Part shown: positions 1-50,956 of the stretch, piece after piece
Numbering within the stretch: the stretch's first letter is position 1
Layout of the letters: every line of letters begins with the position of its first letter
From: Alphaproteobacteria bacterium
GTDB lineage: Bacteria; Pseudomonadota; Alphaproteobacteria; Caulobacterales; Aquidulcibacteraceae
DNA length: 50,956 bases
Reading direction: 5' to 3'
Assembly: GCA_018971945.1 (NCBI GenBank)
Contig: JAGWZH010000011.1
Span: forward strand, 1-50,956
The notes under the pieces: generated by a model
The model's database searches: none
What the model was told of the DNA's origin: nothing
Seen by the model: the letters and a program-made list of their open reading frames with translations, nothing else
Program-made: the position numbers and the translations under genes

Positions 1-844
1 GCGCCAGCCCGACCCATATCAGCCCAAAGCTGAGGGCTCTCAGAGGGCCAAAGCTCTCCCCGTAGGCGAGGCCGGTCAAGAGTTGCAGACTTGGGCCGAC
101 ATATTGAAGCACGCCCAACGCGATGAAACTGACCCGGCGGGCGGAGAAAGCGAAAAGGATCAGCGGCGCAGCCGTCAGAGGGCCCATCAGGGCCAGAAGG
201 CTCCCGTGGGCCAGGCTGTCGGCAAACGCGAGCCCCTCACCTCGCCCCGCCAAGACCCAGAGCAAAAGCGCTGCTGGAACCGCAAGGAAAGCGGTTTCGG
301 CCAGCAGTCCCGCCGCGGCGGGAACCGGCGCTTGCCTGCGGATCACGCTATAGGCCACCCACGAGGCGCAGAGGCCCAGCGACACCCAAGGGATGTGCCC
401 GATCGCGACCGCCTGCAACACGACGCCGATGGCCGCCACAACCAGAGCGGGCCCTTGCAGGCCTCGGAGCCGTTCCTTGAAAACGACGACGCCGACCACG
501 ACTGTGATCAAAGGCGAGAGAAAATACGCAAGGCTGCCCTCGATCACCCGGCCTGTCGCCACAGCCCAAACAAAAATCGCCCAGTTCGCTCCGATCAGCA
601 CCGAGGATAGGGCCAACGCGCGCAGTACGCCCTTTTTGCGGAAGGCGGCGGCAGCGGCGGCGAAGCCGCCGAACAGAGCAACGGCCGCGGCGGCGGGAAT
701 TGACCAAACCACGCGCTGGCCCAGAATTTCCCATGGAGAGGCGAAGCTGATTTGTTTCAAGAACAGAGGCAGCAAGCCCCATATCAGATAGGCTCCAAAA
801 GCGCTGATCAGGCCCAGGCGGACTTGGCGGTCCCCCGCACTCAC
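1..844 (-). CDS. rarD: RarD/EamA-family permease, 3' end beyond window
   Basis: Translating the minus strand from a GTG at 844 gives an unbroken reading frame to the window edge (about 281 residues), so the C-terminus is missing. Near the N-terminus it reads GAYLIWGLLPLFLK, then WEILGQRVVWS, then NWAIFVWAVATG and SLAYFLSPL; these are hallmarks of the RarD branch of the drug/metabolite (EamA) transporters, which have about 10 membrane helices. The GTG start overlaps the TGA stop of the upstream acetyltransferase gene (GTGA, 841-844), suggesting translational coupling in an asd-GNAT-rarD unit. RarD proteins are inner-membrane permeases whose substrate is unsettled (chloramphenicol sensitivity is the classical phenotype). 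Family call is firm; substrate unknown. Confidence 0.9.
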   Translation of the reverse strand, partial: MSAGDRQVRLGLISAFGAYLIWGLLPLFLKQISFASPWEILGQRVVWSIPAAAAVALFGGFAAAAAAFRKKGVLRALALSSVLIGANWAIFVWAVATGRVIEGSLAYFLSPLITVVVGVVVFKERLRGLQGPALVVAAIGVVLQAVAIGHIPWVSLGLCASWVAYSVIRRQAPVPAAAGLLAETAFLAVPAALLLWVLAGRGEGLAFADSLAHGSLLALMGPLTAAPLILFAFSARRVSFIALGVLQYVGPSLQLLTGLAYGESFGPLRALSFGLIWVGLA

Positions 845-1272
845 GCGGTCAAAACACCATAAGGCGACGGGTGCTTGATCTCCATCCACCGTTCAGGCGC
901 TGAGATCGGCGCAAAGCCAAGGGGCGCGTAGACCCCGTGGGCGTCGGCGGTAGCCAGCGCCCATCGGCGCAGACCCTGAAGGTCAGGGGCGGCCATGAGC
1001 GCGGCGACGAGTCCACGCGCGAGGCCCCTCCCCCGCGCTTCGGGGACGACAAACACATCGCAGAGCCATGCGAAGGTCGCCCAATCGGAAACAACGCGGG
1101 CAAAACCGACGAGGTCGCCGCCATCCCGGCGAGCAAGACCGCACACGGAGTTCGCCCAAGCCCGTTCAACGACTGCGCGGGGAATGCCGGGCGACCAATA
1201 AGTCTGCGCGAGGTGCGCGGCGATGGCGTCGATCTCGGCAGGCGTCGGCTGTTCGAGGGTGATGGCGATCAT
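841..1272 (-). CDS. GNAT-family N-acetyltransferase
   Basis: A 143-residue protein starting at the ATG at 1272, which overlaps the asd stop codon (ATGA, 1269-1272). A longer upstream start would run into asd and is unlikely. The core reads VFVVPEARGRGLARGLV, the acetyl-CoA pyrophosphate-binding motif A of GNAT enzymes (R-x-x-G-x-G/A), followed by a helix and the late-domain AHGVYAPLGF segment typical of the family. It would transfer an acetyl group from acetyl-CoA to an amine; the substrate cannot be read from sequence. It sits between asd and rarD with 4-bp overlaps on both sides, so the three genes are probably co-translated. Cytoplasmic. Confidence 0.85.
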   Translation of the reverse strand: MIAITLEQPTPAEIDAIAAHLAQTYWSPGIPRAVVERAWANSVCGLARRDGGDLVGFARVVSDWATFAWLCDVFVVPEARGRGLARGLVAALMAAPDLQGLRRWALATADAHGVYAPLGFAPISAPERWMEIKHPSPYGVLTA

Positions 1273-2297
1273 GACGGCAGACGCCTGAACAAGCCGCGGT
1301 TCATCATCAACTCGGCAATCTGGATCGCGTTCAGGGCCGCCCCTTTGCGAAGATTGTCGGAAACGACCCATAGAGCGAGGCCGTTTTCAACGGTGGGGTC
1401 TTCGCGGATCCGGGAGACATAGGTCGCCCACTCGCCGGACGCCTCCACAGGGGTCATGTAGCCGCCGTCCTCACGCTTGTCGATGACCATGACGCCGGGC
1501 GCCTCGCGCAGGAGCTCACGGGCCTCGTCGGCGCTTATGGGGTTTTCGAATTCGATGTGGACAGCTTCGGAATGGCCCACGAACACCGGAACGCGAACGC
1601 TCGTGGCGGTCAGCTTGATGCGGGGATCAAGGATTTTCTTGGTTTCCACCGTCATCTTCCACTCTTCGGTGGTGTAGCCGTCCTCCATGAAGTCGCCGCC
1701 ATGGGGGATGACGTTGAAGGCGATTTGTTTGGGATAGACTTCGGTGACGATGGGGTCGTTGACATAGATCGCGCGGGTCTGAGTCCAAAGCTCCTCCATC
1801 GCGTCTTTGCCGGTGCCGGAGACGGATTGATAGGTCGCCACCACGACACGCTTGATGCCCGCCGCGTCATGAAGAGGCTTCAGCGCCACCACGAGCTGGG
1901 CCGTGGAACAATTCGGATTGGCGATGATGTTCAGCTTGTCAAAGCCCGAAACGGCCTCAGGATTCACCTCCGGCACGATGAGGGGCACACGAGGATCCAT
2001 GCGCCAGGCGCTGGAATTGTCAATGATCACGCATCCTTGGGCCCCGATCCTGGGAGACCATTCTTTCGAGACCGAGCCTCCGGCAGACATCAAGCAAAGG
2101 TCGTAGCCACTGAAATCAAAGGACTCGAGGTTTTTGACTTTCAGGGTCTTGTCGCCATAGCTTACCTCGACCCCAATGGACCGGGACGACGCCAAAGCCG
2201 CCACCTCGTCGGCGGGGAAAAGGCGCTCGTCCAGAATATTGAGCATTTCGCGGCCGACATTGCCGGTCGCGCCCACGACGGCGACGCGCAAACCCAT
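1269..2297 (-). CDS. asd: aspartate-semialdehyde dehydrogenase
   Basis: Reduces aspartyl phosphate to aspartate semialdehyde with NADPH, the branch step to lysine/diaminopimelate, threonine and methionine. The 342-residue protein begins MGLRVAVVGATGNVGREML (NADP-binding Rossmann loop GxxGxxG) and carries the catalytic cysteine at residue 130 in NPNCSTAQ; length matches the family. I chose the ATG at 2297 because GGAG lies about 10 nt upstream and the protein then starts at the usual position; the frame continues upstream for 27 codons with no homology-like content. First gene of an asd-GNAT-rarD run. dapF, which acts later in the same lysine/DAP pathway, lies 9 kb away on the same strand. Confidence 0.97.
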   Translation of the reverse strand: MGLRVAVVGATGNVGREMLNILDERLFPADEVAALASSRSIGVEVSYGDKTLKVKNLESFDFSGYDLCLMSAGGSVSKEWSPRIGAQGCVIIDNSSAWRMDPRVPLIVPEVNPEAVSGFDKLNIIANPNCSTAQLVVALKPLHDAAGIKRVVVATYQSVSGTGKDAMEELWTQTRAIYVNDPIVTEVYPKQIAFNVIPHGGDFMEDGYTTEEWKMTVETKKILDPRIKLTATSVRVPVFVGHSEAVHIEFENPISADEARELLREAPGVMVIDKREDGGYMTPVEASGEWATYVSRIREDPTVENGLALWVVSDNLRKGAALNAIQIAELMMNRGLFRRLPS

Positions 2298-2483
2298 CTC
2301 GATGATCGCTCCTATGGCGGACAGCGCGCAGCTTTCGCTTTTCACAGCTGGCAACGCAAGCCCCGCACACGGGTTCACTGCGCGCGAAGGAAGCGTCTAG
2401 CGAGCGGCAAATCGCCTCTATTGACGCCTGAGGCGCCAAGACTGCTTGAAGCGCGCAGGGGGCGGGGAAGTCCGTAGCCCCCC

Positions 2484-2690
2484 TTAGGCTTCAAAACCCA
2501 TCGGCTTATGGCTGCCGTCGCAATAGGGTTTGTTTTTGGAGGCCCCGCAACGGCACAAGAACACCACATCCTTCGCTTCCAGAACCGCGCCGTCGGGGCC
2601 GCATATCTGCAGCGCGCCTTCGACTTTCACTGGACCATTTTTAAGCGGGGTGATTTTGGCGGGGGTTTCGTTTTGGCCGTCATGAGCCAT
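2484..2690 (-). CDS. CDGSH-type iron-sulfur domain protein
   Basis: A 68-residue protein with the complete CDGSH motif near its C-terminus: C-R-C-G-A-S-K-N-K-P-Y-C-D-G-S-H, matching C-x-C-x2-S-x3-P-x-C-D-G-S-H. In this family three cysteines and one histidine bind a redox-active, labile 2Fe-2S cluster. The N-terminal half (PAKITPLKNGPVKVEG...) is the usual beta-rich lead-in of bacterial members. The start at 2690 is fixed by a strong AAGGAGG about 7 nt upstream. No membrane anchor, so probably cytosolic. Its leader carries the 15-bp tandem repeat at 2785-2860. Role unknown; electron transfer or cluster trafficking is a family-level guess. Confidence 0.92.
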   Translation of the reverse strand: MAHDGQNETPAKITPLKNGPVKVEGALQICGPDGAVLEAKDVVFLCRCGASKNKPYCDGSHKPMGFEA

Positions 2691-2784
2691 GGGTGCGCCT
2701 CCTTGTGAGCGTTGCTGCAGACTAACTCTTCCGGCCAAGGCGCCAAGAGCTCTTGTGGCCCGCCCGCGGCCCAGTCAGGGCTTG

Positions 2785-2860
2785 CCTGGCCTGGGGCGCC
2801 TGACCTGGGGCGGCCTGACCTGGGGCGGCCTGACCTGGGGCGGCCTGACCTGGGGCGCCG
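2785..2860. repeat. tandem repeat, 15-bp unit, 4 copies plus a degenerate one
   Basis: Unit CCTGACCTGGGGCGG repeats head to tail at 2799, 2814, 2829 and 2844 (last copy one mismatch), preceded by a degenerate copy from 2785. It lies between the acyl-CoA dehydrogenase stop (2975) and the CDGSH gene start (2690), so it would be in the CDGSH leader if transcribed from further upstream. The plus strand carries a GGGG tract in every unit. No spacer structure, so not CRISPR. Confidence 0.95.
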
Positions 2861-2974
2861 GGCCCAGTCCAATGCCAAAGCCTTCGTTCCCCCTCGTCTT
2901 CCGCGCAGCGCCCCTGCAGCTCGAGCGTCTCAAACCAGCGCGCTCAAAGACGCGGTTTGGGCGGTGGTCTGGCT

Positions 2975-4207
2975 TCAACGACCAGTCGGCAGATCCTTGA
3001 AGGCCACGTCCTTGTCCACGCGGACATCCCCGGGCAAGCCCAGGACGCGTTCTGCAATGATGTTCTTCAAAATCTCATCGGTGCCGCCGGCGATGCGCAG
3101 GCCGGGCGCCCACATATAGCTTTGCTGGAAGATCGCCTCGAGCGGGCTGAGCTCCTGGTCGGCGATGACGCCGTAATGGTCCTGCGCTTCGATGCCAGCG
3201 TTGGAGATGTCCTGCAGCTGATTGGCGGTGATGACTTTGCCGATCGAACTCTCAGGGCCAGGGGTTTGGCCTTTAGAGAGGGCTGTCATCGTCCGGAACT
3301 TGCCAAGGCGATAGCCTTCGGCTCTCACCACCCAATCGGCCAGCTTCTGTCGGAAACCGCTGTCCTGCAGCAAAGCGCCGCCGCTTGGACCCGCTGCGGT
3401 GCGTGCGAACTCCATCATTTCCTTGTAATCGGGGCCATAGCCGCCGCCGACGGCCAAGCGTTCGTTCATGAGGGTGACGAGCGCCACGGTCCAACCGTTC
3501 CCCTCGCCGCCTAGAAGCTGGGCATGAGGGATGCGCACATCGGTGAAATAGACCTCATTGAAGTTTGAGCCCCCAGACATCTGGTGGATCGGGCGCACCT
3601 CGACGCCCGGCGATTTCATGTCCACAAAGAACATCGTCAGGCCTTTGTGTTTGGGCACATCGGGATTGGTGCGGACGAGCAGAATTCCCCAGTCGGAATA
3701 GTGTGCGCCGGATGTCCAGACCTTCTGGCCGTTCACCACCCATTCGTCGCCGTCACGAACGGCCCGCGTCTTGAGGCTCGCCACGTCCGACCCGGCTGCA
3801 GGCTCGGAGAAAAGCTGGCACCATATTTCCTCTCCGCGTAGGGCTGGTGGCACGAGGCGCTGCTTCTGCTCTTCCGCGGCGAAAGCGATCACGGTTGGAA
3901 CACACATGCCGAGCCCAATTGTGAAGGGGCCGGCAGGAGCGTCGAACTTCGCTTCCTCTTGGCCGAAAATAACCGAGAAGATCGGCGGCAAGCCCTGCCC
4001 CCCCTGCTCTTTCGCCCATGTAACGCCAGCGAAGCCCGCCTCCGCCTTGGCCTTCTGGTAAGCCTTGGCGGCCTGAAGATATTCCTTTTCCGAAAGGCGC
4101 TTTTGCAGGCTCTCCTTCTCGGCGCCCTTCAATTTGACGACGCTCTCCAAAAAGGCGCGCGCCTTGGCGCGGTAAGCGGCTTCCTCAGCGGTGTCATGAA
4201 AGTCCAT
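2975..4207 (-). CDS. acyl-CoA dehydrogenase family protein
   Basis: A 410-residue flavoenzyme of the acyl-CoA dehydrogenase superfamily, which introduces the trans-2,3 double bond into acyl-CoA thioesters. Landmarks: YLQAAKAYQKAKAEAGFAG near the N-terminus (helical domain), QLFSEPAAGSDVASL (FAD/substrate-binding beta domain), MSGGSNFNEVYFTDVRIP, and C-terminal GGTDEILKNIIAERVLGLP, the segment that holds the general-base glutamate in many bacterial members. I start at 4207 (MDFHDTAEE), with AGAGGA upstream; the longer frame adds 66 non-conserved residues. Gene stands alone between the CDGSH gene and a divergent RipA-like gene. Chain-length or branched/steroid specificity cannot be read. Confidence 0.92.
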   Translation of the reverse strand: MDFHDTAEEAAYRAKARAFLESVVKLKGAEKESLQKRLSEKEYLQAAKAYQKAKAEAGFAGVTWAKEQGGQGLPPIFSVIFGQEEAKFDAPAGPFTIGLGMCVPTVIAFAAEEQKQRLVPPALRGEEIWCQLFSEPAAGSDVASLKTRAVRDGDEWVVNGQKVWTSGAHYSDWGILLVRTNPDVPKHKGLTMFFVDMKSPGVEVRPIHQMSGGSNFNEVYFTDVRIPHAQLLGGEGNGWTVALVTLMNERLAVGGGYGPDYKEMMEFARTAAGPSGGALLQDSGFRQKLADWVVRAEGYRLGKFRTMTALSKGQTPGPESSIGKVITANQLQDISNAGIEAQDHYGVIADQELSPLEAIFQQSYMWAPGLRIAGGTDEILKNIIAERVLGLPGDVRVDKDVAFKDLPTGR

Positions 4208-4320
4208 GGTGGGCGGTCCTCTGCTTGGGATCCATGATAGGCGTTTGTCGGAAGCCGGCAACGGCGCCGTTGGGGAAGCTTGCGCAGAGTTTTTCAGTTG
4301 TCCATTCTGGAGCCCTGTCG

Positions 4321-4818
4321 ATGGGGCCCCTCGCCATGAGCGAAAGCCAGGACTTCGCGTTCTATAAATTGCTGCTGGAGGAGTTGCGGGAGGCCCGGCG
4401 GGCACGACGCGATTTGTCCAACGCCTTCATGAGCCTCAATCTCGCCGGTGTCGGCGCTTTAGGCTTTTTGCAGACAAACGAGAGCGGGTTTGTCCGGCCG
4501 GAGCTCTTGTTATGGCTCAGCGCGGCTTTGGCGCTCACCTGTGTGGTCTGGCGGACCACAAACGCCTATTATAGGAGGCTGTTGGCGGCGAAATACGGCA
4601 TTCTTTATCACTATGAGAACAGGCTGGGAGAGCGTCCCATCCAGGACGAATATCAAGATCTCGGCGACCGGCGCTGGTTCCGATTTTTCTCCCTGGAGCA
4701 GCTGATGCCGTCTCTGTTCGTGCTGGGCTATGGGATTTTCTTGGCCTACAGTATTCCTTGGTGGGAAAGCGTTTTTGGGCCGCGTCCAGCGATTTTGGAC
4801 ATTGTCAGCTTCCGTTAG
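4321..4818 (+). CDS. RipA-like membrane protein
   Basis: A 165-residue protein with a charged N-terminal helix rich in Glu/Arg, then two closely spaced hydrophobic segments (about residues 35-50 and 60-77), a conserved-looking stretch YYRRLLAAKYGILYHYE and a third hydrophobic segment near residues 130-148. This layout and the R-x-L-x-x-A-K-Y/F element resemble the RipA family of octameric cytoplasmic-membrane proteins first described in Francisella; I recognise this by pattern only. The start at 4321 has GGAG 8 nt upstream; 4336 is the alternative. It is divergent from the acyl-CoA dehydrogenase and converges on leuB. Function unknown. Confidence 0.7.
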   Translation: MGPLAMSESQDFAFYKLLLEELREARRARRDLSNAFMSLNLAGVGALGFLQTNESGFVRPELLLWLSAALALTCVVWRTTNAYYRRLLAAKYGILYHYENRLGERPIQDEYQDLGDRRWFRFFSLEQLMPSLFVLGYGIFLAYSIPWWESVFGPRPAILDIVSFR

Positions 4819-4980
4819 AATTGCCTCTTCCACAAGGTATTTGGGCCAAAAGCGTGATGTTCAAAGCGAAGACTTGGCTCCCTGGCCGCAGGCCTCGCCT
4901 AGCCTGATCGATTGGAAAACTCCCGCGCGACCATGGAGCGCAGCGGCCCGATGATGAGAGCGTTCGCGGACAGCTGATGG

Positions 4981-6036
4981 TTAAAGCGCGCGCAGCACCG
5001 CGTCGCCCATTTGTCGCGTCGAGAGAGAACCACCAAGATCGCGGGTGCGGGCGCCGGCGTCCAAAGCTTTGCGGACGGCCGCCTCCAGACGGTCAGCCAA
5101 TGCGTCGCGACCGAGGGACAGGCGAAACGCCATGCCTAAAGACAGGATCGCCGCCACAGGATTGGCGACACCCTGCCCTGCAATGTCCGGGGCGGATCCA
5201 TGCACTGGCTCATAAAGCCCCGGCCGGCCGTCTTCGCCCAGGGCTGCGGACGGCAACAGGCCGATCGAGCCCGTCAGCATCGCGGCTTCATCGGAAAGGA
5301 TGTCGCCGAACAGATTGTCGGTGACGATCACGTCGAACTGCTTGGGTTGCTTCACCAATTGCATGGCGCAGTTGTCAGCGAGAATATGGTCAAGCCTTAT
5401 GTCGCCATAGTCTGCCTCATGGAGGGCGGCGACCTCCTGCCGCCAAAGCAGCCCAGTCTCCATCACATTGGATTTCTCCGCCGAATGGACGAGGCCGCGC
5501 CGCTTGCGGGCGGTCTCAAAAGCGACCCGGGCGATCCGGCGGATTTCACTGCTGGTGTAGACTTGGGTGTCGACGCCGCGGCGCTCGCCGTTGGGCAAGG
5601 TTTCGATGCCACGCGGCTCCCCGAAATAGACCCCTCCGGTGAGTTCTCGGACAATCAGAATGTCCAGTCCGGCCACCAGGTCGCGCTTCAAGGGCGAAGC
5701 GTCCGCAAGGGCTTCAAAACACAAGGCGGGCCGGAGATTGGCGAACACAGCCATCTCTTTGCGCAGGCGCAAAAGCCCCGCTTCAGGGCGCTTGTCGCGG
5801 GCGACGCCAGCCCATTGCGGGCCGCCGACCGCGCCCATCAGCACCGCGTCGGCAGACTTGGCGGCGGCGATCGTCTCCTCGGCGATGGGCGCGCCTGCAT
5901 GATCAAGACTGGCCCCGCCGAACGGGGCTTCCAGCATGGTCAGGTCAGGCCACAGCGCTTGCGCCGCCCGGCGGGCCTCGGCAATGACTTCAGGGCCGAT
6001 CCCGTCGCCCGGCAATAGAAGGAGGGTTTTGCTCAT
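4981..6036 (-). CDS. leuB: 3-isopropylmalate dehydrogenase
   Basis: Oxidises and decarboxylates 3-isopropylmalate to 4-methyl-2-oxopentanoate with NAD+, third step of leucine synthesis. The 351-residue protein shows [12 protein letters not shown] at the N-terminus, [16 protein letters not shown], the metal/substrate site [15 protein letters not shown], and [12 protein letters not shown] near the NAD site; all canonical for LeuB rather than isocitrate dehydrogenase. Start ATG at 6036 has GGAGGG upstream. It is the last gene of the minus-strand leuC...leuD...leuB group and converges on the RipA-like gene, with about 160 bp between them in which I see no clear terminator. Confidence 0.97.
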
Positions 6037-6069
6037 GACCGCGCCATCAAGCCGGCGGCGGGCTCGCGG

Positions 6070-6312
6070 TCAAGCGCGCCGATAGGGAGCGAGGTCGGCG
6101 CGCTGATGCGTCATCCAGCGGGGGAGAGCGACCGGCCATTCGCGGAAGTTAAGGACGAGGCGCGGCGGCTCGCCGGGGGTTGCGCGCAGGATCCGACGCT
6201 CGGCAAGCGCCAAAGCGCTGCGGGACGCTCCGTCAGGGGCGAAGCCGCGCCGCGGCGCAGCGGCCGCTCGGGCCTCCGATGCCTGGACGCAAGCGGAGCA
6301 GGATCGGGCCAA
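6070..6312 (-). CDS. possible small ORF between the ABM gene and leuB
   Basis: An 80-codon frame from a TTG at 6312 to a TGA at 6070, ending 33 bp before leuB. It reads LARSCSACVQ at the start and ends PRWMTHQRADLAPYRRA. It has no ATG/GTG in a sensible place and I do not recognise it. The gap it fills (6037-6334, about 300 bp) is unusually large for this tightly packed group, which is the main reason to list it. It may equally be non-coding leader for leuB. Confidence 0.25.
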   Translation of the reverse strand: MARSCSACVQASEARAAAAPRRGFAPDGASRSALALAERRILRATPGEPPRLVLNFREWPVALPRWMTHQRADLAPYRRA

Positions 6313-6334
6313 GACGGACCGACATGGCGATGGC

Positions 6335-6643
6335 TCAGATTGGGCGCCACTCGGAGACGTCGTACTGCGCCATCCGCCGGTCGCTGATCCCAGCTTCGAC
6401 CCAGGCGGCCCGCCAAGCAGCCATGTGGGGGCTGGCGCGATGGGCGGCCAAGGCCTCGGCGCTCTCGAACGCCTCAAAGATCCTCACCAGACGCTCGTCG
6501 TCCACATCAAAGGCGAAGCTGAAAGCGAGACAGCCGGGTTCGGCGCGGGAGGCCGCCGCCATGGCCCGCAGATGCGGCAAGGCTTTCTCGCGCTCTCCGG
6601 GCGCAATGCGTATCGAACCGGCCAAAATGATTATGGCAGCCAT
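6335..6643 (-). CDS. ABM-domain (antibiotic biosynthesis monooxygenase-like) protein
   Basis: A 102-residue single-domain protein of the dimeric alpha/beta-barrel ABM (YgiN-like) type: an initial strand IIILAGSIRIAPG, a helix with REKALPHLRAMAAASRAEPGCL, then FAFDVDDERLVRIFEAFESAEALAAH and the final HMAAWRAAW helix. The motif 'EPGC...F...D....R.....E.F.S..AL..H' is diagnostic. Members include cofactor-free quinol monooxygenases and stress proteins of unknown substrate. The start overlaps the 3' end of leuD by 13 bp, so it is very likely translated from the same message as the leu genes. Substrate cannot be assigned. Confidence 0.85.
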   Translation of the reverse strand: MAAIIILAGSIRIAPGEREKALPHLRAMAAASRAEPGCLAFSFAFDVDDERLVRIFEAFESAEALAAHRASPHMAAWRAAWVEAGISDRRMAQYDVSEWRPI

Positions 6644-7236
6644 GGCGTCTGGAGACGGCGACGGGCTTCAAAGGCTGCTATGGCGTCGGCCTGGGCCAAG
6701 CTCTGGCCGATATCGTCCAGACCTTTCAGGAGCTTCTGTTTGTGGCCGGGGTCGATATCAAAGCGGTGCAACGCGCCGGAGGGCGCAGACACGGTTTGAC
6801 TTTCAAGATCGACAAAAAAGACGTGATTGGCGCCCTTGGCTTCCTGCATCAGCGTCGCCACCGCATCGGCTGGCAGACGCACCAGAAGAATGCCGTTATT
6901 GAGGCAGTTGCCAGCGAAGATGTCGGCGAAACTTTCCGCAATTACGCAGCGAAAGCCGAAATCCAGCAACGCCCAAGGAGCGTGCTCGCGCGAGGAGCCG
7001 CAACCGAAATTCGGGCCTGCAATCAGGATCGAAGCCCCCATAAAGGCCGGCTGGTTCAGCACGAAAGCAGGGTCAGGCACGCCATCTGGGCCAAAGCGCA
7101 GATCATAGAGAAGGCCCCTGCCGAGACCATCCCGCTCTACCGTGGACAAGAACTGCTTGGGAATGATCTGGTCGGTGTCCAGATTGGCTATAGGCAAAGG
7201 CGCAGCCACGCCGGCGACAGATTGAAACGGCTTCAT
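6631..7236 (-). CDS. leuD: 3-isopropylmalate dehydratase small subunit
   Basis: Swivel-domain subunit that pairs with LeuC to isomerise 2- to 3-isopropylmalate. The 201-residue protein has the family signatures ANLDTDQIIPKQFLS at the N-terminus and GPNFGCGSSREHAPWAL in the middle, and is of normal length. Its start overlaps the stop of the VOC-domain gene (7233-7236, ATGA) and its end overlaps the ABM gene. LeuC is encoded 2.4 kb upstream on the same strand rather than directly next to leuD, with two unrelated genes in between. Confidence 0.97.
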   Translation of the reverse strand: MKPFQSVAGVAAPLPIANLDTDQIIPKQFLSTVERDGLGRGLLYDLRFGPDGVPDPAFVLNQPAFMGASILIAGPNFGCGSSREHAPWALLDFGFRCVIAESFADIFAGNCLNNGILLVRLPADAVATLMQEAKGANHVFFVDLESQTVSAPSGALHRFDIDPGHKQKLLKGLDDIGQSLAQADAIAAFEARRRLQTPWLP

Positions 7237-8102
7237 GCCTCGTTTCTGGCCCCTTGGCTCTGCAACATCAAGAGAGGCGCGCCCGCCACGCCCTTGCGGA
7301 CGGTAAAGACCTTCGTGCCGGCCTTGCGGCCGTCGCGAACGGGGCTCACATCCAGGCCCCTGGCGAGGAGGCGAGCGCGCGCGGCCTCGGCGTCAGGAAC
7401 CCCGAAGGCCAGGCCAAAAAGGCGATCGGGGCGCTCTTCGGCTTGAGAGAGGCTTGTCGAAACTTCCAGGATCGCGTCGCCGATGCGGAAAAATTGGAGC
7501 CTCTCCCCCAAGTCGGGGAAGCTTTGGTCCAGCCGCAGGTTAAGACCCAAACGGGCGCCGAACAGCGCCGCCGCGCGCTCAGGATCGGAGGTGGTGATCA
7601 CCACATGGTCGACGCTCGCCACCGCGGCCTCGGGCGCAACGCCGTGATCCACGGGAGACGGCGGAAGCGCGTGGTCACGCTCCAGCACAAACAAACGCAA
7701 GCCTGAAGCGGCAGCCGCCGCGATCCTGGTTCTGCGCCAGGAACGCGTGCGGCCTGTGAAGGCGTCAAAGCTGTCACCTTGGACGATGGGTTCAGGGCTC
7801 AAGCCTACGCGGGCGAAACGCCGATGGGCTGCAGTCAGGTCCCCCGTGGCGAAGGCGAGGCTCACTAACCCCTCCCCTTCCACGGCGAGAACTTTGCGGA
7901 GGCGTTCGGCGACGGGGCCGTCATCGACCGGAGCCATCAACTCGACGCTGAGATTGGCGAGGGCGAACATGGCTACAGCGACGCCCCCCTCGCCCGCCGC
8001 ACGCCAACACGGCGCGCGGCCAAGAACGGTCCGGTAGGCCTCGATCGCGGGGTCGATCGCGTTGACTGCAACGACAACATGATCAAGGCCGGCCAGCATC
8101 AT
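7233..8102 (-). CDS. two-domain VOC (glyoxalase-like) protein
   Basis: A 289-residue protein with two vicinal-oxygen-chelate modules: residues about 1-130 begin LDHVVVAVNAIDPAIEAYRTVLG and residues about 150-280 begin VDHVVITTSDPERAAALFGARLG. Each has the beta-alpha-beta-beta-beta pattern and an ending consistent with VOC folds. The D-H pair at the first strand of each module is the usual place of the first metal ligand. Such proteins include glyoxalases, dioxygenases and epimerases; the substrate is not evident. It overlaps the leuD start by 4 bp and lies 11 bp after a secreted-protein gene, inside the leu gene group, so co-expression with leucine synthesis is likely. Confidence 0.85.
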   Translation of the reverse strand: MMLAGLDHVVVAVNAIDPAIEAYRTVLGRAPCWRAAGEGGVAVAMFALANLSVELMAPVDDGPVAERLRKVLAVEGEGLVSLAFATGDLTAAHRRFARVGLSPEPIVQGDSFDAFTGRTRSWRRTRIAAAAASGLRLFVLERDHALPPSPVDHGVAPEAAVASVDHVVITTSDPERAAALFGARLGLNLRLDQSFPDLGERLQFFRIGDAILEVSTSLSQAEERPDRLFGLAFGVPDAEAARARLLARGLDVSPVRDGRKAGTKVFTVRKGVAGAPLLMLQSQGARNEA

Positions 8103-8113
8103 CGCCTATCCCT

Positions 8114-9391
8114 TCAGCGCACCGCCGCAGCGCCCAGGCGGGCCTGGTTCAAAGGCGCAGGACGCAAGGTGAAGGTCATCGTCGTAGCCTGCTCCAGGGC
8201 GCTCAAGCCGTCGGGCATAAGCAAGGAAACGGTCTGAACCACCCGCCCCGACCGCACAAGACCTGTGGCCAGATCGACCTCTGCAGTGCTTGTTTCTTCC
8301 ATTTGGAGGTTCACGTCTTGTAGCGCCGAAGCGAGCATCGAGACCATGTCATCGGCGACGGCCGGGGGGAGGTCACGCATGGGAACGGCCGACAGCAGCG
8401 GCGACAAAGCGTCCAAAATCGGGGGTACGCCATTCTGAAGAAGAGTCGTGAGGCTTCGGCTGACCGCGACGGGATCGACGGCGGCGGCGCGGGAGAACCG
8501 CGCGACCCCAGCGCGCCGGTCCAGGCTCTCCAGGGTCACGACGCCGGCCACTCGGAAAGGCTCGGCGCCGAAAGGAAGGGCGGCGACGCTTTCGGTTTGG
8601 ATGGTTTGGCCTTCGGCCAGGGCCAAGCCCTGCACATCTGTGATCGCCAGAATATTGGTCATGCCCGCCAATATGCGGCCATCGATATTGTCCAACAGAA
8701 CGCCCGCCACCGCTTCTACGCCGCCGGCGATCGGGCCGAAAGGCGCCTGGCCAGGGGCGCTGGGCGTACTCGGCGGCAACGCCGGCGCCGCATCGCCTCG
8801 ACCGAGACGACTGCTGGGTACATAGTCAGGCTTTGGCTCGGGGGCGAAGAGCGAACCCCTTCGCTCAGCCTCCGCTTGGAACTGCTGCTGCTCATCCAAA
8901 AATCGCAGAACGCCAGTCACGAGCAGCACCGCGTTCTCCGCTCTTTCGCGCCATTGCGGCCAATTCAACACCTCCACACACGCGCCACGCGCGTCGACGC
9001 GGCACACAATGTCCAAATCCGTCATGAGGCGAAGACCGGCGCTCACGGCCTGATTGAAACCCGGACCTGCGGGGCCAGCCGCCAGCGGGTTAAGCGCAGC
9101 GGCCCCGCCTGCCATGGATTTCAAATCAAAGCCGATGTCTTCGACGGACCACCGCCACACGCCGCCCTGGGGACCCATCTCTTCGATCTCCAGGCCCAGC
9201 GCCAGGGTCATGTCAAAAGAGCCGACGCCGGCGGCGCCGCCGACGGCGTAGCTCATGTCTAGAAGAAAGGTCTGGCCAGGTTGGACCTGAATCGGGATGG
9301 CGTGACCCTGTTGGGCCTTCGCGGGGTTCGCCAGACTGAACACGACAGCAGCCGCCAAAGTCACAGCGGCCATGACAGCGCTCATCTTCAT
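8114..9391 (-). CDS. secreted protein of unknown function inside the leu gene group
   Basis: A 425-residue protein with a clear Sec signal peptide: MKMS, a hydrophobic run of about 18 residues, then NPAKA before QQ (probable signal peptidase I site near residue 27). The mature part looks beta-rich, has one likely disulfide pair in the DIVCRVDARGACVEV segment, and a Pro/Ala-rich linker around residues 190-220 (APALPPSTPSAPGQ) dividing it into two halves. The late segment TAEVDLATGLVRSGR resembles the 'substitute-for-product' style repeats of poorly described DUF6263-like proteins, but I am not confident of that. Its position between leuC and the VOC/leuD genes is unusual. Periplasmic or outer surface. 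Confidence 0.8.
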   Translation of the reverse strand: MKMSAVMAAVTLAAAVVFSLANPAKAQQGHAIPIQVQPGQTFLLDMSYAVGGAAGVGSFDMTLALGLEIEEMGPQGGVWRWSVEDIGFDLKSMAGGAAALNPLAAGPAGPGFNQAVSAGLRLMTDLDIVCRVDARGACVEVLNWPQWRERAENAVLLVTGVLRFLDEQQQFQAEAERRGSLFAPEPKPDYVPSSRLGRGDAAPALPPSTPSAPGQAPFGPIAGGVEAVAGVLLDNIDGRILAGMTNILAITDVQGLALAEGQTIQTESVAALPFGAEPFRVAGVVTLESLDRRAGVARFSRAAAVDPVAVSRSLTTLLQNGVPPILDALSPLLSAVPMRDLPPAVADDMVSMLASALQDVNLQMEETSTAEVDLATGLVRSGRVVQTVSLLMPDGLSALEQATTMTFTLRPAPLNQARLGAAAVR

Positions 9392-9681
9392 GGCTCCCTC
9401 CTCATCGCGCGCGCGACCAGGTCTTTGAATTGTGGCGGCAAGCGGCGCGCGGCGCAGCCCGTCCAGGCGATAGACCCGGCGTCCTCGCGGCCACGACGGC
9501 CGCGCGCGCTTGCCTCATTCCCTGGCGAAGCGCAGCGGCGCTTTTGGGAAAGGCGACGATGGCGCGAGAAACCCAACGCGCGCAGAGATTCAAGATTGCG
9601 CCTCCCATCTTGGCGCCTCCGCCCTCTTCAGCCGCCTTGGAAGCGACGATAGCGTTGAGATAGCAAGTTCGGGCGGGCAAG
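9392..9681. other. gap between leuC and the secreted-protein gene; no convincing gene
   Basis: Minus-strand frames exist here: one of 62 codons (TTG 9576 to 9388) whose TGA overlaps the next gene's ATG, and one (9402-9758) that starts inside leuC. Both are Arg/Ala-rich and resemble GC-rich background. They could be pieces of one decayed gene, but I see no homology to support that. The stretch may simply be leader for the secreted-protein gene. Confidence 0.5.
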
Positions 9682-11097
9682 TCAGCCGCCAGCGCCGGCG
9701 CGGGGGTCGGCGAGACGACCCGCCAGGGCGGACGCTGCGGCGACCAAAGGCGACACAAGATGGGTGCGGGCGCCGCGGCCCTGACGGCCTTCGAAATTGC
9801 GGTTAGAGGTCGAGGCTACGCGTTCGCCGGGAGCGGCGATGTCTGGGTTCATCCCAAGACACATGGAGCAGCCCGGCTCCCGCCACTCGAAGCCCGCATC
9901 GATCAAGACCTGATCGAGGCCTTCTTGCTCGGCCAGCGCGCGCACCAGACCGGAGCCGGGAACCACCATGGCGCGAACGCCCCTGGCGACGCGCTTGCCC
10001 TCGACAAAACGCGCAACCCGCCGCAAGTCTTCGATACGGGAATTCGTGCAAGAACCGATAAAGACACGATCCAAAGGCAAGTCCTGCAGGAACTGACCGG
10101 GTGAAAGACCCATATAGGCGAGCGCTTTGAACGCAGCGGCAGCCTGGATGGGATCGGAGATGTTCTGCGGATCAGGGACCGCGTCTGTGATCGGCGCGAC
10201 TTGATCAGGGCTGGTGCCCCAGGTGACCGTGGGGACGACAGCAGAGGCCTCGATAAGCACCTCACGGTCAAAGACCGCGTCAGGATCAGTTCTCAGAGCG
10301 CGCCAGTAGCGGAGCGCATCGTCCCAGCCACCGCCTTTTGGCGCTCCCGGACGGCCCATAAGATAGGCGAAGGCGACCTCGTCCGGGGCGATCAGCCCAG
10401 CCTTGGCCCCCGCCTCGATCGCCATATTGCAGATCGTCATGCGGCCTTCCATCGTGAGGTCGCGGACGGTCGAGCCGGCGAACTCTATGACATGGCCGGC
10501 GCCACCTGCCGCGCCGATGACGCCGATAACGTGCAGGATGACATCTTTGGCCTCAACGCCTTCGGCCAAAGCGCCCTCGATGCTGATGCGCATGTTTCTC
10601 GCCTTGCGGGCCCGCAAACATTGGGTGGCGAGGACATGCTCGACCTCGCTCGTGCCGACGCCGTGGGCGAGAGCGCCGAAAGCGCCGTGGGTGGCGGTGT
10701 GGCTGTCGCCGCAAACAATGGTCATCCCGGGCTGGGTGCGGCCCTGTTCGGGCCCGACGACGTGGACAATCCCATTGCGGACGTCGCCCATGGGAAAAAA
10801 CTCGACGCCATGTTCGGCCACATTGCGGGCGAGGGTTTCGAGCTGCAATCGGGCCTGGGCGTTTTTGACCCCGGCAAGCCCTTGGGATTGACCTTCGGTA
10901 GGCGTGTTGTGGTCGGCCACCGCCAAGGTGAGATCGGGTCGCCTCACGCGCCGGTTCGCCGCCTTGAGCCCAGCAAAAGCCTGTGGGGTGGTGACTTCGT
11001 GGATCAGGTGGAGATCAATATAGAGAAGCGACGCCCCGTCAGGCTCGCAGGCGACCACATGGGCATCCCAGATTTTGTCATAAAGCGTTTTAGCCAT
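9682..11097 (-). CDS. leuC: 3-isopropylmalate dehydratase large subunit
   Basis: Aconitase-family subunit holding the 4Fe-4S cluster for isopropylmalate isomerisation. The 471-residue protein shows [18 protein letters not shown] near the N-terminus, [30 protein letters not shown], and the three cluster cysteines in [13 protein letters not shown] and [10 protein letters not shown]. Length is normal. It is the first gene of the leu group; its upstream region (11098-11354) contains the 9-bp tandem repeat at 11163-11216, which in the mRNA sense is G-rich. dapF ends 257 bp upstream on the same strand, so either read-through or a promoter in that gap drives it. Confidence 0.97.
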
Positions 11098-11162
11098 AGC
11101 GGTGTTTAGCGGCCTCGGCCGCTTCGCCGCAACCCAGGCTTTTCGGCAGGGCCCGCGGCGCC

Positions 11163-11216
11163 TTGACCACCCTGACCACCCTGACCACCCTGACCGCCCT
11201 GACCGCCCTGACCGCC
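11163..11216. repeat. tandem repeat, 9-bp unit, six copies, in the leuC leader
   Basis: Six head-to-tail 9-mers: TTGACCACC once, CTGACCACC twice, then CTGACCGCC three times. On the leuC-coding (minus) strand this gives five GGG tracts, each separated by 6 nt (tracts at 11170, 11179, 11188, 11197, 11206), matching the G3-N(1-7) rule for a G-quadruplex. It starts 66 bp upstream of the leuC start codon and 139 bp after dapF. Confidence 0.95.
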
Positions 11217-11354
11217 GCGCGCGGGGCGCGCGCGGTCCGGATGCGGGGGCGCCAGGAGGCCCCTCAGGTCGGGGCGAGGCCCGTCCTCGCGTCGCAGCCC
11301 AAGCCTGCCTGTAGCGCTCTCGCTGCGAGCCGGCCTCTTCTGCGCCAAGCGTTT

Positions 11355-12200
11355 TTATTCGTCTCTTCTCGGGATCTTAGGGAGATCGCCCATCCGCTCC
11401 AGGGCGACAGGGCCGGTCATGCGGACGCGGTCGTCGGCGCCCCACTCAATCAGGAGTTCGCCGCCATCGACCTCGACTGCAACAGAACGGTCGACGAGAC
11501 CACGACGGCAGGCGTTGACCACCGCGGCGCATGCGCCCGTGCCGCAGGCTTTGGTGAGCCCCGCGCCGCGCTCATAGACCCGCAGGCGCATCCGATCGGG
11601 GCCTTTGATCTCAGCGAAGCCGACATTGACGCCCTCGGGGAACAAGGCCTCGTTGGCTTGGACGCGCTTGCCCAAAAGCCGCGCCGGCAGGCTTTCGACG
11701 GCCTCCACAAAGAACGTGACGTGCGGGTTGCCCATGTTGCAGGCCGCAGGTTTGGCAATCGTCACAAGCCCCGCATCGATGGTGAGATCGATGGCGGTCG
11801 TGTCCATTGGGCGGGAGATGGGCACTTCTTCCCACTTCAGCAGCGGCGAACCCATGTCCACAGCGATCCCACCTCCAGGGGCGGCCGACGCATGCAAAAG
11901 GCCCGCCCGGGTTTCGATCTTGACGCCGCTCTTTGAGGCCCCCTCCTCCATTAAAATCCAACCGACGCAGCGCGCGGCGTTTCCGCAGGCCGACACCTCT
12001 CCGCCATCGGCGTTCCAGATGCGCATGAACACGTCGCCGCGAATAGAGCGTTCTAAGGCGATGACCTGGTCGCAGCCTGCGCCGGAGGCGCGATCGGCTA
12101 TGGCCTGCGCCTGCTCGGGACTAAGCTGCAGGGCCCCGGCGGCGCGGGCGTCCAATACGACGAAGTCGTTGCCGCAGCCGTTCATTTTGAAATACTTCAT
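11355..12200 (-). CDS. dapF: diaminopimelate epimerase
   Basis: Converts LL- to meso-diaminopimelate for lysine and peptidoglycan, by a two-base cysteine mechanism. The 281-residue protein begins [19 protein letters not shown] and has both catalytic cysteines, in SACGNAARC and [11 protein letters not shown]. Length is typical. The start ATG is directly preceded by a 216-bp divergent region shared with the peptidase lipoprotein gene; there a GTTTTAAAAC palindrome (12237-12246) with a TTGCGC about 16 nt upstream (on the minus strand) could serve as a weak sigma-70 promoter. In many alphaproteobacteria dapF adjoins mtaB and ftsY; here they are 12 kb apart. Confidence 0.97.
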
Positions 12201-12416
12201 CGCCTGTCCGTCGTCAGCGCCCTGCCGCGAAGCTAGGTTTTAAAACGCGGACCGCGGCGCGCAAGCCTTTAGCCTTACCCATGCGACGTTAAAGATCCGC
12301 CCCTTGGACCGCACGCCTTCTCCTGCGCAGGGCCTCCTCTTGGCGGGAGCCTGCGCTTCTGCTTGTGTGGCCCCTGGCCCGCCCATCGCGTTTCCGGGTC
12401 ATCTTGGAGGACGTCC

Positions 12417-14564
12417 ATGCGGCTAGCCGCGCTCTTTCTGGGTCTCGCAGGGATCTCTCTTGCGGCCTGCGCCACACTTCCGGAGCCTGACTTGACCTTG
12501 ACCGCGACGAACGACCCCTACGCCTGGATGGAAGAGGTGGAGGGCGAAGAGGCCCTTGCTTGGGTGCGGAGGCAAAACGCAAGGACCCTGCCGATCCTGG
12601 AGAGCGATCCGCGCTATGCGCCGCTTCTGGCGGACGCATCCGCGATCGTCAATAATCGGGAGCGCCTGCCTCTTGGCAGCCTCCGGGGCGGCTATCTTTA
12701 CAATTTTTGGCAAGATGAGACCAATGTCCGCGGCCTGATGCGGCGGAGCCCGATCGGGGCCTATGCGGCGGGGACCCCGGTCTGGGAAACCGTCTTGGAT
12801 GTGGACGCCCTGGCGGCGGCGGAGAACGCCAATTGGGTTTTCAAAGGCTGGACCTGCGAGCCGGAATCCGGCACCCGATGCATGGTTTCTTTGTCCGATG
12901 GGGGGCTCGACGCCACGACTTGGCGGGAGTTCGACATCGCGACCCGCCAATTCGTGGCGGACGGGTTCGTTGCTCCGGAAGCGAAATCGAGCATCGAATG
13001 GATGGATGGGGACACACTCCTGGTGGGGACCGATTGGGGGCCCGGCAGCCTGACCGAAAGCGGTTACGCCATGGAGATCCGCGCCTGGGATCGGGGCTCG
13101 CCCTTGAGCGCAGCGCGGTCGCTTTTGACGGGCCAACCGAGCGATGTCGGCGTCTTTGTCGGCGCTCTTGAAGGGGAAGACGGGACCCGCGCGGCGATCG
13201 CGGTCCGGGCGGACACATTCTTCACCAACAGCATCTGGCGGTTAGACCAGGCCGAGCCAGCCGCCTTCACGCTGCCGCCGATGTCTTCTGTGGTCGGGTT
13301 GCACAAGGGCCAGGTTCTGTTCACCCTGCAGCAGGCTTGGACCCCCCCCGGCGCGGCCGCGGAGATACCACAAGGCGCGCTCGCGGCGATGCCGTTGGAT
13401 CAAGCGACAGGGTCTGCGCCGACGGTGACCTTGATTTACGGCCCTGGCCCGCGGGACAGCATCGAGGGGATTGGGGTGACCCGGGATGCGGTGCTGGTGG
13501 CGGCCTATTCGAACGTCCGGGGCCGGCTGCTGCGTTTCTCGTTCGACGGCCGCGGCTGGATGGAGAGCGAAATCGAGATGCCTGCGAATGGGGCGATCGG
13601 CATCGTCACATCCGACGTGCGCGAGCCGAACGCTTATGTGGTGTTTGAAGACTTCCTGAACCCCTCGACCCTTTATGAGGTCGACGCACGGGCGGGCGCG
13701 GCGCGGCGCGTTCGGTCCTTGCCGCCCCTGTTCGACGCGTCCCCTTATGTATCGGAACAATTCGAAGCCGTGAGCGCGGACGGCACACGGGTCCCCTATT
13801 TTCTCATCAGGCGCGCTGATTTGCCGTTCAACGGCGACACCCCCACCCTGCTCTATGGCTATGGCGGGTTCCAGGTCTCGATGACGCCCTCCTATGCGCC
13901 GAATGTCGGAAGGCTCTGGCTGGATCGGGGCGGGGCCTATGTTCTCGCCAATATCCGCGGCGGGGGCGAGTTCGGCCCTGCTTGGCACCAAGCCGGGCTG
14001 ACGACCAACAGGCAGGTGATTTATGATGACTTCATCGCCGTGGCGGAGGACCTTATCGAAAGGCGAGTCACAAATCCGCGGCGCCTGGGAATCATGGGGG
14101 GCTCCAACGGAGGCCTTCTCATGGGCGTGATGCTCACCCAACGGCCGGATTTGTTCCGGGCGGCCGTCGTGCAGGTGCCGCTTCTGGATATGGTCGGCTT
14201 TGCTGAGGACAACATGCTGGCGGGCGCCTCCTGGGTCGCGGAGTATGGCGATCCGCGTTTGCAAGAGGACGGGACGCCCGTGGCGCCGGATCAGCGCGCG
14301 TTTCTGGTCCGATTGTCGCCCTATCACAATCTCGATCCTGCCGCGGCGGCCTCCGTCGCGCCGTTCTTTGTGACCTCAACCAAGGATGACCGGGTGCACC
14401 CGGCGCACGCGCGAAAGACGGCGGCCCGGCTCGAGGCCGCAGGCTCGCCTTATTATTACTACGAAAACATCGATGGGGGGCACTCCGCGGCGGCGAACCT
14501 GCAAGAGGCGGCGCGGCGGCGTGCGCTGGAATACACCTATCTGGCCCAGCGGCTGATGGATTAG
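12417..14564 (+). CDS. prolyl oligopeptidase family (S9A) lipoprotein
   Basis: A 715-residue serine peptidase with an N-terminal lipoprotein signal (hydrophobic run ending ISLAAC, lipobox Cys18), so probably membrane-tethered in the periplasm. An N-terminal YAWMEEVEGEEALAWVRRQN segment and a beta-propeller region precede the alpha/beta-hydrolase domain. The catalytic triad is visible: Ser563 in MGGSNGGLLMG, Asp657/658 in TKDDRVHPAHARK and His689 in DGGHSAA. Such enzymes cleave short peptides after proline. I chose the ATG at 12417 because TTGGAGG lies just upstream and it places the signal peptide at the terminus. A symporter gene follows after 9 bp, suggesting linked peptide breakdown and amino-acid uptake. 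Confidence 0.95.
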   Translation: MRLAALFLGLAGISLAACATLPEPDLTLTATNDPYAWMEEVEGEEALAWVRRQNARTLPILESDPRYAPLLADASAIVNNRERLPLGSLRGGYLYNFWQDETNVRGLMRRSPIGAYAAGTPVWETVLDVDALAAAENANWVFKGWTCEPESGTRCMVSLSDGGLDATTWREFDIATRQFVADGFVAPEAKSSIEWMDGDTLLVGTDWGPGSLTESGYAMEIRAWDRGSPLSAARSLLTGQPSDVGVFVGALEGEDGTRAAIAVRADTFFTNSIWRLDQAEPAAFTLPPMSSVVGLHKGQVLFTLQQAWTPPGAAAEIPQGALAAMPLDQATGSAPTVTLIYGPGPRDSIEGIGVTRDAVLVAAYSNVRGRLLRFSFDGRGWMESEIEMPANGAIGIVTSDVREPNAYVVFEDFLNPSTLYEVDARAGAARRVRSLPPLFDASPYVSEQFEAVSADGTRVPYFLIRRADLPFNGDTPTLLYGYGGFQVSMTPSYAPNVGRLWLDRGGAYVLANIRGGGEFGPAWHQAGLTTNRQVIYDDFIAVAEDLIERRVTNPRRLGIMGGSNGGLLMGVMLTQRPDLFRAAVVQVPLLDMVGFAEDNMLAGASWVAEYGDPRLQEDGTPVAPDQRAFLVRLSPYHNLDPAAAASVAPFFVTSTKDDRVHPAHARKTAARLEAAGSPYYYYENIDGGHSAAANLQEAARRRALEYTYLAQRLMD

Positions 14565-14573
14565 GGGCGCGAG

Positions 14574-15866
14574 ATGGGCTGGTGGTTCAAAATCCCGCTA
14601 TGGGTGCGGATCCTTGGGGCGATGGCTTTCGGCGTGGGCCTCGGCTTCGCCCTCCGTCCCGACAGCGGGATTAGTTTGAGGATCGATCCACAAGCGACGA
14701 CCGACGCACTCAAGCTGATCGGAGACGCGTTTGTCCGGCTGATCCGGATGTTGGCGGCGCCCTTGATTTTCGTCTCGGTGACAGCGGCCGTGGTCTCGAT
14801 CGGGGATTTGGGCAAGCTTGGCAAGAGCGGGGCCAAAGTGGCGGCCCTCTATATTCCGTCGGGGCTGCTCGCAGCTTGTCTCGGCATTGCGCTCGGCGTG
14901 CTTCTTCAGCCTGGCGTGGGGCCAGAGCTGGTCGCCACCGGGACGCCTCCGGCGCCGGCGGAGCCTTTGACAGCGCGTTCGATCATGGAAGACATCATTC
15001 CTGCGAATCCTGTCCAGGCTCTGGCGAACGGCGACATGCTGAGCGTCATCCTGTTCGCCCTGCTCTTCGGCGTCGGACTTCTGGGAGCAGGCCAAGCCTC
15101 GGAAGCGGCGGCCAAGGCCATTGATGGGGCCGCCCATGCTTTCATCAAGCTGACCGGCTACATCATGGAGCTTGCGCCGCTCGGGGCGTTCGCGCTGATG
15201 ACTTGGGTGGTTGCGCAACTGGGCGCGGAGGCGCTGTGGCGGCTCGCCGCGCTGATTGGTTGTGTCTATCTGGGCTGCGTCCTTTACGCGGTGGTGGTTT
15301 ATGGCGCGTTCCTGCGGTTCGCGGTCAATGTGCCGGTCATCCCGTTTTTTCGGGGCATGCTGGAACCTATGGCGGTCGCCTACGCCACGTCTTCTTCAAA
15401 CGCGACCTTGCCAGTGACCATGAGGGCGATGATCCACAGGCTCGGCGTCTCTCGACGCATGAGCGCCTTCGTGTCCTCTCTGGGCGCCACGGTCAATATG
15501 GACGGCACGGCGATGTATCTAGCCCTGCTCGCAGTGTTCGGGGCGCAGATGTTCGGGGTTGAGCTCTCGACCGCGCAATACGCCGCGATCGCAATCACCG
15601 CTTCTTTGGGCGCCATCGGCGCCGCGGGGATCCCTGGAGGCTCAATTGTGTTCATGCCCATCGTCTTCGGCGCCGTGGGCGTGCCGCTGGAGGTGATCGC
15701 CATTGTCCTGGGCGTGGACCGCCTTATGGACATGATGCGGACGGTCCTCAACGTGGTCGGGGACTCCGTGGCCGCCGTCGCTGTCGCCAAATGGGAGGGC
15801 GAGCTGGACATTGCGGCTTATCGCGCCAATAAGCGGTCAGAGGGGGCGTTTGAGGGGGCGGCATGA
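14574..15866 (+). CDS. dicarboxylate/amino acid:cation symporter (DAACS family)
   Basis: A 430-residue inner-membrane symporter of the glutamate/dicarboxylate (GltP/DctA) fold. Diagnostic elements are the serine-rich HP1 loop YATSSSNATLPVTM and the transmembrane-7 motif NMDGTAMY, which lines the substrate and cation sites; several hydrophobic helices surround them, and IPGGSIVFMPIVF corresponds to HP2. It would import acidic or neutral amino acids or C4-dicarboxylates with Na+ or H+; which one is not readable. It follows the prolyl oligopeptidase by 9 bp and overlaps the next small membrane gene by 4 bp (ATGA), so the three form an apparent operon. Confidence 0.94.
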   Translation: MGWWFKIPLWVRILGAMAFGVGLGFALRPDSGISLRIDPQATTDALKLIGDAFVRLIRMLAAPLIFVSVTAAVVSIGDLGKLGKSGAKVAALYIPSGLLAACLGIALGVLLQPGVGPELVATGTPPAPAEPLTARSIMEDIIPANPVQALANGDMLSVILFALLFGVGLLGAGQASEAAAKAIDGAAHAFIKLTGYIMELAPLGAFALMTWVVAQLGAEALWRLAALIGCVYLGCVLYAVVVYGAFLRFAVNVPVIPFFRGMLEPMAVAYATSSSNATLPVTMRAMIHRLGVSRRMSAFVSSLGATVNMDGTAMYLALLAVFGAQMFGVELSTAQYAAIAITASLGAIGAAGIPGGSIVFMPIVFGAVGVPLEVIAIVLGVDRLMDMMRTVLNVVGDSVAAVAVAKWEGELDIAAYRANKRSEGAFEGAA

Positions 15867-16213
15867 GCTTGTTGCGCGCGCTAACGGCGATTTTGGGCAT
15901 TGGCTTGGCGGGCCTTATCGTCTGGGCGATCTTTTTCTCGGGCTCCAGCAGCGAGGGCCTGCACGGCGATATCTGGCAACAGGGAGGCGTGATCCTCACT
16001 CTCCCCTGGGGACAGGTGGCGATGGCGGACCTCTATGTGGGGTTTGTGCTGTTTGCGGTCGTTATCGGCTTGACGGAGAAATCTTGGGTGTCGGCCGCTT
16101 TTTGGATAGCGCCGCTGTTCTTCTTGGGCAATGTTTGGTCGGCGGTCTGGCTCGTCGTGCGGCTGCCAGACTTAGCGGCGAGGCTTAGTCGTCCCGACTG
16201 GCCGACCTCTTAA
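15863..16213 (+). CDS. DUF1475-like small membrane protein
   Basis: A 116-residue protein with about three hydrophobic segments (residues 5-27, 57-72 and 78-100). The middle segment LPWGQVAMADLYVGFVLFAVVI followed by E-K-S-W and a third helix with a glycine-asparagine (FLGNVWSAVWLVVRL) resembles bacterial DUF1475 proteins, which have no assigned role; recognition is by pattern. The start overlaps the symporter stop by 4 bp. Its TAA stop shares bases with the stop of the convergent oxyR gene (16210-16213), so the two genes end on each other. No function assigned. Confidence 0.7.
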   Translation: MSLLRALTAILGIGLAGLIVWAIFFSGSSSEGLHGDIWQQGGVILTLPWGQVAMADLYVGFVLFAVVIGLTEKSWVSAAFWIAPLFFLGNVWSAVWLVVRLPDLAARLSRPDWPTS

Positions 16214-17148
16214 GCTTTCCCCCTCGTCATCAGGCAGTGTCGCAAGGCTTCTGCGAGAAGCCCTGCATCGGCCCTGCGCGGACCGCCCTTGCGCCAGGCC
16301 ATGCCGAGGGTTCGCCCCATGACGGGTTCGTTGAAAGCCTGGAGCACGACAGCCGCCCCACCCGTCACCCCGCCCTCCACCGCAAGCCGAGGCGCCAAGG
16401 TGACGCCAAGGCCGCCGCCGACCAGCTGAACCAACGTGTGAAGGCTCGCCGCAGAAAAGTCCGGCTTGGCTTGGCCGGGTACGCCAGCTCGGCAAAGGCT
16501 GAGGACATGGTCTCTCAGGCAGTGACCGTCTTCCAAGAGCAGGAGCTCGTCAGTCGGGATGTTTTCGGGCGTCAGATCGTTCCGGCCGCAGAGCTTATGT
16601 CCAGGCGGCAACGCCAGCAGGAACTCGTCCTCAGCAAACGGCATCGTCTCCACGCCCGCCGCCTCGTAAGGCAAAGCGATCACGGCGGCGTCCAGCGTGC
16701 GCGCGCGCAGGCCTTCGACCAAGCGTGGGGTCAAGTCCTCTCGCAGTTGCAGTTTCAGACCGGGAAAACGCTGGCGAAGGAGCGGCAAAGCTCGGGGCAG
16801 CAGGAACGGGGCGATGGTGGGGATCGCGCCCAGGCGGAACGGCCCCGTCAATGGGGCGGAAGCGCCTCGAACGGCGCGGGCCAGCTCTTCCACTTCCGTC
16901 AGGATGCGCATCGCTCGGGCCGCCGCCTCCTCGCCGGACGAAGTCAAGGCAACGCCGGCTCGACCACGCTCCACAAGGCGCACGCCGAGCGTCGCCTCAA
17001 GCTCCTTGACGCCCGCGGAAAGCGTGGGCTGGGTCACGCCGACCGCGTCGGCTGCCTTAATGAACCCGCCATGGGCCGCAAGGGCGGCCAAGAATTGCAG
17101 CTGGCGCAAAGTGGGCAAGCCCGAAGCAGGCGGCGATGCTTTGTTCAT
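16210..17148 (-). CDS. oxyR: OxyR-type LysR regulator
   Basis: A 312-residue LysR-family regulator. The N-terminal helix-turn-helix (residues about 14-70) includes FIKAADAVGVTQPTLSAGVKEL, and the rest is the periplasmic-binding-like effector domain. It contains LLLEDGHCLRDHVLSLC, in which Cys210 and Cys219 are nine residues apart, exactly as the peroxide-sensing pair Cys199/Cys208 of OxyR. So it is very likely a disulfide switch activating peroxide-defence genes. No katG, ahpC or similar target is adjacent. The upstream region offers a strong promoter so close to the ATG that the mRNA may be leaderless; there is no Shine-Dalgarno sequence. Confidence 0.93.
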   Translation of the reverse strand: MNKASPPASGLPTLRQLQFLAALAAHGGFIKAADAVGVTQPTLSAGVKELEATLGVRLVERGRAGVALTSSGEEAAARAMRILTEVEELARAVRGASAPLTGPFRLGAIPTIAPFLLPRALPLLRQRFPGLKLQLREDLTPRLVEGLRARTLDAAVIALPYEAAGVETMPFAEDEFLLALPPGHKLCGRNDLTPENIPTDELLLLEDGHCLRDHVLSLCRAGVPGQAKPDFSAASLHTLVQLVGGGLGVTLAPRLAVEGGVTGGAAVVLQAFNEPVMGRTLGMAWRKGGPRRADAGLLAEALRHCLMTRGKA

Positions 17149-17154
17149 AGGACG

Positions 17155-17182
17155 AATCTATTCGAAATAAGCCCGATATCAA
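17155..17182 (-). promoter_or_regulatory. predicted sigma-70 promoter of oxyR, overlapping a GANTC site
   Basis: On the minus strand: TTGATA (17182-17177), 16-nt spacer, TAGATT (17160-17155). The -10 ends only 6 nt before the oxyR ATG, so transcription would begin at or next to the start codon. A GAATC site (17154-17158), the CcrM methylation target in Caulobacter-like bacteria, overlaps the -10. Confidence 0.5.
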
Positions 17183-17618
17183 TTATTTTGATGTTCTGGC
17201 GCTGGGTCCTCGTCTCCCTCGGGTCCCTCTCCACGCCGTCCTTCCCAAGCTGGCGGGTGAGCCTTGCGAAGCAAAGCTCGGCGTGCCGGAAAGAGATTGG
17301 CCAAAGCGTTTGAGAGGGGCTCTTGGCGCGACAGCTCGGGATCGGGCGATGGACGCCACTCCCTCCTCAGCGCCTGGCGTTCAAGGCCGGCCGCGCTGAG
17401 ATGCCTCCCTCTCTCGCGAGAGGCCTCCCCGCTTGACCCAGACAGGATCGAGAGATACACGCTCTCCAGCAGTCCGCCCAATGGCGGCTTGTGAGCGGCG
17501 GATTTTTAGGCTGTCGCTTTTCAGCCTCGCCCGACGCGTACGTCCGGCGGGGCGTTTTGCGTTTCGACGCGGGCCTATGGCGGGCCGCTGCGCGAAGCCG
17601 GGTGTTGGACGGTTTTGA
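17183..17618. other. intergenic region between oxyR and ffh
   Basis: About 440 bp without a gene I can defend. A 100-codon minus-strand frame (17481 to 17179, start MGGLLESVYLSILSG) is Arg/Glu/Pro-rich and unfamiliar. Plus-strand frames here are short. The region must contain the ffh promoter, but I do not see a clear hexamer pair for it. Confidence 0.5.
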
Positions 17619-19154
17619 ATGTTTGACGCGCTCACAGAACGGCTGACAGGGGTGTTTGACCGCCTGACGGGCCGCGGCGCGCTTTCTGAAAAAGATGTGG
17701 AGGCCGGCCTCCGGGAGATCCGGGTGGCGCTTCTCGAGGCGGACGTCGCCTTGCCAGTGGTAAAAACTTTCATCGCCAGGGTGAAAGACGAGGCCGTCGG
17801 CGAGGCGGTGATCCGTTCGGTGAAGCCCGGCCAACAGCTGATCAAAATCGTCCATGACGCGCTCGTAGACATGTTGGGAGGCGAAGGGCCGCCAGAAGGC
17901 CTTCGGATCGCAGGGGAGCCTCCGAACATCATTATGATGGCGGGCCTGCAAGGCTCTGGGAAAACCACCACCACGGCCAAGATCGCGCTTAGGCTGACCA
18001 AGCTTGACCGCAAGAAGGTGATGGTGGCGTCGCTTGACGTGCGGCGGCCGGCGGCGATGGAGCAGCTCGCGACCCTCGCCAGGGCCATTCACGTTGATTG
18101 TCTGGGTATCGTCGCGGGCCAGAGCCCTGAGGACATCGCGCGGCGCGCAATCCAGACAGCGCGCCTCGGAGGCCATGATGTTCTCATCCTCGACACGGCG
18201 GGCCGGACGACGCTCGACGACGACATGATGCGTGAGGCCGCGTCCATCGCCGGGTTGGCGCGACCTTCGGAAATCCTGTTGGTGGCGGACAGCCTCACGG
18301 GTCAGGATGCGGTCGAAACCGCGCGGCGCTTCCATGAGCGGCTGCCGCTCACCGGGCTCGTGCTCACGCGCGCGGACGGCGACGGCCGCGGCGGGGCGGC
18401 CCTGTCCATGCGGGCGGTGACGGGCCTGCCGATCAAGTTCTTGGGCGTTTCGGAACGGCCGGACGGGTTGGAAGCGTTCGACGCCCGTCGGGTGGCGGGA
18501 CGTATTCTGGGTCAGGGCGATATTGTGTCGCTCGTTGAGAAGGCCGCCCAGCAGGTCGACCGCGACGAGGCCGAAAAACTGGCCAAGAAAATCCAAAAAG
18601 GCGTCTTTGACCTCGATGACATGGAAAAACAGCTGACGCAGGTGTTATCGATCGGCGGCTTAAAGGGCATCATGGGAATGCTGCCCGGCGTTCAAAAGCT
18701 GAAGAACCAAGTCTCAGAAGCCAGTCTCGACGATAAGCAGATCAGGCGTCAGATCGGGATCATCCGGTCAATGACCAAGCAGGAGCGGGCCAAGCCTGAC
18801 CTTATCGACGGCAAAAGGCGTCGGCGGATCGCGAAGGGCGCTGGGGTCGATGTGGCGGAAGTGAACCGCCTTCTGAAGATGCATCGGAGCATGGCGGACA
18901 TGGCGAAGGCCATGGGAAAAGGCCAACTGCCAGGGGCTTTGGGTCAGGCCCTGGGCATGGGCAAAGGCGGCATGAGGGCGCCTAGCCCTGAGCAGATCAA
19001 GGCCATGGCCGCGAAAGCCCCTTCGCAAGGACTTCCAGGCTTGCCCGGCCTGCCGGGGGCCAAGCCCTTAGGACTGCCCGGGCTGCCCCCTCTCGGCGGG
19101 TCGGGCCTTCCTGGACTGCCAGGCCTTCCCGGCTCGGACAAAAAAAGCACTTGA
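17619..19154 (+). CDS. ffh: signal recognition particle protein Ffh
   Basis: GTPase subunit of the signal recognition particle; binds 4.5S RNA and signal peptides on ribosomes and docks with FtsY. The 511-residue protein has the N domain, the G domain with GLQGSGKTTTTAKIA (P loop), DVRRPAAMEQL and DTAGR, and the Met-rich M domain from about residue 300 including GGLKGIMGMLPGVQK. The last about 45 residues are a Gly-Leu-Pro-rich low-complexity tail (repeated GLPGLPG). Such tails occur on other alphaproteobacterial Ffh proteins, as far as I recall. It begins the ffh-rpsP-rimM-trmD run; its partner ftsY is 5.7 kb downstream on the same strand. Confidence 0.98.
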   Translation: MFDALTERLTGVFDRLTGRGALSEKDVEAGLREIRVALLEADVALPVVKTFIARVKDEAVGEAVIRSVKPGQQLIKIVHDALVDMLGGEGPPEGLRIAGEPPNIIMMAGLQGSGKTTTTAKIALRLTKLDRKKVMVASLDVRRPAAMEQLATLARAIHVDCLGIVAGQSPEDIARRAIQTARLGGHDVLILDTAGRTTLDDDMMREAASIAGLARPSEILLVADSLTGQDAVETARRFHERLPLTGLVLTRADGDGRGGAALSMRAVTGLPIKFLGVSERPDGLEAFDARRVAGRILGQGDIVSLVEKAAQQVDRDEAEKLAKKIQKGVFDLDDMEKQLTQVLSIGGLKGIMGMLPGVQKLKNQVSEASLDDKQIRRQIGIIRSMTKQERAKPDLIDGKRRRRIAKGAGVDVAEVNRLLKMHRSMADMAKAMGKGQLPGALGQALGMGKGGMRAPSPEQIKAMAAKAPSQGLPGLPGLPGAKPLGLPGLPPLGGSGLPGLPGLPGSDKKST

Positions 19155-19181
19155 ACCAACCCAAAAGAAGGAAGCGTAGTC

Positions 19182-19544
19182 GTGTCGTTGAAAATTCGAT
19201 TGGCCCGCGGGGGCGCCAAGAAAAAGCCGTTCTACTCGATCGTGGTGGCCGACAGCCGCAGCCCGCGGGACGGCCGCTTCATTGAGAAAGTCGGGACTTA
19301 TAACCCGATCCTGACCGATGAGGACAAACGCGTCGTGCTCAAACTAGACCGCATCCAAGACTGGATCAGCAAGGGCGCGCAGCCGACGGACCGGGTGGCC
19401 CGGTTCCTTGACAAGGCCGGAGTGCTGAAACGAGACGCAAAAACCAATCCGCAAAAGGCTGCGCCCGGAAAGAAGATGCAGGAGCGCGCGGCCGAGAAGG
19501 CGGCAAAGGCCGCTGCCCCGGCAGACGCCGGCGCGGAGGGCTAA
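19182..19544 (+). CDS. rpsP: 30S ribosomal protein S16
   Basis: A 120-residue small-subunit protein starting at GTG 19182 with GAAGGA upstream. The sequence [41 protein letters not shown] is cited here by its parts: [26 protein letters not shown] and EKVGTYNP, all hallmarks of S16. A C-terminal extension of about 40 Lys/Ala-rich residues is common in alphaproteobacteria. It follows ffh by 27 bp and precedes a small membrane protein and rimM, the standard order for this ribosome-assembly cluster. Confidence 0.98.
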
Positions 19545-19550
19545 GGGTCG

Positions 19551-19838
19551 ATGTGGCGGCGGGGGCTCATCATCTTCGGATGGGCGTTGATCCTCCTTTC
19601 GCCGCTGCCTTGGCTTGCGGTCCTCACGGCGCCGCTTTGGGGTCTTGACTCGGTTGCGGAGGCCATCGCGTGGGGATTTGGACTGCTGTTGCTGGCGGAG
19701 GTTCTCTTCTTCGCAGGCGCGGCCATCGTCGGCCCAAGCGTTTATCATCATCGGCACGCCATCTGGGCGAAGCTGACGGGTCGGACGCGCCCGCCATTCT
19801 CTCCCCCGCCCCAGCGCGGCCCCGATGAGCGCGCGTGA
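19551..19838 (+). CDS. small two-helix membrane protein
   Basis: A 95-residue protein with two hydrophobic segments (residues 4-28 and 38-62) and a basic C-terminal tail including HHRHAIWAKLTGR. Pattern resembles the short 'transporter suffix' type membrane proteins (W-G...E..F..G..++G), but I hold that loosely. GGAGG precedes the ATG at 19551, 7 bp after rpsP. Its 3' end overlaps the rimM start by 14 bp, so it is translated with the ribosome-assembly genes. An insertion of such a gene between rpsP and rimM is not part of the usual order. No function assigned. Confidence 0.75.
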   Translation: MWRRGLIIFGWALILLSPLPWLAVLTAPLWGLDSVAEAIAWGFGLLLLAEVLFFAGAAIVGPSVYHHRHAIWAKLTGRTRPPFSPPPQRGPDERA

Positions 19839-20358
19839 CGATTTGGTCCTCTTAGGCGCAGTCGTGGGCGCGTTCGGGGTCCGAGGCGAGGTGCGGGTGC
19901 GGAGCTTCACCGGCGTTCCAGAGGCGATCGCCGCTTACGGACCCCTCTTGGATAAAACGGGGAGGGTGGTCCTCACGCCAAAACGGTTGCGCCAGGCCGG
20001 GGATGACTTCGCCCTCACAGCGCCCGAAATAAAAACCCGGGAGGAGGCGCAGGCGCTGCGCGGCGCAGGTCTTTATGCGCCAAAAACAGCCCTGCCCGCG
20101 CCTGGGGACGACGAGTTTTATCATATCGATTTGATCGGCTGCGCGTTGCAAGCGTTAGACGGATCGTTTCTGGGCCGGGTCGAGGCGGTGCGGGATTTCG
20201 GCGCAGGCGATCTGCTCGAAGTCCAACCCGCTGAAGGGCCCTCTTGGTACCTCCCTTTCACTAAAGCGGCGGTTCCGGTCGTGGACCTGCCAAGACGTCT
20301 GCTGATCAGCGCTGAGGGCCCTCCGAATTCTGGGGATGAAGCGGCCGACGCAGGATGA
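19825..20358 (+). CDS. rimM: 16S rRNA processing/ribosome maturation factor RimM
   Basis: Assists assembly of the 30S head domain through binding S19. The 177-residue protein shows the RimM opening LLGAVVGAFGVRGEVRVRSFT, the central FALTAPEIKTREEAQALRG barrel segment and the PRC-barrel ending with EFYHIDLIGC and VRDFGAGDLLEVQP. Length is standard. It overlaps the preceding small membrane gene by 14 bp; trmD begins 105 bp later. The start ATG at 19825 was chosen because it gives the normal N-terminus. Confidence 0.97.
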   Translation: MSARDDLVLLGAVVGAFGVRGEVRVRSFTGVPEAIAAYGPLLDKTGRVVLTPKRLRQAGDDFALTAPEIKTREEAQALRGAGLYAPKTALPAPGDDEFYHIDLIGCALQALDGSFLGRVEAVRDFGAGDLLEVQPAEGPSWYLPFTKAAVPVVDLPRRLLISAEGPPNSGDEAADAG

Positions 20359-20463
20359 TTATCGGCCTGTCATCCGGCTCTCTCCTTCGCCGCTTGGGGC
20401 GGGTTCGTCGGCGCCCCGGCTTCCGGCGCAGGACCTCGTTTCCAGCCATTTGGGTATCTTAGC

Positions 20464-21147
20464 ATGCGGTCTCCTTTCTGCGTCTCCGTCATCACCTTGT
20501 TTCCAGAGGCGTTTCCTGGCCCCTTGGGGGTCTCGCTCCTGGGCAAGGCCTGGGCGGAAGGATTATGGGACTTGGAGACCGCGCCGTTGCGCGATTTCGG
20601 ACATGGCAAACACAAAAAAGTCGACGATAGGCCCGCCGGCGGGGGCCCCGGGCTTGTGCTGCGGCCGGACGTGGCGGCGGCGGCGATCGACAGCCTCGTT
20701 CGGGCGGGGCGGCCCCTGCTCTATCCGTCTCCGAGGGGGACTCCCTTCACCCAGGCCATGGCGGCGCGCTATGCGACAGGACCGGGTTTGATCGTCTTCT
20801 GCGGCCGCTTTGAAGGGCTCGACCAGAGAGTGATCGAGGCGCGTGGCCTGGAAGAGGTTTGCGTCGGCGAGGCCGTGCTGATGGGCGGGGAAGCTGCGGC
20901 GATCGTGATCCTGGAGGCGACCTTGAGGCTGTTGCCGGGGGTCTTGGGGAATGCGGCGTCAGCCTCGGTGGAAAGCTTTTCAGCTGGGCTCTTGGAGCAT
21001 CCGCAGTTCACAAAGCCTCGGCGTTGGGAAGGGCGGGACATACCGGAGGTGCTTTTGCGGGGGGATCATGCTGAAGTTGCGCGCTGGCAGGCGGAACAAG
21101 CCGTCATGCGCACCCGGGCGGTGCGGCCGGACTGGGTGATGGATTAG
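20464..21147 (+). CDS. trmD: tRNA (guanine37-N1)-methyltransferase
   Basis: SPOUT-class enzyme adding the m1G37 that prevents +1 frameshifting in tRNAs reading CNN codons. The 227-residue protein starts near VSVITLFPEAF and carries GGGPGLVLRPDV, CGRFEGLDQRV and the knot segment GEAVLMGGEAAAIVILEA. Start at 20464 follows about 105 bp of intergenic sequence after rimM, within which other frames exist but none is credible. Its TAG stop overlaps the stop of the convergent beta-hydroxylase gene (21144-21147). rplS, often the next gene, is found 2 kb later beyond two minus-strand genes. Confidence 0.97.
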   Translation: MRSPFCVSVITLFPEAFPGPLGVSLLGKAWAEGLWDLETAPLRDFGHGKHKKVDDRPAGGGPGLVLRPDVAAAAIDSLVRAGRPLLYPSPRGTPFTQAMAARYATGPGLIVFCGRFEGLDQRVIEARGLEEVCVGEAVLMGGEAAAIVILEATLRLLPGVLGNAASASVESFSAGLLEHPQFTKPRRWEGRDIPEVLLRGDHAEVARWQAEQAVMRTRAVRPDWVMD

Positions 21148-22154
21148 GCGCCCCAAGCGGGCGGCGCGCCGCTGACCTCGTCGACGGCGGCGAAAAGAGC
21201 ATTGACCTGGTTGCGCTCAGCCTCAGTCAATTCGGGCCGCCACACGTCGAACAGCAGGACCACGCGCAACTTGTCGGACCTGTTCCACGCCTCGTGCTCG
21301 AAGCTGTCGTCAAAAATCAATAACTCCCCCTCCCGCCAGGGGCGAATATGGGAGCCAACCCGCAACGCGCAGCCGTCGGGCGCGAGCAATGGGAGATGGC
21401 AGATGAGCCGAGTGTTCACGAAGCCGAAATGCGGCGGGATCGCAGCTCCCGGCTTCAAGGCTGAGAACAAGATCGAAGGCCCGCGGTTAGGCATGGAGGC
21501 GAGAGGCAGGAGCTGCAACGCCGCCATGGTTTCGGGGCAGGCTGCGAGCATCGCCGGGTTGGGCGCGCCGTTCTTGTAAAGAAAACACGCGCTCCAATTC
21601 ATATTGCCGGAAAGGCCAGAGGGGTCGGACACGCCGTCAGGGGCCGCGTCGATATAAGGGGCGAAAGCCTCGGGCTTCGCCAGAACGCCCTCGAGCTCTC
21701 TGCGGATCGTTGGAGCGCAAGCCTCAAAAGAGCGGGCCCATGGGAAGGCCTCGCGCTCATAAAACGCTATCTGCGGCAGTCCAGGGAAATAGAATTTGAG
21801 CGGCTCCTGAACATAGATCTTGCTCTTTCCGAGCTGAATGTCGAGCGCTTCGCGGATCCGCGCCGAGAGCGGCCCCGCAGCGGCGATCCGCTCGAGGGCG
21901 GCGACCTCGAAGGCCTTGGCGAGCGCGGCAGGGATCGCCCGGGCGCGCTCCAGCAAACTGCGTAGCTCAGAGGACGGGTCTGGACGCCGCGCCAGCTCGC
22001 GGGTTGCTGTCTGATAGGCGGCGGCGGCTTCGCCTAACCGTTTCAGCTGCGCCAAAGCGAGGGCCTTGTTCAGCAAGGCTCTGGGGTCGCTGGGATTGGT
22101 CCGCAATGCGGCTTCGGCGGCAGCCAAGACGGCGGCGGCGGAGGGCTGTGTCAT
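21144..22154 (-). CDS. aspartyl/asparaginyl beta-hydroxylase family protein with TPR-like N-terminus
   Basis: A 336-residue protein. Residues about 1-95 form alpha-helical TPR-like repeats (AEAALRTNPSDPRALLNKALALAQLKRLGEAAAAY, quoted by parts: ALRTNPSDPRALLNKAL and GEAAAAYQTAT). The C-terminal half is a 2-oxoglutarate/Fe(II) beta-hydroxylase jelly roll: IPPHFGFVNTRLICHLPL holds the first iron histidine and FDDSFEHEAWN the second. The family usually lacks the acidic third ligand. Related bacterial enzymes hydroxylate Asp/Asn in proteins or lipid chains (LpxO-like). The ATG at 22154 is preferred over a TTG at 22190. Ends stop-to-stop with trmD; follows a pseudouridine synthase gene by 40 bp. 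Confidence 0.88.
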   Translation of the reverse strand: MTQPSAAAVLAAAEAALRTNPSDPRALLNKALALAQLKRLGEAAAAYQTATRELARRPDPSSELRSLLERARAIPAALAKAFEVAALERIAAAGPLSARIREALDIQLGKSKIYVQEPLKFYFPGLPQIAFYEREAFPWARSFEACAPTIRRELEGVLAKPEAFAPYIDAAPDGVSDPSGLSGNMNWSACFLYKNGAPNPAMLAACPETMAALQLLPLASMPNRGPSILFSALKPGAAIPPHFGFVNTRLICHLPLLAPDGCALRVGSHIRPWREGELLIFDDSFEHEAWNRSDKLRVVLLFDVWRPELTEAERNQVNALFAAVDEVSGAPPAWGA

Positions 22155-22194
22155 GGCGCCAGCTTCAGGGCGGCCGCCCGTCTTCGTCAATCCG

Positions 22195-22989
22195 TCATGC
22201 TTTGCAGGCGCGTCCGGCCTCGATGAGCGCCGTTCGCTCCTCCACGGTCAAAGGACGCCACCGGCCTTCCGGCAAAGCGCCGAGCTCTAAGGGTCCGATC
22301 CGAACGCGCAGCAGATCGACGACTTTCAGGCCCACCGCCTCCGCCATCCGACGGATCTGGCGATTGCGGCCCTCGACCAAGGTAAAGCGCAGCGCCTGGG
22401 GGCTCAGGCGATCGATTTTGGCGGGCTTCAGGGCCCTCCCGTCCAAGCTGAGGCCGTGGCGGAGGAGCTTCATTTTCCCGGGCGTGATCTCGCCAAGAAC
22501 CTCAACAAGATATTCTTTATCCACTCCGCTTTCAGGGCCGATGATAGCGCGGGTCAGAACCCCATCCTGAGACAGGATCAAAAGCCCGCGGCTATCCTGA
22601 TCGAGCCGCCCCAAGGGGGCCAGAGACCAGCGGGGGTCGGGTAGGATGCGCTGGCTGCCCCACTGGGCCTTCGGGGTCAGGAGGCGGGCCGCGGGGATTT
22701 GCGCGGCCTCGGGTTGGGCGGAGACATAGCCAATCGGCTTGTTAATCACCAGTGTGACCGCCTGGGCGAGGGCTTTTTGGCCCTTGTCCGCGAGCGACAG
22801 GGTCTGCCCAGGGAGGATTTTGCGGCCCAAGTCCGCTACGACCTCCCCATTGATGCGCACCTGGCCTTGCATGATCAGGTCGTCGGCTTCGCGGCGGGAA
22901 CAAACCCCCTCTTGGGCCAGCCATTTGTTGACGCGAATAGGATCCGGGCCAGAATAGGTTTTTTGAACAGCCATGAAGCCATAAACCAC
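22195..22989 (-). CDS. 23S rRNA pseudouridine synthase, RluB/RluF type
   Basis: A 264-residue RsuA/RluB/RluF-family enzyme converting specific uridines to pseudouridine. An N-terminal S4 RNA-binding domain (VNKWLAQEGVCSRREADDLI, with QVRINGEVV) is followed by the catalytic domain with PLGRLDQDSRGLLILSQDG, whose aspartate is the catalytic nucleophile, and by VEGRNRQIRRMAEAVG. The pattern is closest to RluF in my judgement, but the exact target is unsettled. Start is GTG 22989 (GAGGGG upstream) or ATG 22974. The short 40-bp gap to the next minus gene suggests a pair. Confidence 0.9.
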   Translation of the reverse strand: MVYGFMAVQKTYSGPDPIRVNKWLAQEGVCSRREADDLIMQGQVRINGEVVADLGRKILPGQTLSLADKGQKALAQAVTLVINKPIGYVSAQPEAAQIPAARLLTPKAQWGSQRILPDPRWSLAPLGRLDQDSRGLLILSQDGVLTRAIIGPESGVDKEYLVEVLGEITPGKMKLLRHGLSLDGRALKPAKIDRLSPQALRFTLVEGRNRQIRRMAEAVGLKVVDLLRVRIGPLELGALPEGRWRPLTVEERTALIEAGRACKA

Positions 22990-23114
22990 CGGCCTAACCC
23001 CCTCGACAAGGGCGCGCTTCTCGCCTATAGCCCCCGGCTTCCCGCAGTTTCCAACGGAGACGGCGCCCCAGTCTTTTTTGGGTGGGGAACGGGCCGTTCT
23101 AAGAGTTGCACGTC

Positions 23115-23501
23115 ATGAACCTGATCCAGACCCTCGAGCACGAAGAAATCGCCAAGATCGTCAATGGAAAAAAGGCTCCGGAGTTCGAACCGGGCGATAC
23201 GCTGCGCGTGAATGTGAAGATCAAGGAAGGCGAGCGGGAACGCGTCCAGGCCTATGAAGGGGTCTGCATCGCCAGGGCCGGCGGCGGGATCAACGCGAAT
23301 TTCACCGTGCGTAAGATCAGCTTCGGAGAAGGCGTAGAGCGGGTGTTCCCACTCTACTCGCCGTCTTTGGACAGCATCGACGTTGTGCGACGGGGCAAGG
23401 TGCGCCGCGGCAAGCTTTATTATCTGCGGGAGCGCCGCGGCAAGAGCGCCCGGATCGCGGAGCGCACCTCCACCCGCCAAAGCGAAGGCGGCGGCTCCTG
23501 A
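23115..23501 (+). CDS. rplS: 50S ribosomal protein L19
   Basis: A 128-residue large-subunit protein lying at the 30S/50S interface. Hallmarks are [13 protein letters not shown] at the N-terminus, [40 protein letters not shown], and [16 protein letters not shown] take the ATG at 23115 (MNLIQTL) rather than the TTG 9 bp earlier. It is divergent from the pseudouridine synthase gene. It is separated from trmD by two minus-strand genes, although in many genomes rplS directly follows trmD. Confidence 0.98.
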
Positions 23502-23571
23502 GATCAGGACCCAGTCCTTTAGGATTATGTCTTGACCGGCGAAGGCGCCGCCCTCAGGTCAGGCGGAAGAA

Positions 23572-24861
23572 ATGCCGGTCCTGTTGTCCCCTCCCTCCGC
23601 CGCCCTGCAGCCTCCTAGCGTGCAGGTAGAAACGTTTGGCTGCCGGCTGAACGCCTTCGAGAGCGAGCAAATCAAAGCCTTGGCGACGGAAGCCGGGCTC
23701 TTGGAGGCGGTGGTCGTCAATACGTGCGCAGTGACGGCTGAGGCCGTGCGGCAGGCTCGCCAAACGATCCGCCGGACCCGGAGAGAACGCCCCAACGCGC
23801 AGATTATCGTGACCGGATGCGCTGCGCAGATCGATCCAGAGAGCTTCGCGCAAATGCCGGAAGTCGACCATGTGATCGGCAATATCGAGAAAATGGCGGC
23901 GACGACTTTTCAGGGCCTTGCAGAGAACCGCAGCCCCCGGGTGCTCGCGGCGGACATAGGGACCGCGACCGGAATCTCGCCGCGCCGCCCGGACGTCCAA
24001 AGCGAGCGGACCAGGGCCTTTGTGGAGGTGCAGAACGGCTGCGATCATCGCTGCACCTTCTGCGTGATCCCCTATGGTCGGGGGAATAGCCGTTCGGCGC
24101 CGGCGGGAACCGTTGTGGGCCACGTGGCGCAGCTTGCTGCGGCGGGCGTCCCTGAGATTGTGCTGACAGGTGTGGACCTCACCAGTTGGGGGGCGGACCT
24201 GCCTGGGAAGCCGAGCCTGGGCAATCTGGTCGCTCGGATCTTGAAATTGGTTCCGGACCTGCCGCGGCTCCGACTGTCAAGCCTCGACGCCATTGAGATG
24301 GATCCACAACTCTTTGAGCTGATTGTGAGCGAAGAGCGGATTGCGCCCTATCTGCATTTGTCGCTGCAGCATGGACACGACCTGATCTTGAAGCGGATGA
24401 AACGACGCCATTCCCGAACACAGGCCTTGGACCTTATCGCGCGTTTGCGGGCAGGCCGATCCGACATCGCGTTCGGGGCAGACTTGATCGCGGGGTTTCC
24501 GACGGAAACTGAAGAGCACGCCGCGGCCAATCTGAGCCTCATTGAAGAGGCGCGATTGTCATTTGTGCATGTGTTCCCCTACTCTCCGCGGCCGATGACG
24601 CCAGCGGCGAACATGCCCGCATTGCCGCAAGCATTGGTCAAGGCGAGGGCCGCGGCCCTGCGGCGTCAAGCGCAGACTGCGCTCTGTCGGCATCTGGATC
24701 AGTGGGTCGGGCAAACAGCCCTGGCTTTGGTGGAGGAGCCGGGCGCTGCGCGACTGCCCGATTTCACACCGGTTCGGCTGACGGGCGGGGTCGCGGGGAC
24801 CTATCAATTGCTGCGTTTCGAGGGCCATGATGGCCGCGTTTTGACAGGGTCACCTGCATGA
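23572..24861 (+). CDS. mtaB: tRNA t6A37 methylthiotransferase MtaB
   Basis: Radical-SAM enzyme that adds a methylthio group to t6A37, giving ms2t6A. The 429-residue protein has the N-terminal MTTase domain with ETFGCRLNAFESEQ, VNTCAVTAEAV and VTGCAAQ (three cysteines of the auxiliary cluster), then NGCDHRCTFCVIPYGRGNSRS, listed by its core CDHRCTFC, the SAM-binding CxxxCxxC, and a C-terminal TRAM-like region. Length matches MtaB. It follows rplS by 70 bp and its stop overlaps the ftsY start (ATGA), the classic alphaproteobacterial mtaB-ftsY pair. Confidence 0.96.
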   Translation: MPVLLSPPSAALQPPSVQVETFGCRLNAFESEQIKALATEAGLLEAVVVNTCAVTAEAVRQARQTIRRTRRERPNAQIIVTGCAAQIDPESFAQMPEVDHVIGNIEKMAATTFQGLAENRSPRVLAADIGTATGISPRRPDVQSERTRAFVEVQNGCDHRCTFCVIPYGRGNSRSAPAGTVVGHVAQLAAAGVPEIVLTGVDLTSWGADLPGKPSLGNLVARILKLVPDLPRLRLSSLDAIEMDPQLFELIVSEERIAPYLHLSLQHGHDLILKRMKRRHSRTQALDLIARLRAGRSDIAFGADLIAGFPTETEEHAAANLSLIEEARLSFVHVFPYSPRPMTPAANMPALPQALVKARAAALRRQAQTALCRHLDQWVGQTALALVEEPGAARLPDFTPVRLTGGVAGTYQLLRFEGHDGRVLTGSPA

Positions 24862-25934
24862 TCTGGGGCCTGTTCAAGCCGAAGAGCGAAAAGGGCGTGA
24901 CCACGAATGCTGAGGGTGCGCGCCCCTCTGCGCAGGAGGCGCGTTTGGAGAGCGCCCCCCCTGCATCCGCGCCTGAGCCCATGGCGACCGCGCCAGCCAA
25001 CGCAGATCAGGGACTGTTCGGACGGCTTTTCGATGGGCTCAAGAAGTCCTCGGGCAGGCTTGCCGAAGGCATCACAGGGGTCCTGCTCAAAAAAAAGCTC
25101 GACCAGGAGACGCTCGACGAGCTGGAAGAGCTTCTCATCCGGGCGGACATCGGCGCCTCGGCCGCTGAGCGGATCACAAAGTCCATCGCAAAGGACCGCT
25201 TCGACAAAGAAGTGAGCGAAACGGAGATCAAGGAAGCTCTTGCGGCCGAGGTGGCGGCGCTGCTGCGGCCTCGGGAGTCGACGCTTGACCTCTCTCGGGG
25301 GCCACGGCCGCGGGTGGTGTTGATGGTGGGGGTAAACGGCTCCGGCAAGACCACGACGATCGGCAAGCTTTGTGCGCTTCTGTCCGCTTACGGGGCTAAG
25401 GTGGTCGTCGGCGCAGGCGACACTTTCCGGGCGGCTGCGATTGAGCAACTCAAAGCCTGGGCCGACAGGACCGGGGCGGCGTTTGTGTCCAGGGAACAGG
25501 GTTCGGACGCGGCTGGCGTCGCTTTCGACGCCGTACGCCTGGGCAAAAGCACCGATGCCGATGTGGTGCTGATCGACACAGCGGGGCGTCTGCAAAACCG
25601 CTCTGAGCTGATGGCCGAACTCGCCAAGATCATCAGGGCGATCCGCAAGGCGGATGAAAGCGCGCCGCATGAGACCCTGCTGGTTTTAGATGCGACCGTC
25701 GGACAGAACGCGCTGTCCCAGGTAGAGGCGTTCCGAACCACAGCGGACATTTCAGGGCTTGTCATGACTAAGCTCGACGGCACCGCAAAGGGCGGGGTTC
25801 TGGCGGCGATCGGGGAGAGGCATGCCCTGCCCATCCATTTCATCGGCGTTGGAGAAAAGGCGGAGGACCTTCAACCCTTCGCAGCGGAGCGCTTTGCGCG
25901 GGCGCTCGTTGGCCTCGGACCAAAGCCCGGCTGA
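24858..25934 (+). CDS. ftsY: signal recognition particle receptor FtsY
   Basis: Membrane-associated GTPase that receives the SRP-ribosome complex. The 358-residue protein has a short acidic/Ala-Pro-rich A region (first about 50 residues), the N domain with LDELEELLIRADIGASAAERI, and the G domain with VNGSGKTTTIGKLC, GAGDTFRAAAIEQL, IDTAGRLQNRSELM and TKLDGTAKGG. It overlaps mtaB by 4 bp and precedes yciB. Partner Ffh is encoded 5.7 kb upstream on the same strand, so the co-translational targeting machinery is clustered here. Confidence 0.98.
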   Translation: MIWGLFKPKSEKGVTTNAEGARPSAQEARLESAPPASAPEPMATAPANADQGLFGRLFDGLKKSSGRLAEGITGVLLKKKLDQETLDELEELLIRADIGASAAERITKSIAKDRFDKEVSETEIKEALAAEVAALLRPRESTLDLSRGPRPRVVLMVGVNGSGKTTTIGKLCALLSAYGAKVVVGAGDTFRAAAIEQLKAWADRTGAAFVSREQGSDAAGVAFDAVRLGKSTDADVVLIDTAGRLQNRSELMAELAKIIRAIRKADESAPHETLLVLDATVGQNALSQVEAFRTTADISGLVMTKLDGTAKGGVLAAIGERHALPIHFIGVGEKAEDLQPFAAERFARALVGLGPKPG

Positions 25935-25977
25935 TTAAGCCGTGGTCCGCTTCGACCGCGGCTGCGTATTGGAGCTC

Positions 25978-26670
25978 ATGACCCAAGCGCCTGACTCCAA
26001 GACCGACAACGACGCCAGTAAACGCGAGACAGCCCGCGGGGCCGGCCAACTCCTCATGGATTTGGGGCCGATCATCAGTTTCGTGCTGACCTTCAATGTT
26101 CTGCAAAGACTACCCGCCGATCACGCCGTGCATCGGTTTTTGGGAACGGCGCCCTCGGAAAGCATTTTCGTGGCGACAGGCGTTTTCATGATCGCCACTC
26201 TCATCGCCCTGGCCTATGCTTGGCTCAAAACCCGTTCGCTCCCTCCGGTCTTGTTGGTGACGGCGGTCCTGGTCGTCGGCTTCGGCGGGCTGACGCTTGC
26301 GTTGCACGACGAAGACTTCATGAAGATCAAGCCAACGGTCGTGAATCTGTTTTACGCCGGCGCCATCTTTGGCTCTTTGATGTTTGGGCACAATGTCTGG
26401 AAACTCTTGTTCCGGCATGCATTCACCCTGCCTGACCGGGTTTGGATGATCCTTGCTTGGCGGTGGGGGCTGTTTTTCGTCTTCATGGCCGGACTGAACG
26501 AGCTGATCTGGAGGACCATGAGCACTGAGGCTTGGGTGAATTCCCGTCTCCTAGTGACTTTCCCGCTCGTCTTTCTTTTTGCGCTTGCGAATTTGCCCAT
26601 TACCCTCAAATACGCGGGCAAGGAAAGCATGGACGATGCGCCGCCGGAGCAGTCTTCGAACTCCGCCTAA
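25978..26670 (+). CDS. yciB: inner-membrane septation-type protein YciB/IspZ
   Basis: A protein of about 230 residues with about five membrane helices, of the YciB (septation protein A/IspZ) family, associated with cell envelope and division. Family landmarks: LLMDLGPIISFVLTFNV at the N-terminus, DEDFMKIKPTVVNLFYAG and the closing MAGLNELIWRTMSTEAWVNSR. The ATG at 25978 is preferred (MTQAPDSK); a GTG at 25942 adds 12 residues. It follows ftsY by 43 bp on the same strand. Its C-terminal tail is charged and hydrophilic. The gene converges on the NUDIX hydrolase gene. Confidence 0.93.
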   Translation: MTQAPDSKTDNDASKRETARGAGQLLMDLGPIISFVLTFNVLQRLPADHAVHRFLGTAPSESIFVATGVFMIATLIALAYAWLKTRSLPPVLLVTAVLVVGFGGLTLALHDEDFMKIKPTVVNLFYAGAIFGSLMFGHNVWKLLFRHAFTLPDRVWMILAWRWGLFFVFMAGLNELIWRTMSTEAWVNSRLLVTFPLVFLFALANLPITLKYAGKESMDDAPPEQSSNSA

Positions 26671-26676
26671 GCCTCT

Positions 26677-27195
26677 TCACGCGGGGTTGCTGAAAGGGCC
26701 TGCTTCCCCAGCAAGAAATCGACGATAATCGCGCAAGGCCCATGCAACCGAGGGGAAAGCCAAATCGCGCTCGGGCAGATCGTTGAGCGGAAATATCATT
26801 GTTTCCAAACTTTCCGCGCCCGGTGCAAAGCCGGGCTCAGCAAGGCTCGCGCGGAACATAATCTGAACCTGGCTGATGTGGGGAACAGAGTAAATCGCGA
26901 GAACGCCCTGCAAGGCCAACCGCGCCTGCGCCTCTTCATAGGCCTCGCGCAAAGCCGCCGCCTCGACCGTCTCGCCCTCCTCCATGAACCCCGCCGGCAG
27001 GGTCCAAAATCCCCGCCTCGGCTCAATGGCGCGCCTACACATCAAAACCCCACCGTCAACGGCCACAACTGCACCCACAACGATCTTAGGGTTCACGTAG
27101 TTGATGAAGCCGCATGTGTCGCAGACTTGCCGCTCCCTGTCCTCGCCCGGGGCGGTCTGCAACCTGAAGGTAGGAGATAAAAGGGATTTTTTCAT
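26677..27195 (-). CDS. NUDIX hydrolase with a half zinc-ribbon
   Basis: A 172-residue NUDIX hydrolase. The NUDIX box is complete: GFMEEGETVEAAALREAYEEAQA, that is G-x5-E-x7-R-E-x2-E-E-x-A, beginning at about residue 73. Just before it the sequence WTLPAGF and RRAIEPRRGFW match NUDIX proteins that carry an N-terminal zinc ribbon, but here only one CxxC pair (CDTCGF) is present; the usual first pair is missing. Such enzymes act on ADP-ribose-like, NADH-like or similar substrates; the exact one cannot be read. It is divergent from the MarR gene and converges on yciB. Confidence 0.88.
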   Translation of the reverse strand: MKKSLLSPTFRLQTAPGEDRERQVCDTCGFINYVNPKIVVGAVVAVDGGVLMCRRAIEPRRGFWTLPAGFMEEGETVEAAALREAYEEAQARLALQGVLAIYSVPHISQVQIMFRASLAEPGFAPGAESLETMIFPLNDLPERDLAFPSVAWALRDYRRFLAGEAGPFSNPA

Positions 27196-27249
27196 TGTCC
27201 GGAAACACCCTATTCACTTTCTCAAGTCTATCTCTGCGCCGAATGCACG

Positions 27250-27280
27250 GCTTGTGCTTCAGACCATACAAGCGTAAAAG
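27250..27280 (+). promoter_or_regulatory. predicted promoter and inverted-repeat operator of the MarR gene
   Basis: TTGTGC (27252-27257), 17-nt spacer, TAAAAG (27275-27280) is a plausible sigma-70 promoter. An inverted repeat GCTTGT-N12-ACAAGC (27250-27255 with 27268-27273) spans the -35 and spacer, where a MarR-type dimer could bind and block transcription. The same gap serves the divergent NUDIX gene. Confidence 0.4.
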
Positions 27281-27349
27281 CCTTTAGCGAAGGCTGATTA
27301 TCAGGGACGGGAGCGTCTTAACTGGGCGCGTCAAGAGAAGGGGCAGACT

Positions 27350-28150
27350 ATGAGCGACATCAAAACCACGGGCGATTTCGCCCTTAGCCAATCGGTCAGC
27401 CACCTGCTGCACCGGGCGCAGCAATTGGCGGCGGACAGCTTCGCCCGCAAGGCCGGAGAAGATGGCGTGACGCTGAGGCAATTCGCCGTGCTCGCGGCGG
27501 TTTCGGAGAAGCCTGGTCAGAGCCAGACAGACCTCGTGAAGGCCACGGGCGTTGATCGCTCCACCCTTGCCGACATGATCGGCCGGATGGAAAAGCGCGG
27601 CTGGGTCACGCGGAAAACCGCGGCGAAGGACGCGCGGGCGAAGAGCGTGACACTCACCGCAGCAGGGAAAAAGACGCTGAGCCAAGCAACGCCGTTCGCT
27701 CGGGCGGCGGATGAAACCATTTTGAACGCTGTGCCCAAAGCCAAGCGCGATGCTTTTGTTGTGACGCTGGATGCGTTGTCGGCGGCGGCGGAGGCCGCGG
27801 CGGCTGCCGCGCCGGCCCCCAAGGTCGCCGCGCCAAAGGCCAAGCCTTCAAAAGGCGCTCCAGACAAGGCGGCTGCGAAAGCGGCGGCCAAGCCCGCAGT
27901 CAAGCCGGCGGCCAAGATCGCCGCCAAGCCGGCGGCCAAGCCAGCCGCCAAGATCGCGGCTAAACCGGCGGTGAAGCCCGCGCCGAAATCGGCTGCAAAG
28001 GCCTCGCCGGTCAAAGCGTCTTCGAAGCCCTCGGCCAAGCCCGCCCCGGCCAAAGCGCCAGCCACCTCGAAGCGGGGGAATGCGGCGAAGCCGTCGACGC
28101 GGGCGTCCCTCAAGCCCAGCTCGGCCAAGATACGCAAGCCACGCAAGTAA
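27350..28150 (+). CDS. MarR-family regulator with histone-H1-like C-terminal tail
   Basis: A 266-residue protein in two parts. Residues about 10-140 are a MarR winged helix-turn-helix: VSHLLHRAQQLAADSF, LRQFAVLAAVSEKPGQSQTDL, and the wing KKGWVTRKTAAKDARAKSVTLT-like region with DARAKSVTLTAAGKK. Residues about 150-266 are a Lys/Ala/Pro-rich tail with degenerate repeats such as AAKPAAKPAAKIAAKPAV, resembling eukaryotic histone H1 and bacterial AlgP/HctB tails, and very basic. A typical MarR has about 150 residues. The tail suggests sequence-independent DNA binding or nucleoid compaction added to sequence-specific binding. AAGGGG precedes the ATG. Confidence 0.92.
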   Translation: MSDIKTTGDFALSQSVSHLLHRAQQLAADSFARKAGEDGVTLRQFAVLAAVSEKPGQSQTDLVKATGVDRSTLADMIGRMEKRGWVTRKTAAKDARAKSVTLTAAGKKTLSQATPFARAADETILNAVPKAKRDAFVVTLDALSAAAEAAAAAAPAPKVAAPKAKPSKGAPDKAAAKAAAKPAVKPAAKIAAKPAAKPAAKIAAKPAVKPAPKSAAKASPVKASSKPSAKPAPAKAPATSKRGNAAKPSTRASLKPSSAKIRKPRK

Positions 28151-28156
28151 GCGCGA

Positions 28157-28750
28157 TCAGCCCGGCGCTGCGCCTTCTTGCAGCGCCGGGCGGATCACCC
28201 GCTCTAGCGTGTCGCGCGTCAGCGGTTCGCGAACCACCGCAAGAAGACGCCCGTCGGCTCCGACCACAAAGGTCTCGGGCACTCCGGCGGTTCCCAGATC
28301 CAGCGCATAAGCGCCGTCGCGGTCGACGCCGACCCGTATGTAAGGATCGCCAAGCTCACTTAAAAAGCGCTGTGTGGCCTCTGGATCATCCTTATAGGCC
28401 AGCCCAAGGATTGGCACGCCGGCGTCCGCCAGCTCCAGCAGAATGGGATGCTCCGCCCGGCAAGGGGCGCACCAAGACGCGAAGCTGTTGATCAGGTAGG
28501 TCTCGCCCGCAAAGTCCGCCGAGGCGATCCGGGGTTGGCCTTCGCCCAACGCCGGCAAGTCAAAGGCTGGCAAAATTCTGCCCGCGACATCGTTGGTGAC
28601 ATAGTCGCGCTCCCCGTCCTGGAACAGAACCATCAGGGACGCAGCCACAATGCCTGCCGCAAGAACGAGCGGCAGAAACGTCCATAAAGGCCGCTTGCGC
28701 ATCGCCAGTTCAGCGTCTTGGTCCGATTTTGGCGTCGTCTCCTGCGTCAT
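28157..28750 (-). CDS. ccmG: cytochrome c maturation thiol:disulfide oxidoreductase CcmG/DsbE
   Basis: Membrane-anchored periplasmic thioredoxin that keeps apocytochrome c cysteines reduced for haem attachment. The 197-residue protein has an N-terminal membrane anchor (residues about 22-43) and the redox site SWCAPC (Cys94, Cys97) in INSFASWCAPCRAEHPIL, with the cis-proline segment GTAGVPETFVV typical of CcmG. The true start is the ATG at 28750, which overlaps the ccmD stop by 4 bp; a longer frame adds 32 basic residues and is unlikely. Last gene of the ccmA-ccmG run. Confidence 0.95.
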   Translation of the reverse strand: MTQETTPKSDQDAELAMRKRPLWTFLPLVLAAGIVAASLMVLFQDGERDYVTNDVAGRILPAFDLPALGEGQPRIASADFAGETYLINSFASWCAPCRAEHPILLELADAGVPILGLAYKDDPEATQRFLSELGDPYIRVGVDRDGAYALDLGTAGVPETFVVGADGRLLAVVREPLTRDTLERVIRPALQEGAAPG

Positions 28751-28953
28751 GGCGTCGAGGCCTTTTTCTCTTCTGCTTCGCCCCCCTCGGCCTCGGCCCT
28801 TAGAGCCGCCTTGGCGCGGGCGGACCAGTGACGGGCCCGCCACCACCCGACGAAGGCGAGCCCTGCAAGGGAGAGCGCGGCCAGGGCGTAGCTCCAGGCG
28901 ATATAGGCGGTGTGCGGATCTTCGATCACGCCAGGCAATGCGGGATCGGTCAT
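28747..28953 (-). CDS. ccmD: haem exporter subunit CcmD
   Basis: A 68-residue protein with one membrane helix (residues about 15-38, YIAWSYALAALSLAGLAFVGWW) and a Glu/Lys-rich cytoplasmic tail, the standard CcmD layout. It helps release haem-loaded CcmE from the CcmABC transporter. It overlaps ccmC upstream and ccmG downstream by 4 bp each. CcmD is short and poorly conserved, so context carries much of the weight. Confidence 0.9.
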   Translation of the reverse strand: MTDPALPGVIEDPHTAYIAWSYALAALSLAGLAFVGWWRARHWSARAKAALRAEAEGGEAEEKKASTP

Positions 28954-29678
28954 GGGGCGCTCCGGGCGAGGCGCAGCTCAGCGGCCAGCGCCTGGCGGCG
29001 GTGGATCAAAGACCGCATTCCTAGAAGGGTGATGCTCGCGGCCGCGCAGGCGAACGCGCCAGCCATGATGAGCAAAGGGCTTAGCATGGCAGGATCGATG
29101 GCGCTGCCGCCCAGCCGAAGAACGCTCGCGGGCTGATGCAAGGTGTACCACCAGTCGACAGAGAACCGGATGATCGGCAAGTTGATGAGGCCAACCAGGC
29201 AGAGGATCGCTGCAAGGCGGGCGGCGCGCTGCGCGTCTTCTATGGCCGCCCACAGCGCAAGATAGCCGATATAGGTGATGAACAAGACAAGCATCGAGGT
29301 TAAACGGGCGTCCCACTCCCACCATGTGCCCCACGTGGGCCGCCCCCAGAGGGAGCCGGTGATCAGGCAAAGGGCGGCGAGGACCGCTCCGACAGGGGCC
29401 ATGGCCCGGGCGGCGACATCGGCCAGAACATGCCGCCAAACCAGACTCACAAAGCTCGCCATGCCCATGGCTGCGTAAAGCCCCAAAGCCCACCACGCTG
29501 CAGGAACATGAACATACATGATCCGGACGGTTTCGCCCATTTGGTAATCAGGGGGCGATGTGACCAAAGCTTGAGGCAGCCCCCACGCGAACAGCGCCGC
29601 CGCAGCAGCGGCCAGGATCGGGGTCAGATAACGCGACAGCGCCATGAAACGGTCAGGGTTGGCAAAGACTGTAATCAT
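28950..29678 (-). CDS. ccmC: haem ABC exporter permease CcmC
   Basis: Integral membrane protein that presents haem to CcmE. The 242-residue protein has six predicted helices and the tryptophan-rich signature in WGTWWEWDARLTS (WxWD motif), with MYVHVPAAWWALG and the late LHQPASVLRLGG. It overlaps ccmD by 4 bp and is separated from ccmB by about 40 bp. I take the ATG at 29678; an ATG 33 bp downstream would also give a CcmC-like protein. Confidence 0.95.
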   Translation of the reverse strand: MITVFANPDRFMALSRYLTPILAAAAAALFAWGLPQALVTSPPDYQMGETVRIMYVHVPAAWWALGLYAAMGMASFVSLVWRHVLADVAARAMAPVGAVLAALCLITGSLWGRPTWGTWWEWDARLTSMLVLFITYIGYLALWAAIEDAQRAARLAAILCLVGLINLPIIRFSVDWWYTLHQPASVLRLGGSAIDPAMLSPLLIMAGAFACAAASITLLGMRSLIHRRQALAAELRLARSAP

Positions 29679-29719
29679 GAGAGGTGCGGTATCGGTTCAA
29701 GATCGTTTGTTCAAGGCGG

Positions 29720-30391
29720 TCAATCAGCCTGCAAACGCAGGGCGGCAGCTGCGGCGATGGGCCCCAAGGCGGCGTAAAACAGGCAACAGGCCCCGAGGAG
29801 CTGGAAGGCCCCCTCGAAGGGGGCTTCCCCAGCCGAGGCCGCGGCAGCGGCGGCCGCTCCAAAGATGATCGGCGGCGCAAAGAACGGCAAGACCAGGACG
29901 GCGATGAGCACGCCGCCTCGGCGAACGCCCGCTGCGAGAGCTGCGCCCAAGAGTCCGATGCTTATGAAACCCGCCATGCCGACCGCTAGGCCCAGGGCAA
30001 TGATCGGCGCGGCGGCGGGGGGCGTCTGCAAGGTCAGACTAGCGATCCCGCCAACGAGCGCCATGGGAAGGCCCAAAGCCGTCCAGAGGGCCGCACCCTT
30101 GGCGAAGGCCGCGAGCTCAAGGGGCGCGGCAGCGAGTAAAAGCTGATCGAGAGAGGCGTCTTCCAAGTCCGCCTGGAAAAGGCGCTCGAGAGTCATCAGC
30201 ACGGACAAGGCCCCTGCGACCCAGAGCAAGGGGGGACCCGCCGCTGCGATCAGTGCGCGCTCGGGGCCCATGGCCAGAGGCAAGAGCAAGACAACGCCCA
30301 CATAAAAGCCTAAAGGAGCAGCAGCGCCCCCTCCCCCCGCCCAAGCAAGCGCGACGTCGCGCCGGTAGACGCTCATCAGGGCCCGGATCAT
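29720..30391 (-). CDS. ccmB: haem exporter permease CcmB
   Basis: The 223-residue membrane subunit of the CcmABCD complex. It has about six hydrophobic helices and the CcmB elements LGFYVGVVLLLPLAMGP, LFQADLEDASLDQLLL and KGAALWTALGLP. It overlaps the ccmA stop by 4 bp (30388-30391), so ATPase and permease are co-translated. Length is as expected. Confidence 0.94.
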   Translation of the reverse strand: MIRALMSVYRRDVALAWAGGGGAAAPLGFYVGVVLLLPLAMGPERALIAAAGPPLLWVAGALSVLMTLERLFQADLEDASLDQLLLAAAPLELAAFAKGAALWTALGLPMALVGGIASLTLQTPPAAAPIIALGLAVGMAGFISIGLLGAALAAGVRRGGVLIAVLVLPFFAPPIIFGAAAAAAASAGEAPFEGAFQLLGACCLFYAALGPIAAAAALRLQAD

Positions 30392-31056
30392 GGTTTGAGA
30401 CTTTCCAAAGCCAAGGACTGGGCCGGCAGGCCGAGCGGCTCGTGGACGGCGGCGATGACCAGACCGCCTTGTCGGACCTGGCGGTCGATCAGATCCGCCA
30501 AGAGGTTTTTCCCTGCCCTGTCGAGGCCAGCGGCGGGTTCATCCAGCAGCCAGACTGGACGTTGGGCGATGACAAGCCGGGTCAGCGCAAGACGGCGCGC
30601 CTGGCCCTGGCTCAAGACCCGAGCCGGGAGAGCGGAAAGGCCCCGCAGGCCCACCAAGGCCAGGGCGTCGTCGATTTGACCTGCGTCGCCGGCGAAAAGC
30701 TCCGCCCAAAAACGGACATGGGCTCTGAGCGCCAGAGCGCCCTTGAGCCCATCGCGGTGGCCCAAAAGATGGGCGAGCGACGCTCGGTCTTCAGGATCTG
30801 TCGCCCGCCCCATGCGAATGACGCCGGCTGCAGGCGACGCCAAACCCGCAATCGCCCGAAGCAGCGTTGTCTTCCCAGACCCATTGGGACCGGTGAGTTC
30901 AACCAGCACCCCTGGTTGGTAACACGCAGTCAGATCTTGAAAGAGAAGGCGAGACCCCCGCGCCAAAGCGAGGCCCTCGAATGCGAGGCCATCGACAAGC
31001 CGACTTTCATCAGTCAGGCCCTCGGAGGGCTGGCCCTTGAAAGCGCGGCGCGTCAT
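30388..31056 (-). CDS. ccmA: haem ABC exporter ATP-binding subunit CcmA
   Basis: ATPase driving CcmB/CcmC. The 222-residue protein has Walker A GPNGSGKTTLLRAIAGL, the signature LSQGQARRLALTRLV and Walker B VWLLDEPAAGLD; the domain starts at about residue 24 with LAFEGLALARGSRLLF. The ATG at 31056 gives an extra 22-residue lead; a later non-ATG start is possible. It overlaps the end of a small upstream frame by 4 bp. No ccmE, ccmF or ccmH lies in the window, so the rest of the system is elsewhere. Confidence 0.94.
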   Translation of the reverse strand: MTRRAFKGQPSEGLTDESRLVDGLAFEGLALARGSRLLFQDLTACYQPGVLVELTGPNGSGKTTLLRAIAGLASPAAGVIRMGRATDPEDRASLAHLLGHRDGLKGALALRAHVRFWAELFAGDAGQIDDALALVGLRGLSALPARVLSQGQARRLALTRLVIAQRPVWLLDEPAAGLDRAGKNLLADLIDRQVRQGGLVIAAVHEPLGLPAQSLALESLKP

Positions 31057-31412
31057 GCGACGAGCCAGGGGCGTTTGCGATGCCAGCCGCGGGTGGCGGC
31101 AGGCCTTGAGGCCGCGCGCCTAAGCCGCCGGGTTTTCGCCAAGGCGCGGAAACAGAGCGCTTGCGACGGGCCGGACGGCTCAAGGCGGTCGAGCGCCGAT
31201 AAAGTCCCCATCGCCGCGCCCTGAGAAAGGCCGCTTTGCTCGATCACAAGGCGCGACGCGCCCGATTTGGAGATGTCTGTCTGGTTCTGCGGCTTGCGCT
31301 GCAAGCGGCTCATGGGGGTGAGGCGCTGCACTTTGTCGGGCCCGCCCCTTTCCGCGGGCGGCCCCAGGACAACGAGAGAACAGGCGCCGGGGGCGGGGGG
31401 TCGCTCGATCAT
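31053..31412 (-). CDS. small unknown ORF upstream of ccmA
   Basis: A 119-codon frame from ATG 31412 (AAGG 5 nt upstream) to a TGA that overlaps the ccmA ATG. It starts MIERPPAPGACSLVVLG and ends in a basic stretch (RRLRRAASRPAATRG). No domain, signal or membrane segment is evident and I do not recognise it. The 4-bp overlap with ccmA and good start site are the only support, and the overlap would be chance if ccmA starts later. Confidence 0.4.
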   Translation of the reverse strand: MIERPPAPGACSLVVLGPPAERGGPDKVQRLTPMSRLQRKPQNQTDISKSGASRLVIEQSGLSQGAAMGTLSALDRLEPSGPSQALCFRALAKTRRLRRAASRPAATRGWHRKRPWLVA

Positions 31413-31507
31413 GAGCCTTGCATAGATGGGCTCGCGCCCTGCGCCAAGCCGCCTTGCGGGGAGGCGCTTTTCATGCGGACGTGGCGACGTGACACGGAGG
31501 ATCAGCA

Positions 31508-32458
31508 ATGCGCAGGATTTGGATCGTGACAGCTGTGGCTTCGGCGCTGGCGGCCTGCTCTGCCGATCCAAGCGCTGATCCCGGCGCCGCGGTCGAGTCC
31601 GCCGCAGAGGCGCCCATAGCGGCGCGGGCAGGCGCAGCAGGCGATGTTTTCGCCGGGCCCAATGTCAGCGTGGACGCCTCAGAGGGCGCGCCGGCGGCGG
31701 CGACGCCCGGGTTCTATATGGCCTATATGTATGGGCTGGGGCTTGAGCTGCCGGGGGACAAGCTTGCCTCCGTCATGGACGCCCACACCGAGGCCTGCCT
31801 CGAGGCCGGCCCCTTGACATGCCAATTGATGAGCGTCTCCCGGGAGGGAGACCCCGATGTCTCCATCAGCGGCTCGTTAAGATTGCGGGCGCAGCCCGAC
31901 TGGCTGCAGGGCTTCCTGGAGCGGGCTGCGGAGAGTGCGGACGCCGCGGGGGGCGAGGTGCGTCTGCGCACGACGAGCGCGGAGGATGTGACCCGCCAGA
32001 TGGTGGACACCGAGGCGCGGCTCGCAGCCTTGCGCACCCTGAGGGACCGATTGCTGGAGATCTTACGGTCACGGCCTGGCCAGCTTGCGGATCTCTTGGA
32101 GGTGGAACGCGAGCTCGCGCGCGTGCAAGGCGATCTGGACGCGGCAACCTCTGCGCTCGCCGTGCTGCGGCAGCGGGTGACGATGAGCGAGCTGCAGGTC
32201 AGCTATGTGATGGCCGACAGGGCGATGACGCCGCGGACGTTTGAACCCATTGGCCGGGCCGCCTCGGGCTTCCTGCACACTCTGTCTTTGGGGGTCGCAG
32301 GGATCATCACGATTGTCGCGACTTTGCTGCCTTGGGCGCTGTTTCTGGCCGCGGCGATCTGGGCGCTGCGTCTGTTCAAGATAGGGCGCGGATGGCGTTG
32401 GCCCTGGAACGGCAGCGACGGATCCTCCCGAGCGAAGCTGACCAAGGAAGGGCCCTGA
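31508..32458 (+). CDS. DUF4349-type lipoprotein
   Basis: A 316-residue protein with a lipoprotein signal (MRRIW..., lipobox ALAAC, Cys17), an alpha-helical middle with QMVDTEARLAALRTLRDRLLEIL and EVERELARVQGDLD (coiled coil), and a C-terminal membrane helix (about residues 258-285) followed by a short basic tail. The D-T-E-A-R-L and coiled-coil-then-helix plan is that of DUF4349 proteins of the cell envelope, whose role is unknown. It is divergent from the ORF upstream of ccmA; acnA follows 303 bp later. Confidence 0.85.
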   Translation: MRRIWIVTAVASALAACSADPSADPGAAVESAAEAPIAARAGAAGDVFAGPNVSVDASEGAPAAATPGFYMAYMYGLGLELPGDKLASVMDAHTEACLEAGPLTCQLMSVSREGDPDVSISGSLRLRAQPDWLQGFLERAAESADAAGGEVRLRTTSAEDVTRQMVDTEARLAALRTLRDRLLEILRSRPGQLADLLEVERELARVQGDLDAATSALAVLRQRVTMSELQVSYVMADRAMTPRTFEPIGRAASGFLHTLSLGVAGIITIVATLLPWALFLAAAIWALRLFKIGRGWRWPWNGSDGSSRAKLTKEGP

Positions 32459-32761
32459 AGCCCCCCATCTTCCATCCCCCGCGTTCATGCACGGCTTGCG
32501 CCCCGTTCGCTGCTTTCTCGCGACGTCTTGCTCAAAAGGGTCGCGTGCGACGGGGTTCGGCGGTGAGCTATAGCGCCTTCCCGCCCATGCTCGGCTGCAA
32601 AGACCCGCACTCGGAGGCCAATGTCAGAAACGCCAGACCCTAAAAGTTGCCCCTCGCCGCCGAATGCGTGTAAGCATTTCGCCGCCGCGCGCCGGTTCGA
32701 TTCCGGATGGGGCGCTCCCCGCCGCGCTTGCGATCCTCAGATCAGACCTCGGGAGCAAGCC
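32459..32761. other. leader region of acnA
   Basis: No gene seen. It includes a T-arm-like CCGG-TTCGATT-CCGG (32692-32706) with no matching acceptor stem, so it is not a tRNA, and a small inverted repeat AATGC...GCATT about 32663-32678. A plus-strand frame continues upstream of acnA through this stretch without conserved content. Confidence 0.5.
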
Positions 32762-35449
32762 ATGCCGTCTTTGGACAGCTTTAATTGCCGCCGCACGCTT
32801 ACGGCGGCGGGCCAGACTTATACCTATTTCGACCTGAACGAAGCCGCGAAGAACGGGCTTGGAGATATCTCCACCCTGCCCCTGAGTTTGAAAGTGCTGT
32901 TGGAAAATCTGCTGCGGACCGAGGACGGCGTGGCGGTGACTAAAGCCGACATCCAGGCCATGGCGGCCTGGCTCACGAACAAGGGCAAGACCGAGCAGGA
33001 GATCGCGTTCTCTCCGGCGCGGGTGCTGATGCAGGACTTTACCGGCGTGCCGGCGGTGGTCGATTTGGCCGCGATGCGGGACGCGGCGAAAGCGCTCGGC
33101 GCTGATCCGCAGAAGGTTAACCCGCTCGTGCCGGTCGATCTCGTCATCGACCACTCGGTGATGGTGGATCATTTCGGCAAGGCCGACAGCTTTACCAAGA
33201 ACGTCGAGATCGAATACGAGCGGAACAAGGAGCGCTACACATTCCTCCGCTGGGGCCAGGGCGCGTTCAAGAACTTCCGCGTCGTGCCGCCGGGCACGGG
33301 GATCTGCCACCAGGTGAACCTCGAGCACCTGGGCCAATCGGTGTGGATCAACGACGCTGGCGAGGCCTATCCTGACACGGTGGTGGGTACCGACAGCCAC
33401 ACCACGATGATTAATGGCATCGGGGTCTTGGGCTGGGGCGTCGGCGGCATCGAAGCGGAAGCGGCGATGCTGGGTCAGCCGATTTCGATGCTTATCCCCG
33501 AGGTGATCGGCTTCAAGCTCACGGGCAAGCTGCCGGAAGGCTCCACCGCGACCGACCTTGTGCTGACGGTGACCCAGATGCTGCGTAAGAAGGGCGTGGT
33601 CGGCAAATTTGTCGAGTTCTACGGCCCCGGTTTGGCGGGCATGAGCGTGGAAGACCGCGCCACCATCGCCAATATGGCGCCGGAATATGGCGCAACTTGC
33701 GGGTTCTTCCCGGTCGATGGGAAGACCACGGGCTATCTTGCGGCCACGGGCCGGGAAGCGCACCGCGTGGCGCTGGTGGAGGCCTACTGCAAGGCGCAGG
33801 GGCTGTGGCGGTCGGACGTGGAGCCGGTCTTCACCGACACCCTGGCGCTTGATCTGGCGGAGGTGAAGCCCTCGCTGGCGGGGCCGAAGCGGCCGCAGGA
33901 CCGCGCGCTGCTTGGCGACATGGCGAAGGTGTTCACCGACGCAATGAACGGGGAATTCCGCAAGGCCGGCGAACTGCAGAAGCGCGCCGCAGTGGAAGGC
34001 GAAATGTTCGACGTCGGCCACGGGGATGTGGTGATCGCGGCGATCACGAGCTGCACCAACACGTCCAACCCCAGCGTGATGCTGGCGGCGGGGCTTGTGG
34101 CGCGGAACGCGCGAGCCAAGGGGCTGACCGTTAAGCCATGGGTAAAGACCTCGCTCGCGCCGGGTTCGCAGGTTGTGACGGATTATCTCGCGAAGGCGGG
34201 GCTCACGGATGATCTCGACGCGCTCGGGTTCAACCTCGTGGGCTATGGCTGCACGACCTGCATCGGCAATTCCGGCCCCTTACCCCCGGCGATCTCGAAA
34301 GCCGTCAATGAGAACGACCTCGTTGTGGCTTCGGTCTTGTCCGGGAATCGCAATTTTGAAGGTCGGGTGTCGCCCGATGCACGGGCGAACTATCTCGCCT
34401 CGCCGCCGCTGGTGGTGGCTTATGCGTTGGCGGGCACGGTTTATCTAAACCTTGAGACCGATCCGATCGGTACGGGGTCGGACGGTCAGCCGGTCTATTT
34501 GAAGGAGATCTGGCCGTCGAACGCGGAGATCGAGGCGGTCGTCCGGGCGGCGGTGACGCCGGAGATGTTCGCCAAGCGCTATTCCGACGTGTTCAAAGGC
34601 GACGCGCACTGGCAGGCGATCAGAGTGTCGGGCGGGGAAACTTATCCTTGGGATGCAAGCTCCACCTATGTCGCCAACCCACCCTATTTCGTGGGGATGA
34701 GCATGACGCCGAAGCCGCTGACGGACATCGTCAGTGCGCGGGTGTTGGGCCTGTTCGGCGACAGCATTACCACCGACCACATCAGCCCTGCGGGCAACAT
34801 CAAGAAGACCGGGCCTGCGGGGTCTTACCTTGTGAGCCGCGGCGTGCAGCCGGTGGACTTCAACTCCTACGGGGCGCGGCGCGGGCACCATGAGGTGATG
34901 ATGCGGGGCACGTTCGCCAATATCCGCATCAAGAACTTCATGGTGAAGGACGCGGCTGGAAATGTCATCGAGGGCGGCGACACGTTGCATCAGCCTTCGG
35001 GCGAAAAACTCTCCATCTATGACGCATGCATGCGCTACCAGAAGGAAGGCGTGGGCCTCGTTGTGTTCGCGGGCAAAGAATACGGCACGGGCTCGTCACG
35101 AGACTGGGCAGCGAAGGGAACGAACCTGCTCGGCGTCCGGGCCGTGGTTGCCGAGAGCTTTGAGCGCATCCACAGGTCGAACCTGATCGGGATGGGCGTG
35201 ATCCCGCTGCAGTTCGTGAACGGGGAAAGCTGGCAGTCGCTCGGGCTCACGGGCGCGGAACAAGTCACGCTGGACGGCGTGGCCAAGCTCTCGCCCCGGC
35301 AGATGGTGGACCTGAAGCTGACGAACCCTGACGGCTCGACGCGGATCATCAAGGCGCTGTGCCGGATCGATACCGAAAACGAGGTGGCCTATTTCGCGAA
35401 CGGCGGGATCCTGCACTACGTGCTGCGGAGCCTTGCGAAGGCGGCTTGA
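32762..35449 (+). CDS. acnA: aconitate hydratase A
   Basis: Isomerises citrate to isocitrate through cis-aconitate. The 895-residue protein carries all family signatures: the catalytic [18 protein letters not shown], the three 4Fe-4S cysteines in [11 protein letters not shown] and [13 protein letters not shown], and the swivel domain with [14 protein letters not shown] and [11 protein letters not shown]. Start at 32762 (MPSLDSF) follows GGGAG; upstream codons are not conserved. In several alphaproteobacteria acnA lies near ccm genes, as here. In other bacteria AcnA-type proteins also bind mRNA when the cluster is lost; not readable here. Confidence 0.98.
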
Positions 35450-35472
35450 TCGACGGTTAGACCCCCACGCAT

Positions 35473-35492
35473 CCTCCCCCGCCAGGGGGAGG
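35473..35492. terminator. GC-rich hairpin after acnA
   Basis: Perfect 8-bp stem CCTCCCCC/GGGGGAGG with a GCCA loop, 24 bp after the acnA stop. There is no U-tract, so as an intrinsic terminator it is unusual; a second, imperfect C/G-rich hairpin lies at 35515-35539. It may instead be a dispersed palindromic repeat. Confidence 0.4.
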
Positions 35493-35556
35493 AGTTAGGT
35501 CAGCGCCGAATCCACTCGCCCCCCTTGCAAAGCGGGGAGATCTACGGGGTCCTGTT

Positions 35557-36987
35557 ATGGTGTCTCCCATGCCTCATTCCGCCACGCTCCCCGTCTCGAA
35601 CCTGCCGGAGCTTTCCGTCTCGGAGCTGTCGCAGGCGGTCAAGCGCACCATGGAGACGACGTTCGACCGGGTGCGGGTGCGGGGCGAGTTGGGGCGTGTG
35701 ACAGTTGCGAAAAGCGGGCACTTCTACGCCGATTTGAAAGACCCCAACGCGGTGCTTTCGGTGGTGATGTGGAAGGGCAGCCTGAGCCAGCTCAAGTTCC
35801 GCCCCGAGGAAGGGTTAGAGGTCATCGCCGAGGGGCGGCTTTCGACCTTTCCGGGCAAATCCAGCTACCAGCTGATCGCGGACCGGATGGAGCCTGCTGG
35901 CGTCGGCGCATTGCTCGCACAGCTTGAGCGGTTGAAAGCCAAGCTCGCGGCGGAGGGGCTGTTTGGGGAAAGCCGCAAGAAGCCGATCCCGTTCCTGCCC
36001 CGGACGATTGGGGTTGTCACCTCGCCCACGGGCGCTGTGATCCGGGACATTCTGCATCGGCTGTCGGAGCGTTTTCCGCGGCGGGTCATCCTGTGGCCGG
36101 TTCTTGTGCAGGGGGAGCATGCCGCCGGCCAAGTGGCGGCGGCGATTAAAGGCTTCAACGCGCTCACAGGGGATTTGCGCCCCGACGTTCTGATTGTGGC
36201 GCGGGGCGGCGGCTCCATCGAGGATTTGTGGGCCTTCAACGAAGAGATCGTGGTCCGCGCCGCGGCGGAAAGCGTGATCCCGCTGATCTCGGCGGTGGGG
36301 CACGAGACCGACACCACGCTTATCGATTTCGCGTCCGACTTGCGGGCCCCCACTCCCACAGGCGCGGCGGAGAAGGTCGTGCCTGTGCGCGCCGAGCTGA
36401 TTGCGCGGGTAGAGACGCTGGGCGGGCGGCTGTCGGGGGGGCTTGCCCGCGGGGTGGAACTGCGGCGGAGCCAGCTGCGGGCGGCGTCGGCCCGGCTGCC
36501 GCGGCCAGAGGCGCTGCTCGCTACGGCGCAGCAGCGGTTCGACCGGGCGGGCGAGCGTCTTGGGACTGCGTTGATCGCCAATTTGCGGCTGCATCGCAGC
36601 GCGCTTGATCAGGCCTCCGCGGCGCTGCGGCCCGCCGCTTTGCGGCAAGAGATCGCCCGCCGAGGCGATCGGGCGCGGCAAGCGGGAGAACGACTCCCTC
36701 CCGCCATGACACGGGCGCTGAAGGACAAGGCCTTGCGGCTCGCCAATGCGGCGCGGCTTTTGGAGACGCTGTCGCACAAATCGGCGCTGGCGCGGGGATT
36801 CGCGCTCGTGCGGGACGCAGAGGGGCAGGTCATTTCCGCTGCCGGGGACCTCGCCGCCGGCCAGGGCGTCACGCTTAGTTTCAAAGACGGGGACCGGGCG
36901 GCGGTGATCGACGGCGCCGCAGACGCTGCGCCAAAGCGCAGAGGGAAGCCGTCGTCGGGCCCTAGGGATCAAGGCTCGCTCTTTTGA
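35557..36987 (+). CDS. xseA: exodeoxyribonuclease VII large subunit
   Basis: Catalytic subunit of ExoVII, which degrades single-stranded DNA from both ends. The 476-residue protein has an N-terminal OB fold (VRVRGELGRVTVAKSGHFYADLKD, by its parts GELGRVTVAKSGHFY), the catalytic XseA domain including TSPTGAVIRDILHRL and DLRPDVLIVARGGGSIEDLW, and AVGHETDTTLIDFASDLRAPTP, then a C-terminal helical region. Start may be the ATG at 35557 or 35569. xseB is not in the window. It is followed by DUF2093 and an M23 peptidase. Confidence 0.96.
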   Translation: MVSPMPHSATLPVSNLPELSVSELSQAVKRTMETTFDRVRVRGELGRVTVAKSGHFYADLKDPNAVLSVVMWKGSLSQLKFRPEEGLEVIAEGRLSTFPGKSSYQLIADRMEPAGVGALLAQLERLKAKLAAEGLFGESRKKPIPFLPRTIGVVTSPTGAVIRDILHRLSERFPRRVILWPVLVQGEHAAGQVAAAIKGFNALTGDLRPDVLIVARGGGSIEDLWAFNEEIVVRAAAESVIPLISAVGHETDTTLIDFASDLRAPTPTGAAEKVVPVRAELIARVETLGGRLSGGLARGVELRRSQLRAASARLPRPEALLATAQQRFDRAGERLGTALIANLRLHRSALDQASAALRPAALRQEIARRGDRARQAGERLPPAMTRALKDKALRLANAARLLETLSHKSALARGFALVRDAEGQVISAAGDLAAGQGVTLSFKDGDRAAVIDGAADAAPKRRGKPSSGPRDQGSLF

Positions 36988-37039
36988 ATCATTGGCGATC
37001 GCGCTATCTTCGTGGTCCGAAATCACAGGACTTCAAAGC

Positions 37040-37252
37040 ATGGACGTGTTGGGACGAGAGGCGGTCATTCGCTATGAGGCGAACGACTTCACGCTTCTGC
37101 AGGATGGACGGTTTGTGCGCTGCGCGGTGACGGGGCAGCCCATCGCTTTGGATCGCCTGCGCTATTGGAGTGTAGAGCTGCAGGAGGCCTACGCTTCGCC
37201 GGAAGTGGCCTTCAAGCGCTGGCAGGAGCTTAACGCAGCGGGACGCGTCTAA
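37040..37252 (+). CDS. DUF2093 protein
   Basis: A 70-residue protein of a small alphaproteobacterial family of unknown role. The start ATG at 37040 gives MDVLGREAVIRYEANDF, then VRCAVTGQPIALDRLRYWS and SPEVAFKRW; these match DUF2093, in my recall. Genes of this family commonly sit beside xseA, which supports the call. The longer frame reading from 36992 adds 16 unconserved residues. Confidence 0.88.
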   Translation: MDVLGREAVIRYEANDFTLLQDGRFVRCAVTGQPIALDRLRYWSVELQEAYASPEVAFKRWQELNAAGRV

Positions 37253-37264
37253 CGGGGAGAGCGC

Positions 37265-38305
37265 ATGCGGGGGGTTTTGGGGACTGCGCTTGTGGCCGTC
37301 GTGGTTTGGGCGTGCACCACCGCGACGCCGGTGGAGGCCGTGACGACGCCGGAAGCGAACGAGACCGCGCTTGCAGGGCTTGAGCCCCCCGCTCCGCCGT
37401 CTTTGGAGCGCCCTGCCTTTGCGCCTTTGTCGATTTCTTCGGACCCGCTGAGCCGAGACACGAGCCTCCAGCCGGCGCCCGCGTTGCGGCCTTTTGAGAA
37501 CCTGCCGACGGCGGCGTTGACGCTGACGCCGGAGTGCCATGGCGCTTTCGTGCAGGGCGGACTGGTGGTGTGTCGGACCCTGCCGGGCGCAGAGGTGGGT
37601 AACGGCGGGGCGCTTCTGACGACCGCTGACGCCCGTGGCCTTGTGGTCATCGGGTTTGACCGGGATGCGCCCGCGACGGAGACGCTGGTTTTCAGCTCTG
37701 GCGGCGAGGAGGCGTCGGTCGCGCTCACGATTGCGGCCCGCACCTTCCGCGAACAAAGCGTCTCGGGCCTCCCGCCCCAGACGGTGACGCCTGACGAGGC
37801 GGCGCAGGCGCGCATCGCTCGGGACCGCGAGCATATTGACCGCGGCTATGCGAGCCAGGCTTCGGTGGAGGGCTTCCTGGATGGCTTCATCTGGCCCGTG
37901 GAGGGGCGGATCAGCGCGTCTTGGGGCGCGCGCCGGATCGCCAACGGCGTCCCGCAGCGGCCGCATTACGGCATTGACCTCGCCGTGCCGACGGGCACGC
38001 CGATCCGGGCGCCGGCTTCCGGCGTGGTGACGCTGGCGCAGCCGGATCTTCTGCGTGAAGGCGGGCTTGTGATGATCGATCATGGCCAGGGGCTCATTAC
38101 GCTTTACCTGCACATGAGCCGGCTCGATGTGGTCGAGGGGCAAAGCGTGGCGCAGGGAGATATCCTGGGCGCTGTCGGCGCCACGGGCCGGGCGACGGGG
38201 CCGCATCTGTGTTGGCGGATGAAGTGGCGAGACCGGTTCCTCGATCCCAGCGTCGCCATGCTAGGCCTCGCGAATGCGCGCAACGGGCTCAGCCGCGTCC
38301 TCTAA
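37265..38305 (+). CDS. M23-family metallopeptidase, probable envelope protein
   Basis: A 346-residue LytM-type endopeptidase acting on peptidoglycan peptides, or a degenerate regulator. The N-terminal segment reads VVVWAC (Cys17) with a lipobox-like but atypical W, so lipid anchoring is uncertain. The catalytic domain is C-terminal (about 235-335): HYGIDLAVPTG (H-x3-D), VMIDHGQGLITLYLHMSRL, and GPHLCWRMKW (H-x-H/H-L-x-W region). The zinc ligands H and D are visible. A Pro/Ala-rich middle (residues about 40-80) looks like a linker. It follows DUF2093 by 12 bp and converges on the lipid A acyltransferase gene. Confidence 0.92.
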   Translation: MRGVLGTALVAVVVWACTTATPVEAVTTPEANETALAGLEPPAPPSLERPAFAPLSISSDPLSRDTSLQPAPALRPFENLPTAALTLTPECHGAFVQGGLVVCRTLPGAEVGNGGALLTTADARGLVVIGFDRDAPATETLVFSSGGEEASVALTIAARTFREQSVSGLPPQTVTPDEAAQARIARDREHIDRGYASQASVEGFLDGFIWPVEGRISASWGARRIANGVPQRPHYGIDLAVPTGTPIRAPASGVVTLAQPDLLREGGLVMIDHGQGLITLYLHMSRLDVVEGQSVAQGDILGAVGATGRATGPHLCWRMKWRDRFLDPSVAMLGLANARNGLSRVL

Positions 38306-38309
38306 GGCG

Positions 38310-39224
38310 TCAAACGCCCGCCGCTGCCCAGGCCTCTTTCGGCCAACGTCGGTGGACCCAGAACCAGTCCTGCGGCGCCTCTTTGATGCGCGCTTCCATG
38401 AAGGCGTTGATGCGGCGGACCGCGGCGGGGATCTCCGTTTCCTGGTGGGCTGTGTCATCCAGCGGGATCGGGTCGTGGACGGTGACGTGGTAGCGCGCCC
38501 CGGGGCGGCGTTTGATCGAGACCGGGATCAACGGAACATTGAAGCGCAAAGCCAGGCGCGTCGGGCCGTCGGCGGTCATGCAATCGTAGCCGAACAAGGG
38601 GGCCGCCACCCCTTCATTGTATTTCTGGTCGTTCATTAGGGCGATCGTTTCCCCCGCCTTGAGCGCCCGGAGCAGCCCCATGCCCCCTTCCTTGCCCTTT
38701 GCGGCCTGCATCTTGGCGCCGTAATGGCTCCGGATGCGGATGATGTCGGCGTCGATGATGGGGTTATTGGCGGGGCGGTAGGTGACCTGGCAGGGCACGC
38801 CGCGCTGGACGATGGCGGCGGCCATCAGCTCCCAGTTCGCGAAGTGGCCGGAGATGAACACCGCGCCATGGCCCGAGGCTTTCACGGCGTCGAGGCGTTC
38901 AACGCCGGTCACCTCAATGCGGCCGCCTGGTTCATAGGCGTTGATTTCATGGAGATGCGGGAACTCCCCTGCGACGCGACCGATGCCGTCCCACATCGCG
39001 CGGCGCACATCCTGACGCCAAGCCTCGGTTTCGTTTGGAAACGCCAAGCGCAGGTTGCGGATGGCGGTGGAATGGGCGCTCGTCAAAGGGCCGATGGCTT
39101 TCACCAACCCCGCGCAGCGACGACTGGCGGTTTCGATCGGCATAGCGCCGAAGAGGTTGAGATAGGCACCCCAGCCAAGGGCCACAAGGCGATGGCCGAA
39201 GCTTATCTTTGTAGAGACAGCCAT
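38310..39224 (-). CDS. lipid A acyltransferase (LpxL/HtrB family)
   Basis: A 304-residue inner-membrane acyltransferase adding a secondary acyl chain to Kdo-lipid A. The catalytic motif is GHFANWELMAAA (H-x4-E), with FPHLHEINAYEP upstream, and later DQKYNEGVAAPLFGYDCMT and FNVPLIPVSIKR, which match HtrB/LpxL. The start ATG overlaps the lpxK stop by one base. Whether it transfers laurate or another chain, or is of the LpxXL type, cannot be read. Part of the waaA-lpxK-acyltransferase run. Confidence 0.9.
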   Translation of the reverse strand: MAVSTKISFGHRLVALGWGAYLNLFGAMPIETASRRCAGLVKAIGPLTSAHSTAIRNLRLAFPNETEAWRQDVRRAMWDGIGRVAGEFPHLHEINAYEPGGRIEVTGVERLDAVKASGHGAVFISGHFANWELMAAAIVQRGVPCQVTYRPANNPIIDADIIRIRSHYGAKMQAAKGKEGGMGLLRALKAGETIALMNDQKYNEGVAAPLFGYDCMTADGPTRLALRFNVPLIPVSIKRRPGARYHVTVHDPIPLDDTAHQETEIPAAVRRINAFMEARIKEAPQDWFWVHRRWPKEAWAAAGV

Positions 39225-40198
39225 CAGGAGACCCTCACGAAGGCTGCGAAAGCGGCTTCATCGGCGAAGCGGGCCCTCACCGGCAAGACCGCCACTTTGT
39301 CACGCCATCCGGGGGGCAAGCGCACGGCGTCTTTCTCTGTGGTGATGAGAGCGGCGCCGTGATGGGCGGCATGGCGGGCGAGGCTTTCGAGTTCGCTTGC
39401 GACAAAAGGGTGGTGATCGGGGAATGAGGCGCCGTCCAGGAGGTCGCCACCTAGGGCCTTGATCGTATCATAGAATTTCTCCGGGCGGGCGATGCCGGCG
39501 AATGCGAGAAGCGGACCAGGGGGCGGTGGTGCGATGGCCTCGAGCCAAGCGTCGAAGACGGGTTTGTCGAAGCCTTCAAGATAGGCGGGCCTCGCGCGGT
39601 CGGCGAGGCTCGACGCGCGGAACACGACGGCGGCCTGCGCGCGAGGGAGGCCCCGCGCCAAAGGCTCCCGCAGGGGCCCCGCGGGGAAGACCCGGCCATT
39701 GCCGACGCCGGCGCCGGCGTCAAACACAAGAATGGACAGGTCCTTGGCAAGGCTTGGGTTCTGGAAGCCATCATCAAGGATCAGGGTTTGGGCGCCGGCG
39801 GCGATCGCGGCTTGCGCCCCGGCGAGGCGATCCCGCGCGATCCAGGCGGGGCCATCAGCGGCGTGGAGCATGGGTTCATCACCGACATCGGCCGCGCTGT
39901 CGGGCGCGGCGACCCGATGCGGGCCCCTCAAGAGGCCGCCATAGCCACGGGAAAGGGTGTGGGCCCCCTCCCCCAGGATGGCGCGGACTGCCCGCGCGAT
40001 GGGGGTTTTGCCGGCCCCGCCCATCGTGAGATTACCTACACAGATCACCCGTGCAGCGACCCTCACAGGGGTCGTCGTCGCGATGCGCCAGGCTCCCGCC
40101 CAGGCATAGGCCGCAGCCATCGGCGCCAGCATCGCTCGGAGAACGGGGGCGGCTTCGCGGCCGATGCCTTGGCGATACCAAAAGTCAGGGGCGCGCAT
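39224..40198 (-). CDS. lpxK: tetraacyldisaccharide 4'-kinase
   Basis: Adds the 4'-phosphate to lipid A disaccharide. The 324-residue protein begins APDFWYRQG, has an N-terminal membrane-associated helix (APMAAAYAWAGAWRI), the P loop VGNLTMGGAGKTPIARAV and ILDDGFQNPSLAKDL, plus the late DHHPFVASELESL; all hallmarks of LpxK. The start overlaps the waaA end by 14 bp, and its stop touches the acyltransferase start. Confidence 0.96.
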   Translation of the reverse strand: MRAPDFWYRQGIGREAAPVLRAMLAPMAAAYAWAGAWRIATTTPVRVAARVICVGNLTMGGAGKTPIARAVRAILGEGAHTLSRGYGGLLRGPHRVAAPDSAADVGDEPMLHAADGPAWIARDRLAGAQAAIAAGAQTLILDDGFQNPSLAKDLSILVFDAGAGVGNGRVFPAGPLREPLARGLPRAQAAVVFRASSLADRARPAYLEGFDKPVFDAWLEAIAPPPPGPLLAFAGIARPEKFYDTIKALGGDLLDGASFPDHHPFVASELESLARHAAHHGAALITTEKDAVRLPPGWRDKVAVLPVRARFADEAAFAAFVRVS

Positions 40199-41459
40199 AA
40201 GGCGCCTCGGGTTTCAGGTTTTGGAGCGCTTCGAGGGTCGCTGCCAGAGCTGGGCCCGCTTCGCCGGCGACCTCGCCTGCGGCGGCGACCAAGCGCTGGC
40301 GGGCCGGCTCGTCCCTCCACAACTCCACCACGGCGCTCGCTATGCGGGCGGCGCCGTCTACGACACGGGCGCCGCCTGCGCGAAACAAGGCCTCATACGC
40401 TTCCTCAAAGCTTTCCACATAAGGGCCCGTCAGCACTGCAGCGCCGATTTTGGCCGGCTCCATGGGATTATGGCCCTTCAACTCTGGGCGCAGGCTTCCC
40501 GCCACCAAGGCCACCGACGCTACAGCGTAAAGCGCGCCCATCTCTCCCATCGTGTCTGCGATATAGACAGGGGCCGCGCCGATGGTTTGGTTCAAAGACC
40601 TGCGGGGCGCTCCCTCGGCTAGTGCTGCGATCTCCTGGCCGCGTTCGGGATGGCGAGGGGCCAGAAGCAAAAGCGCGTCTGGCAAGGCCCGTCGGACCTG
40701 CGCATGGGCCTCCAGAACGATCTCCTCCTCTCCCCGGTGGGTGGAGGCGGCAAGCCAAACCGGGCGGTCGCGGATCTCTTTGGCCAGCCAAGCCCGCGCC
40801 ATCACGTCAATGGGGGGGGCTGGAGCCGCGAACTTGATGTTCCCAAGATAAACCGCCCTTCGGGCGCCCAACTCCAAGAGGCCCGCAGCGGTGCGGGCGT
40901 CCGCAGTGGTGATGGATTGGAAAGCGCTGAACACTTTCCGGGCCGCCTTGGGCGCGCGCTTCCAGTTGGCCAAAGCGGCCGGGCTCATGCGGGCATTGAC
41001 CAGCGCCAAGGCCGCGCCATGAGCTTTGGCGGCGAGAATCTGATTGGGCCAGATTTCGCTTTCGACAAAAACAGCCCAGTCGGGACGCCAGTGCTCCAGG
41101 AAGCGACGAACCGCGTCGGGACGGTCGAGGGGGCTGAACTGGTGAATGATGCGCTGATTGGCTGCCGCCTCCACCTTGGCGGCGCCCGTGCGGGTCCCGG
41201 TCGTGATGAGGACTGCGGCCGTCGCGTTGCGGCCCAATAAGCCATCGGCGAGTTGCAAAGCCACCCCACTTTCTCCAACGCTTGCCGCATGGAGCCAAAA
41301 CAGGCGACCTGGAGGGCGGTCTCGGCTGGCTCGGCCGAAGCGTTCGGCGAGACGCGCGGGGTCTTCCTTGCCGCGACCCACACGCGCGCGCAGCCACAAA
41401 CCGAGCGCAGGCCCCGCCAGAATGGTCGCCGTTCGATAAAGATGAAGAGCCGTGATCAC
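40185..41459 (-). CDS. waaA: 3-deoxy-D-manno-octulosonic acid (Kdo) transferase
   Basis: Adds Kdo to lipid IVA. The 424-residue GT30 enzyme has an N-terminal hydrophobic helix, LFWLHAASVGESGVALQLADG, VFVESEIWPNQI, WLAASTHRGEEEIVLEAH and VADTMGEMGALYAVASVALV, which align well with WaaA/KdtA. It overlaps the DUF374 gene start/stop by 4 bp and precedes lpxK, forming the classic DUF374-waaA-lpxK order. Confidence 0.95.
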   Translation of the reverse strand: MITALHLYRTATILAGPALGLWLRARVGRGKEDPARLAERFGRASRDRPPGRLFWLHAASVGESGVALQLADGLLGRNATAAVLITTGTRTGAAKVEAAANQRIIHQFSPLDRPDAVRRFLEHWRPDWAVFVESEIWPNQILAAKAHGAALALVNARMSPAALANWKRAPKAARKVFSAFQSITTADARTAAGLLELGARRAVYLGNIKFAAPAPPIDVMARAWLAKEIRDRPVWLAASTHRGEEEIVLEAHAQVRRALPDALLLLAPRHPERGQEIAALAEGAPRRSLNQTIGAAPVYIADTMGEMGALYAVASVALVAGSLRPELKGHNPMEPAKIGAAVLTGPYVESFEEAYEALFRAGGARVVDGAARIASAVVELWRDEPARQRLVAAAGEVAGEAGPALAATLEALQNLKPEAPYARP

Positions 41460-42241
41460 GCAAAAGGCTCTTCGGTTTCAATCCCGTCGGCGGGAGGCGC
41501 GGGATCAGCGGGCGCCAGATATGGCCTTCCGACAAGACGATCAGCTGCAGCGCTGACGCGGTTGAGCTCGTTCTCCAGTTTCAGCCGCCAGACCTCCATG
41601 TCGTCGTCGCTGATCTCGCGCGGCACCATGATCAATTCGCCATAAACGCCAGCGGCTTTGGCGAAGGGATAGGGCATCAAGATCCGGTCCCAGCTGTCAA
41701 AGGCCTTCGCGGGATTGCAGGACCAAGCGAAGGGCAGGATCGGTGCGCCTGAGAGGCGGGCGACTTGGATCGCGCCCATCTGCGCGCGCATGCGGGGGCC
41801 GCGGGGACCATCCGGCGTTATCGCCACGGCTCCGCCGTCTTTGAGACGTCGGACCATTTCCCGCAAAGCGCCGGTGGCCCCCTTTTGTTTGCCGGCCTTC
41901 GTCGAAGAACCGCGGATGGCGCCGACCGCCATGCGGCGCATTATCTGGGCGATGAGTTCGCCGTCTTTGGATTTGGAGATCATCACCTTAATGGGCGGGG
42001 CGCCGCGGCTAAAATCCCAACCGCTTGGCCCTAAGGGCACACGATTATGCCAGAGCGCTAAGATGACGGGCGATTTTCCTCGCCAGAGGCGCTGGGCGGC
42101 GTCTTTGTTGACCCAACGCCACCGCATGGAGACACGGCACAGGCCCAAATAGGCCGCAATCAGCCAAGCGGCCGTCCTAAGCGTCAAGGATGGCCTGGTT
42201 TCGACAGACATCTTCGCTTGAGCAGACACGGGCGACGCCAT
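41456..42241 (-). CDS. DUF374 lysophospholipid acyltransferase-like protein
   Basis: A protein of 251-261 residues (start ATG 42241, or 42211 MSVETRP). It has an N-terminal membrane-associated region, then VILALWHNRV, MISKSKDGELIAQIM and ITPDGPRGPRMRAQMGAIQVA, typical of DUF374, a PlsC-like acyltransferase family located beside waaA in many alphaproteobacteria. The H-N-R and D-G-P-R-G-P elements are the likely active-site motifs. Function in lipid A or phospholipid acylation is inferred from family and position. Overlaps waaA by 4 bp. Confidence 0.9.
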   Translation of the reverse strand: MASPVSAQAKMSVETRPSLTLRTAAWLIAAYLGLCRVSMRWRWVNKDAAQRLWRGKSPVILALWHNRVPLGPSGWDFSRGAPPIKVMISKSKDGELIAQIMRRMAVGAIRGSSTKAGKQKGATGALREMVRRLKDGGAVAITPDGPRGPRMRAQMGAIQVARLSGAPILPFAWSCNPAKAFDSWDRILMPYPFAKAAGVYGELIMVPREISDDDMEVWRLKLENELNRVSAAADRLVGRPYLAPADPAPPADGIETEEPFA

Positions 42242-42333
42242 TCCATATGCGAGGGCGGCTTTGCGCCGCCCCTCGCGCCCCTTATAGGGGCAAGATCGCT
42301 GATTTCGCCACCCGTCGATGCAATGGAGGCCTG

Positions 42334-43020
42334 ATGACGGCGGACATGCTTGCCAAAAGCGCGCGCTTTGACTTGTCCACGGTTGCCGGTCGGCAAGCGG
42401 CCTATCACGACCTCATGTGGGTGGACCACGGGTTCTTGCGGGCAGCGTTCCAAAACCTGCATTGGATAAGCCCCGAAATGGCGCGCTCCAATCAGCCGTC
42501 CCCGGCCCATATCGCGCAGTACGCGGCGATGGGGATCAAAACGATTGTCAATCTCAGGGGCTTTAACGACAGCGGCCATTACTGGCTTGAGCGGGAAGCC
42601 TGCGAGAAGCACAATCTCACGCTGGTGGATAGCCCGATCTCCTCGCGGGACACCCCCACGAAAGACCGTCTGTGGCGGGCGAAGGAGATTTTCGCCACCA
42701 TCGCCTATCCAGCGCTCATGCATTGCAAAAGCGGCGCGGACAGGGCTGGTCTTTACGGGGTGCTCTATAAGCATTGGCGGCTGGGAGCCCCAATCGCTGA
42801 GGCGCTGGAGCAATTGTCGGGGCGGTATCTGCACGTGCGAGCGGGCAAGACAGGGATGCTCGACGCCTTCTTCAGGACCTATCTCAACGACGCCAAGACA
42901 AGCGGCAAAAGCTTCGATTCTTGGATCGAGGAGGACTACGACCCCGAAGCGGTAAAGGCGGCCTTCATGAGCAGCTGGTGGGGCCATTTTTTGACGGAGA
43001 CAGTCCTGCGCCGAGAGTAA
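42334..43020 (+). CDS. protein tyrosine phosphatase-like protein
   Basis: A 228-residue phosphatase with the C-x5-R loop HCKSGADRAG (Cys131, Arg137). The preceding ISSRDTPTKDRLWRAKEIF and INLRG-like VNLRGFNDS are typical of DSP-like phosphatases found in alphaproteobacteria next to lipopolysaccharide genes. GGAGG lies 4 nt upstream of the chosen ATG; an upstream frame of 48 codons overlaps the divergent DUF374 gene and is not used. Substrate unknown; context suggests envelope lipid or a phosphoprotein. It converges on the DUF4340 gene. Confidence 0.88.
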   Translation: MTADMLAKSARFDLSTVAGRQAAYHDLMWVDHGFLRAAFQNLHWISPEMARSNQPSPAHIAQYAAMGIKTIVNLRGFNDSGHYWLEREACEKHNLTLVDSPISSRDTPTKDRLWRAKEIFATIAYPALMHCKSGADRAGLYGVLYKHWRLGAPIAEALEQLSGRYLHVRAGKTGMLDAFFRTYLNDAKTSGKSFDSWIEEDYDPEAVKAAFMSSWWGHFLTETVLRRE

Positions 43021-43023
43021 ATC

Positions 43024-44094
43024 TCAAGGTGTAATGGCGAAGGGCGAGGACGGCGGCGCGTCTGCGGCGGGCAAGAGCATGTCATAGACCGGGGTCAGAC
43101 CATCGGCGGCAGACCCCGTGAGCTTATAGGCCCAAGCGCCTGAGCCAGCGTTTAGTGCTTGCGCCGCAGCGAGGGCTTCAGCCGTCTCTACCGCCGGACG
43201 CGCCACAAGCTTCAGCCAATGGTCCTCGCCAAGCGCCATGATCTGGGCGTCAATGATCAGGTCGCCACTCGTGGCCAGCGCTATGGTTGCGCGAGGGGGA
43301 GACTGCACGGAGGCGGCAGGCGCCACGTCAATGGGCTCTACCCGCAGCATTCGAAGGGCGAGGTCCTCCAGGTTCACCGCGGCGCTCGGCTCAATTCTCG
43401 CCAGCGGAGGCGCGAAGGCGAAGCCTAAGGCGGCGCCCTCGGCGGCGCGGCGGATTAAGCCATAAGGACGGCCCTGGGGGGGCGAGATATCGACCCTGAT
43501 CACGGACTCCGGGGGCAACTCAAGGGGTCGCAGCGTCAGCCAGGACACCGGCTCGCGCAGGTCGGGCAGATCGCCAGAGACCGCCCAGGCCTGGGTTTCG
43601 TCGGTCTGACGGACATAGAGACCGCCGGTTTCTGCAGCGACGCCGACGATCAGATCCACGACCAGTGCGCCCTGATCGTCTTCCATTTGAAGAAGCATGC
43701 CGCGACCGCCGGAGGCGGGGTCGCCTAATCCGATCCGGTCAAGCTTGTCAGGGTCGCTGGTCATGCGGCGCTGATAGGAGAGACCCTGCAGCGCCGCCGA
43801 TACGGCCTCGAGCGTTTCAGGGCGGACAGGATAATCGCCGCGTTCGCGCATCACCCAACCCTGGGGATCACGCTCAATCGTGAAGCCCCCTTCCTGAGCG
43901 CGGACGGAGATGCTCTGGATCGTCTCGATCCTGGCATCGGTCAAGGCCGGGAGCACGGGGCCCGAGACGGCGTCGCCGCGGAGCGCGTGACCGCGGATCG
44001 AGACCACGACCCAAGCCAGCGCCGCCAGGGCGGCGGCGACGCCAAGGATTCGCCAAGACCAAGCGGCGCGGCGATCGCGCAAATCCGTACTCAT
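43024..44094 (-). CDS. DUF4340 protein of a GldG-type ABC cassette
   Basis: A 356-residue protein with an N-terminal membrane helix (residues about 15-36) and an extracytoplasmic domain with alternating beta segments, including TIERDPQGWVMRERGDYPV and the repeated 'LL..G......YV' style. This is the DUF4340 plan, whose members follow GldG-like genes. The start overlaps the GldG-like stop by 4 bp. It is the last gene of the ATPase-permease-GldG-DUF4340 set. Function unknown. Confidence 0.87.
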   Translation of the reverse strand: MSTDLRDRRAAWSWRILGVAAALAALAWVVVSIRGHALRGDAVSGPVLPALTDARIETIQSISVRAQEGGFTIERDPQGWVMRERGDYPVRPETLEAVSAALQGLSYQRRMTSDPDKLDRIGLGDPASGGRGMLLQMEDDQGALVVDLIVGVAAETGGLYVRQTDETQAWAVSGDLPDLREPVSWLTLRPLELPPESVIRVDISPPQGRPYGLIRRAAEGAALGFAFAPPLARIEPSAAVNLEDLALRMLRVEPIDVAPAASVQSPPRATIALATSGDLIIDAQIMALGEDHWLKLVARPAVETAEALAAAQALNAGSGAWAYKLTGSAADGLTPVYDMLLPAADAPPSSPFAITP

Positions 44095-45983
44095 GCTTTG
44101 GCCTCCTCGCCGCGAGACCCCCGCCGCCGGCTATGACGGGTCAATACGAAGACTCCCACAGCTCCCACCAGCAGCGGGGGCCCCCACAAATTGAGTCCCA
44201 TGACCCATGCTTGCAGGTCGTCGGTGGCGCGGCGAAGGTCGCGCCGAATGTCGCGCACACGGTCCCTCAGCGCCTGGGCGTTGGTCATGAAGCGGTTGAT
44301 TTCAGATTGCTCTTCAGGGGTCAAAGAGGCGGCGGTATTTCCCTCGAAAAAGCCAGAGCCCTGGCCACGGCTTTGCAACTCGCGGAGACGCTGCTCGGTG
44401 GCTGCTTGTTCGGCTTCAGCCGCTTCCAGGCTTGCCTGATAGTCCGCGCGGGCCTGCTCCTCCATCTCGTCGAGAACCGTCAGTCGGCGGATGGAAGGCG
44501 CCCGCGAGCGCAGGGATATCAACGCCTCGGATCCGGATAAGGCCTCCACCGCGTTAAGAGCGAAAAAAAGATTGTCGAAGATCAGTTGGCCTTGCTGGAA
44601 GTAGAAGCCGTCAAGCAGGAAGTCGGTGTCGGCGACGACCACGATCTGGGCGCTCTGGCCCTCAGGGGTGGCGGTCAAGCGGTTCGATTGATCGCCCAAA
44701 CCCGCTTCGGGCGGGGCCCCCGTCGCGTAGGCGCTCGTCAAGCGGCCGGTAAGCTGAACCGCCAAAATCTCTGTGCGGGCTGTAGGCCGCCACATCTGAT
44801 CGATCATGTCGGGGCTAGGCTGCTGAAGGGCGAATTCGGTCGGGATGCGCATTGTTTCGCCGGTGGTGCGGGCCAAGGTGACGGCTTGGAGGCCCTCGCG
44901 TTCGCTGACCTGCAAAGCGCCGGCCATGCCAAAGACCGTATCGCCGGTAAGCTCCGCGGTAATGAGACTGTCGCGGCTCAGGCGGTCTGCAGCGACCTGC
45001 AAGAACAAGGGGAAAGTGAATGAGCCGCCCGAGCCCGCACCGAGGACAAAACCGCCCTCTCGATCCATCACCACGTCCGGCGACAAGGCAAGACCCCAGG
45101 CGGAGAGCAGCGGCTCGAGATTGGAGGATGAGGGAGCGGGCGGCGCCATCATCATGAAAGGATCAGAAGCGGGAGGGGCCAAGGCGAGAAGCGAGGCGGG
45201 ATCGACCGCGACCAAGACCCTGCCTTTGGAGAGAGCGAACTGGTCGACGGCGTAGAGCTGTCCGGGGCTCAAGCCCCAGGGATGGATCACTGCGAGTACG
45301 TCAATGTCTTCGGGAATGGCGGCGAAGTCAGGACTTAGGGTCTCGACCTCAAACAGGCCGCGCAGCTGGCTTCCGAACAGATTGGCCGTGGTCTCCGAGC
45401 CGCCTTGTCCAATTCCGGGCTCACCGCCCATCGGCAGAGTGGTGATCAAGCCGACCCGAGGCGGATTGGGGTTGTCGAGATCGTAGAGAAGGCGGGTGAG
45501 GTCGTACTCGAGAAACGGCTCGCGCTCGGGGTCGAGAAAGGCGATGGCTTGGCGGTCGTCAACAGCATTGGCGCCTGCGACGCCAAGGAAGATCGCGTCT
45601 TGGCCAGGGGGCTCGAGAGGCTGGAGGCCGGCGAGGCGGGCTTCGTCTTCTTCTTCTGAGTCCGGTTCGGGATTGACCTCGACAACCCGGACAAGGCCGT
45701 CGGCGTGCGCTGCGTAGCTCAGCAAAAGCTCGCGCACCCGGGCGGCGTAGGCTGACAAGGCGGGGTCGGCTCCCGCCGCCTCGCGCGAATAGTAGAAGCG
45801 CAACTCCAATGGTTCGGCGAGGTTCTTCAGTACGGTCCTGGAGCCTTCACTTAATGTGTAGAGGCGGTTCTCAGTGAGATCGAGGCGCGCATCGCGCAGC
45901 CAGACATTAGCGATCATATTGAGAGCCACGAACGCCACAACAAAAGCGGCTCCCGCCACCAGGGCGAATCGAGGTCCGTTCAT
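44091..45983 (-). CDS. GldG-like ABC transport auxiliary protein
   Basis: A 630-residue membrane protein with an N-terminal helix (residues about 7-28), LDLTENRLYTLSEGSRTVLKNL and YAAHADGLVRVVEVNPEPDSE, the opening characteristic of the ABC auxiliary component GldG, then a long extracytoplasmic region and a C-terminal helix with basic tail (last about 40 residues, GPPLLVGAVGVFVLTRHSRRR). In Flavobacteria GldG works with GldA and GldF in gliding/secretion; homologues in non-gliding bacteria have no known cargo. It follows the permease by 4 bp and overlaps the DUF4340 gene. Confidence 0.9.
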   Translation of the reverse strand: MNGPRFALVAGAAFVVAFVALNMIANVWLRDARLDLTENRLYTLSEGSRTVLKNLAEPLELRFYYSREAAGADPALSAYAARVRELLLSYAAHADGLVRVVEVNPEPDSEEEDEARLAGLQPLEPPGQDAIFLGVAGANAVDDRQAIAFLDPEREPFLEYDLTRLLYDLDNPNPPRVGLITTLPMGGEPGIGQGGSETTANLFGSQLRGLFEVETLSPDFAAIPEDIDVLAVIHPWGLSPGQLYAVDQFALSKGRVLVAVDPASLLALAPPASDPFMMMAPPAPSSSNLEPLLSAWGLALSPDVVMDREGGFVLGAGSGGSFTFPLFLQVAADRLSRDSLITAELTGDTVFGMAGALQVSEREGLQAVTLARTTGETMRIPTEFALQQPSPDMIDQMWRPTARTEILAVQLTGRLTSAYATGAPPEAGLGDQSNRLTATPEGQSAQIVVVADTDFLLDGFYFQQGQLIFDNLFFALNAVEALSGSEALISLRSRAPSIRRLTVLDEMEEQARADYQASLEAAEAEQAATEQRLRELQSRGQGSGFFEGNTAASLTPEEQSEINRFMTNAQALRDRVRDIRRDLRRATDDLQAWVMGLNLWGPPLLVGAVGVFVLTRHSRRRGSRGEEAKA

Positions 45984-45987
45984 GCCG

Positions 45988-46725
45988 TCAACCTCCCCGC
46001 CGCGCGTCGACGGCGAGGGCCGTCCAACTCAAAAACAACGCCATCAGAGAAACAAAGAAAAAGACGGCGCGAAGTTCGATCACGCCCCGCTGGGCGGCTT
46101 CGACATGGCGCATCACGGACAAAGACGAGACCATTTCAGAGACGCCGCCGCCAAGCACGCCGGAGATCGTGTCGAGGACGAGGGGCAAACCGATCGCGGT
46201 AAACACGAAGCTTATGAGAACGCCCAGTACGAAAGCGGCGACCTGGGATGACGCCATCGCCGACATCGCGGAACCGATCGCCAGATAGCCTCCGGCCATC
46301 ATGAGGCTCGCAACATAACCCGCAAAGATTGCAAGATTGTCCGGATCGCCCAAGATGTTCATGGTGATCCATAGCGGCGTCGTGAGCAACAGCGCCGCCG
46401 CCGCGACGACCCAGGCGGCGAAGAACTTACCCAAGACCAAGGCCGGCGTCGTCACGGGCAGCGTCATCAAGAGCTCAATGGCCCCGGACTGGATGTCCTC
46501 CGACCAAAGGCGCATGGCCACGGCGGGCAAAAAGATCATGAAGATCCAAGGGTGGAAGGCGAAAAAGCGGCTCAAATCCGCCTGGCGCGCATCCCAGAGA
46601 CCGCCCACCTGGAACGCGAAGAGGTTCGCCGCAAACAGAAAAACCGCCACGAATACATAAGCCCCAGGCGTCGTCGCGTAGCTCAAAAGCTCGCGCCTGA
46701 AGACCGCGCCCATCCCCTTCATCAT
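45988..46725 (-). CDS. ABC transporter permease (GldF-like)
   Basis: A 245-residue permease with six predicted helices. It opens KGMGAVFRRELLSYATTPGAYVFV, typical of ABC-2 type permeases paired with GldG, and continues with AMRLWSEDIQSGAIELLMTLP, a cytoplasmic loop shared by GldF-like proteins. It overlaps the ATPase stop (46722-46725, ATGA). The permease and GldG ends nearly touch, so the four genes are one operon. Confidence 0.92.
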   Translation of the reverse strand: MMKGMGAVFRRELLSYATTPGAYVFVAVFLFAANLFAFQVGGLWDARQADLSRFFAFHPWIFMIFLPAVAMRLWSEDIQSGAIELLMTLPVTTPALVLGKFFAAWVVAAAALLLTTPLWITMNILGDPDNLAIFAGYVASLMMAGGYLAIGSAMSAMASSQVAAFVLGVLISFVFTAIGLPLVLDTISGVLGGGVSEMVSSLSVMRHVEAAQRGVIELRAVFFFVSLMALFLSWTALAVDARRGG

Positions 46726-47447
46726 GAGGCTTCCTCCGCGCTGGTAAGGGTGCGGAAGGCGCCCTCGAGCCCGTCAGGGGAGCTGGCGGCGAGATTGCCT
46801 GGCGCATCATCCGCCACGATGCGGCCTTTATCGATGACGATGGCGCGGGTGCAGACCGCCGCCACCTCTTCGAGACTGTGGGTGGAAATGAGCACGGCGC
46901 GATCGGCGCCGAGGCGGCGGATCAGATCCCGGACAGATTGACGCTGGTTCGGATCGAGACCGTCCGTCGGTTCGTCCAGGACCATCAAGACGGGATCGTG
47001 CAGAAGCGCGGCGGCGAGGCCCACACGGCGCCGATAGCCTTTGGAGAGAACGCCGATTGGACGCTCGATGGCGTCGCCTAGATTGGCGTCTTGGGCGGCT
47101 CGGCGCACAGCGTTGCGTCCGACATCCTTGCCCAGACCTCTGGCGTCGGCGAGGAACCCCAAAAACGCCATCGGGGTCATCTCTTCATAAAGCGGGGCCC
47201 CTTCCGGAAGGTAACCGATTCGCTCCTGGGCGCGGGTGCGGTCGCGGGCGACATCAATATTGAAGACCCTGGCGAAGCCTTCGTCCGGCTCAAGATAACC
47301 CGCGATCATGCGCATGGTCGTGGTTTTTCCAGCGCCGTTCGGGCCGAGGAAGCCCACCACCTCGCCAACGTCCACCGAGAAGGAGACGTTATCGACCACC
47401 ACTCGGCGACCGAATTTTTTGCGCAAGCCCTCGACCTGCAACAGCAT
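46722..47447 (-). CDS. ABC transporter ATP-binding protein (GldA-like)
   Basis: A 241-residue ATPase with Walker A GPNGAGKTTTMRMIAGYL, signature LSKGYRRRVGLAAALLHDP, Walker B VLMVLDEPTDGLD and the switch histidine STHSLEEV, the export-type class with the multi-drug/GldA family layout (RKKFGRRVVVDNVSF). It begins the cassette. It is separated from the SDR gene by 103 bp upstream, where I see no clear promoter hexamers. Substrate unknown. Confidence 0.93.
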   Translation of the reverse strand: MLLQVEGLRKKFGRRVVVDNVSFSVDVGEVVGFLGPNGAGKTTTMRMIAGYLEPDEGFARVFNIDVARDRTRAQERIGYLPEGAPLYEEMTPMAFLGFLADARGLGKDVGRNAVRRAAQDANLGDAIERPIGVLSKGYRRRVGLAAALLHDPVLMVLDEPTDGLDPNQRQSVRDLIRRLGADRAVLISTHSLEEVAAVCTRAIVIDKGRIVADDAPGNLAASSPDGLEGAFRTLTSAEEAS

Positions 47448-47550
47448 GAGTTTCGATATCCGTGTTAAGAGGGAGCCGCTTCTACGACGGCGGCTCTGGA
47501 AACGGAAGCCCCGTTCGAACTGGTCCCTCCCGATTTTCGGTCCCGTGGGC

Positions 47551-48291
47551 TCAGACTCGCAGCGTCAGACCGCCATCGACGGCGATCGCTTGGCCCGTGA
47601 TGAACGACGCGGCGTCCGAAGCGAGAAACACAGCGAGCCGCGCGACGTCTTCGGGCTGGCCGACACGACGCAGGGCGGCCTTTTTCGCCCAAAGCTCCGC
47701 GATCTCAGGATGCGCCTCCCAAAGGGGCTTGGTCATGCCCGTGGCGATGGCGCCAGGAAGGATCGCATTGGCGGTTACGCCATGCTTGCCCCACTCGAGC
47801 GCCAGAGTGCGCACAAGGCCGAGTACGCCCGTCTTCGACGCGCAATAACCAGCAAGACCGTAATTCGTTCCTTCGGCCATGACGGAGGCGGTCACCAGAA
47901 ACCGACCAGCCGGGCTTTGCGCCAGATAAGGCGCAGCGGAGCGGGCGAGCCGGAAGGGCGCGCTCAGATTCACAGCAAGCTGTTCTTCCCAGGCGGCGTC
48001 GTCCATCTCAGCAGCAAGCGCATTGCGAACCATGCCTGCGTTGGCGAAGACGATGTCGAGGCTGGGGAGGGCCAAGACGGCTTCTTGAACAGTCTCGGCC
48101 GCGGCGGCGGCATCAGCGAAATCCGCCGGACGCGTGAACGCCCCCCTGCGCGCCAACGGCGCCATGCCAGCGCTATTGCGGTCGACGGCGAAGACGCGGG
48201 CGCCTTCGTCAAGAAACGCCTCAACGGCCGCATAACCGATGCCGGACGCGGCGCCAGTGACAAGAGCGGTTCGGCCTTCAAGGACTCCCAT
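47551..48291 (-). CDS. short-chain dehydrogenase/reductase
   Basis: A 246-residue classical SDR: TALVTGAASGIGYAAV (NAD(P)-binding TGxxxGIG), DIVFANAGM (NAG), catalytic Ser in LVTASVMAEG and Y-x3-K in YCASKTGV. AAGGAG sits about 8 nt before the ATG at 48291, so the longer frame from 48381 is rejected. The ARVFAVDR segment puts an Asp after the second strand, which favours NAD+ over NADP+. Substrate unknown. It lies alone upstream of the ABC cassette. Confidence 0.93.
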   Translation of the reverse strand: MGVLEGRTALVTGAASGIGYAAVEAFLDEGARVFAVDRNSAGMAPLARRGAFTRPADFADAAAAAETVQEAVLALPSLDIVFANAGMVRNALAAEMDDAAWEEQLAVNLSAPFRLARSAAPYLAQSPAGRFLVTASVMAEGTNYGLAGYCASKTGVLGLVRTLALEWGKHGVTANAILPGAIATGMTKPLWEAHPEIAELWAKKAALRRVGQPEDVARLAVFLASDAASFITGQAIAVDGGLTLRV

Positions 48292-48450
48292 GACGCCAAT
48301 CTCCTTGCAGCGCGCGGCGGCCAGGCGCGAAAGTCGTGAGGGCCAGCGCGCACGGGGCAGAGCGGTCGGCCGAGCATGCAAAGGCGGTGCGCCGTGCGAC
48401 CCGGGGCGGCATTGGCCGATTCATCATTGTGACATCATCGCACTCGACGT

Positions 48451-48480
48451 GAAAACGCCGCCGAGCCTCGCTCGACGGCG
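48451..48480 (-). terminator. intrinsic terminator-like hairpin with TTTT on the minus strand
   Basis: Stem of 11 bp (one mismatch, positions 48456-48466 with 48470-48480) around a 3-nt loop, followed on the minus strand by TTTTC. It would stop minus-strand transcripts entering from 48716, yet no recognised minus-strand gene lies immediately upstream. Confidence 0.55.
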
Positions 48481-48556
48481 CTTCAGAATGATCTTGCGGG
48501 CCGGGTCAGAGTGCATTCCACTCCCAGGGGGCTGGGGGGGCTGATGGAATCTGGAA

Positions 48557-48570
48557 GAGAACGCGTTCTC
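48557..48570. promoter_or_regulatory. perfect 14-bp palindrome, possible operator
   Basis: GAGAACGCGTTCTC is self-complementary. Its AACGCGTT centre resembles LacI/GalR-type operators in general, but no such regulator gene is nearby. It is 147 bp before the DUF2794 start and 266 bp before the SDR start. Confidence 0.4.
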
Positions 48571-48716
48571 CATCCCGGCCACATGTGCAGGATCATCTTT
48601 CGCGATGGCGGAAGCAAGCAGAAAACAGGGCGAAAATCGGACCTGTCGTAGAATTCATCGGCAAGGCCGATCACCCTCGGGGGGAAGCTTTGCCAATCAA
48701 TGTTTTAGGAGGCCCA

Positions 48717-49043
48717 GTGGAGAAAATAGCGACGCCTGGGGCGGTAAAGATTTATTTTGAGCGGCGGGAATTGACCCTGATCCTTGGGGTCTATGGGCGG
48801 ATGGTCGCAGCGGGCGAATGGCGGGACTATGCTGTTGATCCCCTGGGGGATCGCTGCGTTTTCAGTGTGTTCCGCAGGGCCAGCGAATCACCGCTTTATC
48901 GCATCGAAAAGCAGCCCGCTTTGGCCCGCAAACAGGGCGCGTTCAGCGTGGTCGCGCAACACGGTCAGATCCTCCGCCGGGGCCATGACATCAGCGCGGT
49001 GCTGCGCGTGTTCGAGCAGGGGCGCTTCGCCATCGTGGACTAA
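48717..49043 (+). CDS. DUF2794 protein
   Basis: A 108-residue protein of an alphaproteobacterial family of unknown role: VKIYFERRELTLILGVYGRMVAAGEWRDYA (by parts FERRELTLILGVYGRMV and AAGEWRDYAVDPLGD), VFSVFRRASESPLYRIEK and GHDISAVLRVFEQG are typical of DUF2794. I choose the GTG at 48717 because AGGAGG precedes it by 6 nt; a longer frame back to 48585 has no homology-like content. It is divergent from the SDR and ends 18 bp before the 13-bp repeat array. Confidence 0.88.
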   Translation: MEKIATPGAVKIYFERRELTLILGVYGRMVAAGEWRDYAVDPLGDRCVFSVFRRASESPLYRIEKQPALARKQGAFSVVAQHGQILRRGHDISAVLRVFEQGRFAIVD

Positions 49044-49060
49044 ACAGAGTGGATGACGCC

Positions 49061-49138
49061 CTGTCTCTGGGCCCTGTCTCTGGGCCCTGTCTCTGGGCCC
49101 CGTCTCTGGGCCCCGTCTCTGGGCCCCGTCTCTGGGCC
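49061..49138. repeat. tandem repeat, 13-bp unit, six copies (3+3 variants)
   Basis: Six exact 13-mers: CTGTCTCTGGGCC at 49061, 49074 and 49087, then CCGTCTCTGGGCC at 49100, 49113 and 49126. Every junction makes the palindrome GGGCCC. Located between DUF2794 and the Bax-inhibitor terminator, in a convergent gap. Confidence 0.97.
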
Positions 49139-49159
49139 GGATGGGCAAAGCTTGCGCGC

Positions 49160-49193
49160 AAGAAAACGCCCCGGAGCACGGCCCCGGGGCGTT
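49160..49193 (-). terminator. intrinsic terminator of the Bax-inhibitor gene
   Basis: Perfect 10-bp stem AACGCCCCGG (49165-49174) with CCGGGGCGTT (49184-49193) and a 9-nt loop; on the minus strand it is followed by a T-rich run ending TTTTCTTG. It lies 27 bp after the Bax-inhibitor stop. Confidence 0.75.
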
Positions 49194-49219
49194 GTCGCTT
49201 CAAGCGCGTGCCGCCACCG

Positions 49220-49954
49220 TCAATCGCGCGGCGCCATGATGCTGAGGATGAACTGGAACATGTTGATGAAGTTCAGATAGAGGCTCAGCGCGCCGAAAGT
49301 GGTGATGACGCTGAGGGCGCGGGCGTCACCGCCATATTCGTAGTAAGAATATTTCAGGCGCTGGGTGTCGAAAGCCGTCAAGAGGCCAAACAGACCCACG
49401 CCGATCACGCTGATCGCAAAATGCAACGCGCTCGAGGCAATGAACATATTGACGATCGAGGCAATGATGAGCCCGACTACCCCCATGATCAGGAATGTTC
49501 CCATCGGGGTCAGGTCGCGCTTGGTGGTGTAACCCCAGAGGCTCAACGCGCCAAACGCCACAGCCGTGGTCAGGAAGGCCTTGGCCACAGCGATCATGCC
49601 GCCAGGGATGCCGGCATAGGTGTAGACGATCGCGCCCATGCCCACGCCGATCATGGACACCACGGCCCAATAGATCAAGTTCGCCGCCAGCGGCGACGGG
49701 TTACGCATTGCGAAGGCTGAGATCAGCAACAAGCCGATGGGACCAAACATCACCACCCAGCGCAGGGGCGTCCCGAACACAACGGCCATCGCCTGGGCGT
49801 TGGAGCCGACGGCGAAAGCCAAGAGGCCGGTCAGCAAGAGGCCGAGGGCCATTTTGTTGTAGACCCCGAGCATAAAACTGCGCAGACCGACGTCGACCGC
49901 CATATCGGCGCGGCCCGTTGGGATCGTACGGGCCTGACCCAGCATGTGGTTCAT
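49220..49954 (-). CDS. Bax inhibitor-1/YccA family membrane protein
   Basis: A 244-residue protein with seven predicted helices. The family elements are visible: LRSFMLGVYNKMALGLLLTG, ANLIYWAVVSMIGVGMG, and the C-terminal GLFGLLTAFDTQRLKYSYYE with the conserved F-D-T-Q, then INMFQFIL. BI-1 proteins form pH-sensitive calcium leak-type channels and YccA modulates FtsH; which role applies is unknown. AAGGAG precedes the ATG at 49954. It ends at a strong intrinsic terminator. Confidence 0.92.
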   Translation of the reverse strand: MNHMLGQARTIPTGRADMAVDVGLRSFMLGVYNKMALGLLLTGLLAFAVGSNAQAMAVVFGTPLRWVVMFGPIGLLLISAFAMRNPSPLAANLIYWAVVSMIGVGMGAIVYTYAGIPGGMIAVAKAFLTTAVAFGALSLWGYTTKRDLTPMGTFLIMGVVGLIIASIVNMFIASSALHFAISVIGVGLFGLLTAFDTQRLKYSYYEYGGDARALSVITTFGALSLYLNFINMFQFILSIMAPRD

Positions 49955-50169
49955 ACAAACTCTCCTTCGCCTCTGGCGCTCCATGAGACGTTGACACACA
50001 TATGGCGTGCGGCGTCGGACAGCGCAACCCGCTCACAGAAGCGTGTTCGGACTGCGCTGGGCACAGCCCAAGCAACACTGAATACTGTAAGGTTAATTCA
50101 AGACGCGCCGCCGCCGCTAAGGGTTTTGCGAATCGCGCTAGCAACGGAACCTTGGAGAGGTTTGCCACG

Positions 50170-50956
50170 ATGAGCGATCCCAATGGGCCAGAACCGCCGA
50201 GCTGGCGTCAGCGCGCACAGGCTTCCGCAAGGGCGGCGGAGGCCGCCGCGCGCCGGCTCTGGGGCGAGGCCCGCCGGGCGCTAGGCGCCTGGAAAGCGTT
50301 GATCGTTGCAAAGACCGCGCCTGCGCGGGCTTGGGCGAAGGCCCGGCGGGATCAGGCGACGGCGGCGATCCGTCCCATTCTCTCGTCCCTTCTGGCGCGG
50401 ATCCCTCCCCTTCCGCCATGGTTTCCGAGGTTCCGGCGCCCCGAAGGACCGCTGATGCGTAGGGCGGCGATTTATACGGGGTGGACCGGCATCGGCGGGT
50501 TGGCCGCGGTGCTGGCGTTTTTCGTGTACGTCACCCATGACATGCCGAGCACGAATGATTTGTGGTCCGCGAGCGACGCGCCGAGCATCACATTTCTGGA
50601 TCGCAATGGCCGGGTGATCCGCCGCGAGGGCGCGGAGGCTGCCCCGCCGGTCGAAATGGCGACGCTGCCTCCTTATGTGGGCCAAGCTTTTGTGGCGATC
50701 GAGGATCGGCGCTTCTACGACCACATGGGCGTCGACCTTATGGGACTTGCCCGCGCGGCGTGGCTCAATATCCGTTCCGGCGCCGTCGTTCAAGGCGGCT
50801 CCACGCTTACACAGCAGCTGGCCAAAAATCTTTTTTTGTCGAACGAGCGGACCTTCCGACGCAAGGCGCAAGAATTCGCCATGGCGATTTGGTTGGAGAC
50901 GCGGTTCAGCAAAGATGATCTTTTGGCGCTCTACTTGTCGCGGGTCTATTTCGGGG
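50170..50956 (+). CDS. class A penicillin-binding protein (1A type), 3' end beyond window
   Basis: The first 262 residues of a bifunctional peptidoglycan synthase. An unusual basic N-terminal tail of about 95 Ala/Arg-rich residues precedes the membrane helix (about 98-121). Then come GT51 motifs: AIEDRRFYDHMGVD with catalytic Glu178, GGSTLTQQLAKNLFL and ERTFRRKAQEFAMAIWLE. The transpeptidase domain would follow past the edge. GGAGAGG precedes the ATG at 50170. Divergent from the Bax-inhibitor gene. Confidence 0.94.
   Translation, partial: MSDPNGPEPPSWRQRAQASARAAEAAARRLWGEARRALGAWKALIVAKTAPARAWAKARRDQATAAIRPILSSLLARIPPLPPWFPRFRRPEGPLMRRAAIYTGWTGIGGLAAVLAFFVYVTHDMPSTNDLWSASDAPSITFLDRNGRVIRREGAEAAPPVEMATLPPYVGQAFVAIEDRRFYDHMGVDLMGLARAAWLNIRSGAVVQGGSTLTQQLAKNLFLSNERTFRRKAQEFAMAIWLETRFSKDDLLALYLSRVYFG

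Follow-up and report, generated by a model that had tools for sequence, protein, structure and literature searches.

A predicted small RNA gene with a conserved C-rich loop, often divergent from DUF2794, in Alphaproteobacteria

What does a strong hairpin followed by a run of T terminate when it lies between two divergently oriented genes? The question is raised by the minus strand of a 50,956-nucleotide stretch (the window; GenBank assembly GCA_018971945.1, contig JAGWZH010000011.1) from an alphaproteobacterium of the Aquidulcibacteraceae. A sequence-only reading had described a strong hairpin with TTTT after a GTG-started frame, in the divergent gap before an SDR gene, and had offered three explanations: an uncharacterised small gene, a regulatory RNA or an attenuated SDR leader. 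Both hairpin and frame are present as described. The hairpin (48451-48484, minus strand) lies directly 3' of the frame (48674-48483, minus strand), between the SDR gene (47551-48291, minus strand; Pfam adh_short_C2, E 7.3e-58), a downstream neighbour outside the RNA gene proposed here, and the divergent DUF2794 gene (48717-49043, plus strand; Pfam PF10984, E 1.2e-37). The 3 bp said to separate frame and hairpin fared less well, as the outermost pairs reach the stop codon and the gap depends on the stem start chosen. The hairpin has a folding energy of -25.7 kcal/mol (z -4.2), none of 200 dinucleotide shuffles folds equally well, and GTTTTC follows the stem on its 3' side. A simple terminator scan that calls for five T in eight bases does not list it. 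The 277-nt stretch of the minus strand as a whole also folds better than its own shuffles (z -3.2, 0 of 200), and a second, longer hairpin, absent from the earlier description, stands immediately 5' of the terminator hairpin. The terminator hairpin is most plausibly the 3' end of a free-standing minus-strand small RNA gene, rather than of a protein-coding gene or a leader of the SDR gene. For a stand-alone gene whose predicted RNA acts in trans, we estimate a probability of about 0.75.

The longer hairpin (48494-48584, minus strand), delimited by its match to the covariance model R3 described below, comprises two helices with 23 consensus pairs. Between its arms lies a 23-nt C-rich loop, AUUCCAUCAGCCCCCCCAGCCCC (48528-48550, minus strand), that is unpaired in the predicted fold. 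The core of the loop, CCCCCAGCCCC, is near-invariant among 87 relatives, and the loop is open in 22 of 23 sequences folded singly, the exception being locus L019. A DNA search of 61 genomes matched 25, the window's own genome among them; 24 of the 25 match rows outside that genome fall on one short C-rich segment and one elsewhere.

Covariation of the stem was assessed with successive alignments and models. Alignment A3 (7 sequences) yielded model R1, and the R1 matches over 72 sources were assembled into A4 (71 rows), from which model R2 was derived. Alignment A5 was gathered with R2 from 84 loci, excluding the window and deliberately omitting L001, and contains 87 rows, 86 of them distinct. 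Two earlier alignments, A1 and A2, were discarded for misregistered stem arms or a truncated window row. Both-side changes occur at 22 of the 23 pairs in A4, where 92.9% of cells are paired, as compared with 66.4% after shuffling and at most 48.5% after sliding. In A5, compensatory change is seen in 23 of 23 pairs and 91.2% of cells are paired, where shuffling gives 64.7% and sliding at most 50.8%; A4 and A5 were fitted to the structure, hence both are biased towards pairing. Model R3, built from A5 and so without the window's row, matches the window with 55.3 bits (E 1.7e-9), a score not wholly independent of the window because the ancestral models R1 (7 rows) and R2 (71 rows) included it. 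At the level of sequence comparison, the ~90-nt hairpin shows strong selection on pairing and little on the sequence of the stem, together with a near-invariant loop. The element is probably a single long spoon-shaped hairpin in which a freely varying stem presents a nearly constant C-rich loop, with a probable role in gripping other RNAs.

The small RNA is predicted to extend over ~135 nt (48451-48585, minus strand), from the hairpin start given by R2 and R3 to the end of the terminator. A CTTG[ACT] box precedes the hairpin start by 33-36 nt in 23 of 24 members, the window among them; shuffles gave a mean of 1.7 and a maximum of 7. In the window this -35-like box reads CTTGCT (48613-48618, minus strand), and the -10 region is poor, with no clear box. 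None of the 24 upstream regions, that of the window included, contains an EcfG-like box. In L023 and in five named loci, the 136-nt Rfam unit of the Caulobacter sRNA CC3664 starts 2 nt within the hairpin, which would place the RNA at about 48585 to 48451 here. The 5' end is uncertain because the unit of a second Rfam family, BjrC174, starts ~84 nt further upstream (L117), at odds with an RNA that begins at the hairpin. At the other end, 49 of 87 members, the window included, have a terminator-like hairpin within the 110 nt that follow the element, as compared with 2 of 87 shuffles, and the same single rule finds none in the remaining 38; one of 88 members was dropped since its flank was too short.

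Conservation in relatives had been suggested as a check on both the hairpin and the codon structure; a terminator-like hairpin recurs in the 49 members just mentioned, and the frame is not conserved. A small protein gene of 63 codons (48674-48483, minus strand) would explain an open frame that ends at the terminator, and tblastn does match it in one further genome (E 1e-6). Yet the frame is found in 2 of 128 loci, both in that single genome, and among 23 relatives none retains its start and stop together, 5 having no start-to-stop frame in phase at all. A Pfam search of the frame gave no match. Moreover, the inferred RNA begins ~90 nt 3' of the GTG, and the pattern of conservation is that of RNA pairing. 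Judged by these comparisons the frame looks like a chance one; the small protein was rejected for lack of conservation, and we attach hardly any probability to it.

The idea of an attenuated SDR leader fails on the gene neighbours. According to this explanation the hairpin would halt transcription before the SDR gene unless a signal intervenes, and the arrangement is suitable: the element is on the same strand, with ~160 bp between it and the SDR start, and the same order is seen in 9 distinct loci. However, those 9 are the distinct members of a set of 11 among 128 loci with an SDR gene in the fetched flanks, as against an RNA that R3 detects as a single copy in 35 of the 37 genomes from the window's own family (both misses belong to genus g13) and that occurs in orders with other neighbours, a terminator-like hairpin of its own accompanying about half of the members, as counted above. 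The SDR leader was accordingly rejected and is very improbable. The regulatory RNA, the remaining proposal of the sequence-only reading, is strongly supported by the covarying hairpin, its retention in the family and the terminator-like hairpin.

The neighbour that recurs is DUF2794. Among the 35 family genomes with the RNA, DUF2794 is adjacent and divergent in 18, located elsewhere in 11 and not found in 6, so that the RNA lacks DUF2794 beside it in 17. A scan of the class with R2 matched 15 of 289 genomes, the window included, at E <= 0.001, under strict filters and whole-genome E-values with which non-matches do not establish absence. Thirteen of these 15 matches lie within 1.6 kb of a divergent DUF2794 gene, to which R2 is blind; the exceptions are G285 and G182. 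DUF2794 itself is present in 155 of the 289 genomes. The loop pattern matched 18 of the same genomes, several of these matches being clearly another element, and a reversed control pattern also matches some. R3 matched 9 of 150 genomes in a scan of the phylum, every one of them in the same class. When named relatives were ranked by DUF2794, Caulobacteraceae topped the list, which, together with CC3664 matches in genomes of the window's order, suggests a position of the organism in or near Caulobacterales. Further loci, or loci negative earlier, matched R2 at E <= 2 in 18 of 72 cases, and Rhizobiaceae-like DUF2794 loci matched R3 at E <= 0.05 in 18 of 30, with no match in 12. The genus of the Rhizobiaceae-like genome G492 gave 0 of 31 at E <= 0.001, a scan that is insensitive there, as G492, itself the source of a locus, also fell below the threshold.

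These distributions bear on the further explanation that the element acts as DNA, its G-rich plus strand serving as a divergent promoter or operator of DUF2794. The plus strand of the loop is indeed G-rich, and in 44 of 80 named loci the loop pattern lies no more than 700 bp upstream of DUF2794 (it is absent from that interval in 36, one or two of which lacked upstream sequence). An operator is nevertheless difficult to reconcile with the family genomes that keep the element with DUF2794 elsewhere or not seen, with compensatory changes at all 23 pairs, or with a promoter box and a terminator that are both on the minus strand; we consider it as improbable as the small protein. We read the distribution as that of an independent gene whose link to DUF2794 is old but can be lost. 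The -35-like box, the terminator-like hairpin, the single-copy retention, the covariation and the near-constancy of the loop argue together for an sRNA gene.

Several observations were made on the surroundings of DUF2794. A Bax1-I (Bax inhibitor-like) gene (49220-49954) faces DUF2794 in the window, and because a homologue is present in 81 of 128 fetched loci, the RNA, DUF2794 and Bax1-I appear to travel together often. Three Caulobacter loci carry two tandem copies of the sRNA upstream of DUF2794 (L060, 2006-2084 and 2237-2320; L053, 2009-2092 and 2264-2345; L057, 1990-2064 and 2207-2289), the copies differing in the flanks of the loop. Two loci labelled Boseongicola and Paracoccaceae, L095 and L121, have a strong hairpin with the loop CAGCCCCCACCCAGCC upstream of DUF2794 that R2 did not report and that is possibly a diverged Rhodobacterales form.

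Small RNAs of this kind are already known. CC3664 was reportedly first described by Landt in 2008, and BjrC174, an sRNA of Bradyrhizobiaceae, by Madhugiri in 2012. The window gives a full-length minus-strand match to BjrC174 (RF02355) at 48658-48451 with 22.2 bits (E 0.4 for 3.1 kb), below the gathering cut-off of 45 bits, and a full-length match to CC3664 (RF01530) with 13.8 bits, below the cut-off of 60 bits. When gathering thresholds were applied to 20 named loci, 10 were assigned to BjrC174 and 5 to CC3664, in each case on the same element upstream of DUF2794, and 5 to neither; among 18 other loci, L023 alone exceeded the CC3664 threshold. BjrC174 resembles the RNA of the window in strand, loop core, hairpin and location upstream of DUF2794; it differs in the length of its Rfam unit (201 nt) and in its drawn structure, where parts of the loop are paired otherwise. 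CC3664 has the same hairpin, loop and location, and its 136-nt unit approximates the predicted RNA length, whereas its loop flanks are GAACAG in Caulobacteraceae as opposed to CAUCAG in the window. The window shares with the wider family delineated by R3 the hairpin and loop match, compensatory changes in the stem and a divergent DUF2794 gene, the last being usual and not required. By place, fold and loop, BjrC174 and CC3664 look like parts of a single wider family; the window falls between the two and below either cut-off. The RF02355 and RF01530 models describe the same element with differing boundaries and structures, and a merged Rfam model may be warranted. What is new is that families kept apart seem to be one. 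In B. japonicum, BjrC174 is described as an abundant sRNA with strong promoter activity (PMC4842269).

A third RNA probably belongs to the same widespread family, as judged by analogy of shape and numbering and not by sequence. PmaR of Agrobacterium tumefaciens is depicted as a spoon-like RNA with a C-rich end loop closed by G47 and containing CCCA (58-61) and an accessible G62; replacement of CCCA by UUUU abolishes target regulation (PMC6234868). The same report states that PmaR raises most of its targets and is not a plain anti-Shine-Dalgarno RNA, and its authors regard PmaR as limited to Agrobacterium and one Rhizobium strain (PMC6234868). By comparison with the published description, the window likewise has a long stem and a C-rich end loop with CCCAG. 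Counted manually from the closing G, the PmaR numbering (G47, then CCCA and G at 58-62) fits the loop of the Rhizobiaceae-like locus L215, which itself matches R3 weakly (19.0 bits, E 0.17). No title or passage found in the open PMC literature links BjrC174, CC3664 and PmaR.

GsrN, the general stress sRNA of Caulobacter, also has an exposed C-rich loop, which pairs with G-rich mRNA, and an intrinsic terminator (PMC5869019). It is transcribed by sigma-EcfG, and most of its homologues are located near the ecfG locus (PMC5869019), in contrast to the RNA described here, whose neighbour is DUF2794 and which has no EcfG-like box in any of the 24 upstream regions scanned. Identity with GsrN was ruled out on this other locus and promoter as reported there. 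RusT, which is placed between lolA and xth (PMC11005374), was ruled out as well, as were CrfA and SisA-D, described as other RNAs (PMC12559287).

By analogy to PmaR, a mechanism can be outlined for the sRNA gene. A vegetative-sigma promoter would give rise to the ~135-nt RNA ending at the terminator hairpin, and the exposed loop would pair with G-rich stretches of several mRNAs. Such pairing might then alter how stable the mRNAs are or how well they are translated, as has been published for PmaR, an RNA of similar build. In the window's genome, the loop core has exact complements at 4 sites beyond the gene itself, as compared with 7 for the reversed pattern, which is no enrichment, and none of these sites is in a clear ribosome-binding site. 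This result is in keeping with the main rival explanation, in which the loop binds a single conserved partner, either a protein or an abundant RNA; the sRNA would then titrate or scaffold it and would not pair with many mRNAs. A loop core that barely varies across orders while the stem is free to vary also favours a single partner. On the other hand, GsrN and PmaR, both with C-rich loops, are reported to act through mRNA pairing (PMC5869019, PMC6234868), and we regard the single partner as unlikely, with pairing in trans to several mRNAs as the preferred reading.

More tentatively, and with rather less than even odds, we propose that BjrC174, CC3664, PmaR and the RNA of the window are one ancient alphaproteobacterial sRNA that was inherited beside DUF2794 and retained when the link was lost. 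Its loop would have stayed nearly constant across orders through gripping one conserved partner or one class of G-rich sites. Were the four to form one family, the published PmaR loop mutant and target list would provide testable predictions in many bacteria. A deep alignment is now at hand for target prediction, and the association offers a clue to the function of DUF2794, an uncharacterised protein.

Repeats were also noted in the window. A 13-bp tandem repeat, GCCCCGTCTCTGG, with 6.2 copies and 98% matches, occupies 49058-49138 directly after the DUF2794 stop codon. Further arrays occupy 2784-2857 and 11159-11216; another, at 27882-27982, is longer and of low complexity.
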